Positions 1-42,545 of a stretch of 42,545 nucleotides of DNA are shown in pieces. Both the position numbers and the translations under genes were made by a program. The notes below the pieces were generated by a model. The model was given only the letters and a program-made list of their open reading frames with translations, was not told the origin of the DNA and did not search any database. Numbering within the stretch: position 1 is the stretch's first letter; every line of letters starts with the position of its first letter. The stretch spans positions 1-42,545 of the forward strand of contig JAFXDK010000083.1 in NCBI GenBank assembly GCA_017521805.1, read 5' to 3'. The DNA comes from Ruminococcus sp. (GTDB taxonomy: Bacteria; Bacillota; Clostridia; Oscillospirales; Ruminococcaceae).

Positions 1-1625
1 AACAATTCATCTACTGAGTCATTGTTAATATCCAAATAAGCGTAATCTATTTTTAAATCATCTACGCTTAAATCTACGATAACCTTCTCATAACATTTAA
101 AAGTGTCCTGAACTTCATCTTCAAGTCGCTTATCGCGTGCTTTTTCTTCCTGCGTCAGTCCGACAGACTGATTCTGAACAGGTTTCTCCGCCGGCTTATA
201 CTTCAAAAGCAAATCTTTAACAGAATATATTTTATAATCCACATTAAGCTCAGGACAAGCTTCGTATTCAGCTACAACTGCTTCATATTCTGCACTGTCG
301 CAAGGTTCGCCATTGTGGATATACATATTTTCGCCGTATTCTGTAGGCATTATATTATAAAAATCCGGTTGAAGTATAATTTCACCTGTAGTATGCTTAG
401 AAAAATCAGCTCCTGCCCATGAATCAATAGTTAATGTCTCACCATCTCTGCTGTACATTTTACAAGTATCAGCGTCAAATCTGATATTTTCAGAATAACT
501 TGTTTGGAAAAAATTATAAATACAGTCTTTATAATAAGCAATACTGAAAGAGAGCTCGTTGTTCAAATTCTCGTGAATTATTAATTCATCAACAGAATCT
601 CCATTAAAGTCCATAAAGCCATATTGAAGTTTATATACATCCTCATTCGGATTTAATGTCTCAAAACAATATCTATTATCACTAATTGTATTGTGAATTG
701 CTTCATCAATAGCATTGAAAATTTCTAATTCATCCTCAGCCATATATTCTGCTAAATCATATTTATTATAATAATTCTTTAACTTATATTCTGTTGCTTC
801 ACCTGTCACAAAATTTTCTGATTTATTCTTGTATTCTTCTTCACTTATTGTTTCACCGTTTAAGAGGTAGCTGTAGGTATTATTCTCGTCTGATGAAGTT
901 ACAAGTCCCCAGACACGCTCCAGCTTATCGCCCTCTGTAAAGTTAAGTTCGTCGTCCCAAGTACTATAACTCTGATAATAATCAAATTCGTAATCAGAAG
1001 TATATATGCGTTTTTCTTCAATACATATCACAGGGTCATCTGTACCATGAATAAACTGCGCCTTGAACATATATTCACTGCCGTCATACTGGTACACATA
1101 AGTTCTTGCAAAATCACCGGAACAAAGCTTTACAAGCAGTTCATCAACATTATCCTCATTCATGTCAAGATAAACATAATCCATAGTATCTATGAATTCA
1201 TCTGTTGCAACAAGATAATCAAGAACATTTGCTGCGGCTGTTTCAATGTCTGTTGCCGCAGAAGTACTTTCCGACGGTAAAAGCGGATCATCGGGAGTAT
1301 CGTTATCCCCTCTTCCAAGATTTTTCACCAGAAATACAGAACCAACTGCAAGTCCTAAAGCAGCGGCGGTATTCACCACACTCATGATTATCTTTGAGCT
1401 TTTCTTTCTGCTGTAAACCTCAACGTTGTCTACTACATCTTCTGCATTATCGTAAATCCCCGTATTTTCGCCCTTTATTGCGTCATTATATCTCTTTCTT
1501 GTCATTTCAAGAATCCTCTTTTTTGTCTTATTGTCAAGCATGTCCATATCCGTCCCGATTCTTTCTATCTCGTCAAGTCTGGCATTGTCCAGTATATCAA
1601 AACCTATAGTCTTTTTATCTTTCAT
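1..1625 (-). CDS. Membrane protein with extracytoplasmic calcium-loop-like repeats, probable anti-sigma partner (partial)
   Basis: The gene runs off the left edge, so its C-terminus is missing; about 541 codons are visible. Its ATG overlaps the stop of the sigma factor gene upstream in a TAATG arrangement, which implies translational coupling. Residues 1-78 are a charged, cytoplasmic-looking region rich in D, K, R and E. Residues 79-100 form one hydrophobic membrane segment. The rest is acidic and probably outside the cell. It contains repeated units such as YLDMNEDNVDELLV (about 152-165), FMDFNGDSVDELII and YLDINNDSVDEL, whose DxNxDxVDEL pattern resembles EF-hand or FG-GAP calcium loops. Coupling to an ECF-like sigma gene plus a cytoplasmic-TM-sensor layout suggests an anti-sigma factor. 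That role is inferred from position and topology; no named anti-sigma domain was recognised. Confidence 0.7.
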   Translation of the reverse strand, partial: MKDKKTIGFDILDNARLDEIERIGTDMDMLDNKTKKRILEMTRKRYNDAIKGENTGIYDNAEDVVDNVEVYSRKKSSKIIMSVVNTAAALGLAVGSVFLVKNLGRGDNDTPDDPLLPSESTSAATDIETAAANVLDYLVATDEFIDTMDYVYLDMNEDNVDELLVKLCSGDFARTYVYQYDGSEYMFKAQFIHGTDDPVICIEEKRIYTSDYEFDYYQSYSTWDDELNFTEGDKLERVWGLVTSSDENNTYSYLLNGETISEEEYKNKSENFVTGEATEYKLKNYYNKYDLAEYMAEDELEIFNAIDEAIHNTISDNRYCFETLNPNEDVYKLQYGFMDFNGDSVDELIIHENLNNELSFSIAYYKDCIYNFFQTSYSENIRFDADTCKMYSRDGETLTIDSWAGADFSKHTTGEIILQPDFYNIMPTEYGENMYIHNGEPCDSAEYEAVVAEYEACPELNVDYKIYSVKDLLLKYKPAEKPVQNQSVGLTQEEKARDKRLEDEVQDTFKCYEKVIVDLSVDDLKIDYAYLDINNDSVDEL

Positions 1626-2200
1626 TAAAATCCCTCCTTTAAGGTTATACCCTCATTTGCAAGGAGCTTTTCGAGGCGGCTCATGGCTCTGCTGCACCGC
1701 ACTCTCACTGCTCCCGAGGTCATTGAAAGCTTTTTGGCTATCTCCTTTGAGCTTCTGTTAAAGTAGAATTTTTGAAAAATTATGGTTGAATCAGGGTCGC
1801 CAAGGCTCTTAATAAGCCTTATCATTATATCTCTAAGCTCCGATTTCTCCGCATTTTCCTCTACTCTGCTGCTGTCGGGAATATCTGCAAAATAATCCTC
1901 CATTGATACCGTTCTGCCGCTTTTCGCAGTAAGGGAATGAAATTTATTTATCGCCTTTCTGCTTGCTATTGTACCTATATAACCTCTCAAATCCCCGTCT
2001 AAACCCTGATTGTTGTGATAATTGAGAAATACCGCAAGAAATACATCGCTGACACATTCCTCAATATCCTCTCTTGTAGCACAGCTTCTCAGCTTGTTGT
2101 ATACTATTGTGTATACATAGTTTATGTATTCCTCATAAAGTCTGTTCTGCGCCTCGGTTTCGGATTTTTCGCTCAACTTCCGATATTCCTTGTCCGTCAT
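1625..2200 (-). CDS. RNA polymerase sigma factor, sigma-70 family (ECF-like)
   Basis: A 191-residue sigma factor with a region 2 segment (YTIVYNKLRSCATREDIEE, then DVFLAVFLNYHN and GYIGTIASRKAINKF) that would bind core polymerase and the -10 element. A region 4 helix-turn-helix near the end (FNRSSKEIAKKLSMTSGAV, then RCSRAMSRLEKLL) would bind the -35 element. Regions 1 and 3 are absent, as in ECF sigma factors. The open frame extends to 2251, but ATG at 2200 is preferred because GAAAGGGGTGGG lies directly upstream of it. The stop overlaps the start of the membrane protein at 1-1625, so the two are a coupled sigma/anti-sigma-type pair. A consensus sigma-A promoter lies at 2333-2361. Confidence 0.9.
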   Translation of the reverse strand: MTDKEYRKLSEKSETEAQNRLYEEYINYVYTIVYNKLRSCATREDIEECVSDVFLAVFLNYHNNQGLDGDLRGYIGTIASRKAINKFHSLTAKSGRTVSMEDYFADIPDSSRVEENAEKSELRDIMIRLIKSLGDPDSTIIFQKFYFNRSSKEIAKKLSMTSGAVRVRCSRAMSRLEKLLANEGITLKEGF

Positions 2201-2332
2201 ATTCCCACCCCTTTCTGAACTTTCATGCAAGTTCTTTTTCCTTGAATGCATTCTGTAATATATACTCCTTTTCTATTTCAAAAGTGTTACACATTCTGCA
2301 AAATTTTTCTAAAAAATTTTTTTGACTTGAAG

Positions 2333-2361
2333 ATTATAGCATATAATGCAAGTTCTGTCAA
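2333..2361 (-). promoter_or_regulatory. Sigma-A promoter of the sigma/anti-sigma operon
   Basis: Read on the minus strand, TTGACA (2356-2361) is separated by exactly 17 bp from TATAAT (2333-2338), a perfect consensus. It lies about 130 bp upstream of the sigma factor start at 2200. Basal expression is therefore probably housekeeping rather than purely autoregulated. Confidence 0.8.
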
Positions 2362-2384
2362 GATAGTTAAATTTACTATATATA

Positions 2385-2413
2385 TTGATTTTGTTTAATT
2401 ATTGTGGTATAAT
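2385..2413 (+). promoter_or_regulatory. Sigma-A promoter of the coiled-coil gene
   Basis: TTGATT (2385-2390), 17 bp, TATAAT (2408-2413). It drives the gene starting at 2446. Its -35 box lies only about 24 bp from the divergent sigma-operon promoter, so the two transcription units are back to back. Confidence 0.7.
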
Positions 2414-2445
2414 TATATTACTATCTAAATTAAGGAGAAAAAGCT

Positions 2446-3573
2446 TTGAAAAACTTATTATTTAATCCGTTTGTTATTTCCATTTTATTAATTATATGTA
2501 TTCTACTATTTATCATATATAAAAAATCTTCAATTATTAAATACAATGAGCAGTATTACAAAAAAACTATTAATTCACTTCAAAAACAATTTGAAGAAAG
2601 TAAAAACGAACTTTTAAAAGAGTATAATAACAAAACAAACATCTCTACTAAAAAATATGAAAAAACCATTGAAGAAATACAAGCTAAACACACTTTGGAA
2701 ATTAACTGGTTCAAAGATGAATTTGAAGAAAACAAAAGTAGGCTTTTACAAGAGCATAATATTAAAACAGATACTATTATAAAAAATTATGAAAACACTA
2801 TTGAAGAAATATGTACTAAACACTCTTTTGAGATTAACTCGTTAAAAGATAAATTTGAAGAGAAAAAAAACAATCTTATACAAGAACACCTAAAAGAAAT
2901 TAAGCAAATAAAGGAAACTATTGAGAACAGAAAAAATATTCTACTACAAATGGATGAAAAGGAACTTCTTTCAAATATTATGATGGCACTTGATAGCTAT
3001 GGCTGTAGACTTAATCAACTTGAAAATAGACTTAATACAGACAAAATAGAAGAAAGAATAAATGTAATAGCTGAAAATACTGATTTTCAAATCTCTCGTT
3101 TCTCAGACAATTTAAACAATCAACTCAATAAACTCGAAAAAGAAATTAACATAAATGTAATAAGCCAGAATTTAAATGAGGTTTCCAAAGAAATAACAAC
3201 ACAAATTTCTAACTTATCAAATTCTATTGAAAAACACTTATCCAAAACGGATATTGCAAATGAACTTTCAAAAATAAATAATGCTATTGATGATATAAAA
3301 GAAAACAATGATTTTTCTTCTATTCAATGGAGTATTGACGAAATCAAAGAAGAGATGAATAAAATAAATGAAAACAATGACAATAATATTGAAGTACTTT
3401 CATCTACTCTTTCAGAAATTAATTCAGACGTTGCTGATATCAAATCAAGTGTATGCGATAATAGCGATTATAGTTTATTTGATAATTACAGCTTAACATC
3501 TGAAATTGAATCGCTTTCTTCCAAACTTGATAATATTAATAATGCCATTGATGATTTAATTAATCGCTATTAA
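2446..3573 (+). CDS. Membrane-anchored coiled-coil protein with a 44-residue tandem repeat, unknown function
   Basis: A 375-residue protein starting at TTG, with AAGGAG about 10 bp upstream. Residues 8-25 form one N-terminal membrane helix with a short outside tail; the rest is a very long, charged, Asn/Lys/Glu-rich coiled coil that should lie in the cytoplasm. Residues 49-92 and 93-136 are a near-duplicate 44-residue unit (each begins FEE.K..LL.E and contains YE.TIEEI..KH..EIN), and a third partial unit starts at 137. Forty-four residues equals four 11-residue hendecads. The C-terminal half contains INNAIDDI twice (about 280 and 366). The gene is more AT-rich than its neighbours. No catalytic domain is visible; a structural or partitioning role is possible but unsupported. 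Confidence 0.7.
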   Translation: MKNLLFNPFVISILLIICILLFIIYKKSSIIKYNEQYYKKTINSLQKQFEESKNELLKEYNNKTNISTKKYEKTIEEIQAKHTLEINWFKDEFEENKSRLLQEHNIKTDTIIKNYENTIEEICTKHSFEINSLKDKFEEKKNNLIQEHLKEIKQIKETIENRKNILLQMDEKELLSNIMMALDSYGCRLNQLENRLNTDKIEERINVIAENTDFQISRFSDNLNNQLNKLEKEININVISQNLNEVSKEITTQISNLSNSIEKHLSKTDIANELSKINNAIDDIKENNDFSSIQWSIDEIKEEMNKINENNDNNIEVLSSTLSEINSDVADIKSSVCDNSDYSLFDNYSLTSEIESLSSKLDNINNAIDDLINRY

Positions 3574-3642
3574 ACAGCAGATTACATAATTTTTTTCGGA
3601 TATTGGCGGTATTATTTAATGTCTATTTGCTTTCACGGAATA

Positions 3643-3671
3643 TTGACCTGAATCTTAAAATATGATATAAT
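3643..3671 (+). promoter_or_regulatory. Promoter of glnN
   Basis: TTGACC (3643-3648), 17 bp, TATAAT (3666-3671), about 65 bp upstream of the glnN start at 3737. No obvious nitrogen-regulatory palindrome was recognised between them. Confidence 0.7.
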
Positions 3672-3736
3672 ATAACTTGGAATTTTATTAGCGACAGATG
3701 TGAATGTTACACATTTTATTTTAAGGAGTAAGTTTT

Positions 3737-5827
3737 ATGGTTAATATTCCTGAGATTTTCGGCTGCAACGTTTTCAATGAAACTATGATGAAAGCTAAGC
3801 TTCCGAAAAATGTCTATAAAAATCTCAGACGCACAATGGAAAAAGGGGAGGCTCTTGATACCGAGACTGCCGATGTTGTAGCAAACGCTATAAAGGATTG
3901 GGCTCTTGCTCTCGGCGCTACCCACTATACACACTGGTTTCAGCCTATGACAGGCTCAACCGCTGAAAAGCACGATTCCTTTTTAAGTGTAGGTCCTAAT
4001 GGTACTGCTCTTATGGAATTTTCAGGAAAAGCTCTTATTAAAGGCGAACCTGACGCTTCTTCTTTCCCCTCAGGCGGTCTGAGACAAACAAGCTCCGCAA
4101 GAGGATATACTGCATGGGACCCCACTTCCTACTGCTTTGTGAAAGAGGGAAGCCTTTATATCCCCACTGTTTTCGTATCATATACAGGTGAAACTCTTGA
4201 TAAAAAGACTCCCCTGCTTCGCTCTATGGACGCTCTCAGCAAATCCGCTGTCCGCTTCCTTAAATTATTCGGCAATGAAAATGTTACTCGTGTAACTTCA
4301 ACTGTCGGCGCGGAACAGGAATATTTCCTCATAGATAAAGAAAAATTCGACCAGCGTAAAGACCTTGTACTTACAGGCAGAACTCTTTTCGGCGCTAAAC
4401 CGCCCAAAAGTCAGGAGCTTGATGACCAGTACTTTGCAAATCTCAAACCAAGAATTGCCGCATATATGGCTGAACTGGACGAGGAGCTCTGGAAACTGGG
4501 CGTATACTCCCACACCAAGCACAATGAAGCTGCTCCTGCACAGCACGAGATGGCGCCTATATTCACTACTTCCAATCTCGGTGCAGACCAGAATGAGCTT
4601 GCAATGGAGGTTATGGAAAAGGTTGCACTTAAACATGGACTTGTGTGTCTGCTCCACGAAAAGCCATTTGAGGGCGTAAACGGTTCAGGCAAACACAACA
4701 ACTGGTCAATGCGTACAAACGACGGTCAGAATCTTCTTGACCCCGGTGATACGCCTATAGAGAATCTACAGTTCCTTACAATCCTCTGTGCGCTTATCAA
4801 GGGCGTTGACGAATACGCAGACCTGATGAGACTTTCAGCCGCATCAGCCGGAAATGACCACCGTCTCGGCGCTGATGAAGCTCCCCCTGCTATTATTTCC
4901 ATGTTCCTCGGCGAAGAGCTTGACGCTGTTCTTCAGGCTATCGAGGAGGACGGTGTATACAAAACAAAGGCTAAATCCTTTGAAATCGGCGTTAATGCGC
5001 TTCCCTCATTCCCTAAGGATTCCACTGACAGAAACAGAACATCTCCTTTCGCTTTCACAGGTAATCGTTTTGAATTCCGTATGGTCGGTTCTTCCGATAA
5101 TATCGGCTGTCCAAACGCTCTGCTCAACACAATAGTTGCTGAAGAGCTTTGCTGGTTTGCTGACCGTCTTGAACCCGTTAAGGACAGCGATTGCTTCGAG
5201 GAGGAGATTAAAAAGGTTCTCAAAGAGGTACTCAAGGAACACCGCCGCATTATCTTTAACGGTGACGGCTATTCAAATGAATGGGTACTTGAAGCTGAGC
5301 GCAGAGGTCTGCCGAATTATCCCTCAATCGTTCACTGTATGCCTCATTATACCGATGAAAAAAATCTCCGTATACTCCGCAAGCACGGTATTTTCAACAG
5401 AAATGAGCTGACAGCACGTAAGGAAATTCACCTTGAAAAGTACTCCAAGACACGCAGAATCGAAGCTCGTACAATGGTTGAAATGGCAAGAAAACAGCTT
5501 CTTCCTGCGGCTCTGAATTATCTCGATAAACTTTGCCGTTCTATCTCCACTAAAAAGGATATCGGAATAACTTCCAATGCGGAGATAAAGATTGCCAATA
5601 AGCTTAATGAACTTTGCGATAAGCTTTATGATTCCATAAACCGCCTTGAAAAAGTTGAGGCTGATGCCTGCGCTATCAAGGATGTTCAGAAGCAGGCTGA
5701 ATTCTATCATGATTATGTTTTTGCTGAAATGAATATCATGCGTGAAATCGCTGATGAAATGGAAGTGAATATGCCTCTTGACTGCTGGCCAATTCCCACT
5801 TATTCAGAAATCATTTATAACGTATAA
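3737..5827 (+). CDS. glnN: Glutamine synthetase type III
   Basis: Makes glutamine from glutamate, ammonia and ATP in the cytoplasm. At 696 residues it matches the long type III (GSIII) enzymes and is much longer than type I. Visible signatures are GAEQEYFLID at 191-200, FEGVNGSGKHNNWSM near 310-325 with the glutamate/ATP site residues, RLGADEAPPAIISMFLGEE near 378, and AFTGNRFEFRMVGSSDN near 438. The start ATG follows AAGGAG at a normal distance. The gene stands alone, with its own promoter at 3643-3671 and a strong hairpin after the stop. GSIII is common in Ruminococcus and Bacteroides, where it is often the main ammonia-assimilating enzyme. Together with asnB and glmS it puts three amide-nitrogen genes in this window. 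Confidence 0.97.
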   Translation: MVNIPEIFGCNVFNETMMKAKLPKNVYKNLRRTMEKGEALDTETADVVANAIKDWALALGATHYTHWFQPMTGSTAEKHDSFLSVGPNGTALMEFSGKALIKGEPDASSFPSGGLRQTSSARGYTAWDPTSYCFVKEGSLYIPTVFVSYTGETLDKKTPLLRSMDALSKSAVRFLKLFGNENVTRVTSTVGAEQEYFLIDKEKFDQRKDLVLTGRTLFGAKPPKSQELDDQYFANLKPRIAAYMAELDEELWKLGVYSHTKHNEAAPAQHEMAPIFTTSNLGADQNELAMEVMEKVALKHGLVCLLHEKPFEGVNGSGKHNNWSMRTNDGQNLLDPGDTPIENLQFLTILCALIKGVDEYADLMRLSAASAGNDHRLGADEAPPAIISMFLGEELDAVLQAIEEDGVYKTKAKSFEIGVNALPSFPKDSTDRNRTSPFAFTGNRFEFRMVGSSDNIGCPNALLNTIVAEELCWFADRLEPVKDSDCFEEEIKKVLKEVLKEHRRIIFNGDGYSNEWVLEAERRGLPNYPSIVHCMPHYTDEKNLRILRKHGIFNRNELTARKEIHLEKYSKTRRIEARTMVEMARKQLLPAALNYLDKLCRSISTKKDIGITSNAEIKIANKLNELCDKLYDSINRLEKVEADACAIKDVQKQAEFYHDYVFAEMNIMREIADEMEVNMPLDCWPIPTYSEIIYNV

Positions 5828-5830
5828 CAA

Positions 5831-5858
5831 GAAATCCCCCGACTTTTCGGGGGATTTC
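5831..5858 (+). terminator. Hairpin terminator after glnN, shared with the convergent RAYT
   Basis: A perfect 12-bp stem (GAAATCCCCCGA with TCGGGGGATTTC) around a 4-base loop lies just after the glnN stop and 17 bp from the end of the convergent transposase gene. The T-tract on the plus side is weak. It may act in both directions. Confidence 0.75.
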
Positions 5859-6054
5859 TCATTGTTTATTTTCATTAGGGGTTCCCATTATTAAATTTGC
5901 TGAACCACCGTATCGGATTTTCGTAGATGTATTTTACGTGTTCCTCATAATCCAAACGATTCCTAATTATATGGTCATAGAATGATTTTTGCCAAATTGA
6001 ATGACCTATTTTCTTTGTAATATACCCTTTCATTTGTTGAACAACACGATTAGA

Positions 6055-6078
6055 TGTAGGGGCGAGCATTGCTCGCCC
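6055..6078 (+). repeat. REP-like palindrome, copy A, inside the RAYT
   Basis: TGTAG is followed by the palindrome GGGCGAGCATTGCTCGCCC. This 24-base unit is the exact reverse complement of the one at 6227-6250. It is translated in frame as part of EFGRAMLAPT of the transposase. Confidence 0.85.
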
Positions 6079-6226
6079 AAATTCATCTCCACATATTGAT
6101 AACAAAAAATGAATATGGTCAGGCATAATAACATAATGTTTTATTTCTATAGCCGGGTAAATCAAAGGTATTCTTTTTATCGCTTCTTCCACTATTTTTC
6201 CTGTGTCAGACAAAATTATATCCTGT

Positions 6227-6250
6227 GGGCGAGCAATGCTCGCCCCTACA
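6227..6250 (-). repeat. REP-like palindrome, copy B, inside the RAYT
   Basis: GGGCGAGCAATGCTCGCCC followed by CTACA. It is the perfect inverted partner of 6055-6078, 148 bp away, and encodes GASIARP near the transposase N-terminus. The pair has the layout of an inverted REP doublet (REPIN/BIME-like). Confidence 0.85.
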
Positions 6251-6363
6251 ATTTCCCAGAAATAATTCTTTTTTTCTTTAAGCACATACTGTTATAAAAT
6301 AAGTTCCAGGATTATCATAATCATAATCTTTTAACCGATTAGGCTTTCTTTCATTATCAGCTC

Positions 6364-7446
6364 TCATATCAACTTTCTCTCATCGCAATACTCACATTCG
6401 AGGAGAGTTTCATCACCGCTGAAACGGAAGCTTTTAGGCAGATATTCTTCGTGATTTGTAATGCACTTGGGATTATCACAGCGAACTCCGCTGTATACCT
6501 TTCCCTTTAAAGTTTCAGAGCTGTTTTCCTCCGCAAGTATTGTGAGAATCAGTGCCATACGTGCATATACTCCGTATTTCGCCTGTGTGAAATACATTGC
6601 ACGGTTATCCTCGTCAACCTCAACTGTAATTTCATCAACTCTCGGCAATGGATGGAGAACTATCATATCCTTTTTCGCAAGAAGCAATTTCTTTCTGTCA
6701 AGGACATATGTATTCTTCTGAGCAAGATATTCCTCATGACTTGCAAAGCGTTCCTGCTGAATACGTGTCATATAGAGCACATCAAGGCTGCCGATAACCT
6801 CGTCAAGAGCGTCAACCTCCTCGTATGTACTGCCGTTAGCTGTGATTATATCCTTGATATATGCAGGCATTCTCAGCTCGGGTGTAGAGATGAAAATGAA
6901 TTTGTTGTCCTCGAACATACTCAGTGCCTTGCAGAGAGAGTGTACTGTTCTGCCATTTATAAGGTCACCGCAAAGTCCGATAGTAAGTCCGCAGAGAGTA
7001 TTTTTTTCAATTTTAAGGGTAAGCAAATCTGTAAGCGTCTGTGTGGGGTGGAGATGACCACCGTCACCTGCGTTTATAACGGGGCAGTCCGCGCTTATTG
7101 AAGCCGCCTTTGCCGCGCCTGCTATTGGGTGGCGCATTACGAGAATATCAGCGTAACTGCTGACAATTTTTGTGGTATCCTTTATAGTCTCGCCCTTTGC
7201 TACAGAGGAATTGGCAGGATTGTCAAATCCAATAATACGTCCTCCAAGACGAAGCATTGCCGTCTGGAAAGACATCTGTGTTCTTGTGGACGGCTCATAA
7301 AATAATGTTGCCATAATCCTTCCGTCGCATTCGTGGGCATATTCCTTTGGATTTTCCTTAATTTTCACACCAAGGTCAATAAGCTTTGTCCACCAGCTTA
7401 CAGGGTAATCGCTTAAATCAATAAGATGCTGATATTCTGACTGCAT
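6364..7446 (-). CDS. pyrB: Aspartate carbamoyltransferase catalytic chain with a PyrI-like zinc tail
   Basis: Condenses carbamoyl phosphate and aspartate, the first committed step of pyrimidine synthesis. STRTQMSF at 53-60 matches the carbamoyl-phosphate loop (usually STRTR). RHPIAGAA, GDGGHLHPTQTLTDL and HPLPRVDEI are other family signatures. At 360 residues it is longer than a plain PyrB (about 305-310). The extra C-terminal part has Cys 323, 328, 351 and 354 in C-x4-C...C-x2-C spacing, like the zinc domain of the regulatory chain PyrI but without PyrI's allosteric domain. GGAGG precedes the start. It is the last gene of an asnB-HD-pyrB operon, 29 bp after the HD gene. Its stop codon overlaps the start of the RAYT transposase. 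Confidence 0.95.
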   Translation of the reverse strand: MQSEYQHLIDLSDYPVSWWTKLIDLGVKIKENPKEYAHECDGRIMATLFYEPSTRTQMSFQTAMLRLGGRIIGFDNPANSSVAKGETIKDTTKIVSSYADILVMRHPIAGAAKAASISADCPVINAGDGGHLHPTQTLTDLLTLKIEKNTLCGLTIGLCGDLINGRTVHSLCKALSMFEDNKFIFISTPELRMPAYIKDIITANGSTYEEVDALDEVIGSLDVLYMTRIQQERFASHEEYLAQKNTYVLDRKKLLLAKKDMIVLHPLPRVDEITVEVDEDNRAMYFTQAKYGVYARMALILTILAEENSSETLKGKVYSGVRCDNPKCITNHEEYLPKSFRFSGDETLLECEYCDERKLI

Positions 7447-7475
7447 AATTTTAAACCTCCGTTTATATGTATATC

Positions 7476-8144
7476 TTACAGAATTTTACTTCCGTTTATT
7501 ACCATTTCGAATTTTAAACCGAGAAATTCAGAAGCACGCTTGCACAGAATCATACGATTCATGAAAATTTCAAAATATTCCATTACAGAGGATATATTTG
7601 TATCTATCTGCAATTCAAGTATCAATGAGCTTTTATCCTCGTTAAAGCTTACCTTTGACATTTCAACGGCATAATTTACTCTGTCGTGGATATCAAAGGT
7701 TGTAAGCTCCGTATTTCTTACGCGGCTGCGGCGCACATCTGATTTGTCGCCGATAATCATTGCCGCGGAAATAGCATCCAGAGGCTGTGCCGTTCCCTCG
7801 TCATGATTGCCTATTGCCGCAATTACAGAGCATATCTCACCTGCCGGCATACTTAAATTGTCAAGCAGGCGGAATGCCATAACCGCACCGCTTTGTGCGT
7901 GGTCGATTCTGTTTATTACATTGCCGATATCGTGCAGAATTGAAGCAATTTTAGCAAGCTCAATTGTACGCTCATCGTAGCCGAGAGTTTCCAGTATCAT
8001 TGCCGAGGTTGCCGCAACTCTCTCAACATGAGGGAACGAATGTTCTGTATACCCCATAGCTTCAAGGGTTTTGTCTGCACGGAGAATATACTCCATAATA
8101 TCGGGATTCTGCTTGATATACTTATAGGTTACAAGACTTGCCAT
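7476..8144 (-). CDS. HD-domain phosphohydrolase-like protein
   Basis: A 222-residue soluble protein with an HD metal-dependent phosphohydrolase fold: H in FPHVERV near 43, the HD pair in SILHDIGNVI near 75, and a later Asp in IGDKSDVRRSR. Such proteins hydrolyse nucleotides or other phosphoesters; the substrate here cannot be told. The frame opens further upstream to 8249, but ATG at 8144 is preferred because AAGGAGG lies 5 bp before it and the longer version would run into asnB. It follows asnB by 10 bp and precedes pyrB by 29 bp, so the three are probably co-transcribed. A link to nucleotide metabolism is suggested only by the neighbours. Confidence 0.8.
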   Translation of the reverse strand: MASLVTYKYIKQNPDIMEYILRADKTLEAMGYTEHSFPHVERVAATSAMILETLGYDERTIELAKIASILHDIGNVINRIDHAQSGAVMAFRLLDNLSMPAGEICSVIAAIGNHDEGTAQPLDAISAAMIIGDKSDVRRSRVRNTELTTFDIHDRVNYAVEMSKVSFNEDKSSLILELQIDTNISSVMEYFEIFMNRMILCKRASEFLGLKFEMVINGSKIL

Positions 8145-8154
8145 AATTACCTCC

Positions 8155-10014
8155 TTATTGTCCGAAATAAACTTTATACCATACAAGGAATATGAAAACT
8201 GTCCATATTCTTCTGCTGTTGTCGGATTTTCCGCTTCTGTGGTCGTCAAGAAGCCTTATAAGCGGCTCTTTGTTGAAAAATTGTGCCGCATTTTCGCTTT
8301 CAAATGCCTCGCGGACAATGTTGTAGTATTTGTCCTCTTTAAGCCATACTCTGATAGGCACAGGGAAGCCCAGCTTTTTCTTTGCAGCTGTTTTAGCCGT
8401 GCTGTCGGGAGTATCTTTTTTCGCCGCAAGCCGCATTGCATATTTTGTTATATATTTTGTATCGTCCGTTCTGTTCTTGTGTGTCACACGGTATCTTGTA
8501 GGAATTTTCTCTGCAAGAGCCATAACCTCTTTATCAAGAAAAGGCACGCGAAGCTCCAGAGAATTCGCCATGCTCATTTTGTCGGCTTTGAGGAGAATAT
8601 CCCCTGCCATCCACATATGGAGGTCGAGATACTGCATTTTTGTAACATCGTCTTTGCCTTTTACACGGCTGTAATAGGGCTTTGTAAGCTCCATGGGATG
8701 CGGCGCGTCCGTTGTGATTTTAAGCAGATTTTTTCTCTCCTCGGGAGTGAAGATATAGGCATTGCCGATAAATCGTTCCTCCACGGTTTTGCCCTTGCGG
8801 ACAAAGAAATTCACACCGCGCTTTGCAGGAAGCTTTTCCGCAACTGTACCTATGCCCTTTCTCAGCGACATTGGAAGTTTATCGTAAAGCGTACCGTCGG
8901 GGTCGCTGTAAACGTTATATCCGCCGAAAATCTCATCTGCACCCTCTCCCGAAAGCACAACTTTCAGTCTATCAGAAGCGATATTGCACACGAAATACAG
9001 CGCCACAGCAGAGGGGTCTGCAAGGGGTTCATCCATGTGATACTGTATCTTTTCAAGGCTTCCCCAGTATTCCTCGGAAGTTATAACCTTGCTTGTATTT
9101 TCCTTGCCGATAGCCTTTGAAAATTCCTTTGCCCAGCCGATTTCGTTGTATTTTTCATCGTCGCCGAAACCTACGGTAAAGGTCTTGTCAACATCCGCAA
9201 CAGCTGCCGCATAGCTTGAATCCACACCGCTTGACAGGAACGAGCCAACCTCAACATCGGCTATTTTATGGGCTTCTACGGAATTGCGGAAGGTATCGGA
9301 AATCCGCTCTACCCAATTTTCAAGAGAGGGCTTTTCGTCAGCATTGAAATTTACGTCCCAGTAACGCTTTATCTGCAATTTACCGTCCTTTAAGCGAAAA
9401 TAATGGGCAGGCATAAGCTTATAGACATTCTTGAAAAATGTCTCTTTTGTGGGAGAATACTGAAATGTGAGGTAATTTTCAAGAGCCGTTGTGTTCAGCT
9501 CCTTTTTGAATTCAGGGTGAGCGAGAAAGCTTTTTATCTCTGAGCCGAACATAAAGGTTTTTCCCATTACCGCGTAATACATAGGCTTGATTCCAAAAAA
9601 GTCACGCGCGCCGAAAAGCTCTTTATTTTTCTTGTCCCAGATAACAAAGGAAAACATTCCGCGGAGCATATTCAGCAGCTTTTCGCCATATTCCTCATAT
9701 CCGTGGATAAGCACTTCCGTATCGGTATTTGTTTTGAATACATGACCTGCGGCAATAAGCTTTTCGCGGATTTCACGGTAATTATATATCTCGCCATTGA
9801 AAACGATTACAAGTGAGCCGTCCTCGTTGAAAATTGGCTGGTCGCCTGATGAAGTAACGTCGATGATACTCAGTCTGCGATGACCGAGGGCGATATCGCT
9901 GTCAACATAGCGTCCCTCAGCGTCGGGACCTCTGTGACGTATTTTATCCATCATATCGACGATTACTTTGTTTGAGTTGTTTATCTTGTTAGTGAAACCT
10001 ACAATTCCGCACAT
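8155..10014 (-). CDS. asnB: Asparagine synthetase (glutamine-hydrolysing)
   Basis: Makes asparagine from aspartate, glutamine and ATP. The 619-residue protein begins MCGIVGF, so Cys2 is the N-terminal glutaminase nucleophile. RHRGPDAEGR, LGHRRLSIID and FNGEIYNYREIR are glutaminase signatures. The synthetase half has SSGVDSSYAAA (the PP-loop ATP site), LSGEGADEIFGGY and LRVPFLDKEVM. The length fits the AsnB1 type. It has its own promoter at 10049-10077 and heads the operon with the HD and pyrB genes. It is divergent from the GntR-ABC operon at 10128. Confidence 0.95.
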   Translation of the reverse strand: MCGIVGFTNKINNSNKVIVDMMDKIRHRGPDAEGRYVDSDIALGHRRLSIIDVTSSGDQPIFNEDGSLVIVFNGEIYNYREIREKLIAAGHVFKTNTDTEVLIHGYEEYGEKLLNMLRGMFSFVIWDKKNKELFGARDFFGIKPMYYAVMGKTFMFGSEIKSFLAHPEFKKELNTTALENYLTFQYSPTKETFFKNVYKLMPAHYFRLKDGKLQIKRYWDVNFNADEKPSLENWVERISDTFRNSVEAHKIADVEVGSFLSSGVDSSYAAAVADVDKTFTVGFGDDEKYNEIGWAKEFSKAIGKENTSKVITSEEYWGSLEKIQYHMDEPLADPSAVALYFVCNIASDRLKVVLSGEGADEIFGGYNVYSDPDGTLYDKLPMSLRKGIGTVAEKLPAKRGVNFFVRKGKTVEERFIGNAYIFTPEERKNLLKITTDAPHPMELTKPYYSRVKGKDDVTKMQYLDLHMWMAGDILLKADKMSMANSLELRVPFLDKEVMALAEKIPTRYRVTHKNRTDDTKYITKYAMRLAAKKDTPDSTAKTAAKKKLGFPVPIRVWLKEDKYYNIVREAFESENAAQFFNKEPLIRLLDDHRSGKSDNSRRIWTVFIFLVWYKVYFGQ

Positions 10015-10048
10015 AGAAAATACCTCATATCAGATTTTATCATTATAT

Positions 10049-10077
10049 ATTATACTACATTTTATGTAAATTTGCAA
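10049..10077 (-). promoter_or_regulatory. Promoter of the asnB-HD-pyrB operon
   Basis: On the minus strand, TTGCAA (10072-10077), 17 bp, TATAAT (10049-10054), about 35 bp upstream of the asnB start. Confidence 0.7.
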
Positions 10078-10127
10078 CAGTAAAAGAAAATTTTTGTATT
10101 TTGTTAGCTTCTGTTAACAAAAAGGTA

Positions 10128-10156
10128 TTGACTTTTCTGTGCTAACTGTGTATACT
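10128..10156 (+). promoter_or_regulatory. Promoter of the GntR-ABC operon
   Basis: TTGACT (10128-10133), 17 bp, TATACT (10151-10156). The -10 box overlaps the operator palindrome at 10153-10170, so repressor binding would block polymerase. Confidence 0.8.
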
Positions 10157-10170
10157 GTATATATACAGTA
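10153..10170. promoter_or_regulatory. Probable operator of the GntR/YtrA regulator
   Basis: A perfect 18-bp palindrome, TACTGTATATATACAGTA, sits across the -10 box and start point, 16 bp before the regulator's start codon. GTATA..TATAC-type sites are typical of the YtrA subfamily of GntR repressors. Autoregulation is inferred from position. Confidence 0.75.
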
Positions 10171-10185
10171 AAGAGAGGTGATACA

Positions 10186-10551
10186 GTGAACATCTTTATA
10201 GATAACAGAAGCGGCACTCCAATTTACGACCAGATTTACAAGCAAATCAAAAATCTGATTATAAGCGGCGAGGTGAAAGAAAATGACCCATTACCCTCAA
10301 TCAGAGCCCTTGCTAAGGATTTGCGAATCAGCGTAGTCACCACAAAAAGAGCCTATGACGAACTGGAACGTGAGGGATTTATCTATACACTTCCTGCAAA
10401 GGGTTGCTTTGTTGCCCCGAAAAATACGGAAATGCTCCGTGAGGAAAATCTGAAAAAAATCGAGGAGTTGATTGAGCAGATAAAACAGCTTGGAGCTTCT
10501 TGCAATCTGACTACAGATGATATAATTGAAATGATAAAATATAATGAATAG
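10186..10551 (+). CDS. GntR family transcriptional regulator, YtrA subfamily
   Basis: A 121-residue DNA-binding protein starting at GTG, with AGAGAGGTG just upstream. The N-terminal winged helix-turn-helix is clear: FIDNRSGTPIYDQIYKQIKN, then LPSIRALAKDLRISVVTTKR and YDELEREGFIYTLPAKGCFV. The C-terminal part is only about 50 residues of helix, too short for a FadR, HutC or MocR effector domain; this is characteristic of the YtrA group, which usually controls an adjacent ABC transporter. The two transporter genes follow at 11 bp and 0 bp, and a palindromic operator overlaps the promoter. It is probably an autorepressor of this operon; the inducer is unknown (cell-wall stress or antibiotics in known relatives). 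Confidence 0.92.
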   Translation: MNIFIDNRSGTPIYDQIYKQIKNLIISGEVKENDPLPSIRALAKDLRISVVTTKRAYDELEREGFIYTLPAKGCFVAPKNTEMLREENLKKIEELIEQIKQLGASCNLTTDDIIEMIKYNE

Positions 10552-10562
10552 GAGATTAAATT

Positions 10563-11396
10563 ATGAATGCTATTGAAATCACAAATTTAACCAAAAAATA
10601 CAAGGGATTTACTCTTGACAATCTTTCACTGAATCTGCCGCAAGGCTGTATTATGGGACTTATCGGCGAAAACGGTGCAGGCAAATCCACTACTATAAAA
10701 ATGCTCCTTGATATTGTCCGTCCCGACAGCGGCGATATTAAAATATTCGGCGCAGAACGCTCTGCTATGCAGAAAAACGACATCGGCGTTGTTCTCGACG
10801 AAGTGGGAATCCCCGAAAGCTTCACTATAAAGGATATCAACGCTATAATGAAACACAGCTTTACCAACTGGAATGAAAAGACGTTTTACGACTATATGGA
10901 CAGATTCAGACTGCCCGAAAAGAAAGCATTCAAGACCTTTTCAAAGGGTATGAAAATGAAAATGGGCATTGCAATCGCACTTTCTCACGATGCAAAGCTG
11001 CTCATTCTCGATGAGCCTACAAGCGGACTTGACCCTGTTGTGCGTGACGAAATTGTGGAAATCCTCAACGATTTCACAAGAGATGAGAGCCATTCAATCC
11101 TCATTTCCTCACATATTGTAAGCGATCTTGAAAAAATCTGCGACTATATCGCTTTTATCCACGACGGCAAACTTATGCTCTGTGAGGAAAAGGACAGACT
11201 TTTAGAGCAGTTCTGCTTTATCAATACAACAGAGGATATGCTGAAAGAGCTTGATAAATCCGCAATAATCGGTACAAAATCCAACAAATTTGGTGTTGAG
11301 GCTATCGTAAACAGGGAGAAAATCCCCAGCTCATTCGACACACAACCCGTTACAATCGAAGAATTATTTGTATTTATGGTTAAGGAGGCAAAGTAA
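10563..11396 (+). CDS. ABC transporter ATP-binding protein
   Basis: A 277-residue nucleotide-binding subunit. Walker A is GENGAGKST near 37-45 and Walker B is LLILDEPTSGLDP near 145-157, followed by the H-loop in ILISSHIVSDLEKICDY. The signature is FSKGMKMKMGIA instead of LSGGQ, a variation common in this YtrB/BcrA-like exporter group. RBS GGAG precedes ATG. The gene sits between the GntR repressor and an integral membrane partner whose ATG follows its stop immediately. Together they form a repressor-controlled exporter or membrane-stress module; the substrate cannot be read from sequence. Confidence 0.92.
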   Translation: MNAIEITNLTKKYKGFTLDNLSLNLPQGCIMGLIGENGAGKSTTIKMLLDIVRPDSGDIKIFGAERSAMQKNDIGVVLDEVGIPESFTIKDINAIMKHSFTNWNEKTFYDYMDRFRLPEKKAFKTFSKGMKMKMGIAIALSHDAKLLILDEPTSGLDPVVRDEIVEILNDFTRDESHSILISSHIVSDLEKICDYIAFIHDGKLMLCEEKDRLLEQFCFINTTEDMLKELDKSAIIGTKSNKFGVEAIVNREKIPSSFDTQPVTIEELFVFMVKEAK

Positions 11397-12029
11397 ATGA
11401 AAGGTTTATTATTAAAAGAACTTATTATGTTAAAAAAGGGCTCTGTTATTCTTATTATATTTTTTATATTATTTGGAATTAATGGTTTAGCAGGAAATGC
11501 AACTATGTTTTTCTTGTTCCCTTTGTTTACAGATTTACTTCTGTATGGTCATATAAATTATGATGAACAAAGCAAGTGGCAGCAGTATTCCATAGCTCTG
11601 CCCTACGGAAGAAAGACAATTGTTTCATCAAAATATGTGGCTATGGCAGTAGGGGCGGTTGTATCAACTGCAATTGTAGTACTCAGCTATGGTGTTTCTG
11701 TAGCTATAGGAAAAGCAGAATTCTCCTTAAAATCTCTCGTTGGTTATGTTATATTGTCCCTTGCAATAGGAATTGTATATCCGACCTTTTTTCTCCCTCT
11801 TGCATATAAGTTCAATTCCGAAAAAGGCAGAACAATTATGCTGTTCTTAAACGGTGCTTCCGGCGCTATTGCGGTATTCCTCTTAACTGCAATAGACGGC
11901 ACAGGCATAGTTGCTAAATTATCCAATTATACCAATATTCTTCCATATATCGCAATTGCCGCTGTAATTGTTCTTTTTGCACTTTCATGGTTTATTTCTG
12001 TGAAAATTTATGAGAAAAGGGATTTATAA
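11397..12029 (+). CDS. ABC-2 type transporter permease subunit
   Basis: A 210-residue, very hydrophobic protein with about six predicted membrane spans (for example residues 17-35, 78-100, 110-128, 145-165 and 180-203). It begins MKGLLLKELIMLKKGS, the amphipathic start typical of short ABC-2 permeases. Its ATG directly follows the stop of the ATP-binding gene (TAAATG), so the two are coupled. A terminator lies right after the stop. It is presumably the membrane half of the GntR-controlled transporter. Confidence 0.85.
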   Translation: MKGLLLKELIMLKKGSVILIIFFILFGINGLAGNATMFFLFPLFTDLLLYGHINYDEQSKWQQYSIALPYGRKTIVSSKYVAMAVGAVVSTAIVVLSYGVSVAIGKAEFSLKSLVGYVILSLAIGIVYPTFFLPLAYKFNSEKGRTIMLFLNGASGAIAVFLLTAIDGTGIVAKLSNYTNILPYIAIAAVIVLFALSWFISVKIYEKRDL

Positions 12030-12033
12030 AAAC

Positions 12034-12061
12034 AAAAATGCACCTCATCGGTGCATTTTTT
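12034..12061 (+). terminator. Bidirectional terminator between the ABC operon and the FkbM gene
   Basis: AAAAATGCACC, a 5-base loop, and GGTGCATTTTTT. It has A-run and T-run flanks on both strands and serves the two convergent genes whose stops are 4 and 3 bp away. Confidence 0.9.
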
Positions 12062-12063
12062 CA

Positions 12064-13128
12064 TTACAATGTTGCGTATAAGTTTGTTTCCCACGCAGGA
12101 ATATAAAGCTGATGACGAATATACAGCTTATAATTTGGATTGAGCATTTTTATAAGCAAGGGCAGTTCGAATATATCCTCATTTCTGTGATAGAGGGATA
12201 TCATAAGCTTCGGGGAATAGCGTGCTATTGTCTGTGCCGCACCCCATATCGCCTCTCTCTCAAAACCCTCAACGTCCATTTTTATTATTGTTGCCGCCTT
12301 GCGTCCGAGTATACTGTCAACGGAACGGGCAGAAATCAGATTTTCTGAATCCGCTGAGATTGCAGACTGTCTGCCTGCCTTTGCCGCAAATGGCAGTTCC
12401 GTATCAACGCACCATGCCGCCGAATTATAAGTATAAACCTGTTTCATTCCGTCTACAAACTTCATAAGCTTCTTATAATTCTTCTTATCAGGCTCTACTG
12501 CGTAAATTCCTGCATATCTGCCATGTGTGAATTCCAGAACCTCGCGGATTGTATCGCCGTTGTATGCGCCTAAATCCACGTATGTCTCGCCCATGTGTGG
12601 CTTGATAATATCGCGGTATATCTCGGCTTTCGGAGTTGTGACAGCATCGAGATATTTTATATCTCCGCTGATTTTGAAATTGATGATATTAGCATATACC
12701 TTGCGTGAAAAATCGTCTGCAAGGCTGTCGTAGACCTCCTGCAGCTTTTCAGCATTCTGCATACAGTATTCGTAGGTAAACAGCCCCCCTCCCGTTACGG
12801 GAACATCGGGAACATAGAGGGTATGCTTTTCTGCAATTTCGTGAATTTTGTCAACTATCGACTGATAGCCTGCCGCAAATGCGAGAACAACTACAAAATC
12901 GTCCTCAATCTCCTCAACTTCGGAGAGTTTCAGCACCTTATAACCCTCAAAGGAATGGCCTCTTACAAAGTCATCGCTGGCAAAAATGCCTTTAAGCTGA
13001 ATTCCGCACTTGCGGAACACAGACATTATTTTCAGGGCACCATCGCCCATGCCGTATATATATATCGGTCTTTTTTCCGCTTTGAGCTTATCCCATGCGG
13101 TTTCTTTTTCTTTAATAAAGGAAATCAT
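12064..13128 (-). CDS. FkbM family methyltransferase
   Basis: A 354-residue protein with two parts. Residues 1-110 look like a small alpha/beta nucleotide-binding region (RPIYIYGMGDGALKIMSVF, then FVVVLAFAAGYQSIV). Residues about 170-340 are an SAM-dependent methyltransferase of the FkbM type: ETYVDLGAYNGDTIREVL (motif I), YAVEPDKKNYKKL (motif II), ATIIKMDVEGFEREAIWGA (motif IV and the FkbM hallmark DVEG) and KLMISLYHRNED. Such enzymes O-methylate sugars or other metabolites; the substrate is unknown. GGAG lies just upstream of ATG. It follows the PH-domain gene by 24 bp, so the two probably share the promoter at 13606-13634. Confidence 0.88.
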   Translation of the reverse strand: MISFIKEKETAWDKLKAEKRPIYIYGMGDGALKIMSVFRKCGIQLKGIFASDDFVRGHSFEGYKVLKLSEVEEIEDDFVVVLAFAAGYQSIVDKIHEIAEKHTLYVPDVPVTGGGLFTYEYCMQNAEKLQEVYDSLADDFSRKVYANIINFKISGDIKYLDAVTTPKAEIYRDIIKPHMGETYVDLGAYNGDTIREVLEFTHGRYAGIYAVEPDKKNYKKLMKFVDGMKQVYTYNSAAWCVDTELPFAAKAGRQSAISADSENLISARSVDSILGRKAATIIKMDVEGFEREAIWGAAQTIARYSPKLMISLYHRNEDIFELPLLIKMLNPNYKLYIRHQLYIPAWETNLYATL

Positions 13129-13152
13129 ATACTACTCCGAAATTATTTTTTA

Positions 13153-13563
13153 TCAGAAAAGGTCAGAATCTACCGAAACATCATCAGCAAAGTCGCCGGG
13201 GATAACTCCAACCATATCGCGTCCGCGGATTCCGTATCTGTCACGCATATTGTTCATATGCTTGTCAATAAGGTTTGATACCTGTCTCACAGATTTAATG
13301 CTTTTTACTTCCTTTGTGGGAGTATCCGCATCCTTACTGTGTATCACTATTGTTCCGCAGCCGAATAATCTCTGGAAAAACGGACGCTGAACACTTTTAT
13401 CAATAATTTTGTAGAGGTCTATTTCGTCCTCCTCGACATTGAAAAGACCTGCACGGGTTATAAATTTTGTGGGTGTAAGGTAATATCTTGTAAATGAAAG
13501 GGGCAAACCAAAAAGTGTACGTTTTTTATCAGTCCATACGTAATTTATTTCTTCTTTAGCCAT
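13153..13563 (-). CDS. Bacterial PH-domain protein
   Basis: A 136-residue protein with no signal peptide or clear membrane span. The core TRYYLTPTKFITRAGLF, then EDEIDLYKIIDKSVQRPFFQ and IVIHSKDADTP, matches the beta-strand pattern of bacterial PH domains (bPH2/YdbT-like): a Y-x-L-T strand followed by a 'basis of origin' loop and a C-terminal helix. The acidic tail (DFADDVSVDSDLF) is not part of the domain. GAAAGGAG precedes ATG. It is the first gene of a probable two-gene operon with the FkbM methyltransferase. Function is unknown; membrane-associated scaffolding is typical of relatives. Confidence 0.75.
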   Translation of the reverse strand: MAKEEINYVWTDKKRTLFGLPLSFTRYYLTPTKFITRAGLFNVEEDEIDLYKIIDKSVQRPFFQRLFGCGTIVIHSKDADTPTKEVKSIKSVRQVSNLIDKHMNNMRDRYGIRGRDMVGVIPGDFADDVSVDSDLF

Positions 13564-13605
13564 AACAATTCTCCTTTCGGCTTTGGAAATAACTTTCCTT
13601 ATACT

Positions 13606-13634
13606 ATTTTACCACAAAATCAGAAATAAGTCAA
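13606..13634 (-). promoter_or_regulatory. Promoter of the PH-FkbM operon
   Basis: Minus strand TTGACT (13629-13634), 17 bp, TAAAAT (13606-13611), about 45 bp upstream of the PH gene start. Confidence 0.65.
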
Positions 13635-13690
13635 CAGCTATTTAATTAGGAATTAATAAAATAATCGGGCGAAAAAAATTTAAAAGACAC

Positions 13691-13867
13691 AAAGGTTGGG
13701 ATTCTAAAGGGCGAAGCCCTTTAGCAGAGTCCAGAGACAGAGTCTCTGGCAGGGTGTGGGACAGCGTCCCACATAGCGTTCAAGCGCTCTGCAAGTGGGG
13801 AATTTTCAAACAGTCCATAGGACTGTTTGAAAAGAGGGGACGCTCTGCAAGTGAGAGCGTCCCCTTA
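13691..13867 (+). repeat. Multi-hairpin structured repeat, copy 1
   Basis: Non-coding and built from consecutive perfect stems: CTAAAGGGC/GCCCTTTAG (13704-13724), CCAGAGAC/GTCTCTGG (13731-13749), TGTGGGAC/GTCCCACA (13755-13773), a weak AGCG/CGCT stem (13775-13788), a 14-bp stem TTTTCAAACAGTCC (13803-13833) and GGGGACGCTCT/AGAGCGTCCCC (13836-13864). The first three have 3-base loops. A second copy lies at 26283-26470 in the same orientation, and the differing bases are mostly paired changes that keep the stems. It fills much of the gap between the PH gene and glmS. It is either a mobile palindromic element or a structured RNA. Confidence 0.9.
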
Positions 13868-13930
13868 TTTATGAACTAAGTTGACTTTTTCTACAAACTG
13901 AATCGAGCAAAAAATATCCGCACGACTATC

Positions 13931-13957
13931 AATTCTTAATTCTTCATTCTTAATTCT
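13931..13957 (+). repeat. AT-rich 27-bp dispersed repeat, copy 1
   Basis: AATTCTTAATTCTTCATTCT plus 7 bases, just before the glmS stop. The inverted copy at 24014-24040 matches 26 of 27 positions. Both copies lie immediately beyond the stop codon of a gene. Confidence 0.8.
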
Positions 13958-13960
13958 GAA

Positions 13961-15799
13961 TTATTCAACTGTTACGCTCTTTGCAAGATTTCTTGGCTTG
14001 TCAACGTCATAGCCCTTTGCCACAGATACGTAATATCCGAGAAGCTGGAGAGGTACAACAGAGAGGCTTCCTGCAAAATGAGGGTCTGTCTGAGGAATAT
14101 ATACTGTGAAATCAGCAAGGTCCTCCATGCTGTAATTGCCGTATGTTGTAAGTCCCATAAGTGACGCACCACGGCTCTTTACCTCTACCATATTGCTGAC
14201 TGTTTTTTCGTAAAGGTCGGGCTGTGTAAGAATACCAATTACAGGAATCTTATCTTCAATAAGGCTGATAGGTCCGTGTTTCAGCTCACCTGCAGCGTAT
14301 GCCTCAGAGTGAATATAGCTGATTTCCTTCATTTTAAGGCTTCCCTCAAGACCGATTGCATAGTCAATACCTCTGCCGATAAAGAATGCATCCTTGCAGC
14401 CTGCAAGCTTGTTTGCATACCACTGGATTCTCTCTTTATCTTCGAGTATCTTCTCAATCTTTTCAGGAATTGTGTTAAGCTCAGCAAGAAGCTCATCATA
14501 AACAGACTGCTCCATTTCACCTCTTGCAAGAGCAAACTGCATTGCAAGGAGATAACCTGCGATAAGCTGTGTGCTGTATGCCTTTGTTGTAGCAACTGAA
14601 ATTTCAGGACCTGCAAGGGTATAGAATACACTGTCAGCCTCTCTTGCGATAGATGAGCCTACAACGTTTACGATACCAAATGTCTTAACACCTGCCTCCT
14701 TGGACATTCTCAGAGCTGCAAGGCTGTCAGCAGTTTCACCTGACTGGCTGATGATGATAACAAGGCTGTTCTTTGCAAGCTTCATCTTTCTGTAACGGAA
14801 CTCGGAAGCAAGCTCAACTCTTACGGAAATTGAAGAAAATTCTTCGATAACGTACTGTACAGCCATACCAACGTGATAAGCAGAACCGCATGCTACAATA
14901 TAAATCTGCTGAATATTCTGCATTTCCTCATCTGTAAGACCATGCTCGCCGAAGTCAATTCTGCCGTCCTTTACAACAGAATTGATTGTATCCTTGATAA
15001 CCTTTGGCTGCTCGTGGATTTCCTTGAGCATAAAGTGCTCATAGCCGCCTTTTTCAGCAGCCTCAGCATCCCACTTGATTTCGACAAGTTCCTTTTCAAT
15101 TTCCTCACGGTCAATATCATAGAATGTAGCTGTACCCTTTGTAAGCTTTGCAATTTCCATATTTCCGATGTAGTATACATTTCTTGTATACTTAAGAACA
15201 GCAGGAACATCAGACGCAACGTATGTCTCGCCGCCTGTAATACCGATAATCATAGGGCTGTCCTTACGCGCTGTGTAAATTTCGCCGGGGAAATCATTGA
15301 ACATAACACAGAGAGCATATGAACCTCTGATACGAATCATTGCTCTTGCAATAGAATCAACAGGGCCCTGACCGTACTTCTTGAAGTAGTAGTCAATAAG
15401 CTTTACAGCAACTTCGGTATCTGTCTGAGAATTGAAAGTGTATCCGCTTTTTGTGAGCTTTTCTCTCAGTTCCTGATAGTTTTCAATAATACCGTTATGT
15501 ACTGCCACAACATTATTATCGTCGCTTGAATGGGGATGAGCGTTAAGAGTTGAGGGCTCACCGTGTGTAGCCCAGCGTGTATGACCGATACCGCAGCTTC
15601 CGCTTACAGCTTCGCCATCGTTTGTCATTTTCTTGAGAACCTCAAGCTTGCCCTTTGCCTTGATTACTGTAACGTCCTCAGAGCCGTCACGTACTGCAAT
15701 ACCTGCTGAGTCATAACCTCTGTACTCCAGTTTTGAAAGACCGTCAAGAAGAATAGGGGCAGCCTGGTGGTCACCTGTAAATCCAACAATTCCGCACAT
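13961..15799 (-). CDS. glmS: Glutamine-fructose-6-phosphate aminotransferase (isomerising)
   Basis: Makes glucosamine-6-phosphate from fructose-6-phosphate and glutamine, the entry to peptidoglycan amino sugars. The 612-residue protein starts MCGIVGFTG (Cys2 nucleophile), followed by LEYRGYDSAGIAV, IGHTRWATHGEPS and VHNGIIENYQELR. Two SIS domains follow, with VACGSAYHVGMAVQY, ISQSGETADSLAALR, EISVATTKAYSTQL and AYAAGELKHGPISLI; the C-terminus DKPRNLAKSVTVE is typical. GGAGG lies 9 bp before ATG. The gene is alone, with its promoter at 15934-15962. No glmS ribozyme core was found in the roughly 130-base leader, which instead has a hairpin at 15847-15878. Confidence 0.97.
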   Translation of the reverse strand: MCGIVGFTGDHQAAPILLDGLSKLEYRGYDSAGIAVRDGSEDVTVIKAKGKLEVLKKMTNDGEAVSGSCGIGHTRWATHGEPSTLNAHPHSSDDNNVVAVHNGIIENYQELREKLTKSGYTFNSQTDTEVAVKLIDYYFKKYGQGPVDSIARAMIRIRGSYALCVMFNDFPGEIYTARKDSPMIIGITGGETYVASDVPAVLKYTRNVYYIGNMEIAKLTKGTATFYDIDREEIEKELVEIKWDAEAAEKGGYEHFMLKEIHEQPKVIKDTINSVVKDGRIDFGEHGLTDEEMQNIQQIYIVACGSAYHVGMAVQYVIEEFSSISVRVELASEFRYRKMKLAKNSLVIIISQSGETADSLAALRMSKEAGVKTFGIVNVVGSSIAREADSVFYTLAGPEISVATTKAYSTQLIAGYLLAMQFALARGEMEQSVYDELLAELNTIPEKIEKILEDKERIQWYANKLAGCKDAFFIGRGIDYAIGLEGSLKMKEISYIHSEAYAAGELKHGPISLIEDKIPVIGILTQPDLYEKTVSNMVEVKSRGASLMGLTTYGNYSMEDLADFTVYIPQTDPHFAGSLSVVPLQLLGYYVSVAKGYDVDKPRNLAKSVTVE

Positions 15800-15846
15800 A
15801 ATAAACCTCCGTTTTTAGCCGACAAATCACATTGCCGAAAATTTAA

Positions 15847-15878
15847 GGCTATATCGCAGTTTTTTGCGATATACAGCC
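15847..15878 (-). promoter_or_regulatory. Hairpin in the glmS leader
   Basis: A stem pairs TATATCGCA with TGCGATATA around a 6-base loop, extended by GGCT/AGCC with one bulged base. On the glmS strand it is followed by TTAAATTTT, about 35 bases before the RBS. It could act as an attenuator or mRNA stabiliser. No ribozyme consensus is visible. Confidence 0.55.
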
Positions 15879-15933
15879 ATTATATTATTACATATAATAA
15901 TCACGATACTGATTAAAAATAATATACGTTAAT

Positions 15934-15962
15934 ATTATATCACAATAGCAAAAAAAATGCAA
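15934..15962 (-). promoter_or_regulatory. Promoter of glmS
   Basis: Minus strand TTGCAT (15957-15962), 17 bp, TATAAT (15934-15939). The -35 box and the start of the spacer are the same bases as the 3' arm and T-tract of the preceding gene's terminator. Confidence 0.75.
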
Positions 15963-15990
15963 GCATTTTTTTGTCGCTTGCATTTTTTTA
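15951..15990 (-). terminator. Terminator of the SPFH/zinc-ribbon gene
   Basis: On the minus strand TGCAAGC pairs with GCTTGCA and is followed by eight T. It ends the gene at 16000-17370 and overlaps the glmS promoter. Confidence 0.85.
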
Positions 15991-15999
15991 CTATTTTAA

Positions 16000-17370
16000 T
16001 TATTTCACGATATCCTCATCACCAAATGGATCACCGCAGTCAGCGCAGAACTTAGGCGGATTCGTAGGGTCAGCAGGCTCCCAGCCGCACTTATCGCACT
16101 TATACTGAAGTGCACCGGCTGGCTTCGGGCTTCCGCAATTTGCGCAGAATCTTCCCTTATTTACAGAGCCGCAGGAACAAGTCCAGCCAATTTCAGAGGG
16201 CTTAGGACTACCACAGTTTGCACAGAATTTGCCTGTATTCTCGTTTCCGCAGGGGCATCTCCATGAACCTGCAGGAGCAGGCTTCGCACTGCCGCAGTCA
16301 GCACAGAATCTGCCTGTATTTGTTCTGCCGCAGGAGCAAGTCCAGCCACCAGCAGATGCCGCAGGCTGCTGTCCAGCCATATTATAAAGGCTCTGGGCAT
16401 TCATTCCGCCAAACTGCTGAGCCATATTCATACCGTATAATCCCATAGCCGCGCCGCCTGAGTTCTTAGCAGCGGCAACCATAGCATCATTCTGAGCCTC
16501 AACTGTCTTTGCAGCGGCATTGAGAGGATTGGTATTCCACGCAATATCCTCATATTTCTTGATGCGCTCCTCATCCTCCTTGGAAATGGAAACAGATCTG
16601 ATAGCAACACTTGCGATTTCAATACCACGGTTTTCAATCCATTCTTTTCTGAAAATTTCTTTCATTGTGCTTGTAATCGCAAGATTGTTCTGAGGAAGCT
16701 GGTCATATGTCAGAGTATCGGAAAGCTGTGAAAATGCAGGCTGAAGCTGAGCCATAAACTCACTGTGAAGCGTATTATCCAGCATATCCCTTGTAAATGC
16801 GGAAGAAACATTTCCGCATACATTTGTATAGAAAAGTATAGGGTCGGAAATTCTGTAGGAATATATACCATTGCAGCGAAGTCCTACAGTAAAGCTTCTT
16901 CCGAGGTCCTTATAATTAACTCTGAAAGGCACGGGGGTAGGTGTACCGAATTTGTTGTCGGTAATTTCCTTCATATTGAAGTAATATATTCTCTGGTCAT
17001 GAGCCGCGTCACCACCGAAAGAGATACGCTTGCCCATAATCTTGAAAGTTTCCTTGATGCTTGAAAAACCGCCGTCAAAGATGCTGGGTTCAGTCGACAT
17101 ATCGTATGTGTACTCACCCGCTTCAGCACAGATTTCCACAATCTGTCCCTGGTCAACGATAATCATGCACTGTCCTTCGTGTACAACGATAACACTGCCG
17201 TTAGTTATAATATTATCATTTCCCTTTGTGTTGGAAGATTTCTTTCCTGTTTTTCTGACGCCTTTCATGCAGAGAACATTAGCAGGCATTGATTCACAAC
17301 AGAAATATTCTTTCCATGTATCCGCAAGAGTTGAACCCACACCTGTAAATACCGCTTTAATAAGTCCCAT
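16000..17370 (-). CDS. SPFH-domain protein with four C-terminal zinc ribbons (YdjI/virion-core-like)
   Basis: A 456-residue protein. Residues about 1-300 are an SPFH/band 7 domain of the 'virion core protein' group (YdjI in Bacillus): GSVIVVHEGQCMIIVDQG, EPSIFDGGFSSIKETF, DNKFGTPTPVPFRV and NRGIEIASVAIRSVSISKED. An Ala/Gly/Met-rich stretch follows, then four zinc ribbons: WTCSCGRTNTGRFCADCG, WRCPCGNENTGKFCANCG, WTCSCGSVNKGRFCANCG and the longer YKCDKCGW...PPKFCADCG. There is no signal peptide. In Bacillus, YdjI helps phage-shock-type proteins localise at the membrane; a membrane-stress scaffold role here is inferred. AAAGGAG precedes ATG. The promoter at 17454-17482 overlaps the end of the ArsC-like gene, so it is transcribed independently. 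Confidence 0.88.
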   Translation of the reverse strand: MGLIKAVFTGVGSTLADTWKEYFCCESMPANVLCMKGVRKTGKKSSNTKGNDNIITNGSVIVVHEGQCMIIVDQGQIVEICAEAGEYTYDMSTEPSIFDGGFSSIKETFKIMGKRISFGGDAAHDQRIYYFNMKEITDNKFGTPTPVPFRVNYKDLGRSFTVGLRCNGIYSYRISDPILFYTNVCGNVSSAFTRDMLDNTLHSEFMAQLQPAFSQLSDTLTYDQLPQNNLAITSTMKEIFRKEWIENRGIEIASVAIRSVSISKEDEERIKKYEDIAWNTNPLNAAAKTVEAQNDAMVAAAKNSGGAAMGLYGMNMAQQFGGMNAQSLYNMAGQQPAASAGGWTCSCGRTNTGRFCADCGSAKPAPAGSWRCPCGNENTGKFCANCGSPKPSEIGWTCSCGSVNKGRFCANCGSPKPAGALQYKCDKCGWEPADPTNPPKFCADCGDPFGDEDIVK

Positions 17371-17453
17371 AATAAATACTCCTTTCGTTTCAACCTATGT
17401 TGAAAACCTATATCATTTACTGACAAAAGGGGTTCCCAAAAGCCAGTAAAACT

Positions 17454-17482
17454 ATTATAACATATTTTTAATCATTTTGCAA
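17454..17482 (-). promoter_or_regulatory. Promoter of the SPFH/zinc-ribbon gene
   Basis: Minus strand TTGCAA (17477-17482), 17 bp, TATAAT (17454-17459). The -35 box lies inside the last codons of the upstream ArsC-like gene. Confidence 0.65.
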
Positions 17483-17819
17483 GCCATTTTTCCCAAATTT
17501 CAGGAACATATCCCACAGCAGCCTTTTTTCCGCATCTTACCACAGGTGTTTTTATCAGCTGCTGGTTTTCAAACAGCTTTTCTTCGCGGTCGCTTTCCAT
17601 GAGATATTTCATCAACGTAAGGGTGTTTTTATCCTTGGCGTTTTCATTTATAAGATTGTCAATTCCGCCTACAGACTGCGCAACAGAGGTAAATTCTCCC
17701 CTGCTCATGCCCTTTTCTTTCATGTCTATGAATTGAACCTTTATATTGCGTTCCTTGAAGTATCGCTCCGCTTTTTTGGTATCAAAGCATTTCTTCACGC
17801 CGAAGATCTGTATATTCAT
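17472..17819 (-). CDS. ArsC/Spx-family thioredoxin-fold protein
   Basis: A 115-residue protein beginning MNIQIFGVKKCFDTKKAERYF, the ArsC/YffB/Spx fold with a single N-terminal Cys (KKCFDT) rather than a CxxC pair. The body (FIDMKEKGMSRGEFTSVAQ, then LMKYLMESDREEKLFENQQ and IKTPVVRCGKKAAVGY) matches arsenate-reductase-like proteins, including the cis-Pro in KTPVVR. True arsenate reduction is uncertain because many small ArsC-like proteins have other redox roles. Its ATG overlaps the stop of the GH3 beta-glucosidase (TAATG), so it is the second gene of that operon. This is an odd pairing of a sugar hydrolase with a redox protein. Confidence 0.85.
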   Translation of the reverse strand: MNIQIFGVKKCFDTKKAERYFKERNIKVQFIDMKEKGMSRGEFTSVAQSVGGIDNLINENAKDKNTLTLMKYLMESDREEKLFENQQLIKTPVVRCGKKAAVGYVPEIWEKWLAK

Positions 17820-20602
17820 TACATTTCTCCTCCCTCGGCAGGACGGCCCTCACGCTCAATTCTTTCAAAGCTGATACTTATAAGGTCAAGTCCATTCTGT
17901 GCAAAATAGAATCTCACGGCGGTAAAGTGGGAGAAGAAAGGAATCTCTTTTGTAAATGAAACGGGCTTTCCTCCCGTGCCGTTCCATGTGAACATTGCAT
18001 TTGCTGTTCCCATAGTGAATATTGTAAGTGGTATCTGTGCAAGCTCGCTCTGCTCCGAAGAAGCTGTAACCGTAACTTTGTACCAGCCGGGCTTGTTTAC
18101 TGTCAGTGCAAAGCTGAAATTCTTTCCCTTTTCGGATTTTACGCCGTTCAGGTCAAGAGTGAAGTTTTCGTCGATTTCATAGAATACAACAGGCTCATCT
18201 GAGGACATATCGTCATCGGGGCGGTTGATAATTTCAAGTGTATCACATTCGCCGATAAACCGTCTGAAAGCATTTGTTCCGAGAATAAATGAAAGTATAT
18301 TCTTTGCATTGCGCTGTATTTCACAGCGTTTCAAATCGCCGTCAGCAAGGCTTTTCAGCGTATTGTCGTTATTCTTTCCGCCGTCAGGACATACCATATA
18401 CAAGTCATTCTGAGCAATTGCCATTGCGGCAAAATCCTTTTTGTCGGGAGCGTTTCCACGTCGGTTTATATTTGCCCACCAGTCAGTCATTGTTATGCCG
18501 TCAAAGCCCCATTCATTTCGAAGGATCATTGTATTAAGGTCGTAATTTCCAGCAGTCCATACGCCGTTGAGCTTACCGTAAGTAGTCATAATACTGTCAG
18601 CATTACCCTGTTTTACGGCAATTTCAAAGCCTTTGAGATATATCTCACGCAGCGCCCTTTCAGAAGCAACCGTATCAATAAAATGGCGGTTCGTCTCCTG
18701 ATTATTGCCGCAGAAATGCTTTATAGTGCCTGTAACTCCCGATGTGTGAAGTCCACGGAGTTCAGCCGCCGCAAGTATACCTGTAAGGTACGGGTCCTCT
18801 GAGAAGTACTCGAAATTTCTGCCGTTGAGGGGGTGACGGTGGATATTCATACCCGGTCCGAGAATACACTCAACCTTGTTGACTGACATTTCAAGTCCCA
18901 TAAATTCAAAGAGGTTTTCAACGAGTTCTTTATTAAATGTTGAAGCAATCATCGTTCCGTTAGGCAGGCTGAATGCCTTAGTTCCGCAGTCAAGACGCAT
19001 ACCCGACGGTCCGTCAGCACAGCATACAGCCGGTATTCCATGTTTTGTAAGGCAGTCTGCAACTCCACCGAAAGCCGAGGCAGTGCCTGCTGTAACCTTC
19101 GGGCTTCCCATGCCCTCGCCGCGAATAATACAGGAAAGCGCCTCATCGGAAAACTGTGCAACAAATTCATTAAGGGTATTTTTTCCGTAATACACATCGG
19201 CAAGCATTATACCCTTGTCCCCTGTGTAAGCGATTTCATCAGGGAGCTGTGCCATACGTCGTGCAGGCTCATTAACCTCGCTCAGAGGAACAGGCTCAAA
19301 TCCGATTTTCACGCCCTTTTCTGTGTGCAGAGGCTTCATTCGTTCAAATTCCTCAACAGGAGCAAGTGCCTGACGGCATTTTTCAACTACTGTCGTTTCT
19401 TCAACTTCTACAGTATGTCCGTAAATCTTTTCAGCCTTTTCCACATAGAAGCTGTAATTGCCCTTTTCGAGAACCCAGCAATTTTTATAGCCTGTAACTC
19501 CGCTGTCATCGTAAGAGGCAATATCGCTGAGCCATACGTCAATTGTCAACGTCTGTGATTCATTTGGAGCAAGAGTTTTAGTCTTTTCAAAGCCGCAGAG
19601 TACCTTTTTCGGCTGTCCAAGTCTGCCCTGCGTTTTCTGAACATAAAGCATTACAACTTCTTTTCCGCTGTAATCGCCTGTATTTGTGACTTTTACTTCA
19701 TACCGCACACCTGTGCCATTTTCGTCTGTTTTGAATATAGTCTCAGCCTTTTCAGCCACAATTTCAAATGTGGTATAAGATAAGCCAAAACCAAAGGGAT
19801 AACGTATTTTTTCGGGAGCAAAAGTTTCAAAATATCGATATCCCACGTATATATCCTCAACATATCTGTTGCTGTTCAAATCACCGAAGTAATTGTGGGA
19901 GGGGTAATCCTCGATTGAATAGGCTATGGTATCGGGCAGTTTGCCTGAGGGTGAAACCTTACCTGTCAGCACGTCGGCTGTACCGACACCGCCGACCATG
20001 CCGCCCTGCCACACATAAAGGAGGGAATCTACACCTGTTTTCTCAATAAAATCAATATCAATAAGTCCGCCCACGTTGAGAAGTACAACTACTTTTTCAA
20101 ACTGAGCACGAACCTTTGTCAGCATATCCTTTTCAGCCTCAGTCAGCAGATACGAACCCTCTTCAATAGTGAAATCCTGCTCCTCCCCTGCTGTTCTGCC
20201 GATTATAACAATAGCTGTGCTACCCTTTCCAGCGGCATTTTTTACAATTTCATCATCAAGAGGCATTTCTTTTTGCGACCAAGGTTCGCCGCCCCAGCCT
20301 GTGCCTAAATCGTAGGGATTTTCACTGTCCCATTTTTTATAAATCTCCAGCAGTTCCTTGTTGAGTTTAACTCCCGCTTCAAGAAGTCCGTCGGTAATTC
20401 CCACAACTTTAGAAACGTTTACCATGCCGCCCGAACCAGTTCCGCTTTTGTAGTAGTGGAGCTGTATACGTCCGAAAACGGAAATAATCTCGTCCTTTTT
20501 CAGCGGCAAAGCGGAATTTTCATTTTTAAGCATAACAATGCCCTCAGCAACGGTTTCCGCAGCTGCTTCAAGGTATTTGTTCCAGTCAAGTATTTTTTTC
20601 AT
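17819..20602 (-). CDS. Glycoside hydrolase family 3 beta-glucosidase with swapped domain order
   Basis: A 927-residue cytoplasmic-looking enzyme without a signal peptide, likely to split beta-linked oligosaccharides after uptake. The domain order is inverted relative to most GH3 enzymes. The alpha/beta sandwich normally at the C-terminus comes first (EGIVMLKNENSALPL near 20-35, then VIIGRTAGEEQDF). A fibronectin-III-like domain follows at about 300-370 (YEVKVTNTGDYSGKEVVMLY). The TIM-barrel comes last: GIPAVCCADGPSGMRLD, LGPGMNIHRHPLNGRNFEYF, GTIKHFCGNNQE and GFDGITMTDWW, where Asp707 is the expected nucleophile. This order is known from Ruminococcus albus beta-glucosidase. A further beta domain ends the protein. 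The promoter is at 20635-20663; the RBS is GGAGAGG. It is coupled to the ArsC-like gene downstream. Confidence 0.95.
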   Translation of the reverse strand: MKKILDWNKYLEAAAETVAEGIVMLKNENSALPLKKDEIISVFGRIQLHYYKSGTGSGGMVNVSKVVGITDGLLEAGVKLNKELLEIYKKWDSENPYDLGTGWGGEPWSQKEMPLDDEIVKNAAGKGSTAIVIIGRTAGEEQDFTIEEGSYLLTEAEKDMLTKVRAQFEKVVVLLNVGGLIDIDFIEKTGVDSLLYVWQGGMVGGVGTADVLTGKVSPSGKLPDTIAYSIEDYPSHNYFGDLNSNRYVEDIYVGYRYFETFAPEKIRYPFGFGLSYTTFEIVAEKAETIFKTDENGTGVRYEVKVTNTGDYSGKEVVMLYVQKTQGRLGQPKKVLCGFEKTKTLAPNESQTLTIDVWLSDIASYDDSGVTGYKNCWVLEKGNYSFYVEKAEKIYGHTVEVEETTVVEKCRQALAPVEEFERMKPLHTEKGVKIGFEPVPLSEVNEPARRMAQLPDEIAYTGDKGIMLADVYYGKNTLNEFVAQFSDEALSCIIRGEGMGSPKVTAGTASAFGGVADCLTKHGIPAVCCADGPSGMRLDCGTKAFSLPNGTMIASTFNKELVENLFEFMGLEMSVNKVECILGPGMNIHRHPLNGRNFEYFSEDPYLTGILAAAELRGLHTSGVTGTIKHFCGNNQETNRHFIDTVASERALREIYLKGFEIAVKQGNADSIMTTYGKLNGVWTAGNYDLNTMILRNEWGFDGITMTDWWANINRRGNAPDKKDFAAMAIAQNDLYMVCPDGGKNNDNTLKSLADGDLKRCEIQRNAKNILSFILGTNAFRRFIGECDTLEIINRPDDDMSSDEPVVFYEIDENFTLDLNGVKSEKGKNFSFALTVNKPGWYKVTVTASSEQSELAQIPLTIFTMGTANAMFTWNGTGGKPVSFTKEIPFFSHFTAVRFYFAQNGLDLISISFERIEREGRPAEGGEM

Positions 20603-20634
20603 TTTACTTTCCTCTCCAAAAATATAATAATCTT

Positions 20635-20663
20635 ATTATAACAAATTTCACAAAAGAAATCAA
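20635..20663 (-). promoter_or_regulatory. Promoter of the GH3/ArsC-like operon
   Basis: Minus strand TTGATT (20658-20663), 17 bp, TATAAT (20635-20640), about 30 bp before the GH3 start. Confidence 0.7.
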
Positions 20664-20704
20664 GAGTTTTTTTAAAATTTCGGCAATAAATAAATAATAT
20701 ACCG

Positions 20705-20738
20705 CAAAAAAATGACGGTCATTATCATAATGACCGTC
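20705..20738 (-). terminator. Terminator of the VOC gene
   Basis: On the minus strand a 12-bp perfect stem, GACGGTCATTAT with ATAATGACCGTC, is followed by ATTTTTTTGC. It lies 7 bp beyond the VOC stop codon. Confidence 0.9.
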
Positions 20739-20744
20739 GCAGAA

Positions 20745-21128
20745 TCAGACTGTAATCTCTATTATATTATCTTCAATAGCTACAATACAGCTTTCATAAT
20801 ATCCGTCACCTGTTGTACGAGGACCGCTTATTACATTATATCCGTCGTTTTTCAACAGTTCTGTCAGCCTGTCAACCTCAGCTGCACTTCCAACACTAAA
20901 AGCTACATGAGCATAACCTGTTCTGTTCAGCTGTTTTTCACAATCCAACATTTCGGGTTTGTTCATCAGTTCAAGTCGTGCGCCACTCTCAAAAGTCAGA
21001 AAATATGAACGAAAATTTGTGGTTTTATTATGATAGCCACTATTTGCGGAAGCATTAAAGTATCTGACGAAGAAATCCCGTGCCGCCTCCAACTCGTTTA
21101 CATACATTGCGATATGGTCTATAAACAT
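20745..21128 (-). CDS. VOC (glyoxalase/bleomycin-resistance) family protein
   Basis: A 127-residue single-domain member of the vicinal oxygen chelate superfamily. The two beta-alpha-beta-beta-beta modules are visible: DHIAMYVNELEAARDFFVRYF with SGARLELMNKPEM, and AHVAFSVGSAAEVDRL with NIIEITV. Candidate metal ligands are His in DHIA, Glu in RLELM, His in YAHVAF and Glu in IIEIT, so a metal site is intact. AAGAGGTG precedes ATG. It has its own terminator. The substrate is unknown: lactoylglutathione lyase, methylmalonyl-CoA epimerase and resistance proteins all share this fold. At 127 residues it fits glyoxalase-like proteins in Firmicutes. Confidence 0.88.
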   Translation of the reverse strand: MFIDHIAMYVNELEAARDFFVRYFNASANSGYHNKTTNFRSYFLTFESGARLELMNKPEMLDCEKQLNRTGYAHVAFSVGSAAEVDRLTELLKNDGYNVISGPRTTGDGYYESCIVAIEDNIIEITV

Positions 21129-21162
21129 AGTTTTTTCACCTCTTACTAAAGTTGATATTACA

Positions 21163-21184
21163 GACTGCCAAAGGCAGTCCCTAC
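21163..21184 (-). repeat. REP-like palindrome related to the RAYT palindromes
   Basis: On the minus strand GTAGG is followed by GACTGCCTTTGGCAGTC (7-bp perfect stem, 3-base loop). It has the same GTAGG-plus-palindrome plan as the copies at 6055 and 6227 but a different stem. It sits between the VOC start and the uppP terminator. Confidence 0.5.
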
Positions 21185-21192
21185 GATTATAA

Positions 21193-21220
21193 AACAGCGG
21201 TCACTCAAAGGAATGACCGC
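21193..21220 (-). terminator. Terminator of uppP
   Basis: Minus strand GCGGTCATTC, a short loop, GAGTGACCGC, then TGTTTTAT. It begins 7 bp beyond the uppP stop. Confidence 0.75.
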
Positions 21221-21227
21221 CGTAACA

Positions 21228-22100
21228 TTATCTGAATATGCTGAAATATCCGATAACAAGTATACCGAGTATAATTCTGTACCAGCCGAACGCCTTGAAA
21301 TCGTGCTTTTTAATGTAGTCCATAAGGAACTTGATAACGAATATAGACACAACAAATGCAGAAATCATACCAATTGCAAGTATTCCAATCTGCTCACCAG
21401 TAAATCCGCCGTCATATTTAAGAAGCTTCAAAAGACTTGCACCGAACATTACAGGAACTGCAAGGAAGAATGTGAATTCTGCCGCAACTGTTCTTGATAC
21501 GCCTATCATAAGTGAACCAACTATTGTTGAGCCTGAACGTGATGTTCCCGGGAAAATTGCCGCTATAAGCTGAAATGCGCCGATTATAAGGGCTGTTTTA
21601 TATGTAAGCTCGCTTATGCTGTTCACCTTTGCAGATGCATTCTTGTTGCGATTCTCGATAATGATAAAAGCTATACCGAATACTATAAGAGCAATGGCAA
21701 TTACCCACGGATTATAGAATAATCTCTCAAAAACCTCATCAAAGAGAAGTCCGATAACTGCGGCTGGCAGACAAGCTACGATAACCTTGAACCACATCTG
21801 CATAATGTCCATTTTCACATAAGCTCCGAAGCCCTCTTTTTTCAGCGGCTGTGCATTATCCTTTTTGCCGAATGGAAACAGCTTTTTCCAAAAGATAATT
21901 ACAACTGCCATAATCGCTCCAAGCTGTATCACAACGTTGAACATACTGAGGAAATCCTCGTTTATCTGCGGATTATCGCTGACTTTCAGCTTCAGAAACT
22001 CATCAACGAGTATCAGATGTCCCGTACTGCTGACAGGCAGCCATTCCGTAATTCCCTCGACTACGCCGAGGATAAAAGATTTTATAAATTCCCAAATCAT
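21228..22100 (-). CDS. uppP: Undecaprenyl-diphosphatase
   Basis: Recycles the lipid carrier undecaprenyl pyrophosphate to the monophosphate for peptidoglycan and polysaccharide synthesis; it also gives bacitracin tolerance. The 290-residue integral membrane protein has about eight spans. Both BacA signatures are present: GITEWLPVSSTGHLIL at 16-31 (catalytic Glu and the SSTGH loop) and FPGTSRSG at 183-190. GGAAAGGA precedes ATG. It is a single gene with a consensus promoter at 22133-22161, which overlaps the end of the Crp/Fnr gene, and its own terminator. Confidence 0.96.
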   Translation of the reverse strand: MIWEFIKSFILGVVEGITEWLPVSSTGHLILVDEFLKLKVSDNPQINEDFLSMFNVVIQLGAIMAVVIIFWKKLFPFGKKDNAQPLKKEGFGAYVKMDIMQMWFKVIVACLPAAVIGLLFDEVFERLFYNPWVIAIALIVFGIAFIIIENRNKNASAKVNSISELTYKTALIIGAFQLIAAIFPGTSRSGSTIVGSLMIGVSRTVAAEFTFFLAVPVMFGASLLKLLKYDGGFTGEQIGILAIGMISAFVVSIFVIKFLMDYIKKHDFKAFGWYRIILGILVIGYFSIFR

Positions 22101-22132
22101 AATATTGTTTCCTTTCCAGATTAATACCTAAA

Positions 22133-22161
22133 ATTATACCATATTTTCATTTATATGTCAA
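22133..22161 (-). promoter_or_regulatory. Promoter of uppP
   Basis: Minus strand TTGACA (22156-22161), 17 bp, TATAAT (22133-22138), a perfect consensus. The -35 box lies within the last codons of the upstream Crp/Fnr-type gene, whose stop is at 22151-22153. Confidence 0.8.
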
Positions 22162-22822
22162 ATTCATTTTCATGATTCATTTGAAGCTTGAATTTTCGCT
22201 TTGATATAATAAGAACTCCCGATTTTTTCAGCTTTGCAATTTCCCTTTGCAATGCGCTGCGGTTTACGCAGAGATAGTCCGAAAGCACCGTTGTTGAAAA
22301 AGGTATCTGGGGAGTTTTTCCCTCTGCGGTCTTATCCTCAGTAATCTGCAAAAAGCTGATAAGCTTGCTTTCTATCGTCCGCTGACTGAGCACCTCCACA
22401 CGCTCACTTAAAGATACTGCCTTTTCCGTCATAAGCTCCAGCATATTCTCCACCACTCTTGAATGACACAAACAGGCATTTTCACAGCGTTTCAGCAGTT
22501 CTGAACGGCGGACATAAAGTATTTCACAATCCTTTCCTGCCACGACCTCCACGTAATTCCGCTTGGATGAAGGATAAGTAAAATATTCGCCAAAAATCCC
22601 CTGTTCTCCGAGAGTTTCAATTATTGTGCGGATTCCATTAGCGTCATAGCGTACAACATCAGCACTACCTTTCAGAATTATGCCGATTTTATCTCCTTGC
22701 TTTGAATAGTCGCTTATACAGCTGCCAACTCTGAATTTCTTCACTTCCATGTTAAAGCATTTGAACATTCTGTGGCAGTCATAATCATCAACACCATTAA
22801 AAAGTATATTATGTTCAGGCAA
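22151..22822 (-). CDS. Crp/Fnr family transcriptional regulator
   Basis: A 223-residue regulator. A cyclic-nucleotide-binding-like beta roll comes first (ISDYSKQGDKIGIILKGSAD, then GIRTIIETLGEQGIFGEYF), then a long dimer helix and a C-terminal winged helix (FSTTVLSDYLCVNRSALQRE, then IAKLKKSGVLIISKRKFKL). The frame opens to 23290, but the true start is most likely TTG at 22822, nine bases after GGAGG; the extra upstream part reads poorly and overlaps the divergent gene. Cysteines occur in GSCISD and in the cluster ENACLCHSRV, so redox or haem sensing is possible. The promoter is at 22871-22899. A perfect palindrome (22838-22853) sits just before the RBS. It is divergent from a rubrerythrin cluster, which it may control. 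Confidence 0.9.
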   Translation of the reverse strand: MPEHNILFNGVDDYDCHRMFKCFNMEVKKFRVGSCISDYSKQGDKIGIILKGSADVVRYDANGIRTIIETLGEQGIFGEYFTYPSSKRNYVEVVAGKDCEILYVRRSELLKRCENACLCHSRVVENMLELMTEKAVSLSERVEVLSQRTIESKLISFLQITEDKTAEGKTPQIPFSTTVLSDYLCVNRSALQREIAKLKKSGVLIISKRKFKLQMNHENEFDI

Positions 22823-22837
22823 AAAATTTCTCCTCCT

Positions 22838-22853
22838 TGTTGCAATTGCAACA
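22838..22853. promoter_or_regulatory. Candidate operator in the leader of the Crp/Fnr gene
   Basis: TGTTGCAATTGCAACA, a perfect 16-bp palindrome of Crp/Fnr-site type, lies between the promoter and the RBS of the regulator gene. A binding protein there would act as a roadblock, which suggests autorepression. Confidence 0.6.
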
Positions 22854-22870
22854 GATTTTTTCTGAATACT

Positions 22871-22899
22871 ATGATACAATATATTACAGAAAAGGTCAA
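22871..22899 (-). promoter_or_regulatory. Promoter of the Crp/Fnr regulator
   Basis: Minus strand TTGACC (22894-22899), 17 bp, TATCAT (22871-22876). An imperfect palindrome, GGGAAAATATTCCC (22900-22913), abuts the -35 box. Confidence 0.6.
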
Positions 22900-22968
22900 G
22901 GGAAAATATTCCCGAAAGTGAAAATTTGTACACCGAGATAATACCATGGAATAATCTCTTGTATTTTT

Positions 22969-22982
22969 TGTTACATATAACA
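22969..22982. promoter_or_regulatory. Candidate Crp/Fnr-type site before the NrdD-tail-like gene
   Basis: TGTTACATATAACA (TGTTA-N4-TAACA) lies 7 bp before the AGGAGG of the gene at 23003. Its TGTT...AACA ends match those of the palindrome at 22838-22853, so the divergent regulator could bind both. Confidence 0.4.
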
Positions 22983-23002
22983 TATTCAGGAGGTATATAT
23001 TT

Positions 23003-23266
23003 ATGAAAATCAATGTAATCGGAGGCAATATTCCTCAGCAGGAAATCGACGCTTATATCGACTACGGCAAAAATAAATATCCCGACAGAGTTATCAGGGA
23101 AATGACCGTATCTCTTGACGGCGATTACGCTAATCTTAAATTTGAATTCGCTGACGTTCCTTTTGACAGAGTTCGCCGAATCACAGGTTATCTTGTCGGC
23201 ACTCTCGACCGTTTCAACAACGGCAAACGCGCTGAGGAACGCGACAGAATCAAGCACACAGTTTAA
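23003..23266 (+). CDS. Small protein resembling the C-terminal tail of anaerobic ribonucleotide reductase
   Basis: An 87-residue protein with AGGAGG upstream of ATG. Its last part (RRITGYLVGTLDRFNNGKRA, then EERDRIKHTV) closely resembles the conserved end of class III ribonucleotide reductase NrdD (GYL...FN..K..E...R.KH). The Cys pairs that bind zinc in NrdD just before this segment are absent. The N-terminal half (MKINVIGGNIPQQEIDAYID, then MTVSLDGDYANLKFEFADV) is not part of NrdD as far as can be recognised. Similar stand-alone proteins are often labelled as reductase because of the tail. It is probably co-transcribed with the rubrerythrin 60 bp downstream. A link to anaerobic or redox control is inferred. 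Confidence 0.7.
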   Translation: MKINVIGGNIPQQEIDAYIDYGKNKYPDRVIREMTVSLDGDYANLKFEFADVPFDRVRRITGYLVGTLDRFNNGKRAEERDRIKHTV

Positions 23267-23326
23267 AACACGGTTAAAATGCTTAAACAAGCAAAAATAT
23301 AAATTTAATTTTTGGAGGTCTTTATT

Positions 23327-24010
23327 ATGGCTAAATATGTATGTTCAGTTTGCGGTTATGTTCACGAAGGCGACGCTGCTCCCGAGGTTTGTCCTCTCTG
23401 CGGTGTTCCTGCATCTGATTTTGTTGAGGAAAAGGCTGAGGAAGCTGCTGAGGCTGCTGTTTCCAAGTATGTTTGCCCCGTTTGCGGCTATGTACACGAG
23501 GGCACATCTGCTCCCGACAAGTGCCCACAGTGCGGCGTTCCCGGTGAGAAGTTCATCGAGAAAAAGGACGAGGGAAATCTCGTATTCGCTTGTGAGCATG
23601 AAGTAGGCGTTGCTAAGGCTGTAACAGACGAGGAAATCATCGAAGGTCTGAGAGCAAATTTCGCAGGAGAGTGCACAGAAGTTGGTATGTATCTTGCTAT
23701 GGCTCGTGTTGCTCACAGAGAGGGTTATCCCGAAATCGGTCTTTACTGGGAAAAGGCTGCTTTTGAGGAGGCTGAGCACGCTGCTAAGTTTGCTGAGCTT
23801 CTCGGCGAGGTTGTATCTTCCTCCACAAAGGAAAACCTTGAAGCAAGAGTTGCCGCTGAACACGGCGCTACACAGGGCAAGCTTGACCTTGCTAAGAGAG
23901 CTAAGGAGCTTAATCTGGACGCTATTCACGATACAGTGCACGAAATGGCTAAGGATGAAGCAAGACACGGCAAGGCTTTTGAGGGACTTCTCAAGAGATA
24001 CTTTGGCTAA
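23327..24010 (+). CDS. Reverse rubrerythrin with two N-terminal rubredoxin domains
   Basis: A 227-residue peroxide or oxygen-scavenging protein. Two rubredoxin-like iron sites come first: Cys 6, 9, 22 and 25 ([13 protein letters not shown]...CPLCGVP), then Cys 50, 53, 66 and 69 ([13 protein letters not shown]...CPQCGVP), joined by an Ala/Glu linker. A ferritin-like diiron four-helix domain follows, with [34 protein letters not shown] and [17 protein letters not shown]. Rubredoxin at the N-terminus marks the reverse rubrerythrin type seen in Clostridium; duplication of the rubredoxin is less usual. The start is ATG at 23327 with GGAGG upstream, not the earlier in-frame ATG at 23312. A strong terminator follows. 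It uses little AT-rich codon bias compared with its neighbours, suggesting high expression. Confidence 0.95.
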
Positions 24011-24013
24011 TTA

Positions 24014-24040
24014 AGAATTTAGAATGAAGAATTAAGAATT
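24014..24040 (-). repeat. AT-rich 27-bp dispersed repeat, copy 2
   Basis: The reverse complement matches 13931-13957 at 26 of 27 positions. It lies directly between the rubrerythrin stop and its terminator. Confidence 0.8.
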
Positions 24041-24041
24041 A

Positions 24042-24086
24042 TCGGGTGTGGTTATTCTGGAAATAGCCGCACCCGATTTATTTTTT
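24042..24086 (+). terminator. Terminator of the rubrerythrin gene
   Basis: TCGGGTGTGGTTATT and AATAGCCGCACCCGA form a long stem with two wobble pairs, followed by TTTATTTTTT. It also lies at the stop of the convergent Cys-rich gene. Confidence 0.85.
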
Positions 24087-24438
24087 ACTCTTTGCCCCAG
24101 AATCCGCCTTTGTGAAAATTTTCATTTCCGAGAGGTCTGGCAGTCAGTCTGAACATAACACAGCCGTCAGGACATACTATATCCTTTGTATAAGGACTGT
24201 CTCCGCCTATATTCATTAAATCGCCGCCGCTTCTGACAGCTTCCATAATAGGAAACATAATCATCATACATTTTGAGCAGATACCCTGTCCGTTTTTATT
24301 AACAGGACAGCCATAGGTACATACATATTTATCGCCTATTTCCTCTCCGTTGCGACAATAATGTTCAGTTTTATCACTATTAAGAAATCCCGTTACCTCA
24401 ATAACAAATTCATATTCTTCATCATACCATTTCTTCAT
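24085..24438 (-). CDS. Cys-rich protein of TIGR04076 type
   Basis: A 117-residue protein with seven cysteines, several paired with Pro or Gly: HYCRNGEEIGDKYVCTYGCP, GICSKCMMIMFPIMEAVR, then IVCPDGCVMFRLTA. This layout resembles the small uncharacterised TIGR04076 family, which may bind metal or a cofactor; no function is established. There is no signal peptide or membrane span. GGGGG lies 7 bp before ATG. It is a single gene with its promoter at 24471-24499 and is convergent with the rubrerythrin gene. Confidence 0.65.
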   Translation of the reverse strand: MKKWYDEEYEFVIEVTGFLNSDKTEHYCRNGEEIGDKYVCTYGCPVNKNGQGICSKCMMIMFPIMEAVRSGGDLMNIGGDSPYTKDIVCPDGCVMFRLTARPLGNENFHKGGFWGKE

Positions 24439-24470
24439 AATATGCCCCCATAGATAATATTAACATAATT

Positions 24471-24499
24471 ATTATAGCACAACCTCTTGAACATTTCAA
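24471..24499 (-). promoter_or_regulatory. Promoter of the TIGR04076-like gene
   Basis: Minus strand TTGAAA (24494-24499), 17 bp, TATAAT (24471-24476), about 35 bp before the start codon. Confidence 0.65.
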
Positions 24500-24569
24500 T
24501 AAAAGTTTTATCAGCAAAACAACCAATTATCAGAATTGTTTTTTGTCGAAATTGACACCCTGCAAGCTA

Positions 24570-24615
24570 TTTACTTTTACGCTTTTTTGTGTTAAAATAG
24601 TATGTAGTATACTAT
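24570..24615 (+). promoter_or_regulatory. Promoter and inverted repeat upstream of the acyl-CoA synthetase
   Basis: TTTACT (24570-24575), 17 bp, TAAAAT (24593-24598). An interrupted inverted repeat, ATAGTATGTAGTATACTAT (24597-24615), covers the expected start point and could be an operator. Confidence 0.5.
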
Positions 24616-24631
24616 TGAAAGGAAAATTATA

Positions 24632-26266
24632 ATGCCTATTACAGAATTACTTGAAAGAAACGCCGATTTATACGGCAATGATATTGCTCTTGTGGAGGTA
24701 AATCCCGAAATAACGGAGAATCGCCGTGTAACATGGAAAGAATATAACCTCATTGAGCCTGCTCCCGAAAGCCCATACCGCCGCGAAATCACATGGGCGG
24801 TTTTCAACGAAAAGGCTAACAGATTCGCAAATATGCTCCTTGAAAGAGGCGTACAGAAAGGCGATAAGGTGGGAATTCTCCTTATGAACTGCCTTGAATG
24901 GCTGCCTATTTACTTCGGAATCCTCAAAGCAGGCGCATTAGCTGTTCCGCTGAATTTCCGCTATACAGCCGACGAAATCAAATACTGCCTTGACCTTGCA
25001 GAAGTTGATATACTTATGTTTGGTCCAGAGTTTATCGGCAGAGTTGAGGAAATTGCAGGAGAAATCAGCAAAAACCGTCTCCTTTTCTACGTTGGCGAGG
25101 GCTGCCCCTCCTTTGCTGAACACTACGACAGCAATGTTGCAAACTGCTCCAGTACAGCTCCTGAAATTGCCATTACAGACGAGGACAACGCGGCTATATA
25201 CTTCTCATCGGGCACTACAGGTTTCCCCAAGGCTATTCTCCACAATCACGAAAGCCTTGTACATTCTGCCCTTGTTGAGCAGAATCATCACAATCAGAGC
25301 CGCGAGGACGTTTTCCTCTGTATTCCCCCACTCTATCATACAGGTGCTAAAATGCACTGGTTCGGCAGTCTCCAATCAGGAAGCAAGGCTGTACTGCTTA
25401 AAGGCGTAAAACCAAAGTCAATTATTGAAACAGCTTCAAATGAGGGCTGTTCTATTGTGTGGCTTCTCGTTCCGTGGGCGCAGGATATTCTTGACGCTAT
25501 CGACAGAGGCGAAATAAATCTTGATGACTACGACCTCACCCCATGGAGACTTATGCATATCGGCGCACAGCCTGTTCCTCCGTCGCTTATTGCACGTTGG
25601 AAAGAAAAATTCCCCAAGCACCAGTATGACACAAACTACGGTCTCAGCGAATCCATAGGCCCCGGCTGCGTACATCTGGGCGTTGAGAATATACATAAAG
25701 TTGGCGCGATTGGCAAGGCTGGCTTCGGCTGGGAAACAAAAATTGCCGATGAAAACGGCAACGCTGTTGAGCGTGGTCAGGTAGGCGAGCTTTACGTTAA
25801 AGGTCCCGGAGTTATGACATGCTATTATCGCGATGAAAAGGCCACAGCCGATACACTCAAGGACGGCTGGCTTCTCACAGGCGATATGGCACAGGAGGAC
25901 GAGGACGGCTTTATCTTCCTCGTTGACCGTAAAAAAGACGTTATTATCAGCGGCGGTGAAAATCTCTATCCCGTACAGATTGAAGATTTCCTCCGTTCAC
26001 ATCCTGCTGTAAAGGATGTTGCAGTTATCGGACTTCCTGACAAACGTTTAGGCGAAATTGCAGCAGCTATTATCTCCGTAAAGGACGGCATGACCTGCAC
26101 AGAGGAGGACATCAACGCATTCAGCCAGAAAATGCCCAGATATAAGCGTCCTCATAAGATTATTTTTGCCGATGTTCCGAGAAATCCCACAGGCAAAATT
26201 GAAAAGCCGAAGCTTCGTGAAATTTACTGTGGAGAAAGCCTTGTTGCTTCACAGATAAAGAATTAA
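24632..26266 (+). CDS. AMP-forming acyl-CoA synthetase / acid-CoA ligase
   Basis: A 544-residue ANL-superfamily enzyme that activates a carboxylic acid through an acyl-AMP, usually to acyl-CoA. Motifs: YFSSGTTGFPKAILHNHESL (P-loop, near 190-209), NYGLSESIGPG (A5), GWLLTGDMAQEDEDGFIFLV (A7), DRKKDVIISGGENLYPVQIE (A8) and the catalytic Lys in NPTGKIEKPKLRE (A10). An uncommon segment, EYNLIEPAPESPYRREITW, extends the N-terminal region before the first core strand. The substrate (fatty or aromatic acid) cannot be assigned. RBS AAAGG. It stands alone; the multi-hairpin repeat begins 17 bp after its stop and no other terminator is visible, so the repeat may end its transcript. Confidence 0.9.
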   Translation: MPITELLERNADLYGNDIALVEVNPEITENRRVTWKEYNLIEPAPESPYRREITWAVFNEKANRFANMLLERGVQKGDKVGILLMNCLEWLPIYFGILKAGALAVPLNFRYTADEIKYCLDLAEVDILMFGPEFIGRVEEIAGEISKNRLLFYVGEGCPSFAEHYDSNVANCSSTAPEIAITDEDNAAIYFSSGTTGFPKAILHNHESLVHSALVEQNHHNQSREDVFLCIPPLYHTGAKMHWFGSLQSGSKAVLLKGVKPKSIIETASNEGCSIVWLLVPWAQDILDAIDRGEINLDDYDLTPWRLMHIGAQPVPPSLIARWKEKFPKHQYDTNYGLSESIGPGCVHLGVENIHKVGAIGKAGFGWETKIADENGNAVERGQVGELYVKGPGVMTCYYRDEKATADTLKDGWLLTGDMAQEDEDGFIFLVDRKKDVIISGGENLYPVQIEDFLRSHPAVKDVAVIGLPDKRLGEIAAAIISVKDGMTCTEEDINAFSQKMPRYKRPHKIIFADVPRNPTGKIEKPKLREIYCGESLVASQIKN

Positions 26267-26282
26267 TGTGACATCCCATTAG

Positions 26283-26470
26283 GCTGGGTTTCCAAAGGGC
26301 ACTGCCCTTTGGCAGAGTCAAGAGACAGAGTCTCTTGCAGGGTGTGGGACTGGTCCCACGCAGAGCAAAGCTCTGCGATGCCTTTAAGCGCTCTGCAAGG
26401 GGTGAATTTCGAAACAGTCCTGTGGGACTGTTTCGAAAGAGGGGACGCTCTGCAAGAGAGAGCGTCCCCT
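26283..26470 (+). repeat. Multi-hairpin structured repeat, copy 2
   Basis: Same order of stems as 13691-13867: CCAAAGGGC/GCCCTTTGG (26292-26312), CAAGAGAC/GTCTCTTG (26319-26337), GTGGGAC/GTCCCAC (26344-26359), an added GCAGAGC/GCTCTGC hairpin absent from copy 1 (26360-26376), TTTCGAAACAGTCC/GGACTGTTTCGAAA (26407-26438) and GGGGACGCTCT/AGAGCGTCCCC (26441-26469). The final stem is followed by TTTAAATTT. It occupies the interval between the acyl-CoA synthetase and rmuC. Confidence 0.9.
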
Positions 26471-26513
26471 TTAAATTTATACAGGAAACCAATACAAAAA
26501 ACGAAAGGTTATT

Positions 26514-27782
26514 ATGGATATACTTTTAACTATTCTTGCGGTAATCAATATCGCACTTCTGTTTTTTGCCATTATGATTCTGATGAAAATTGCAAAAACA
26601 AGAGGAACAGGAAAAAAGGAATTTTCCGAAATACAGAAAAAAGTCGATATACTGGGAAAAACTGCCGAAACGCAGAACAGGCTTATGCTGGAACAGCTGG
26701 TACGCATGAATGAATCCCTTGTATATCAGGTCAACAATTTAGGCGGAGAATTACGCCGTTCCAACGAGGCACAGCAGAAAAAGGCTGTTGAAGCTCTTGA
26801 AAAAATTGAAGCGGATATGAAAACTCTCGACCGTGATAATCGCGAAAGCCTCGAAAAGATTATGACTTCCAACACCGAAAGCATGGAAAAGCTCCGCCGC
26901 GAAAACAGCGAGAGCCTCGACAAGATAAATAATACCGTAAGCGAAAAGCTTCAAAAAACTCTCAACGACCGCATTTCCCAGTCGTTTGAAACCGTAAACA
27001 AGCGACTTTCAGAAGTATATGCAGGACTTGGAGAAATGAAAGCCGTAGCGTCGGGAGTATCGGATTTAAAAAAAGTCCTCTCCAACGTTAAAACCCGCGG
27101 AATCATGGGAGAAATCCAGCTTGGAGCGATACTTGCAGAAATTCTCGCTCCCGAACAGTATGGCGAGCAGATTGCAGTTATCCCAAATTCATCGGAGCGT
27201 GTGGATTTCGCTGTAAAACTCCCCGGCAAAGACGAAGACTGCGTATATCTGCCCATAGATTCAAAATTCCCTGGAGATACCTACGCAAGACTTGCCGCCG
27301 CATACGAAAAGGGCGATTCCACAGAACTGAAAATTGCCCGTTCCGCCCTTGAAGCAGAGATAAAACGCTGTGCAAAGAGCATCCGCACAAAATACGTAAA
27401 ACCGCCGTATACAACAGATTTTGCAATTCTCTTCCTGCCCTTTGAAAGCCTTTATGCCGAGGTTGTAAATATGGGGCTGGTGGAAATTCTACAGCGCGAT
27501 TTCCGCATTAACATTGCGGGACCGTCTACAATGGCGGCTATGCTGAACAGTCTGCAAATGGGATTCCGCACCCTTGCCATTCAGAAAAAAAGCGGCGAGG
27601 TGTGGAAAATTCTTGAAGAAGCCAAGTCAGAATTTGCCAACTTTGAAACTGTTCTGGAATCCGCAAGAAACAGGCTCAGAATGGCTGACAAAGACCTTGA
27701 AGCACTTATCGGCACAAGAACAAACGCTATTAACCGCACTTTGAAAAATGTGGGATTAGACTTAAAAAACAACGACAAATAA
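26514..27782 (+). CDS. rmuC: DNA recombination protein RmuC family
   Basis: A 422-residue protein. An N-terminal membrane anchor (residues 3-24, ILLTILAVINIALLFFAIMI) is followed by a long coiled coil to about 170 with near repeats such as LDRDNRESLEKIM, then ENSESLDKINN. A C-terminal RmuC nuclease-like domain follows: SNVKTRGIMGEIQLGAILAE, PGKDEDCVYLPIDSKFPGD and PPYTTDFAILFLPFESLYAE. RmuC limits DNA inversion and rearrangement at repeats in E. coli; the molecular activity is not settled. RBS AAAGG. Its start is 44 bp after the multi-hairpin repeat, with no clear separate promoter seen. A terminator follows. Confidence 0.93.
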   Translation: MDILLTILAVINIALLFFAIMILMKIAKTRGTGKKEFSEIQKKVDILGKTAETQNRLMLEQLVRMNESLVYQVNNLGGELRRSNEAQQKKAVEALEKIEADMKTLDRDNRESLEKIMTSNTESMEKLRRENSESLDKINNTVSEKLQKTLNDRISQSFETVNKRLSEVYAGLGEMKAVASGVSDLKKVLSNVKTRGIMGEIQLGAILAEILAPEQYGEQIAVIPNSSERVDFAVKLPGKDEDCVYLPIDSKFPGDTYARLAAAYEKGDSTELKIARSALEAEIKRCAKSIRTKYVKPPYTTDFAILFLPFESLYAEVVNMGLVEILQRDFRINIAGPSTMAAMLNSLQMGFRTLAIQKKSGEVWKILEEAKSEFANFETVLESARNRLRMADKDLEALIGTRTNAINRTLKNVGLDLKNNDK

Positions 27783-27785
27783 CAA

Positions 27786-27812
27786 AAATCCCCGTCATCA
27801 CGACGGGGATTT
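27786..27812 (+). terminator. Terminator between rmuC and the sortase-anchored protein
   Basis: AAATCCCCGTC, a 5-base loop, GACGGGGATTT. It lies 3 bp after the rmuC stop and 4 bp from the convergent gene's stop, so it serves both. Confidence 0.85.
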
Positions 27813-27816
27813 AAAA

Positions 27817-28752
27817 TTATTCGTTATCTTTCTTTCTGAGAGCAATTGCGCCTGTTACTGCGGAGAGTGCAAGTACACCTGCAATCATGCCAACGCCGCT
27901 GTCCCCTGTCTTAGGAGAATCAGAAGCCTTAGCTGTAGTTGCAGCTTTCTTTGTTGTAGCCTTTTTGGATGCAGTAGTTGCTTTCTTAGTTGTTGCTGCG
28001 TCTGTAGCTGTAACAGTTGTTGCAGTTGTTGTTACTGCTGAATCTGCAATTGTAGTCTGAGTAGAAACGTCAGCGTCAAGTGCTACAAATGTTGCATTAT
28101 TTGATGTTGCAAAAGTTTCAGCCGCTGTACCCTTATAGCCCTTAATTGTTACCTTTGCAGTTGATTCGCCAAGTAAATCATCAGCAATTGTCTTGATGTT
28201 CTTACCAAATACCATTGTTAAATTTTCAGCCATTGTACTGCCGATAGCCAGTGACTTTACTTCTGTAACATTATCAGAGAAATTTAATGTATCAACCTTA
28301 ACTGATGATGCAACTGTAAGAAGTCCAGCAAGAACGGCATTTTGTTCATCTGTAAGCTCAGTATTGGAAATATCAATTGTCTGAATAACAGAACCATCGA
28401 AGTTAATTGTACTGCCTTTAAGCTCAGCTGTCATGCCTGTTGCTGAATCTTTTACAGTAACTTCCTTAGTTTCTGTATTTACAGTGATTTCAGCTGTACC
28501 GAATTTTCCGCTGATTACAGGTGAAACAACAGGTGTTGTAGGAACAACTGTAGTAACTGACGCAATATCCTCTGTAGAAGCTGTAGTAGTAATAACTGCC
28601 TCTGTTGTAACGATATCAGTTGTTACGAGCTCTGATGCAGCAGGAACATCTGTAGTTACTGCATTACTCTCAGCAAAAGCAGTTACAGCTGTTGCTGTTG
28701 ATGAAATAGCAAGAGCCATAGCCCAAGCTGTAATTTTTCTGAATGACTTCAT
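27817..28752 (-). CDS. Secreted cell-wall-anchored protein with SPKTGD sorting signal
   Basis: A 311-residue exported protein. It has a signal peptide (MKSFRKITAWAMALAISSTA, cut after TAFA) and an N-terminal Thr/Val-rich stretch. Residues about 85-225 form a globular domain with repeated beta/LRR-like phrases (VDTLNFSDNVTEVKSLAIGS, VFGKNIKTIADDLL, IKGYKGTAAETFA). A Thr/Ala/Lys-rich spacer leads to SPKTGD, a hydrophobic stretch and RKKDNE, which is a sortase sorting signal of the variant type used in Ruminococcus and Clostridium. The globular domain is clearly paralogous to the gene at 28908-29747, which ends in a dockerin instead. The promoter is at 28820-28847; AGGAGG precedes ATG. It is probably transcribed separately from that gene, 155 bp away. 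Confidence 0.85.
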   Translation of the reverse strand: MKSFRKITAWAMALAISSTATAVTAFAESNAVTTDVPAASELVTTDIVTTEAVITTTASTEDIASVTTVVPTTPVVSPVISGKFGTAEITVNTETKEVTVKDSATGMTAELKGSTINFDGSVIQTIDISNTELTDEQNAVLAGLLTVASSVKVDTLNFSDNVTEVKSLAIGSTMAENLTMVFGKNIKTIADDLLGESTAKVTIKGYKGTAAETFATSNNATFVALDADVSTQTTIADSAVTTTATTVTATDAATTKKATTASKKATTKKAATTAKASDSPKTGDSGVGMIAGVLALSAVTGAIALRKKDNE

Positions 28753-28819
28753 AATTATGACCTCCTGATTGTGTTAAATGTAAATTGACATATGATATAT
28801 ACATATCGTATATGATATT

Positions 28820-28847
28820 ATTATAACACATATATCCAGAAAGTCAA
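28820..28847 (-). promoter_or_regulatory. Promoter of the sortase-anchored protein gene
   Basis: Minus strand TTGACT (28842-28847), 16 bp, TATAAT (28820-28825). Just downstream (28788-28818) TATGATAT occurs twice, flanking ATATC-rich near-palindromic sequence, which might bind a regulator. Confidence 0.6.
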
Positions 28848-28907
28848 TAGTTTTTTCAAAAATTCACAAAACTTTCATTTTTATCCAAGCAAAAATGCGG
28901 CACAAAA

Positions 28908-29747
28908 TTATGTCCAAGAGGGCGTTTTACCTGTTGATACAGCTGAATAATACGCAAGGATTTTGGAAGCATCAGAAGCGTCAATAACCCCGTCAATATT
29001 AACATCTGCGGATTCTGCCTGCACATCTGTAAATGTCAGAGTTTCACCTGTCTGCACCTTTGCATATTCAGCAAGTACCAGTGAAGCGTCGGAGGAATCA
29101 ACTGTTCCGTCAGTATTTACATCTCCTTTATTATCCGTTGATGATGTTTCGTCAAGGGCAATAAAAGGATAATTATTATCAGCTGCGTATGTTTCTGCGG
29201 CTGTGCCCTTATAGCCGTAAACTGTTATTTCCATATCAGGAGAATTTATAAGGTCAGGGGTGATTGATTGAATGTTTTCGCCGAATTGTAAAGCAATTTT
29301 ACTGAATGTGGAATCACCATCAATAATACCTTCATTTATTTCAATAACATTATCTGTAAAAACAATTTTATCAACCTGAACTGTAGCGAGTATCGCAAAG
29401 GCAGTCAATATAAACCCAAAATCTTCTTCAGTAGCCTGATAATCAGACTCTTCTTCCATAGATTCAATTATTGTTCCGTCAAAATACATTGAATTATCCT
29501 TAATTTCCATAGATATATTTGATTCAATATCTTTGAATTTCACTTCATTCTTTTCAATATTTATAGTAATTTCCAATGATCCCATGGTTCTTGTAAGTAT
29601 CTGTGATTCCTGTTCTTCACCCTCAGCAACAATATTAACTGTTGAGACGTTCACATCTACATTGTCTGCATAGGCTGTCATGCCTGTGGATGCTGTGGAA
29701 ATCACAAGAGCCATTGCCACTGCTGTAATTTTTTTGATTGTTTTCAT
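28908..29747 (-). CDS. Secreted dockerin protein, paralogue of the sortase-anchored protein
   Basis: A 279-residue exported protein with signal peptide MKTIKKITAVAMALVISTAS (cut near AYA-DN). The middle region matches its neighbour at 27817-28752: VDKIVFTDNVIEINEGIIDG, LQFGENIQSITPDLI and VYGYKGTAAETYA. From residue about 208 it is a type I dockerin with two calcium loops, GDVNTDGTVDSSDASLVLAE and ADVNIDGVIDASDASKILAY, ending GKTPSWT. It should dock on a cohesin-bearing scaffoldin rather than being sortase-linked. Its start is 25 bp downstream of the LRR-dockerin gene, so the two form an operon behind the promoter at 30960-30988. Confidence 0.9.
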   Translation of the reverse strand: MKTIKKITAVAMALVISTASTGMTAYADNVDVNVSTVNIVAEGEEQESQILTRTMGSLEITINIEKNEVKFKDIESNISMEIKDNSMYFDGTIIESMEEESDYQATEEDFGFILTAFAILATVQVDKIVFTDNVIEINEGIIDGDSTFSKIALQFGENIQSITPDLINSPDMEITVYGYKGTAAETYAADNNYPFIALDETSSTDNKGDVNTDGTVDSSDASLVLAEYAKVQTGETLTFTDVQAESADVNIDGVIDASDASKILAYYSAVSTGKTPSWT

Positions 29748-29772
29748 AATTTAATCTCCTTTTTAATATTTA

Positions 29773-30933
29773 TTAGTCCCACGAGGGAGCTTTCCCAGTT
29801 GATACCGCCGAATAATACGCAAGAATCTTTGAAGCGTCGGAAGCGTCAATAACCCCGTCGTTATTTACATCGGCTAAACTTTTCTGAATTCTTGAAAATG
29901 TTGAATTACCGCCTGTCTGAACTGCGGAGTATTCCGCAAGAACAACTGATGCGTCAGAGGCATCAACAGCACCGCTGGAATTTATATCTCCTTTACTAGT
30001 TGTAGGAAATTCAGTTGGAAATTGACTAATCATACCGCCAAGTGGGGTTTCGACTTCAATCTTGTGTTCAAATACTTCTAAAATGCCGTTTTCAATTCCG
30101 TACTGTTCAGCGGCTGAACCTGGAACAAAATCATATTCTTTGAGATTATCAGCATTAAGTGTATATTGATAATAACCCACATAACTTCCTTTATTTACCT
30201 CATGGAATTCACATGAATAACAGAAAGCATATTCACCGATGCTTGTAACACTATCGGGAATTACAATTTTTTCAAGAGCAAGAGCATTTATAGCTGCTTC
30301 TTTTTCAATTGTTGTAACTCCCTCGCCGATTGTCAGAACTTTAAGGTTCGTACATTTATCAAAGGTGCGTTGGTAAATTGTTTTTATTGCTCCCGGAACG
30401 TAAATTTCTTCAAGACTTTCACAGCTTTCAAAAGCACCCCATCCTAATTTTTCGATGTTATTGATATTTATAGATTTCAGACTTGAGCAGCCTATAAACG
30501 CACGACCACCGATTTCCTTGAGATTTTTGGGAATATTGATTTTTTCCAGCTTTGCACAATGAGCAATTGAACAGGCACCGATTTTCCTTATAGTTTCAGG
30601 TAAAATGATTTCCTTTTTCTGGTCAGGTGGCTTTGTGCTTCCTTGTAATGCATTATCCCCCAGTTCAACTACCGTTCTTCCGTTTATCTGTGAGGGAACT
30701 GTTACTACTTCATCATCACCGTCATATTGTCTGATTACCACAGTTCCGTCGCTGAAAATGGAATACCACCAATCCCCGTATTGATAAAATGCAAGGTCTG
30801 AATACTGATAAGATGCAGTTGAAGTCATAGCCGTATCCGCCATTTTATCCTGTGAAATCGGCATATTTGCAATGCTTCCCATAGTTACCATAGCTGTAAC
30901 AACAACCGCCATTTTCTTTAATTTATTCAACAA
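29773..30933 (-). CDS. Secreted BspA-like leucine-rich repeat protein with dockerin
   Basis: An approximately 386-residue exported protein. The start is probably one of the TTG codons after GAAAGG (30933 chosen; 30930 and 30939 also possible), because no ATG sits at a good distance. A signal peptide (LKKMAVVVTAMVTMGSIANM) is followed by BspA/LRR_5 repeats: ILPETIRKIGACSIAHCAKL, INIPKNLKEIGGRAFIGCSS, YVPGAIKTIYQRTFDKCTNL, VIPDSVTSIGEYAFCYS. The C-terminal dockerin has GDINSSGAVDASDASVVLAE and ADVNNDGVIDASDASKILAY, ending GKAPSWD. The first calcium loop has Ser-Ser (NSSG) where N/D-x-D is usual. BspA repeats often bind host or plant ligands, so this may be a scaffoldin-attached adhesin. It is the first gene of the operon with 28908-29747. 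Confidence 0.88.
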   Translation of the reverse strand: MLNKLKKMAVVVTAMVTMGSIANMPISQDKMADTAMTSTASYQYSDLAFYQYGDWWYSIFSDGTVVIRQYDGDDEVVTVPSQINGRTVVELGDNALQGSTKPPDQKKEIILPETIRKIGACSIAHCAKLEKINIPKNLKEIGGRAFIGCSSLKSININNIEKLGWGAFESCESLEEIYVPGAIKTIYQRTFDKCTNLKVLTIGEGVTTIEKEAAINALALEKIVIPDSVTSIGEYAFCYSCEFHEVNKGSYVGYYQYTLNADNLKEYDFVPGSAAEQYGIENGILEVFEHKIEVETPLGGMISQFPTEFPTTSKGDINSSGAVDASDASVVLAEYSAVQTGGNSTFSRIQKSLADVNNDGVIDASDASKILAYYSAVSTGKAPSWD

Positions 30934-30959
30934 AATCAATCCTTTCGTTTATTTTCATT

Positions 30960-30988
30960 ATTATACACTAAAATTCAGCCCTTGTCAA
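30960..30988 (-). promoter_or_regulatory. Promoter of the LRR-dockerin operon
   Basis: Minus strand TTGACA (30983-30988), 17 bp, TATAAT (30960-30965), a perfect consensus. The left arm of the inverted repeat at 30990-31124 begins one base beyond the -35 box. Confidence 0.8.
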
Positions 30989-30989
30989 T

Positions 30990-31124
30990 ATTGCTCTCCC
31001 AACTAACTCTTGAATTTTCTACGTCAGAATACCTTGCAATACGACAGTATACCTGCGGTATTCTTCCTTGCCTTTTGCTCCCCAAGCTTCATATAATTCT
31101 TCAAGAGTTAATTGGTAGAGCAAT
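30990..31124. repeat. MITE-like element: 25-bp inverted repeats around a coding-like remnant
   Basis: The outer arms 30990-31014 and 31100-31124 are inverted copies matching at 23 of 25 positions. The minus strand carries an open stretch of 34 codons (31123-31019) that reads like protein, including LTLEELYEAWGAKGKEEYRR, but it has no start or RBS. It could be a deleted transposon end or a miniature element. It sits between two divergent promoters. Confidence 0.55.
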
Positions 31125-31146
31125 AAAAAAATATCATAAAATTCGC

Positions 31147-31175
31147 TTTACAAATCAGAAAAAATGATGTATAAT
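31147..31175 (+). promoter_or_regulatory. Promoter of thrH
   Basis: TTTACA (31147-31152), 17 bp, TATAAT (31170-31175), about 35 bp before the start codon. Confidence 0.7.
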
Positions 31176-31208
31176 TAAGAAGTAAAAAAATTCATGGAGG
31201 AATTAATT

Positions 31209-31820
31209 ATGTCAATGTATATTACTTGTTTAGACCTTGAGGGCGTACTCGTACCTGAAATATGGATAGCTTTTGCCGAAGCAACAGGCATTCCCGAGCT
31301 AAAAAAGACTACCCGTGACGAGCCTGATTACGATAAGCTTATGAATTACCGTATTGGTATATTAAAAGAGCACGGTCTCGGTCTTAAGGAGATTCAGGAA
31401 ACTATCGCAAAAATTGATCCCATGCCAGGCGCTAAGGAGTTCCTCGACGAGCTTCGTTCAATCTGCCAGACAATTATTATCAGTGATACTTTCACACAGT
31501 TTGCCGCACCCCTTATGGCAAAGCTCGGACAGCCCACAATCTTCTGCAACACACTTGAAGTAGCTGAAAACGGCGAAATCACAGGCTTTAAGATGAGATG
31601 TGAAAAATCAAAGCTTACAACAGTAAAGGCACTTCAGTCTATCGGATATGAGACTATTGCCAGCGGTGACAGCTTCAACGACCTCGGCATGATTCAGGCA
31701 AGCAAGGCAGGCTTCCTTTTCAGAAGCACAGAGCAGATTAAAAAGGATTATCCTCAGTTCCCTGCTTTTGAGACTTATGATGAGCTTCTTGCAGCAATTA
31801 AAGAGGCAATTAAGGATTAA
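31209..31820 (+). CDS. thrH: Phosphoserine phosphatase / homoserine phosphotransferase ThrH
   Basis: A 203-residue HAD-superfamily enzyme. CLDLEGVLVPEIWIAFAEATGI is the ThrH version of motif I (DLEG rather than DxDGT). TIIISDTF is motif II, KSKLTTV carries the motif III Lys, and ASGDSFNDLGM is motif IV. ThrH dephosphorylates phosphoserine and can transfer the phosphate to homoserine, linking serine and threonine synthesis. The preferred start is ATG at 31209, after GGAGG; an earlier in-frame ATG at 31194 overlaps that RBS. It is a single gene with promoter and terminator. Confidence 0.93.
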   Translation: MSMYITCLDLEGVLVPEIWIAFAEATGIPELKKTTRDEPDYDKLMNYRIGILKEHGLGLKEIQETIAKIDPMPGAKEFLDELRSICQTIIISDTFTQFAAPLMAKLGQPTIFCNTLEVAENGEITGFKMRCEKSKLTTVKALQSIGYETIASGDSFNDLGMIQASKAGFLFRSTEQIKKDYPQFPAFETYDELLAAIKEAIKD

Positions 31821-31828
31821 TTATAGAC

Positions 31829-31861
31829 AAAAACGCACGGATTCCACTCCGTGCGTTTTTT
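31829..31861 (+). terminator. Terminator of thrH
   Basis: AAAACGCACGGA and TCCGTGCGTTTTTT around a 6-base loop, 8 bp after the thrH stop. Confidence 0.92.
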
Positions 31862-32132
31862 AATAGCTATTTTGTGCAGAGCTGCCTTTAGCAATCCGCA
31901 ACCTTTTAAATAATCAGAAGTTATAACAGGTTGCAGAAAAAAATATAACAGTAAATTCTGTGATACATCTACAATTTTCATTGTTGATAATTAGGTAAAA
32001 CAGAGAAAATAAAAATTATTTTTCATTTTGCAACGTTTTTCCGTTGCAAAACGCCTCATTTTTGCCCTATTATGGAGGGGGTTTTAAAAAATCACAGATT
32101 TCTCTCCATGGAATTTTTATTGAGGTTCTCTA
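31862..32132. other. Intergenic region with two inverted repeats
   Basis: No coding frame is convincing here. TTTTGCAACG (32026-32035) pairs perfectly with CGTTGCAAAA (32042-32051) around a 6-base loop; read on the minus strand it lies downstream of the GH3 lipoprotein and may be its terminator, though the T-tract is poor. GCAACC (31898-31903) and GGTTGC (31929-31934) form a second, wider repeat. Confidence 0.5.
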
Positions 32133-33371
32133 TTAATCAAGCAATCCCATATCCCTTTTCTTTTCAAGAATACGGATAACGCTTTCGTCTATTCGCTCCT
32201 CTGTCAGTTCTCCTGATTCTATTGCCGCTTCAACTCCGTCAATTGCCACCCTTAAATCATTAGGCATAAGGATTATGTCAACTCCCGCTTTAATAGACAT
32301 TATCGCCGCTTCGTCGCTTGTATAAGTACTTGTTATTGCGCCCATTGCATGAGAATCGGAAATAATTATTCCCTCAAAATTCATTTTCTCTCTCAGCCAA
32401 TCAGTAACAACAACAGGCGATAAATCCGCAGGAAGATTGTCTCCGGCAGCAGAAACAATCTGATGTCCAACCATTACAAAATCAGCCCCTGCCTCAATTC
32501 CTCCTTTAAAAGCAGGAAATTCAGCAATTTCAAGCTGTTCAAGAGTTCTGTCAATTTCTACGGTAGTATAATGTGTATTTCCTGTACCTGCGCCAAGTCC
32601 CGGGAAATGTTTCAGAGTTGCGGCAATTTTGTGGGATTTCAGACCTTGTATCATAGCTGTGCACATATCTGAAACAACAATGGGGTCACTGCTGAAAATT
32701 CTGTTTCCAAGCTCGTTTGTTTCGCTGATGTTCACATCAGCAACAGGAGCAAAATTCACGTTGAATCCATAATCCGCAAGATATTCGCCAATTGTCCGCC
32801 CTGCCTCATATGTTGCGTTGTAATCGTTGAGCTTTCCGTATTCGCTCATATTGTCTACCGGAGTTTTCCACAGCATTTTCTGTACTCGTGTTACAGAACC
32901 GCCCTCCTCGTCAACAGCCTGAAACAGACCAATACCGTTATTGTACTCGTCTGCCATTTCCTGAGACTGACTGAGCAAATCCCGAAGCTGCTGGTCGTAG
33001 GTAATGTTAGCCTCAAAATATATAAATCCGCCTATGGGATATTCAGCATAGCAGTTTCTGTACCAATCGTCTACATATGTAAGAGTATCATAATAATATG
33101 TTGTCTTTTCGGGAACTGCCATGAACATCTGACATATCTTTTCATGCAGGCTCATATTCCTGAGTTTCCGCTCAACTTTCGGCGAAATATTGCTGTCACT
33201 CTCAGTTGCTTTCTCTGTTGCAGGCTCAGTTGTCTCCGCTTCTGTGGCAGGTTCGGTATCAGTAATTTCAGCCGCAGGAACGCTTACAGGCGAAAGCTCC
33301 ACATGCGTTTCCTCCTTGCATCCGCTTAACATCAAAGATAAAAGCAATACAGGCAAAAGTATTTTTTTCAA
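32133..33371 (-). CDS. GH3 family lipoprotein, probable beta-N-acetylglucosaminidase (NagZ-like)
   Basis: A 412-residue exported hydrolase. The N-terminus MKKILLPVLLLSLMLSGCKE has a lipobox (LSGC), so it is lipid-anchored outside the membrane; a Thr/Glu-rich linker follows. The catalytic GH3 barrel shows MSLHEKICQMFM, QAVDEEGGSVTRVQ, VNFAPVADVN, KHFPGLGAGTGNTHYTTVEI and FEGIIISDSHAMGA, with Asp339 the expected nucleophile. KHFPG...T.H is the NagZ dyad motif (Asp/His type), which favours N-acetyl-glucosaminidase over glucosidase. The start is TTG preceded by GGGGGAAA. It is the last gene of the LacI-DUF5662-GH3 operon. Confidence 0.88.
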   Translation of the reverse strand: MKKILLPVLLLSLMLSGCKEETHVELSPVSVPAAEITDTEPATEAETTEPATEKATESDSNISPKVERKLRNMSLHEKICQMFMAVPEKTTYYYDTLTYVDDWYRNCYAEYPIGGFIYFEANITYDQQLRDLLSQSQEMADEYNNGIGLFQAVDEEGGSVTRVQKMLWKTPVDNMSEYGKLNDYNATYEAGRTIGEYLADYGFNVNFAPVADVNISETNELGNRIFSSDPIVVSDMCTAMIQGLKSHKIAATLKHFPGLGAGTGNTHYTTVEIDRTLEQLEIAEFPAFKGGIEAGADFVMVGHQIVSAAGDNLPADLSPVVVTDWLREKMNFEGIIISDSHAMGAITSTYTSDEAAIMSIKAGVDIILMPNDLRVAIDGVEAAIESGELTEERIDESVIRILEKKRDMGLLD

Positions 33372-33400
33372 CGTATTTCCCCCATTTCGTTCAACATCAT

Positions 33401-33949
33401 TTACCCTTTTGAAGTTCTCTTTTTATTCTGTCGTCTTATATAGCGGAAAGCCTCCTTTTCCCCTTTTTCAGCAAGAAGCCGCAAAAGAAATTCAAGCTTT
33501 TTCGCTGTATCTGAATCAATAAATCTTGTACCATTTCCTTTGAGAAAATACTCAAGAGGACAGCTGTCGTTATAGTCTTTCTTTTTATATGTTTTCGATG
33601 CGGCAACCCTGTCGCAGAACATCTCGTAGATATACTCATCAGGCATACGCACAGGCATTATTTTTCCTGTTTTCATGGAATAATCTGTCCAGTACTCAAA
33701 ATGGTGACGATTTCTTCCCTTGTGATGAAGCCACGCTTTTGAATAGCCGCTGACTTCCCTTTCACGCTCATTTGGACTTCTCATACCCTGATAGTATTTC
33801 ACTCCTGATAAAAATTCTGTAGGTGAAAATTTTGATAAATCGTGAAGAAGCCCCCGTTTGATAATACCTGCCTTGAAGCAGTGTATCATAACCATATGTC
33901 TATGACACATAACTGTGCCGAGATGTCCGAAAAAGTTTTGAATAAGCAA
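33401..33949 (-). CDS. DUF5662-like protein
   Basis: A 182-residue soluble protein. HLGTVMCHRHMVMIHCFKAG, then GLLHDLSKFSPTEF, KYYQG, GYSKAWLHHKGRNRHHFEYW and MPDEYIYEMFCDRVAASKTY match the DUF5662 pattern: many His and Asp residues spaced as in HD-type metal sites (LLHDLSKF, then HHKGRNRHH). Function is unknown. The start is most likely TTG at 33949, nine bases after GGGAG. It lies between the LacI regulator (13 bp) and the GH3 lipoprotein (29 bp), so it shares their regulation. Confidence 0.75.
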   Translation of the reverse strand: MLIQNFFGHLGTVMCHRHMVMIHCFKAGIIKRGLLHDLSKFSPTEFLSGVKYYQGMRSPNEREREVSGYSKAWLHHKGRNRHHFEYWTDYSMKTGKIMPVRMPDEYIYEMFCDRVAASKTYKKKDYNDSCPLEYFLKGNGTRFIDSDTAKKLEFLLRLLAEKGEKEAFRYIRRQNKKRTSKG

Positions 33950-33962
33950 AATATCAGGCTCC

Positions 33963-34982
33963 CTATCTTATATCAAGAACGCTCTCTTTTTCAATCAGTC
34001 TTCCGCTGATTATGCGTCTTCCCTCGGAATATTCAGGATTTTCCAGTTTTTTCAGCATAAGGTTAACGGATACACCCGCCATTTTCACAAGGTCAACTTC
34101 CACTGTTGTAATAGCAGGAATACATATATTTGAAACTGTATAATTGTCGTATCCCACAACAGAAATATCCTCGGGAACGCGCACTCCCTTTGATTTAAGG
34201 GCGGATATTACTCTGAATGCTGTTTCGTCGCTGTTGCAGACAAAAGCTGTAGGCATCTCATTCGGAAAATCGATATGGTCAAAGAGGATTCCCATTTCGT
34301 CACGGTCCTCAAGAAGCCATTCTTTTCTGGATTCAAGCCCGTTTTCCATAAGGCATTTTCTGTAACCAAGATAGCGGTCATTGATACTGCTTGTAGTATT
34401 GAGAGAACCTACAAAACCAATGTTTTTATGACCTCTTTCAACAAGGTAATCAGTAAGCATATATCCCCCGTGGTAGCTGTCGGAGTTTACGGAATCCACA
34501 GTACAGCGATTTACATAAAAATCAACGAAAAGCAGCGGAATCTCTATCTTGCTCAGTTCCATTGCATATTCACGGCTCAACTGACCAATAACAATCGCGC
34601 CGTCAACACGCGCCTCTGTTACAGTAGGAGGCAGAATCAGCTTTTTCTCGTTTTCTCTTGTGATACACTCATACACCATAAGTACATTTGCAGCTGAAAG
34701 CTTATTGGAAATATTTGCAGTGAGCTCCCAGTAGAATGTACCCATAGAGCCTACAAAACGCTCAGAAGTAAGAATTGCAACGCTTTTTCCGATTTTTGGA
34801 AGCTCAGATTTTTTCTTTGCTCCTGTATTTGAAGGCTTATAACCCATTTCCTCAGCAGTTTCGCAAATCTGCTTTCTTACCTGCTCGCTTACGCCGTCCC
34901 TGCCTGCGAGAGCGTTTGAAACAGTTACAACGCTAACTCCCAGTTTTTCGGCGATATCAAGCATACGAACACCATTTTTCAT
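33963..34982 (-). CDS. LacI family transcriptional regulator
   Basis: A 339-residue repressor. The N-terminal helix-turn-helix is VRMLDIAEKLGVSVVTVSNA with the hinge helix AEEMGYKPSN. The effector domain resembles periplasmic sugar-binding proteins (VAILTSERFVGSMGTFYWEL, RGHKNIGFVGSLNTTSSIND, TAFVCNSDETAFRVISALKS, DISVVGYDNYTVSNICIPAI, TTVEVDLVKMAGVSVNLMLK). ATG at 34982 is preferred over the TTG at 35015 because AAAGGGTG lies 7 bp before it. It is the first gene of a three-gene operon with DUF5662 and a GH3 lipoprotein, so a role in amino-sugar or muropeptide use is inferred. Confidence 0.93.
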   Translation of the reverse strand: MKNGVRMLDIAEKLGVSVVTVSNALAGRDGVSEQVRKQICETAEEMGYKPSNTGAKKKSELPKIGKSVAILTSERFVGSMGTFYWELTANISNKLSAANVLMVYECITRENEKKLILPPTVTEARVDGAIVIGQLSREYAMELSKIEIPLLFVDFYVNRCTVDSVNSDSYHGGYMLTDYLVERGHKNIGFVGSLNTTSSINDRYLGYRKCLMENGLESRKEWLLEDRDEMGILFDHIDFPNEMPTAFVCNSDETAFRVISALKSKGVRVPEDISVVGYDNYTVSNICIPAITTVEVDLVKMAGVSVNLMLKKLENPEYSEGRRIISGRLIEKESVLDIR

Positions 34983-35057
34983 ACACAACACCCTTTGAAT
35001 TTTATTTTCTGCCAATTTTCATCGACATATTTTCTTATCGCTCATAAATTCCATTAA

Positions 35058-35086
35058 ATTATACCATATTTTAAGTAAAAAATAAA
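35058..35086 (-). promoter_or_regulatory. Promoter of the LacI-DUF5662-GH3 operon
   Basis: Minus strand TTTATT (35081-35086), 17 bp, TATAAT (35058-35063). The -35 box is weak. Confidence 0.5.
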
Positions 35087-35160
35087 GTGTTTTTCAAATT
35101 TTTGTTTATTTCGATAATTTCAACATTATATTGAGGATATATTATACAAAATAACTACAA

Positions 35161-35195
35161 TGCCGCATATATCCGCAAAACAGATATACACGGCA
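35161..35195 (-). terminator. Hairpin downstream of the 55-residue peptide gene
   Basis: TGCCG pairs with CGGCA and TATATC with GATATA around an A-rich loop (35161-35195). It lies about 40 bp past the stop of the small gene on the minus strand. The T-tract is weak, so this is a possible terminator only. Confidence 0.45.
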
Positions 35196-35232
35196 CCATT
35201 AACTTTATAAACCATCAATGAAGTTTTGTCGA

Positions 35233-35400
35233 TTAATTAGTTTTTGCTTTAGGCAGATATGGATAAAGCTCCTCGTATTCCTCCGATATGGTTTCGGGAG
35301 AATTGTTTGCCGGTATAAGTCCTGTCATATCTCCCCATGAAGCCGCAGGGCATACATATTCAATATCATTTGAATCAGGTTCTGTTATAGGAAAACTCAT
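35233..35400 (-). CDS. 55-residue acidic peptide, unknown
   Basis: A short gene starting at ATG 35400 after AAAGGA; an in-frame ATG at 35430 has no RBS. The product begins MSFPITEPDSNDIEYVCPAA, continues SWGDMTGLIPANNSPETI and ends EEYEELYPYLPKAKTN. It has one Cys, one Trp, strong acidity and no signal peptide or membrane helix, so it does not look like random sequence. No modification enzyme, transporter or protease lies next to it. Its leader carries two stable hairpins (35419-35438, 35460-35476). It is not recognised; a regulatory peptide or modified-peptide precursor is conceivable but unsupported. Confidence 0.6.
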   Translation of the reverse strand: MSFPITEPDSNDIEYVCPAASWGDMTGLIPANNSPETISEEYEELYPYLPKAKTN

Positions 35401-35418
35401 AATTCTAAACATCCTTTC

Positions 35419-35476
35419 TTTAACAAGCATGTTAAAGGCAACACCGTTTTTTCATCTTTCGCACAAGCTCTGTGCG
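35419..35476 (-). promoter_or_regulatory. Two hairpins in the leader of the 55-residue peptide gene
   Basis: CTTTAACA/TGTTAAAG with a 4-base loop (35419-35438) and CGCACA/TGTGCG with a 5-base loop (35460-35476). The first ends a few bases from the RBS and could expose or hide it. No clear promoter was seen further upstream. Confidence 0.5.
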
Positions 35477-35706
35477 GTATTGCCTAAATTTGTTTACAAT
35501 GATAGTATTTGTACATATCAACAGATAATACATCATTCTGACCGAAATTTATATATTAAATGAATTTAATATATATAAATTAGCAATAAATGGAAATATG
35601 ATTTTTACAGTTGTAAGATATGTTTCTGCTGAGTTTTTACCAATATATCGCGTTTTTTCTGCATTTTCCACCATATTATGTATTTTTATGTAATTTTTTC
35701 TATCAC
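35477..35706. other. AT-rich intergenic stretch with a long palindrome
   Basis: Non-coding. ATATATTAAAT (35551-35561) and ATTTAATATAT (35564-35574) form a perfect palindrome with a 2-base centre. Nothing else could be assigned. Confidence 0.5.
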
Positions 35707-35735
35707 TTGACATATTCATTTTATGATGATATAAT
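35707..35735 (+). promoter_or_regulatory. Promoter of the NDP-sugar epimerase/dehydratase gene
   Basis: TTGACA (35707-35712), 17 bp, TATAAT (35730-35735), a perfect consensus, about 185 bp before the start codon. Confidence 0.85.
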
Positions 35736-35741
35736 ATAAAC

Positions 35742-35920
35742 AGGCATTATTTTTTGTTGAAATATATGCATTTTTTTCAAAGTCGTATACCCTTTGGAGG
35801 AAAAACGCCGAATTATAATTGACGGATAAGAAATAAATGCAGAATCTGCAGCGTATTAAGCCCTCTCATCTCAGCTTATACGTCTGACATTGTGGATTCT
35901 ACATAAGAAGGAGAATTATA
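35742..35920 (+). promoter_or_regulatory. Long structured 5' leader
   Basis: From the predicted start point to the ATG there are about 180 non-coding bases. CGTATTAAG (35852-35860) pairs with CTTATACG (35875-35882), enclosed by AGAATC (35841-35846) with GATTCT (35895-35900), about 10 bases before the RBS GAAGGAG. Upstream, CCG-AATTATAATT-GACGG forms a smaller hairpin. It does not match a riboswitch class that could be recognised by eye. Confidence 0.5.
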
Positions 35921-37870
35921 ATGAAAAAGAAGCTTGCTGAATTCAGCGTCAGAAAAGTTCTTTTAGCCCTCGCTGACGCATTTATTGTGGTTTTCTCTGC
36001 CCTTGCATCAAATTACATAATTTCTTTTTTTGACGAGCCTCTTTCGTCAAAAAGTATGCTTGTTCCCATAATCACGGGTACGATTTGCTGCTTTGTTTTC
36101 CTTTTTGCTCTGGGTGCATACAGCAAAATGTGGAGATATGCTAAAAAACACGATTACTTATGCTGCATCGGCGGCACGACACTGGGTATACTTGCTGCCT
36201 GCGGTTTCCACTATCTTTCTACAGGAGATTATCTGAAGCTTAATTTCGTTATATGCCACTGTATTATGGCTATATGCGGCATTTGCCTTTTCCGCATGCT
36301 TTTCCGCACTGCTTTTATCGGTATTCAGCCAAAAGCAAAAAAGGACGAAAACTGCCCCCGTACTATGATAGTCGGCGGTGGACGTGCCTGCAGAATGATT
36401 CTTGATGAAATCAATAATTCCCTTGAACGCCCTTATGAAGCTGATAATCCTGCACTTAACTATAAGCCTGTTTGTATTATTGACGATGACAAAGCAAAAA
36501 TCGGCACATCAATTAATGGTGTGAAAATCGTGGGCAATACAAGTGAAATAATAAAATTTGCCAAGGAAATGGATATTGAACTAATTTTATTGGCAATTCC
36601 CTCCAGCATTGGCGATGAGCGTCAGCGAATTGTTGACCTCTGCACCGAAGCCAAAAGCAAGTTGAATGTTAAAGTTCGCATACTCCCATTTATAGGAAAT
36701 CTTATTTTTGACGACGGTATGACACTGCTCAAACAGATTCACGATATCAAAACAGAAGCCTTGCTTGGCAGACCTCCCATTGAATTTGATACTACTGAAA
36801 TCCGCAATTTCATTAACGGAAAAGTCTGCATGGTAACAGGCGGCGGCGGTTCTATCGGTTCGGAGCTTGTACGTCAGATTTCTAAATATACTCCTAAAAC
36901 TGTAATTATTGTCGATATCTACGAAAACAACGCCTACGATATCCAGCAGGAGCTTCGTATGGAATACGGCAGTGAGCTGAATCTTATTGTGCAGATTGCT
37001 TCAGTACGCGATTACAACCGCATGAATCAGATTTATTTCAAATATAAGCCGCAGGTTGTTTTCCATGCTGCTGCTCACAAGCACGTTCCGCTTATGGAAT
37101 CCTCACCTATGGAAGCTATCAAAAATAATATTATCGGAACTTTCAACACTGCTTCTCTCGCACAATTCCATAATGTTGAAAAGTTCGTTATGATTTCCAC
37201 CGATAAGGCTGTAAATCCTACAAACGTTATGGGTGCTTCAAAACGCTGCTGTGAAATGATTGTCCAATATCTTTCACAGGATAAGAACAGCAGAACAGAA
37301 TTTGTTACTACCCGTTTCGGAAATGTACTTGGCTCAAACGGCTCTGTAATTCCTCTTTTCAAGCGTCAGATTGAACAGGGAAAGCCTGTTACTGTTACAG
37401 ACCGAGAAATAATCAGATACTTCATGACTATACCCGAAGCTGTCAGCCTTGTAATGCAGGCAGCTGCAATCGCAAAAGGAGGAGAGATTTTCATTCTTGA
37501 TATGGGAAAACCTGTAAAAATTGTTACTCTTGCCGAAAATCTTATACGTCTTTATGGTAAGATTCCCTATGCAGAAGTTCCCATTGAGTTTATCGGTCTG
37601 CGTCCCGGTGAGAAAATCGAGGAGGAATTACTTACAAAAGAAGAAGGTCTCCGGAAAACTAAAAATGAGCTTATCTTTATCGGTAAACAGATTGAAATTG
37701 ATGAAGATACATTCCCTGAACGTCTGAGAACTCTTCGTGACGCAGCGGAAGAAAATGACAACGCAATCGCGGTAAAGGCGCTTCATGATATGGTGCCTAC
37801 TTTCACTACACCAGAAGAATTTAATAGTAAAGTTACAAAAAAAAATAACGAAAAAATACACTTAGCCTAA
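35921..37870 (+). CDS. Membrane-bound nucleoside-diphosphate-sugar epimerase/dehydratase (CapD/PglF-like)
   Basis: A 649-residue enzyme of surface-polysaccharide or glycan synthesis. The N-terminal region has four membrane helices (about 11-33, 45-66, 80-100 and 108-128). A CoA-binding-like Rossmann domain follows (TMIVGGGRACRMILDEI), then the SDR catalytic domain: CMVTGGGGSIGSELVRQI (NAD site, about 303-320), HAAAHKHVPLMESSP and MISTDKAVNPTNVMGASKR near 425-442. Relatives convert UDP-GlcNAc to a 4-keto-6-deoxy sugar; the TDKA version of the usual Ser/Tyr region is typical of these large membrane enzymes. GAAGGAG precedes ATG. It is transcribed alone from the promoter at 35707 through a long structured leader. 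It relates functionally to glmS and uppP in envelope synthesis. Confidence 0.93.
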   Translation: MKKKLAEFSVRKVLLALADAFIVVFSALASNYIISFFDEPLSSKSMLVPIITGTICCFVFLFALGAYSKMWRYAKKHDYLCCIGGTTLGILAACGFHYLSTGDYLKLNFVICHCIMAICGICLFRMLFRTAFIGIQPKAKKDENCPRTMIVGGGRACRMILDEINNSLERPYEADNPALNYKPVCIIDDDKAKIGTSINGVKIVGNTSEIIKFAKEMDIELILLAIPSSIGDERQRIVDLCTEAKSKLNVKVRILPFIGNLIFDDGMTLLKQIHDIKTEALLGRPPIEFDTTEIRNFINGKVCMVTGGGGSIGSELVRQISKYTPKTVIIVDIYENNAYDIQQELRMEYGSELNLIVQIASVRDYNRMNQIYFKYKPQVVFHAAAHKHVPLMESSPMEAIKNNIIGTFNTASLAQFHNVEKFVMISTDKAVNPTNVMGASKRCCEMIVQYLSQDKNSRTEFVTTRFGNVLGSNGSVIPLFKRQIEQGKPVTVTDREIIRYFMTIPEAVSLVMQAAAIAKGGEIFILDMGKPVKIVTLAENLIRLYGKIPYAEVPIEFIGLRPGEKIEEELLTKEEGLRKTKNELIFIGKQIEIDEDTFPERLRTLRDAAEENDNAIAVKALHDMVPTFTTPEEFNSKVTKKNNEKIHLA

Positions 37871-37895
37871 ATAATATATAACATATTTTCAGAAG

Positions 37896-37937
37896 AGTCA
37901 ACAAACCCGTTTATATAAGGTCTTTGCTGACTTTTTC
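37896..37937 (+). terminator. Terminator of the NDP-sugar enzyme gene
   Basis: AGTCAACAAACC pairs with GGTCTTTGCTGACT (two mismatches) and runs into TTTTTC. The sequence resembles the terminator at 39211-39258. Confidence 0.75.
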
Positions 37938-38144
37938 TGTTATGGTCACCTCTAAAACTTTCCCCATGGCAGTATTTTTATAAATCCTGCTCGTGTTCCG
38001 GTTTCAGAGATGCCCTTACATAATTAATGGAATCTTTAAAAATTAGACGAGAAAAAAAGAGTCTGCGATAATATGAAGATTCCGGATATAGAATGTGTAA
38101 TTGGGATAATTAATTATGAGCTTTTGGCTCAACTTGGAGGAACT
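37938..38144 (+). promoter_or_regulatory. Leader region of the first secreted dockerin-like gene
   Basis: Non-coding. A possible promoter is TTAGAC (38045-38050) with GATAAT (38069-38074), spacing 18. Just before the RBS, GAGC-TTTTG-GCTC (38118-38130) forms a small hairpin with the same arms as one in the leader of the paralogue at 39337. Confidence 0.4.
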
Positions 38145-39170
38145 ATGAGAACATTAAAAAACACTTTCGGATTTCTGCTTTGCTTATCAATAGCAAGCCT
38201 TTCATCCACACCGTTCAATGCCTGCGCTGTACCGCAAATATCCGATGAATCCTTACTTCTATCGGATACTGACTTCAGCAGAAGCACACGCTTTGGAACA
38301 TACTGCCATTACGAACAGAATAATTCCGACTCAGCATCTACCGGATATCGTAAAGTTATTTATGATGTTTACGCTAAATATGATACCGACACATTCGATA
38401 AGAGAGACTACATGAAAATTATATCTCCTTCATCAGGAATTATCAAATCTGTAAAAGGCAGAAAAAATAATTCTGACGGTTCATATATCTCGGCTGAAGT
38501 AATCGGTTTCGAACCTGCTCAGGTGGATTTTTTTCAGTTTGCTTTTCCTGTGAACGGAGTATACAGCTGTGATATCACTTCATCAACAGATACAACTGCA
38601 ACTGTTGAAATTGAAATCACAAATGCTATTGGTTATTCCAATTCATCAGACAAATCTGCTCCTGAACTTAACATAACAATCCCCAGTCTTTCTGAATACA
38701 AACCAGGAAAAAAAATAAATGTAAATATTGAAGCAAACGAGCTTTGTAAACTTGAAGTTGCCGGAAAAACCTACTCTTCATGTACAGGCGTTGACTTTAC
38801 CCTTTCCGCTGACGGAATATATACCGTAAAGGCAACAGATAAAAACGGTAATTTTGTAACAAAAGATTTCACTATTGATCTGATAAGCCGTTCTACAACA
38901 ACCACAACGAAAAAAACAACTACTGCCACAACTACAAAAATTGTTCCAACTCTTTCAGGTGACGCCAATATGGACGGTAAGATTACTATTGCCGATTCCA
39001 CTGCTATTCTCCAGTCACTTGGAAATCCTGACAAATACGGACTTTCAGCAAACGGTTATGCAAATGCAGACTGCTATAAACAAGGAGGCGGCGTTACTGC
39101 CAACGATGCCCTTGCAATTCAGATGTACGACGCTAAAGCTATTACATCGCTGCCTGTCTCAAATTTTTAA
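38145..39170 (+). CDS. Secreted protein with Ig-like domain and divergent dockerin
   Basis: A 341-residue exported protein. The start ATG at 38145 follows TTGGAGGAACT; the open frame extends upstream to 38073 without RBS. The signal peptide is MRTLKNTFGFLLCLSIASLS. Domain 1 (about 30-180) and an Ig-like domain (APELNITIPSLSEYKPGKKI, then TATDKNGNF-like strands, about 185-260) match the N-terminal parts of the next gene. A short Thr/Lys linker precedes the C-terminus. The first half of the C-terminal module is a good dockerin loop (GDANMDGKITIADSTAILQS); the second (ADCYKQGGGVTANDALAIQM) has a Gly-rich, Asp-poor loop unlike the DASDAS dockerins elsewhere in the window. It may bind a different cohesin. 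No enzyme domain is visible. Confidence 0.8.
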   Translation: MRTLKNTFGFLLCLSIASLSSTPFNACAVPQISDESLLLSDTDFSRSTRFGTYCHYEQNNSDSASTGYRKVIYDVYAKYDTDTFDKRDYMKIISPSSGIIKSVKGRKNNSDGSYISAEVIGFEPAQVDFFQFAFPVNGVYSCDITSSTDTTATVEIEITNAIGYSNSSDKSAPELNITIPSLSEYKPGKKINVNIEANELCKLEVAGKTYSSCTGVDFTLSADGIYTVKATDKNGNFVTKDFTIDLISRSTTTTTKKTTTATTTKIVPTLSGDANMDGKITIADSTAILQSLGNPDKYGLSANGYANADCYKQGGGVTANDALAIQMYDAKAITSLPVSNF

Positions 39171-39210
39171 GATATCATAAATATGTTTGATTCAAGATAA
39201 TATATTGTCA

Positions 39211-39258
39211 AAAAGTCAACAAAAGCAACCTTTATGGCGGTTTTTGTTGACTTTTTTT
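39211..39258 (+). terminator. Terminator of the 38145 gene
   Basis: AAAAGTCAACAAAA pairs with TTTTTGTTGACTTTT, followed by more T. The 3' arm and T-run also contain the -35 box of the next gene's promoter. Confidence 0.85.
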
Positions 39259-39275
39259 GTGAAATGTGATATAAT
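39247..39275 (+). promoter_or_regulatory. Promoter of the second secreted dockerin gene
   Basis: TTGACT (39247-39252), 17 bp, TATAAT (39270-39275). The -35 box is part of the preceding terminator stem, the same fused design as at glmS. A GAGC...GCTC hairpin (39309-39323) precedes the RBS. Confidence 0.75.
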
Positions 39276-39336
39276 TGCTTTATAAAAACATTTGGGGTAT
39301 TAATTTTTGAGCTAATTTTGCTCTGATGGAGGAATT

Positions 39337-41313
39337 ATGAACATTTTTAAAAAAATGCTTAGTTTTTTACTTTGCGGCACTTTAACCGTATCGGCTTCAA
39401 TCTGTACTACAGCTAACGCTGCACCAAATTTATCTGTTTCAGATGCAGTATCCTCTCTTGTTGATAACAATAAGACCGGCTATTATACGTCTAGCAGATG
39501 TATTTTTGATACAACAATATCCAATTCCGGTGCTATAGAGGCTGTCTATGATATTTATGGCAAAGTCGATACAGTTAAAGCAAATCCTAATAATTTCAAT
39601 GCTATAGACACAGTTCTTAACGAATCAATAACAAAAATAACAGCAAGAATGAAAAAGGATAACGGCGCATATGTCTATGCACGCGTATTAAGCTTTGAAT
39701 CCGGTCAGGTTGGTCATGCGAGGCTGGCTTTCCCGGTAAATGGTAAATATGAAGTTGTTGTGTATGCATCTACAGGAACAAATGTCGAATTTGAAGTCAA
39801 CGTAACCAAAGCAAGCGGCTACGGAAGTACAAATGACAAAACACCCCCTGAGCTGAATATTACAGTTCCGGACAAGTCCAAGTATGTGCCGGGAAAAAAG
39901 ATTACTATAGAAGTTTCCACAAATGAAATATGCGATATATCTGTGGGAGGACTATTTTTTTCCCAATGTAATTATGCCACTTTTACTGTAAGCAAGAACG
40001 GACTTTATAAAGTAACCGCTACAGATATGAACGACAATCCAACAACAAAAACCTTTACAATTGATTATATAAGTTCTGATCAGAATTCTGGCACAACATC
40101 GAAACCTGTAACTACAACCACCACACAAAAGCCAACAACCACAACATCTACTACAACGCGAACAACAACAACTACTACTACTACTACCACCACTGAACCT
40201 ACAAAAACCACAACGACAACAACGACAACTACTACCACGACAACAGAACCTGTTATAACAACTACAACTACTACCCAAACACCAACATGGTATATTTCTG
40301 TAAATCCTCCGACTAAGACTAAATATGTCGTTGGGGAATCCCTTGATTTGTCGGGAGGCTCCGCTTCAATTTATTCTGATACAGACGAGTACAAGGTTTA
40401 TAATGAACCGCTTACAAGCAGCTCATTTACAATTGATTCATCAAGATTCAATCCTTACAAAGCAGGCGGTTATCTCATTTATGTTTACGATTCAAGTAAC
40501 AGTTCGATTTATTCATATTTCTATGTAACAATTGAGGATGCGCCAACAACTACAACAACGACTTTAACCACTACAACAACTACAGAACCCACCACGACCA
40601 CAACAACTACTTCAACAACAACAACAACAACTACTACATCGACTACTACAAATGCAACGACCACTGCTCCGCCAATAACTACCACAACTCCCACTGAAAA
40701 ATATGCAATTATTCTTCCCGATGAATCTGAGCTGTATGTGGGTAACACCATAAAGCTTGACTATATTTACCCACAGGGTGAGAATTTCCAGATATACTGG
40801 GTTCAGCCAAGTGACTATAACAAAATAAGCTGTCAGAATACACAGGATATATACCTTAAAGAAACAGGGTCTGTTACCCTGACGGCTCACTGCTCAAATA
40901 ATATCAGTATTACTGTTTCTTTTGAAATCAGGGATAAAATGTCTTCTCCGACAACGACAACGATCACCACCACAACGACGACAACAACGACGACAACAAA
41001 AACCACAACTACTACTACGACTACTACCACAGCACCCGCTACAACTGTTCCCACAACTACAACTCCCCCTGTTACTGAGCCGCCTTATACTCGCGGTGAT
41101 GTGAACGATGACGGCTCTGTTGACGCTTCCGACGCTTCACTTGTACTTGCAGAATATGCAAAGGTGCAGACGGGAGGAAATCCCACATTTACAGAATCCC
41201 AGACAAATGCGGCTGATGTAAACAAGGACGATGTCATTGACGCTTCCGACGCTTCAAAGATTCTCGCCTACTATGCAGCAATTTCTACAGGTAAGGAGCC
41301 TACTTGGGATTAA
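39337..41313 (+). CDS. Secreted multi-domain protein with Thr-rich linkers and type I dockerin
   Basis: A 658-residue exported protein, ATG after TGGAGGAA. The signal peptide is MNIFKKMLSFLLCGTLTVSA. The first 245 residues parallel the 38145 product (FESGQVGHARLAFPVNGKYE, then PELNITVPDKSKYVPGKKIT). Three long poly-Thr linkers (about 250-305, 395-440 and 535-570) separate small beta/Ig-like modules (SVNPPTKTKYVVGESLDLSG; IILPDESELYVGNTIKLDYI). The linkers use ACA, ACT, ACC and ACG mixed. The C-terminal dockerin has GDVNDDGSVDASDASLVLAE and ADVNKDDVIDASDASKILAY, ending EPTWD, nearly identical to those at 28908 and 29773. It is likely to bind a cohesin on a scaffoldin. No catalytic domain is recognised; carbohydrate or surface binding is possible. 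Confidence 0.88.
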   Translation: MNIFKKMLSFLLCGTLTVSASICTTANAAPNLSVSDAVSSLVDNNKTGYYTSSRCIFDTTISNSGAIEAVYDIYGKVDTVKANPNNFNAIDTVLNESITKITARMKKDNGAYVYARVLSFESGQVGHARLAFPVNGKYEVVVYASTGTNVEFEVNVTKASGYGSTNDKTPPELNITVPDKSKYVPGKKITIEVSTNEICDISVGGLFFSQCNYATFTVSKNGLYKVTATDMNDNPTTKTFTIDYISSDQNSGTTSKPVTTTTTQKPTTTTSTTTRTTTTTTTTTTTEPTKTTTTTTTTTTTTTEPVITTTTTTQTPTWYISVNPPTKTKYVVGESLDLSGGSASIYSDTDEYKVYNEPLTSSSFTIDSSRFNPYKAGGYLIYVYDSSNSSIYSYFYVTIEDAPTTTTTTLTTTTTTEPTTTTTTTSTTTTTTTTSTTTNATTTAPPITTTTPTEKYAIILPDESELYVGNTIKLDYIYPQGENFQIYWVQPSDYNKISCQNTQDIYLKETGSVTLTAHCSNNISITVSFEIRDKMSSPTTTTITTTTTTTTTTTKTTTTTTTTTTAPATTVPTTTTPPVTEPPYTRGDVNDDGSVDASDASLVLAEYAKVQTGGNPTFTESQTNAADVNKDDVIDASDASKILAYYAAISTGKEPTWD

Positions 41314-41326
41314 TTAAATAATAATC

Positions 41327-41358
41327 AATGCGGCGGAGTTTTCTGCCGCATTTTTTGT
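41327..41358 (+). terminator. Terminator of the 39337 gene
   Basis: AATGCGGC, a 10-base loop, GCCGCATTTTTTG, 14 bp after the stop. Confidence 0.88.
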
Positions 41359-41813
41359 ATGCTGATAATATTTCTAACTTCTACCCCCTCATCTCTAACA
41401 GTTTTTGGTTATATTATTAATCAATTTAATATTTGTTTACCTTCTAACTATTGACACACTTGCAGAAATATGTTAGAATTATTAAAGGTAGTCTTTGTAA
41501 AAATATACTTGATATATTATCATCACAATATTTCTTACAAAATTTAAAATGCCAACGCCATTATTTGGGGATTTAAGGATTATTTAATATTTTATGTGAT
41601 ACAATAAAATCACAACATTGCTCAGCCATTCATACCTTGCAAAACAACGAAAGGAAATTATTTCCGCCGTAAAATCCAAGGATTAGTTGACAGAACAATA
41701 GGAACTCGTTAAAATAATTAAATGTAGCCTTTGCGAAAATATACTCAGTATATACTTACTTTAAGACTGCTGTATATTTATGGGAACAAAAGGTTCCCAA
41801 TTGGAGGTAAATT
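41359..41813 (+). promoter_or_regulatory. Long intergenic region with two tandem, duplicated promoter-leader units
   Basis: Promoter 1: TTGACA (41451-41456), 17 bp, TAGAAT (41474-41479). Promoter 2: TTGACA (41687-41692), 17 bp, TAAAAT (41710-41715). From the -10 box on, the two leaders match at 30 of 36 positions (41474-41509 and 41710-41745). Between them are small hairpins such as TGTGAT/ATCACA. Before the RBS of the next gene GGGAAC/GTTCCC forms another. No credible gene lies between the promoters. Confidence 0.65.
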
Positions 41814-42545
41814 ATGAAAAACAATTTAAACATCAAACCAATCAGCAAATTCATTGCATTTGTGACAGCTTTTACAAGCATTGCCGCATCATCAGGCTTA
41901 ACTGCATTTGCAGCTGAAGAAGCCGCACCGGCATATACCGAAAAGGAACTCGCTGCACTTGTCAATTCAATTGAAAATGTAGAGGCAATTGATTGTCGTT
42001 ATTACAGCGATATGCCTAATGTTCCATATATGAAGTTATCAGAATACTACACTCTCTGGACAGGTCAGGAACTGGCAATTGCAAATAAAAATGACGGCAT
42101 TTACGAGGTTACTGTTCCCGCAGGTGTAAAGGGTACATATGACGTTGAAAATGACGTTGTGAATACAGATGATGCAAATTACTTCTTTATGCCCGAAAAT
42201 CAAATAAGTGAAGAAGACCCATATGCAAACCTATATATAAGAGTTGCCGAAGGGGAAGATGCTGAAACTGAAACAACTGCAATTGAACTTGATTTTGGCA
42301 AATACGATATCGACCTTATCGGCGACGGTGAAGAACTTTGGGTTCCCATTCCTACTCTCTGCGATATCTATACCACAAATTTAACAGCTCCTTTCTTTAT
42401 GGAAGATACTCTCATTTTTGGCGGATTTGTTCTGTCTGATTTTTCTCTTATTACTCTTTCCATGACACCTGAACATGCAACAGGGTTGCTTAATCAGTAT
42501 GCAAACGGCAGAAGTGCTGATTTAGCTGAATACAACTACAACGAG
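41814..42545 (+). CDS. Secreted protein, partial; possibly an S41-type peptidase N-terminal region
   Basis: The gene starts at ATG 41814 after TTGGAGG and runs off the right edge with 244 codons visible. A signal peptide is present (FIAFVTAFTSIAASSGLTAF, cut after AFA). The mature part is acidic: DCRYYSDMPNVPYMKLSEYY, YEVTVPAGVKGTYDVEND, LDFGKYDIDLIGDGEELWVP, IPTLCDIY. The last two phrases resemble the segment before the catalytic domain in secreted S41 (C-terminal processing) peptidases of Ruminococcus, from memory of the family only. The catalytic region, if any, lies beyond the window. It has the tandem promoters at 41451 and 41687. Confidence 0.6.
   Translation, partial: MKNNLNIKPISKFIAFVTAFTSIAASSGLTAFAAEEAAPAYTEKELAALVNSIENVEAIDCRYYSDMPNVPYMKLSEYYTLWTGQELAIANKNDGIYEVTVPAGVKGTYDVENDVVNTDDANYFFMPENQISEEDPYANLYIRVAEGEDAETETTAIELDFGKYDIDLIGDGEELWVPIPTLCDIYTTNLTAPFFMEDTLIFGGFVLSDFSLITLSMTPEHATGLLNQYANGRSADLAEYNYNE

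What the first reader, a model, noticed from the sequence alone, without database searches (positions are those of the whole stretch)
13691..13867. Multi-hairpin repeat whose stems are kept by paired changes between two copies
The sequence shows a series of consecutive perfect hairpins, repeated at 26283-26470. Where the copies differ, both arms of a stem usually change together: CTAAAGGGC/GCCCTTTAG against CCAAAGGGC/GCCCTTTGG, CCAGAGAC/GTCTCTGG against CAAGAGAC/GTCTCTTG, and TTTTCAAAC/GTTTGAAAA against TTTCGAAAC/GTTTCGAAA. Compensating change argues for selection on structure, as RNA or as folded single-stranded DNA. The stretch CTCTGCAAG recurs within each copy. It is not a known riboswitch or attenuator class recognisable by eye.
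Basis: partly seen in the sequence, partly recalled or inferred. Interest (0 to 1): 0.75.

Follow-up and report, generated by a model that had tools for sequence, protein, structure and literature searches.

The report
Hairpin-rich mobile element targeting gene terminators
The repeat is a short mobile DNA element, probably moved by an IS1182-type transposase, that inserts at hairpins near gene ends, can leave a copy of that hairpin on both of its sides, and carries five hairpins of its own whose two arms change together.

Summary
The two window copies belong to a dispersed family: one query gave 66 blastn pieces in the window's own 2.5-Mb genome, and relatives occur mainly in records titled Ruminococcus or rumen Oscillospiraceae. 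On 72 distinct copies, 98.8% of stem cells pair, 21 of 46 pairs change on both sides, and the covariation score is 0.299 against 0.103 shuffled and at most 0.104 slid. The thing itself is a non-autonomous transposon (MITE). Better-preserved copies end in CAGNCTGTCGAAAAAG-type inverted repeats, the same ends as complete IS1182-family insertion sequences of the genus. The target is a terminator-like hairpin, and a whole stem-loop can be duplicated on both sides: 10 clean cases (6 multi-hairpin MITEs, 1 other MITE, 3 complete IS), duplication 21-38 nt, stem-loop 19-38 nt. Of 17 multi-hairpin copies with both ends, 6 show it cleanly and 2 in worn form. IS1182 elements and IS1182-type MITEs are known; IS1272 of this family deletes its target hairpin. 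Duplication of the hairpin was drawn by Wan et al. as a possible pathway; my searches found no report of it. What the internal hairpins do is inferred. Copy 1 keeps a clear right end only; copy 2 has no detectable ends.

The parts
13662..13900 (+). copy 1: whole MITE as inferred from the end repeats (degenerate left end, clear right end)
   Evidence: left subterminal AAAGACACAAAGG resembles L023 AAAGACTACAAAGG (read)
13662..13677 (+). copy 1: possible degenerate left terminal inverted repeat (11 of 16 to the consensus)
   Evidence: P 0.035 on shuffled flank; P 0.22 with the weight matrix (not significant)
13704..13724 (+). copy 1 hairpin A (CTAAAGGGC/GCCCTTTAG)
   Evidence: covariation helix 1
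13731..13749 (+). copy 1 hairpin B (CCAGAGAC/GTCTCTGG)
   Evidence: helix 2
13755..13773 (+). copy 1 hairpin C (TGTGGGAC/GTCCCACA)
   Evidence: helix 3
13787..13795 (+). copy 1 first CTCTGCAAG repeat
   Evidence: 8 short copies in the own genome lack hairpin D, joined across these repeats
13803..13833 (+). copy 1 hairpin D (TTTTCAAACAGTCC/GGACTGTTTGAAAA), two-way terminator-like
   Evidence: helix 4; the simple terminator scan did not call it
13836..13864 (+). copy 1 hairpin E (GGGGACGCTCT/AGAGCGTCCCC), overlaps the second CTCTGCAAG at 13843
   Evidence: helix 5
13885..13900 (-). copy 1 right terminal inverted repeat CAGTTTGTAGAAAAAG (14 of 16 to the consensus)
   Evidence: (0 of 2000 shuffled flanks as good), P 0.005
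26283..26470 (+). copy 2: core with the extra hairpin; no terminal repeats detectable on either side
26292..26312 (+). copy 2 hairpin A
26319..26337 (+). copy 2 hairpin B
26344..26359 (+). copy 2 hairpin C (GTGGGAC/GTCCCAC)
   Evidence: sequence
26359..26377 (+). copy 2 extra hairpin (CGCAGAGC/GCTCTGCG), absent from copy 1
26407..26438 (+). copy 2 hairpin D (TTTCGAAACAGTCC/GGACTGTTTCGAAA)
26440..26470 (+). copy 2 hairpin E

Best explanation
The repeat is a MITE of an IS1182-family insertion sequence. Shown here: most tested copies of the own genome keep a CAGNCTGTCGAAAAAG-type end on at least one side; complete IS1182 elements of the same genus have the same ends; and in 10 clean cases an entire stem-loop is present as a direct repeat on both sides of the element, abutting the ends. 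Inferred: the transposase recognises an extruded stem-loop (often a gene's intrinsic terminator), joins the element at the feet of the hairpin on the two strands, and gap filling then doubles the hairpin, so that the target-site duplication is about as long as the stem-loop. Also inferred: the internal hairpins are kept base-paired because they work as structures, most likely in the transcript, with hairpin D as a two-way terminator that keeps transcription in or out of the element and makes insertion at a gene end nearly harmless. Confidence: IS1182-type MITE 0.9; stem-loop-defined duplication 0.8; terminator role of the internal hairpins 0.4.
For: 66 blastn pieces of the copy-1 query in the own genome (71 candidates, 40 scored). 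Ends: weight matrix built from 24 ends of 12 elements, then tested on 27 other own copies: an end with P<0.05 on at least one side in 21 of 27 (left 9, right 16, both 4; about 1.4 expected per side), and in 30 of 65 copies from other genomes. Flanking duplication: 7 of 998 loosely defined convergent end pairs have a flanking repeat of score 20 or more, against 0.12 with shuffled partners; 6 of the 7 are multi-hairpin elements (L023, L091, L159, L162, L173, L187) and 1 (L059) is another 141-bp element. Of 17 multi-hairpin elements with both ends, 6 have such a clean duplication and 2 (L095, L097) a worn one (the 6 were also part of the matrix). Of 6 IS1182 copies with an end pair, 3 (L268, L269, L272) are flanked by an exact duplication of 28, 38 and 23 nt. 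In 10 of 10 the duplication holds one stem-loop, with 0-4 nt over on each side; 8 are identical and 2 differ by one base. Transposases: NF033551 at 403, 382 and 378 bits, cut-off 270 (the third, L104, is of a group without this end). A stem of 7 or more lies beside 57 of 121 end-like motifs, against 126 of 3000 random positions. Gene context: 78 of 84 elements (of 103) face a gene 3' end; divergent gaps hold 6 of 84, against 54 of 249 gaps without the element (p 0.002). 0 of 19 examined orthologues of the L091 neighbour gene carry the element; 13 of 19 have a stem of 9 or more within 64 nt of the stop codon. Covariation.
Against: With a strict end motif, 66 of 98 elements show no end on either side; copy 2 of the window shows none. 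Of 17 multi-hairpin elements with both ends, 9 show no flanking repeat of score 11 or more; L003 and L081 among them have hairpins on both sides, in L081 two different ones. Of the 5 own copies with both ends only L023 has a clean duplication. Of the 6 IS copies with end pairs, 2 (L264, L267) have no duplication and 1 (L266) is cut at the contig end; L267 carries two different hairpins. The own genome holds no NF033551 hit at E 1e-30 and only a 61-aa PF13751 fragment. No exact empty site was found. The rank correlation of duplication length with stem-loop length is weak (Spearman 0.55, p 0.10; Pearson 0.92 leans on one 38-nt case). Several R. flavefaciens copies sit in other surroundings, without these ends. 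An IS1182 element of Paracoccus, ISPse1, is listed with a repeat of 4 (PMC3281130, table passage), so long duplications are not general in the family.
Confidence: 0.82

Rival explanations
1. A structured regulatory RNA or RNA family (3' UTR element or attenuator) kept by selection for a cellular function, whose link to IS1182 ends is incidental.
For: Strong covariation; excess of G.T over A.C mispairs on the A-to-E strand, 35 to 8 by column x genome; several own copies start within 20 nt of a stop codon; many copies lack detectable ends.
Against: No significant bias of orientation towards neighbouring genes: 28 sense against 20 antisense in tandem gaps, p 0.31. Dispersed in many different gaps. 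0 of 19 examined orthologues of one neighbour gene carry it. Hairpins come and go as modules. Ends and hairpin duplications of a transposon.
Confidence: 0.12
2. The arms stay paired because quasi-palindromes correct themselves during replication (template switching in a hairpin), without selection for function.
For: Pairing is nearly perfect and both arms change to many sequences, for example hairpin D with 808 of 847 Watson-Crick cells in 77 distinct sequences.
Against: Such correction is blind to strand and should leave G.T and A.C about equally often; 35 to 8 was seen, 25 to 8 without the most affected column, though relatedness inflates this and by column it is 16 to 7 (p 0.09). The inner A-T pairs and most of the inner stem of D hardly vary while the outer pairs do, which asks for constraint or recent common descent of that part.
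Confidence: 0.3
3. A REP/BIME-like array of palindromes spread by a REP-associated tyrosine transposase (RAYT) or another single-strand transposase.
For: Palindromic modules in mosaic order; four loci hold two copies in inverted order (L139, L153, L171, L219).
Against: Inverted terminal repeats and target duplications are features of DDE transposition; the same ends flank DDE-type IS1182 transposases. RAYT genes were not searched for.
Confidence: 0.04

Closest known systems
IS1272 / TnSha1 (IS1182 family; PMC5678879: abstract, sections 22 and 24, first part of section 29; PMC4923244: passages)
   Same: IS1182-family transposase; about 16-bp ends; target is a hairpin, in some cases a confirmed terminator, with no sequence consensus.
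   Different: IS1272 and TnSha1 delete the target stem-loop (wholly or in part) and leave no duplication; here the whole stem-loop is doubled, as in pathway b of Fig 13 of PMC5678879 (legend read).
MITEPye1 of Paracoccus yeei (PMC11578231, passages)
   Same: MITE with IS1182-type ends and direct repeats, few copies, intergenic, predicted to fold into long stem-loops.
   Different: Other host; its internal sequence, repeats and target were not compared here.
MITEs of ISMac2 in Methanosarcina acetivorans (PMC3852290, table passage)
   Same: MITEs of 160 and 169 bp assigned to an IS1182-family element.
   Different: As I read the columns, direct repeats of 4 and 0, so no long duplication; not compared by sequence.
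BOX / RUP repeats of Streptococcus pneumoniae (PMC3049150, search listing; details recalled)
   Same: Modular, hairpin-forming intergenic repeats (recalled).
   Different: Not compared here.

Membership tests
IS1182-family MITE | terminal inverted repeats matching an autonomous IS1182 element | tested here: met
   CAGTCTGTCGAAAAAG-type ends in both; 21 of 27 own copies have an end on at least one side. Copy 1 of the window: right end only; copy 2: none
IS1182-family MITE | partner transposase of the IS1182 family in the genus | tested here: met
   NF033551 in 16 of 125 genus genomes, over the cut-off in 13; none in the own, fragmented assembly
IS1182-family MITE | short, multicopy, no transposase gene | tested here: met
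   clean-duplication multi-hairpin copies are 234-282 bp end to end; 66 pieces in the own genome
IS1182-family MITE | target-site duplication | tested here: met
   10 clean cases of 21-38 nt; 6 of 17 multi-hairpin copies with both ends; among 38 own flank pairs listed only L023 is clean
IS1182-family MITE | mobilisation in trans by the transposase | not testable with these tools
   needs a transposition assay
IS1272-type stem-loop replacement | target stem-loop deleted, no duplication | tested here: not met
   stem-loop present on both sides in 10 cases; the mode at copies without duplication is unknown
known Rfam RNA family | score above gathering threshold | tested here: not met
   0 matches in the window; 0 matches to E 1 on L023 1400-1800
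intrinsic terminator (hairpin D) | G+C stem followed by a T run | tested here: inconclusive
   T run of 4 or more in the 3' half of 65 of 77 distinct D hairpins, but the run pairs with the A run; the simple scan finds none in window 13500-14000, and the one it finds in 26200-26600 is not in the element

The most novel reading that the evidence does not exclude
A DDE transposon whose target-site duplication is set by secondary structure, not by a fixed stagger: the transposase cuts an extruded cruciform at the feet of both hairpins, so each insertion doubles a whole terminator. Its MITE carries a two-way terminator array of its own and so acts as a mobile insulator that spreads terminators between genes.
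Probability: 0.35. Interest if true: 0.72.

Novelty: new variant of a known kind. Interest (0 to 1): 0.52.

Why it matters
In the two papers on IS1272 and TnSha1 that I read in part, the target hairpin is deleted (PMC5678879, PMC4923244). Natural copies with the whole hairpin doubled, in several lengths, make the question of how these transposases read a DNA structure directly testable. The family also gives a large natural set of compensating changes in terminator-like hairpins, and shows one way in which new terminators may spread in Ruminococcus genomes.

Tried and rejected
Riboswitch or Rfam class: no match at gathering scores; in the lax window scan the four weak hits lie elsewhere. Exact empty site: the L023 flank has no full orthologue in 125 genus genomes; for L091 the upstream gene is conserved (106 of 124 genomes match, 20 loci fetched, one of them L091's own) but the gap is not alignable. 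Phage vehicle: 0 matches of the terminal-hairpin pattern in viral contigs. A sense orientation suggested by the first own-genome list (14 of 19 tandem copies by my reading) was not significant on 84 elements. Hairpin B was read one base out of register; it was recounted on the alignment. In one search hairpin C was taken as the right end in many rows; one search replaces its counts. In one search several loci were printed on the wrong side; one search replaces it. The denominator (998) is mostly chance motif pairs; one search gives a better one. One search counted some assemblies twice through wrong genome labels (37 to 8); one search recounts with mended labels (35 to 8; 34 to 8 if G018 and the JAGBGT assembly are one). 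Genomes behind G handles and named contigs overlap (L123 has the contig length of G007:C15), so numbers of genomes are approximate.

Full report
Observation. Copy 1 lies between glmS (13961-15799, minus; TIGR01135) and a small PH-domain gene (13153-13563, minus). Copy 2 lies between an AMP-binding acyl-CoA ligase-like gene (24632-26266, plus) and an rmuC-like gene (26514-27782, plus).

Family. The copy-1 query gives 66 blastn pieces in the own genome (2.54 Mb, 112 contigs; only 40 of 71 candidate places were scored); the copy-2 query gives 60 pieces (40 of 69 scored). With a query around L023, 17 of 40 genomes match at E 1e-5 (own genome included), all among the 24 of the same genus; none of 16 genomes from other families of the order does. 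Their titles are mostly Ruminococcus flavefaciens, Ruminococcus sp. and uncultured Oscillospiraceae or Clostridia, with some labelled Clostridium sp., one Anaerotruncus sp. and one MAG labelled Alistipes that may be misnamed. The same pattern has 0 matches in viral contigs.

Modules. The core runs A-B-C-D-E. Some copies have an extra hairpin after C. In others C is another sequence, or D is replaced by an unrelated stretch of about 75 nt. Eight own copies lack D, joined across the two CTCTGCAAG repeats, which fits a deletion between direct repeats.

Covariation. A first count with anchors outside the arms gave 808 of 847 Watson-Crick cells in 77 distinct D hairpins, against a shuffled maximum of 568, and 293 of 304 in 38 distinct A hairpins, against 278; rows were kept only if the left arm held AAA or AAAGG. 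In E, the scan pattern allowed any pyrimidine-purine pair at one position; 67 T-A, 50 C-G and 1 C.A were seen. On an alignment of 72 distinct elements that hold all five hairpins (103 elements have A and E, 74 of them D in the length range, 72 distinct), from about 23 genomes, 98.8% of 3299 cells pair, 354 cells differ on both sides (95 in shuffles), 21 of 46 pairs have such a change (13 in shuffles), and the covariation score is 0.299 against 0.103 shuffled and 0.046-0.104 slid. The number of further pair types does not exceed shuffles (50 against 48.7). The alignment is by sequence, but the structure was taken from one of its rows, so part of the excess over the slid versions follows from that; and the shuffle control does not correct for relatedness.

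Which strand. Mispairs on the A-to-E strand are G.T more often than A.C: 35 to 8 by column and genome, leaving out pair 156-164 at the loop; without the column that supplies 10 of the G.T it is 25 to 8. Counting columns only, it is 16 to 7 (p 0.09). This leans to an RNA constraint, but relatedness is not corrected for. No significant orientation bias towards neighbouring genes was found (28 sense, 20 antisense).

Ends and targets. Flanks of the better copies show CAGNCTGTCGAAAAA inverted repeats. With a weight matrix from 24 ends, 21 of 27 further own copies have an end on at least one side and 4 on both; among 65 copies elsewhere it is 30 and 8. With a strict motif, 66 of 98 copies show neither end, so many copies are worn, truncated or differently housed. 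Beside the ends lie hairpins: a stem of 7 or more in 57 of 121 end-like motifs against 126 of 3000 random positions; the control is not matched to gene ends. In L023 the 25-nt TAAGGACGGATACCCTCCGTCCTTT, a terminator-like hairpin, stands on both sides. Seven such cases pass, against 0.12 expected. Of 17 multi-hairpin elements with both ends, 6 have a clean duplication, L095 and L097 a worn one, and 9 none of score 11 or more.

Parent element. PF13751 transposases occur in 5 of 24 genus genomes; three long ones are IS1182 family by NF033551, one of which (L104) lacks this end. In 125 genus genomes 16 have NF033551 at E 1e-30, the own genome not. Among the 30 loci fetched there (some overlapping), 6 show an end pair, 1512-1625 bp apart; 3 of these (L268, L269, L272) have an exact hairpin duplication, 2 do not, and 1 is cut by the contig end. 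Seven more show an end-like motif on one side only, and 17 none; I take part of these for a second IS1182 group, untested. The parent's own ends carry hairpins just inside, such as AAAAAGTCCAG...CTGGACTTTTTTT in L103/L267, so protection by terminators may be a habit of the group.

Duplication and stem-loop. In 10 of 10 clean cases the duplicated stretch is one stem-loop with 0-4 extra nt per side; 8 pairs are identical, 2 differ by one base. Wan et al. (PMC5678879, section 29 part 1) drew three outcomes of attack on a cruciform: removal, as seen for IS1272; [quoted passage not shown] duplication of the loop. The present copies fit the second. Furi et al. (PMC4923244, passages) confirmed by RNA-seq that hairpins hit by TnSha1 are terminators, and saw deletion, not duplication. 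Both papers cite a review that some IS1182 members target palindromes; I did not read it. I recall that ISfinder lists variable, long direct repeats for IS1182; no call supports this, and ISPse1 of Paracoccus has 4 (PMC3281130, table passage). Searches brought up no description of this repeat or of whole-hairpin duplication, judged from listings and the papers named here; subscription journals are mostly outside that library.

Gene ends. 78 of 84 elements (of 103; the others lack flank or neighbour ORFs) face at least one gene 3' end; divergent gaps hold 6 of 84 against 54 of 249 gaps without the element (p 0.002; genes are simple ORF calls). At the L091 site 0 of 19 examined orthologous loci carry the element.

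Function of the cargo. Hairpin D keeps a G+C-containing stem, CAGTCC/GGACTG in most copies and other paired sequences in a few, between an A run and a T run, while its outer pairs drift in both arms; 65 of 77 distinct D hairpins have a T run of 4 or more. A two-way terminator would look so, but the simple scan does not call it in the window. This step is inference.

Verdict. A MITE of a known IS family (confidence 0.9 for that), with a target-site duplication that is a new variant as far as my searches show, and a strongly covarying hairpin cargo of unproven function.

Noticed in passing
L064, L067, L068, L070, L071 (own genome): Other short elements share the CAGTCTGTCGAAAAAG end but carry different cargo (several with GTAGGGG...-type hairpins); L068 and L071 are also flanked by similar terminator-like hairpins on both sides.
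   Followed up: partly
L023:1609-1683; L077 and L093 from 1501 (G017): A conserved stretch of about 75 nt, TTGCCCGAACGTGAGGCAGG..., replaces hairpin D in some copies; G017 has 17 matches to the query, those listed being to this part, and in L077 and L093 no A-E core is next to it. No Rfam match on L023.
   Followed up: partly
L139:2058-2585, L153:3037-3564, L171:2164-2687, L219:3105-3632: Pairs of copies in inverted order, E ends facing each other about 155 nt apart, with terminator-like hairpins between them in the two loci read (L139, L219).
   Followed up: partly
L025, L051, L054, L060, L062 (own genome): Hairpin A's GGGATTC starts 1-4 nt after the ORF stop of the neighbouring gene, with no left end repeat and no host terminator between; how this boundary arises is unexplained.
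   Followed up: no
L029, about 360-595: Hairpin A is interrupted by an unrelated inverted-repeat element of about 160 bp, a nested insertion.
   Followed up: no
L108, L109, L130, L198 (R. flavefaciens): Copies without the IS1182-type ends share other left sequences (..GAACCCATGAAC or ..AATCCATGAAT) and are followed by another hairpin family (GGGCGGATAATATCCGCCC-type); their mode of spread is unknown.
   Followed up: no
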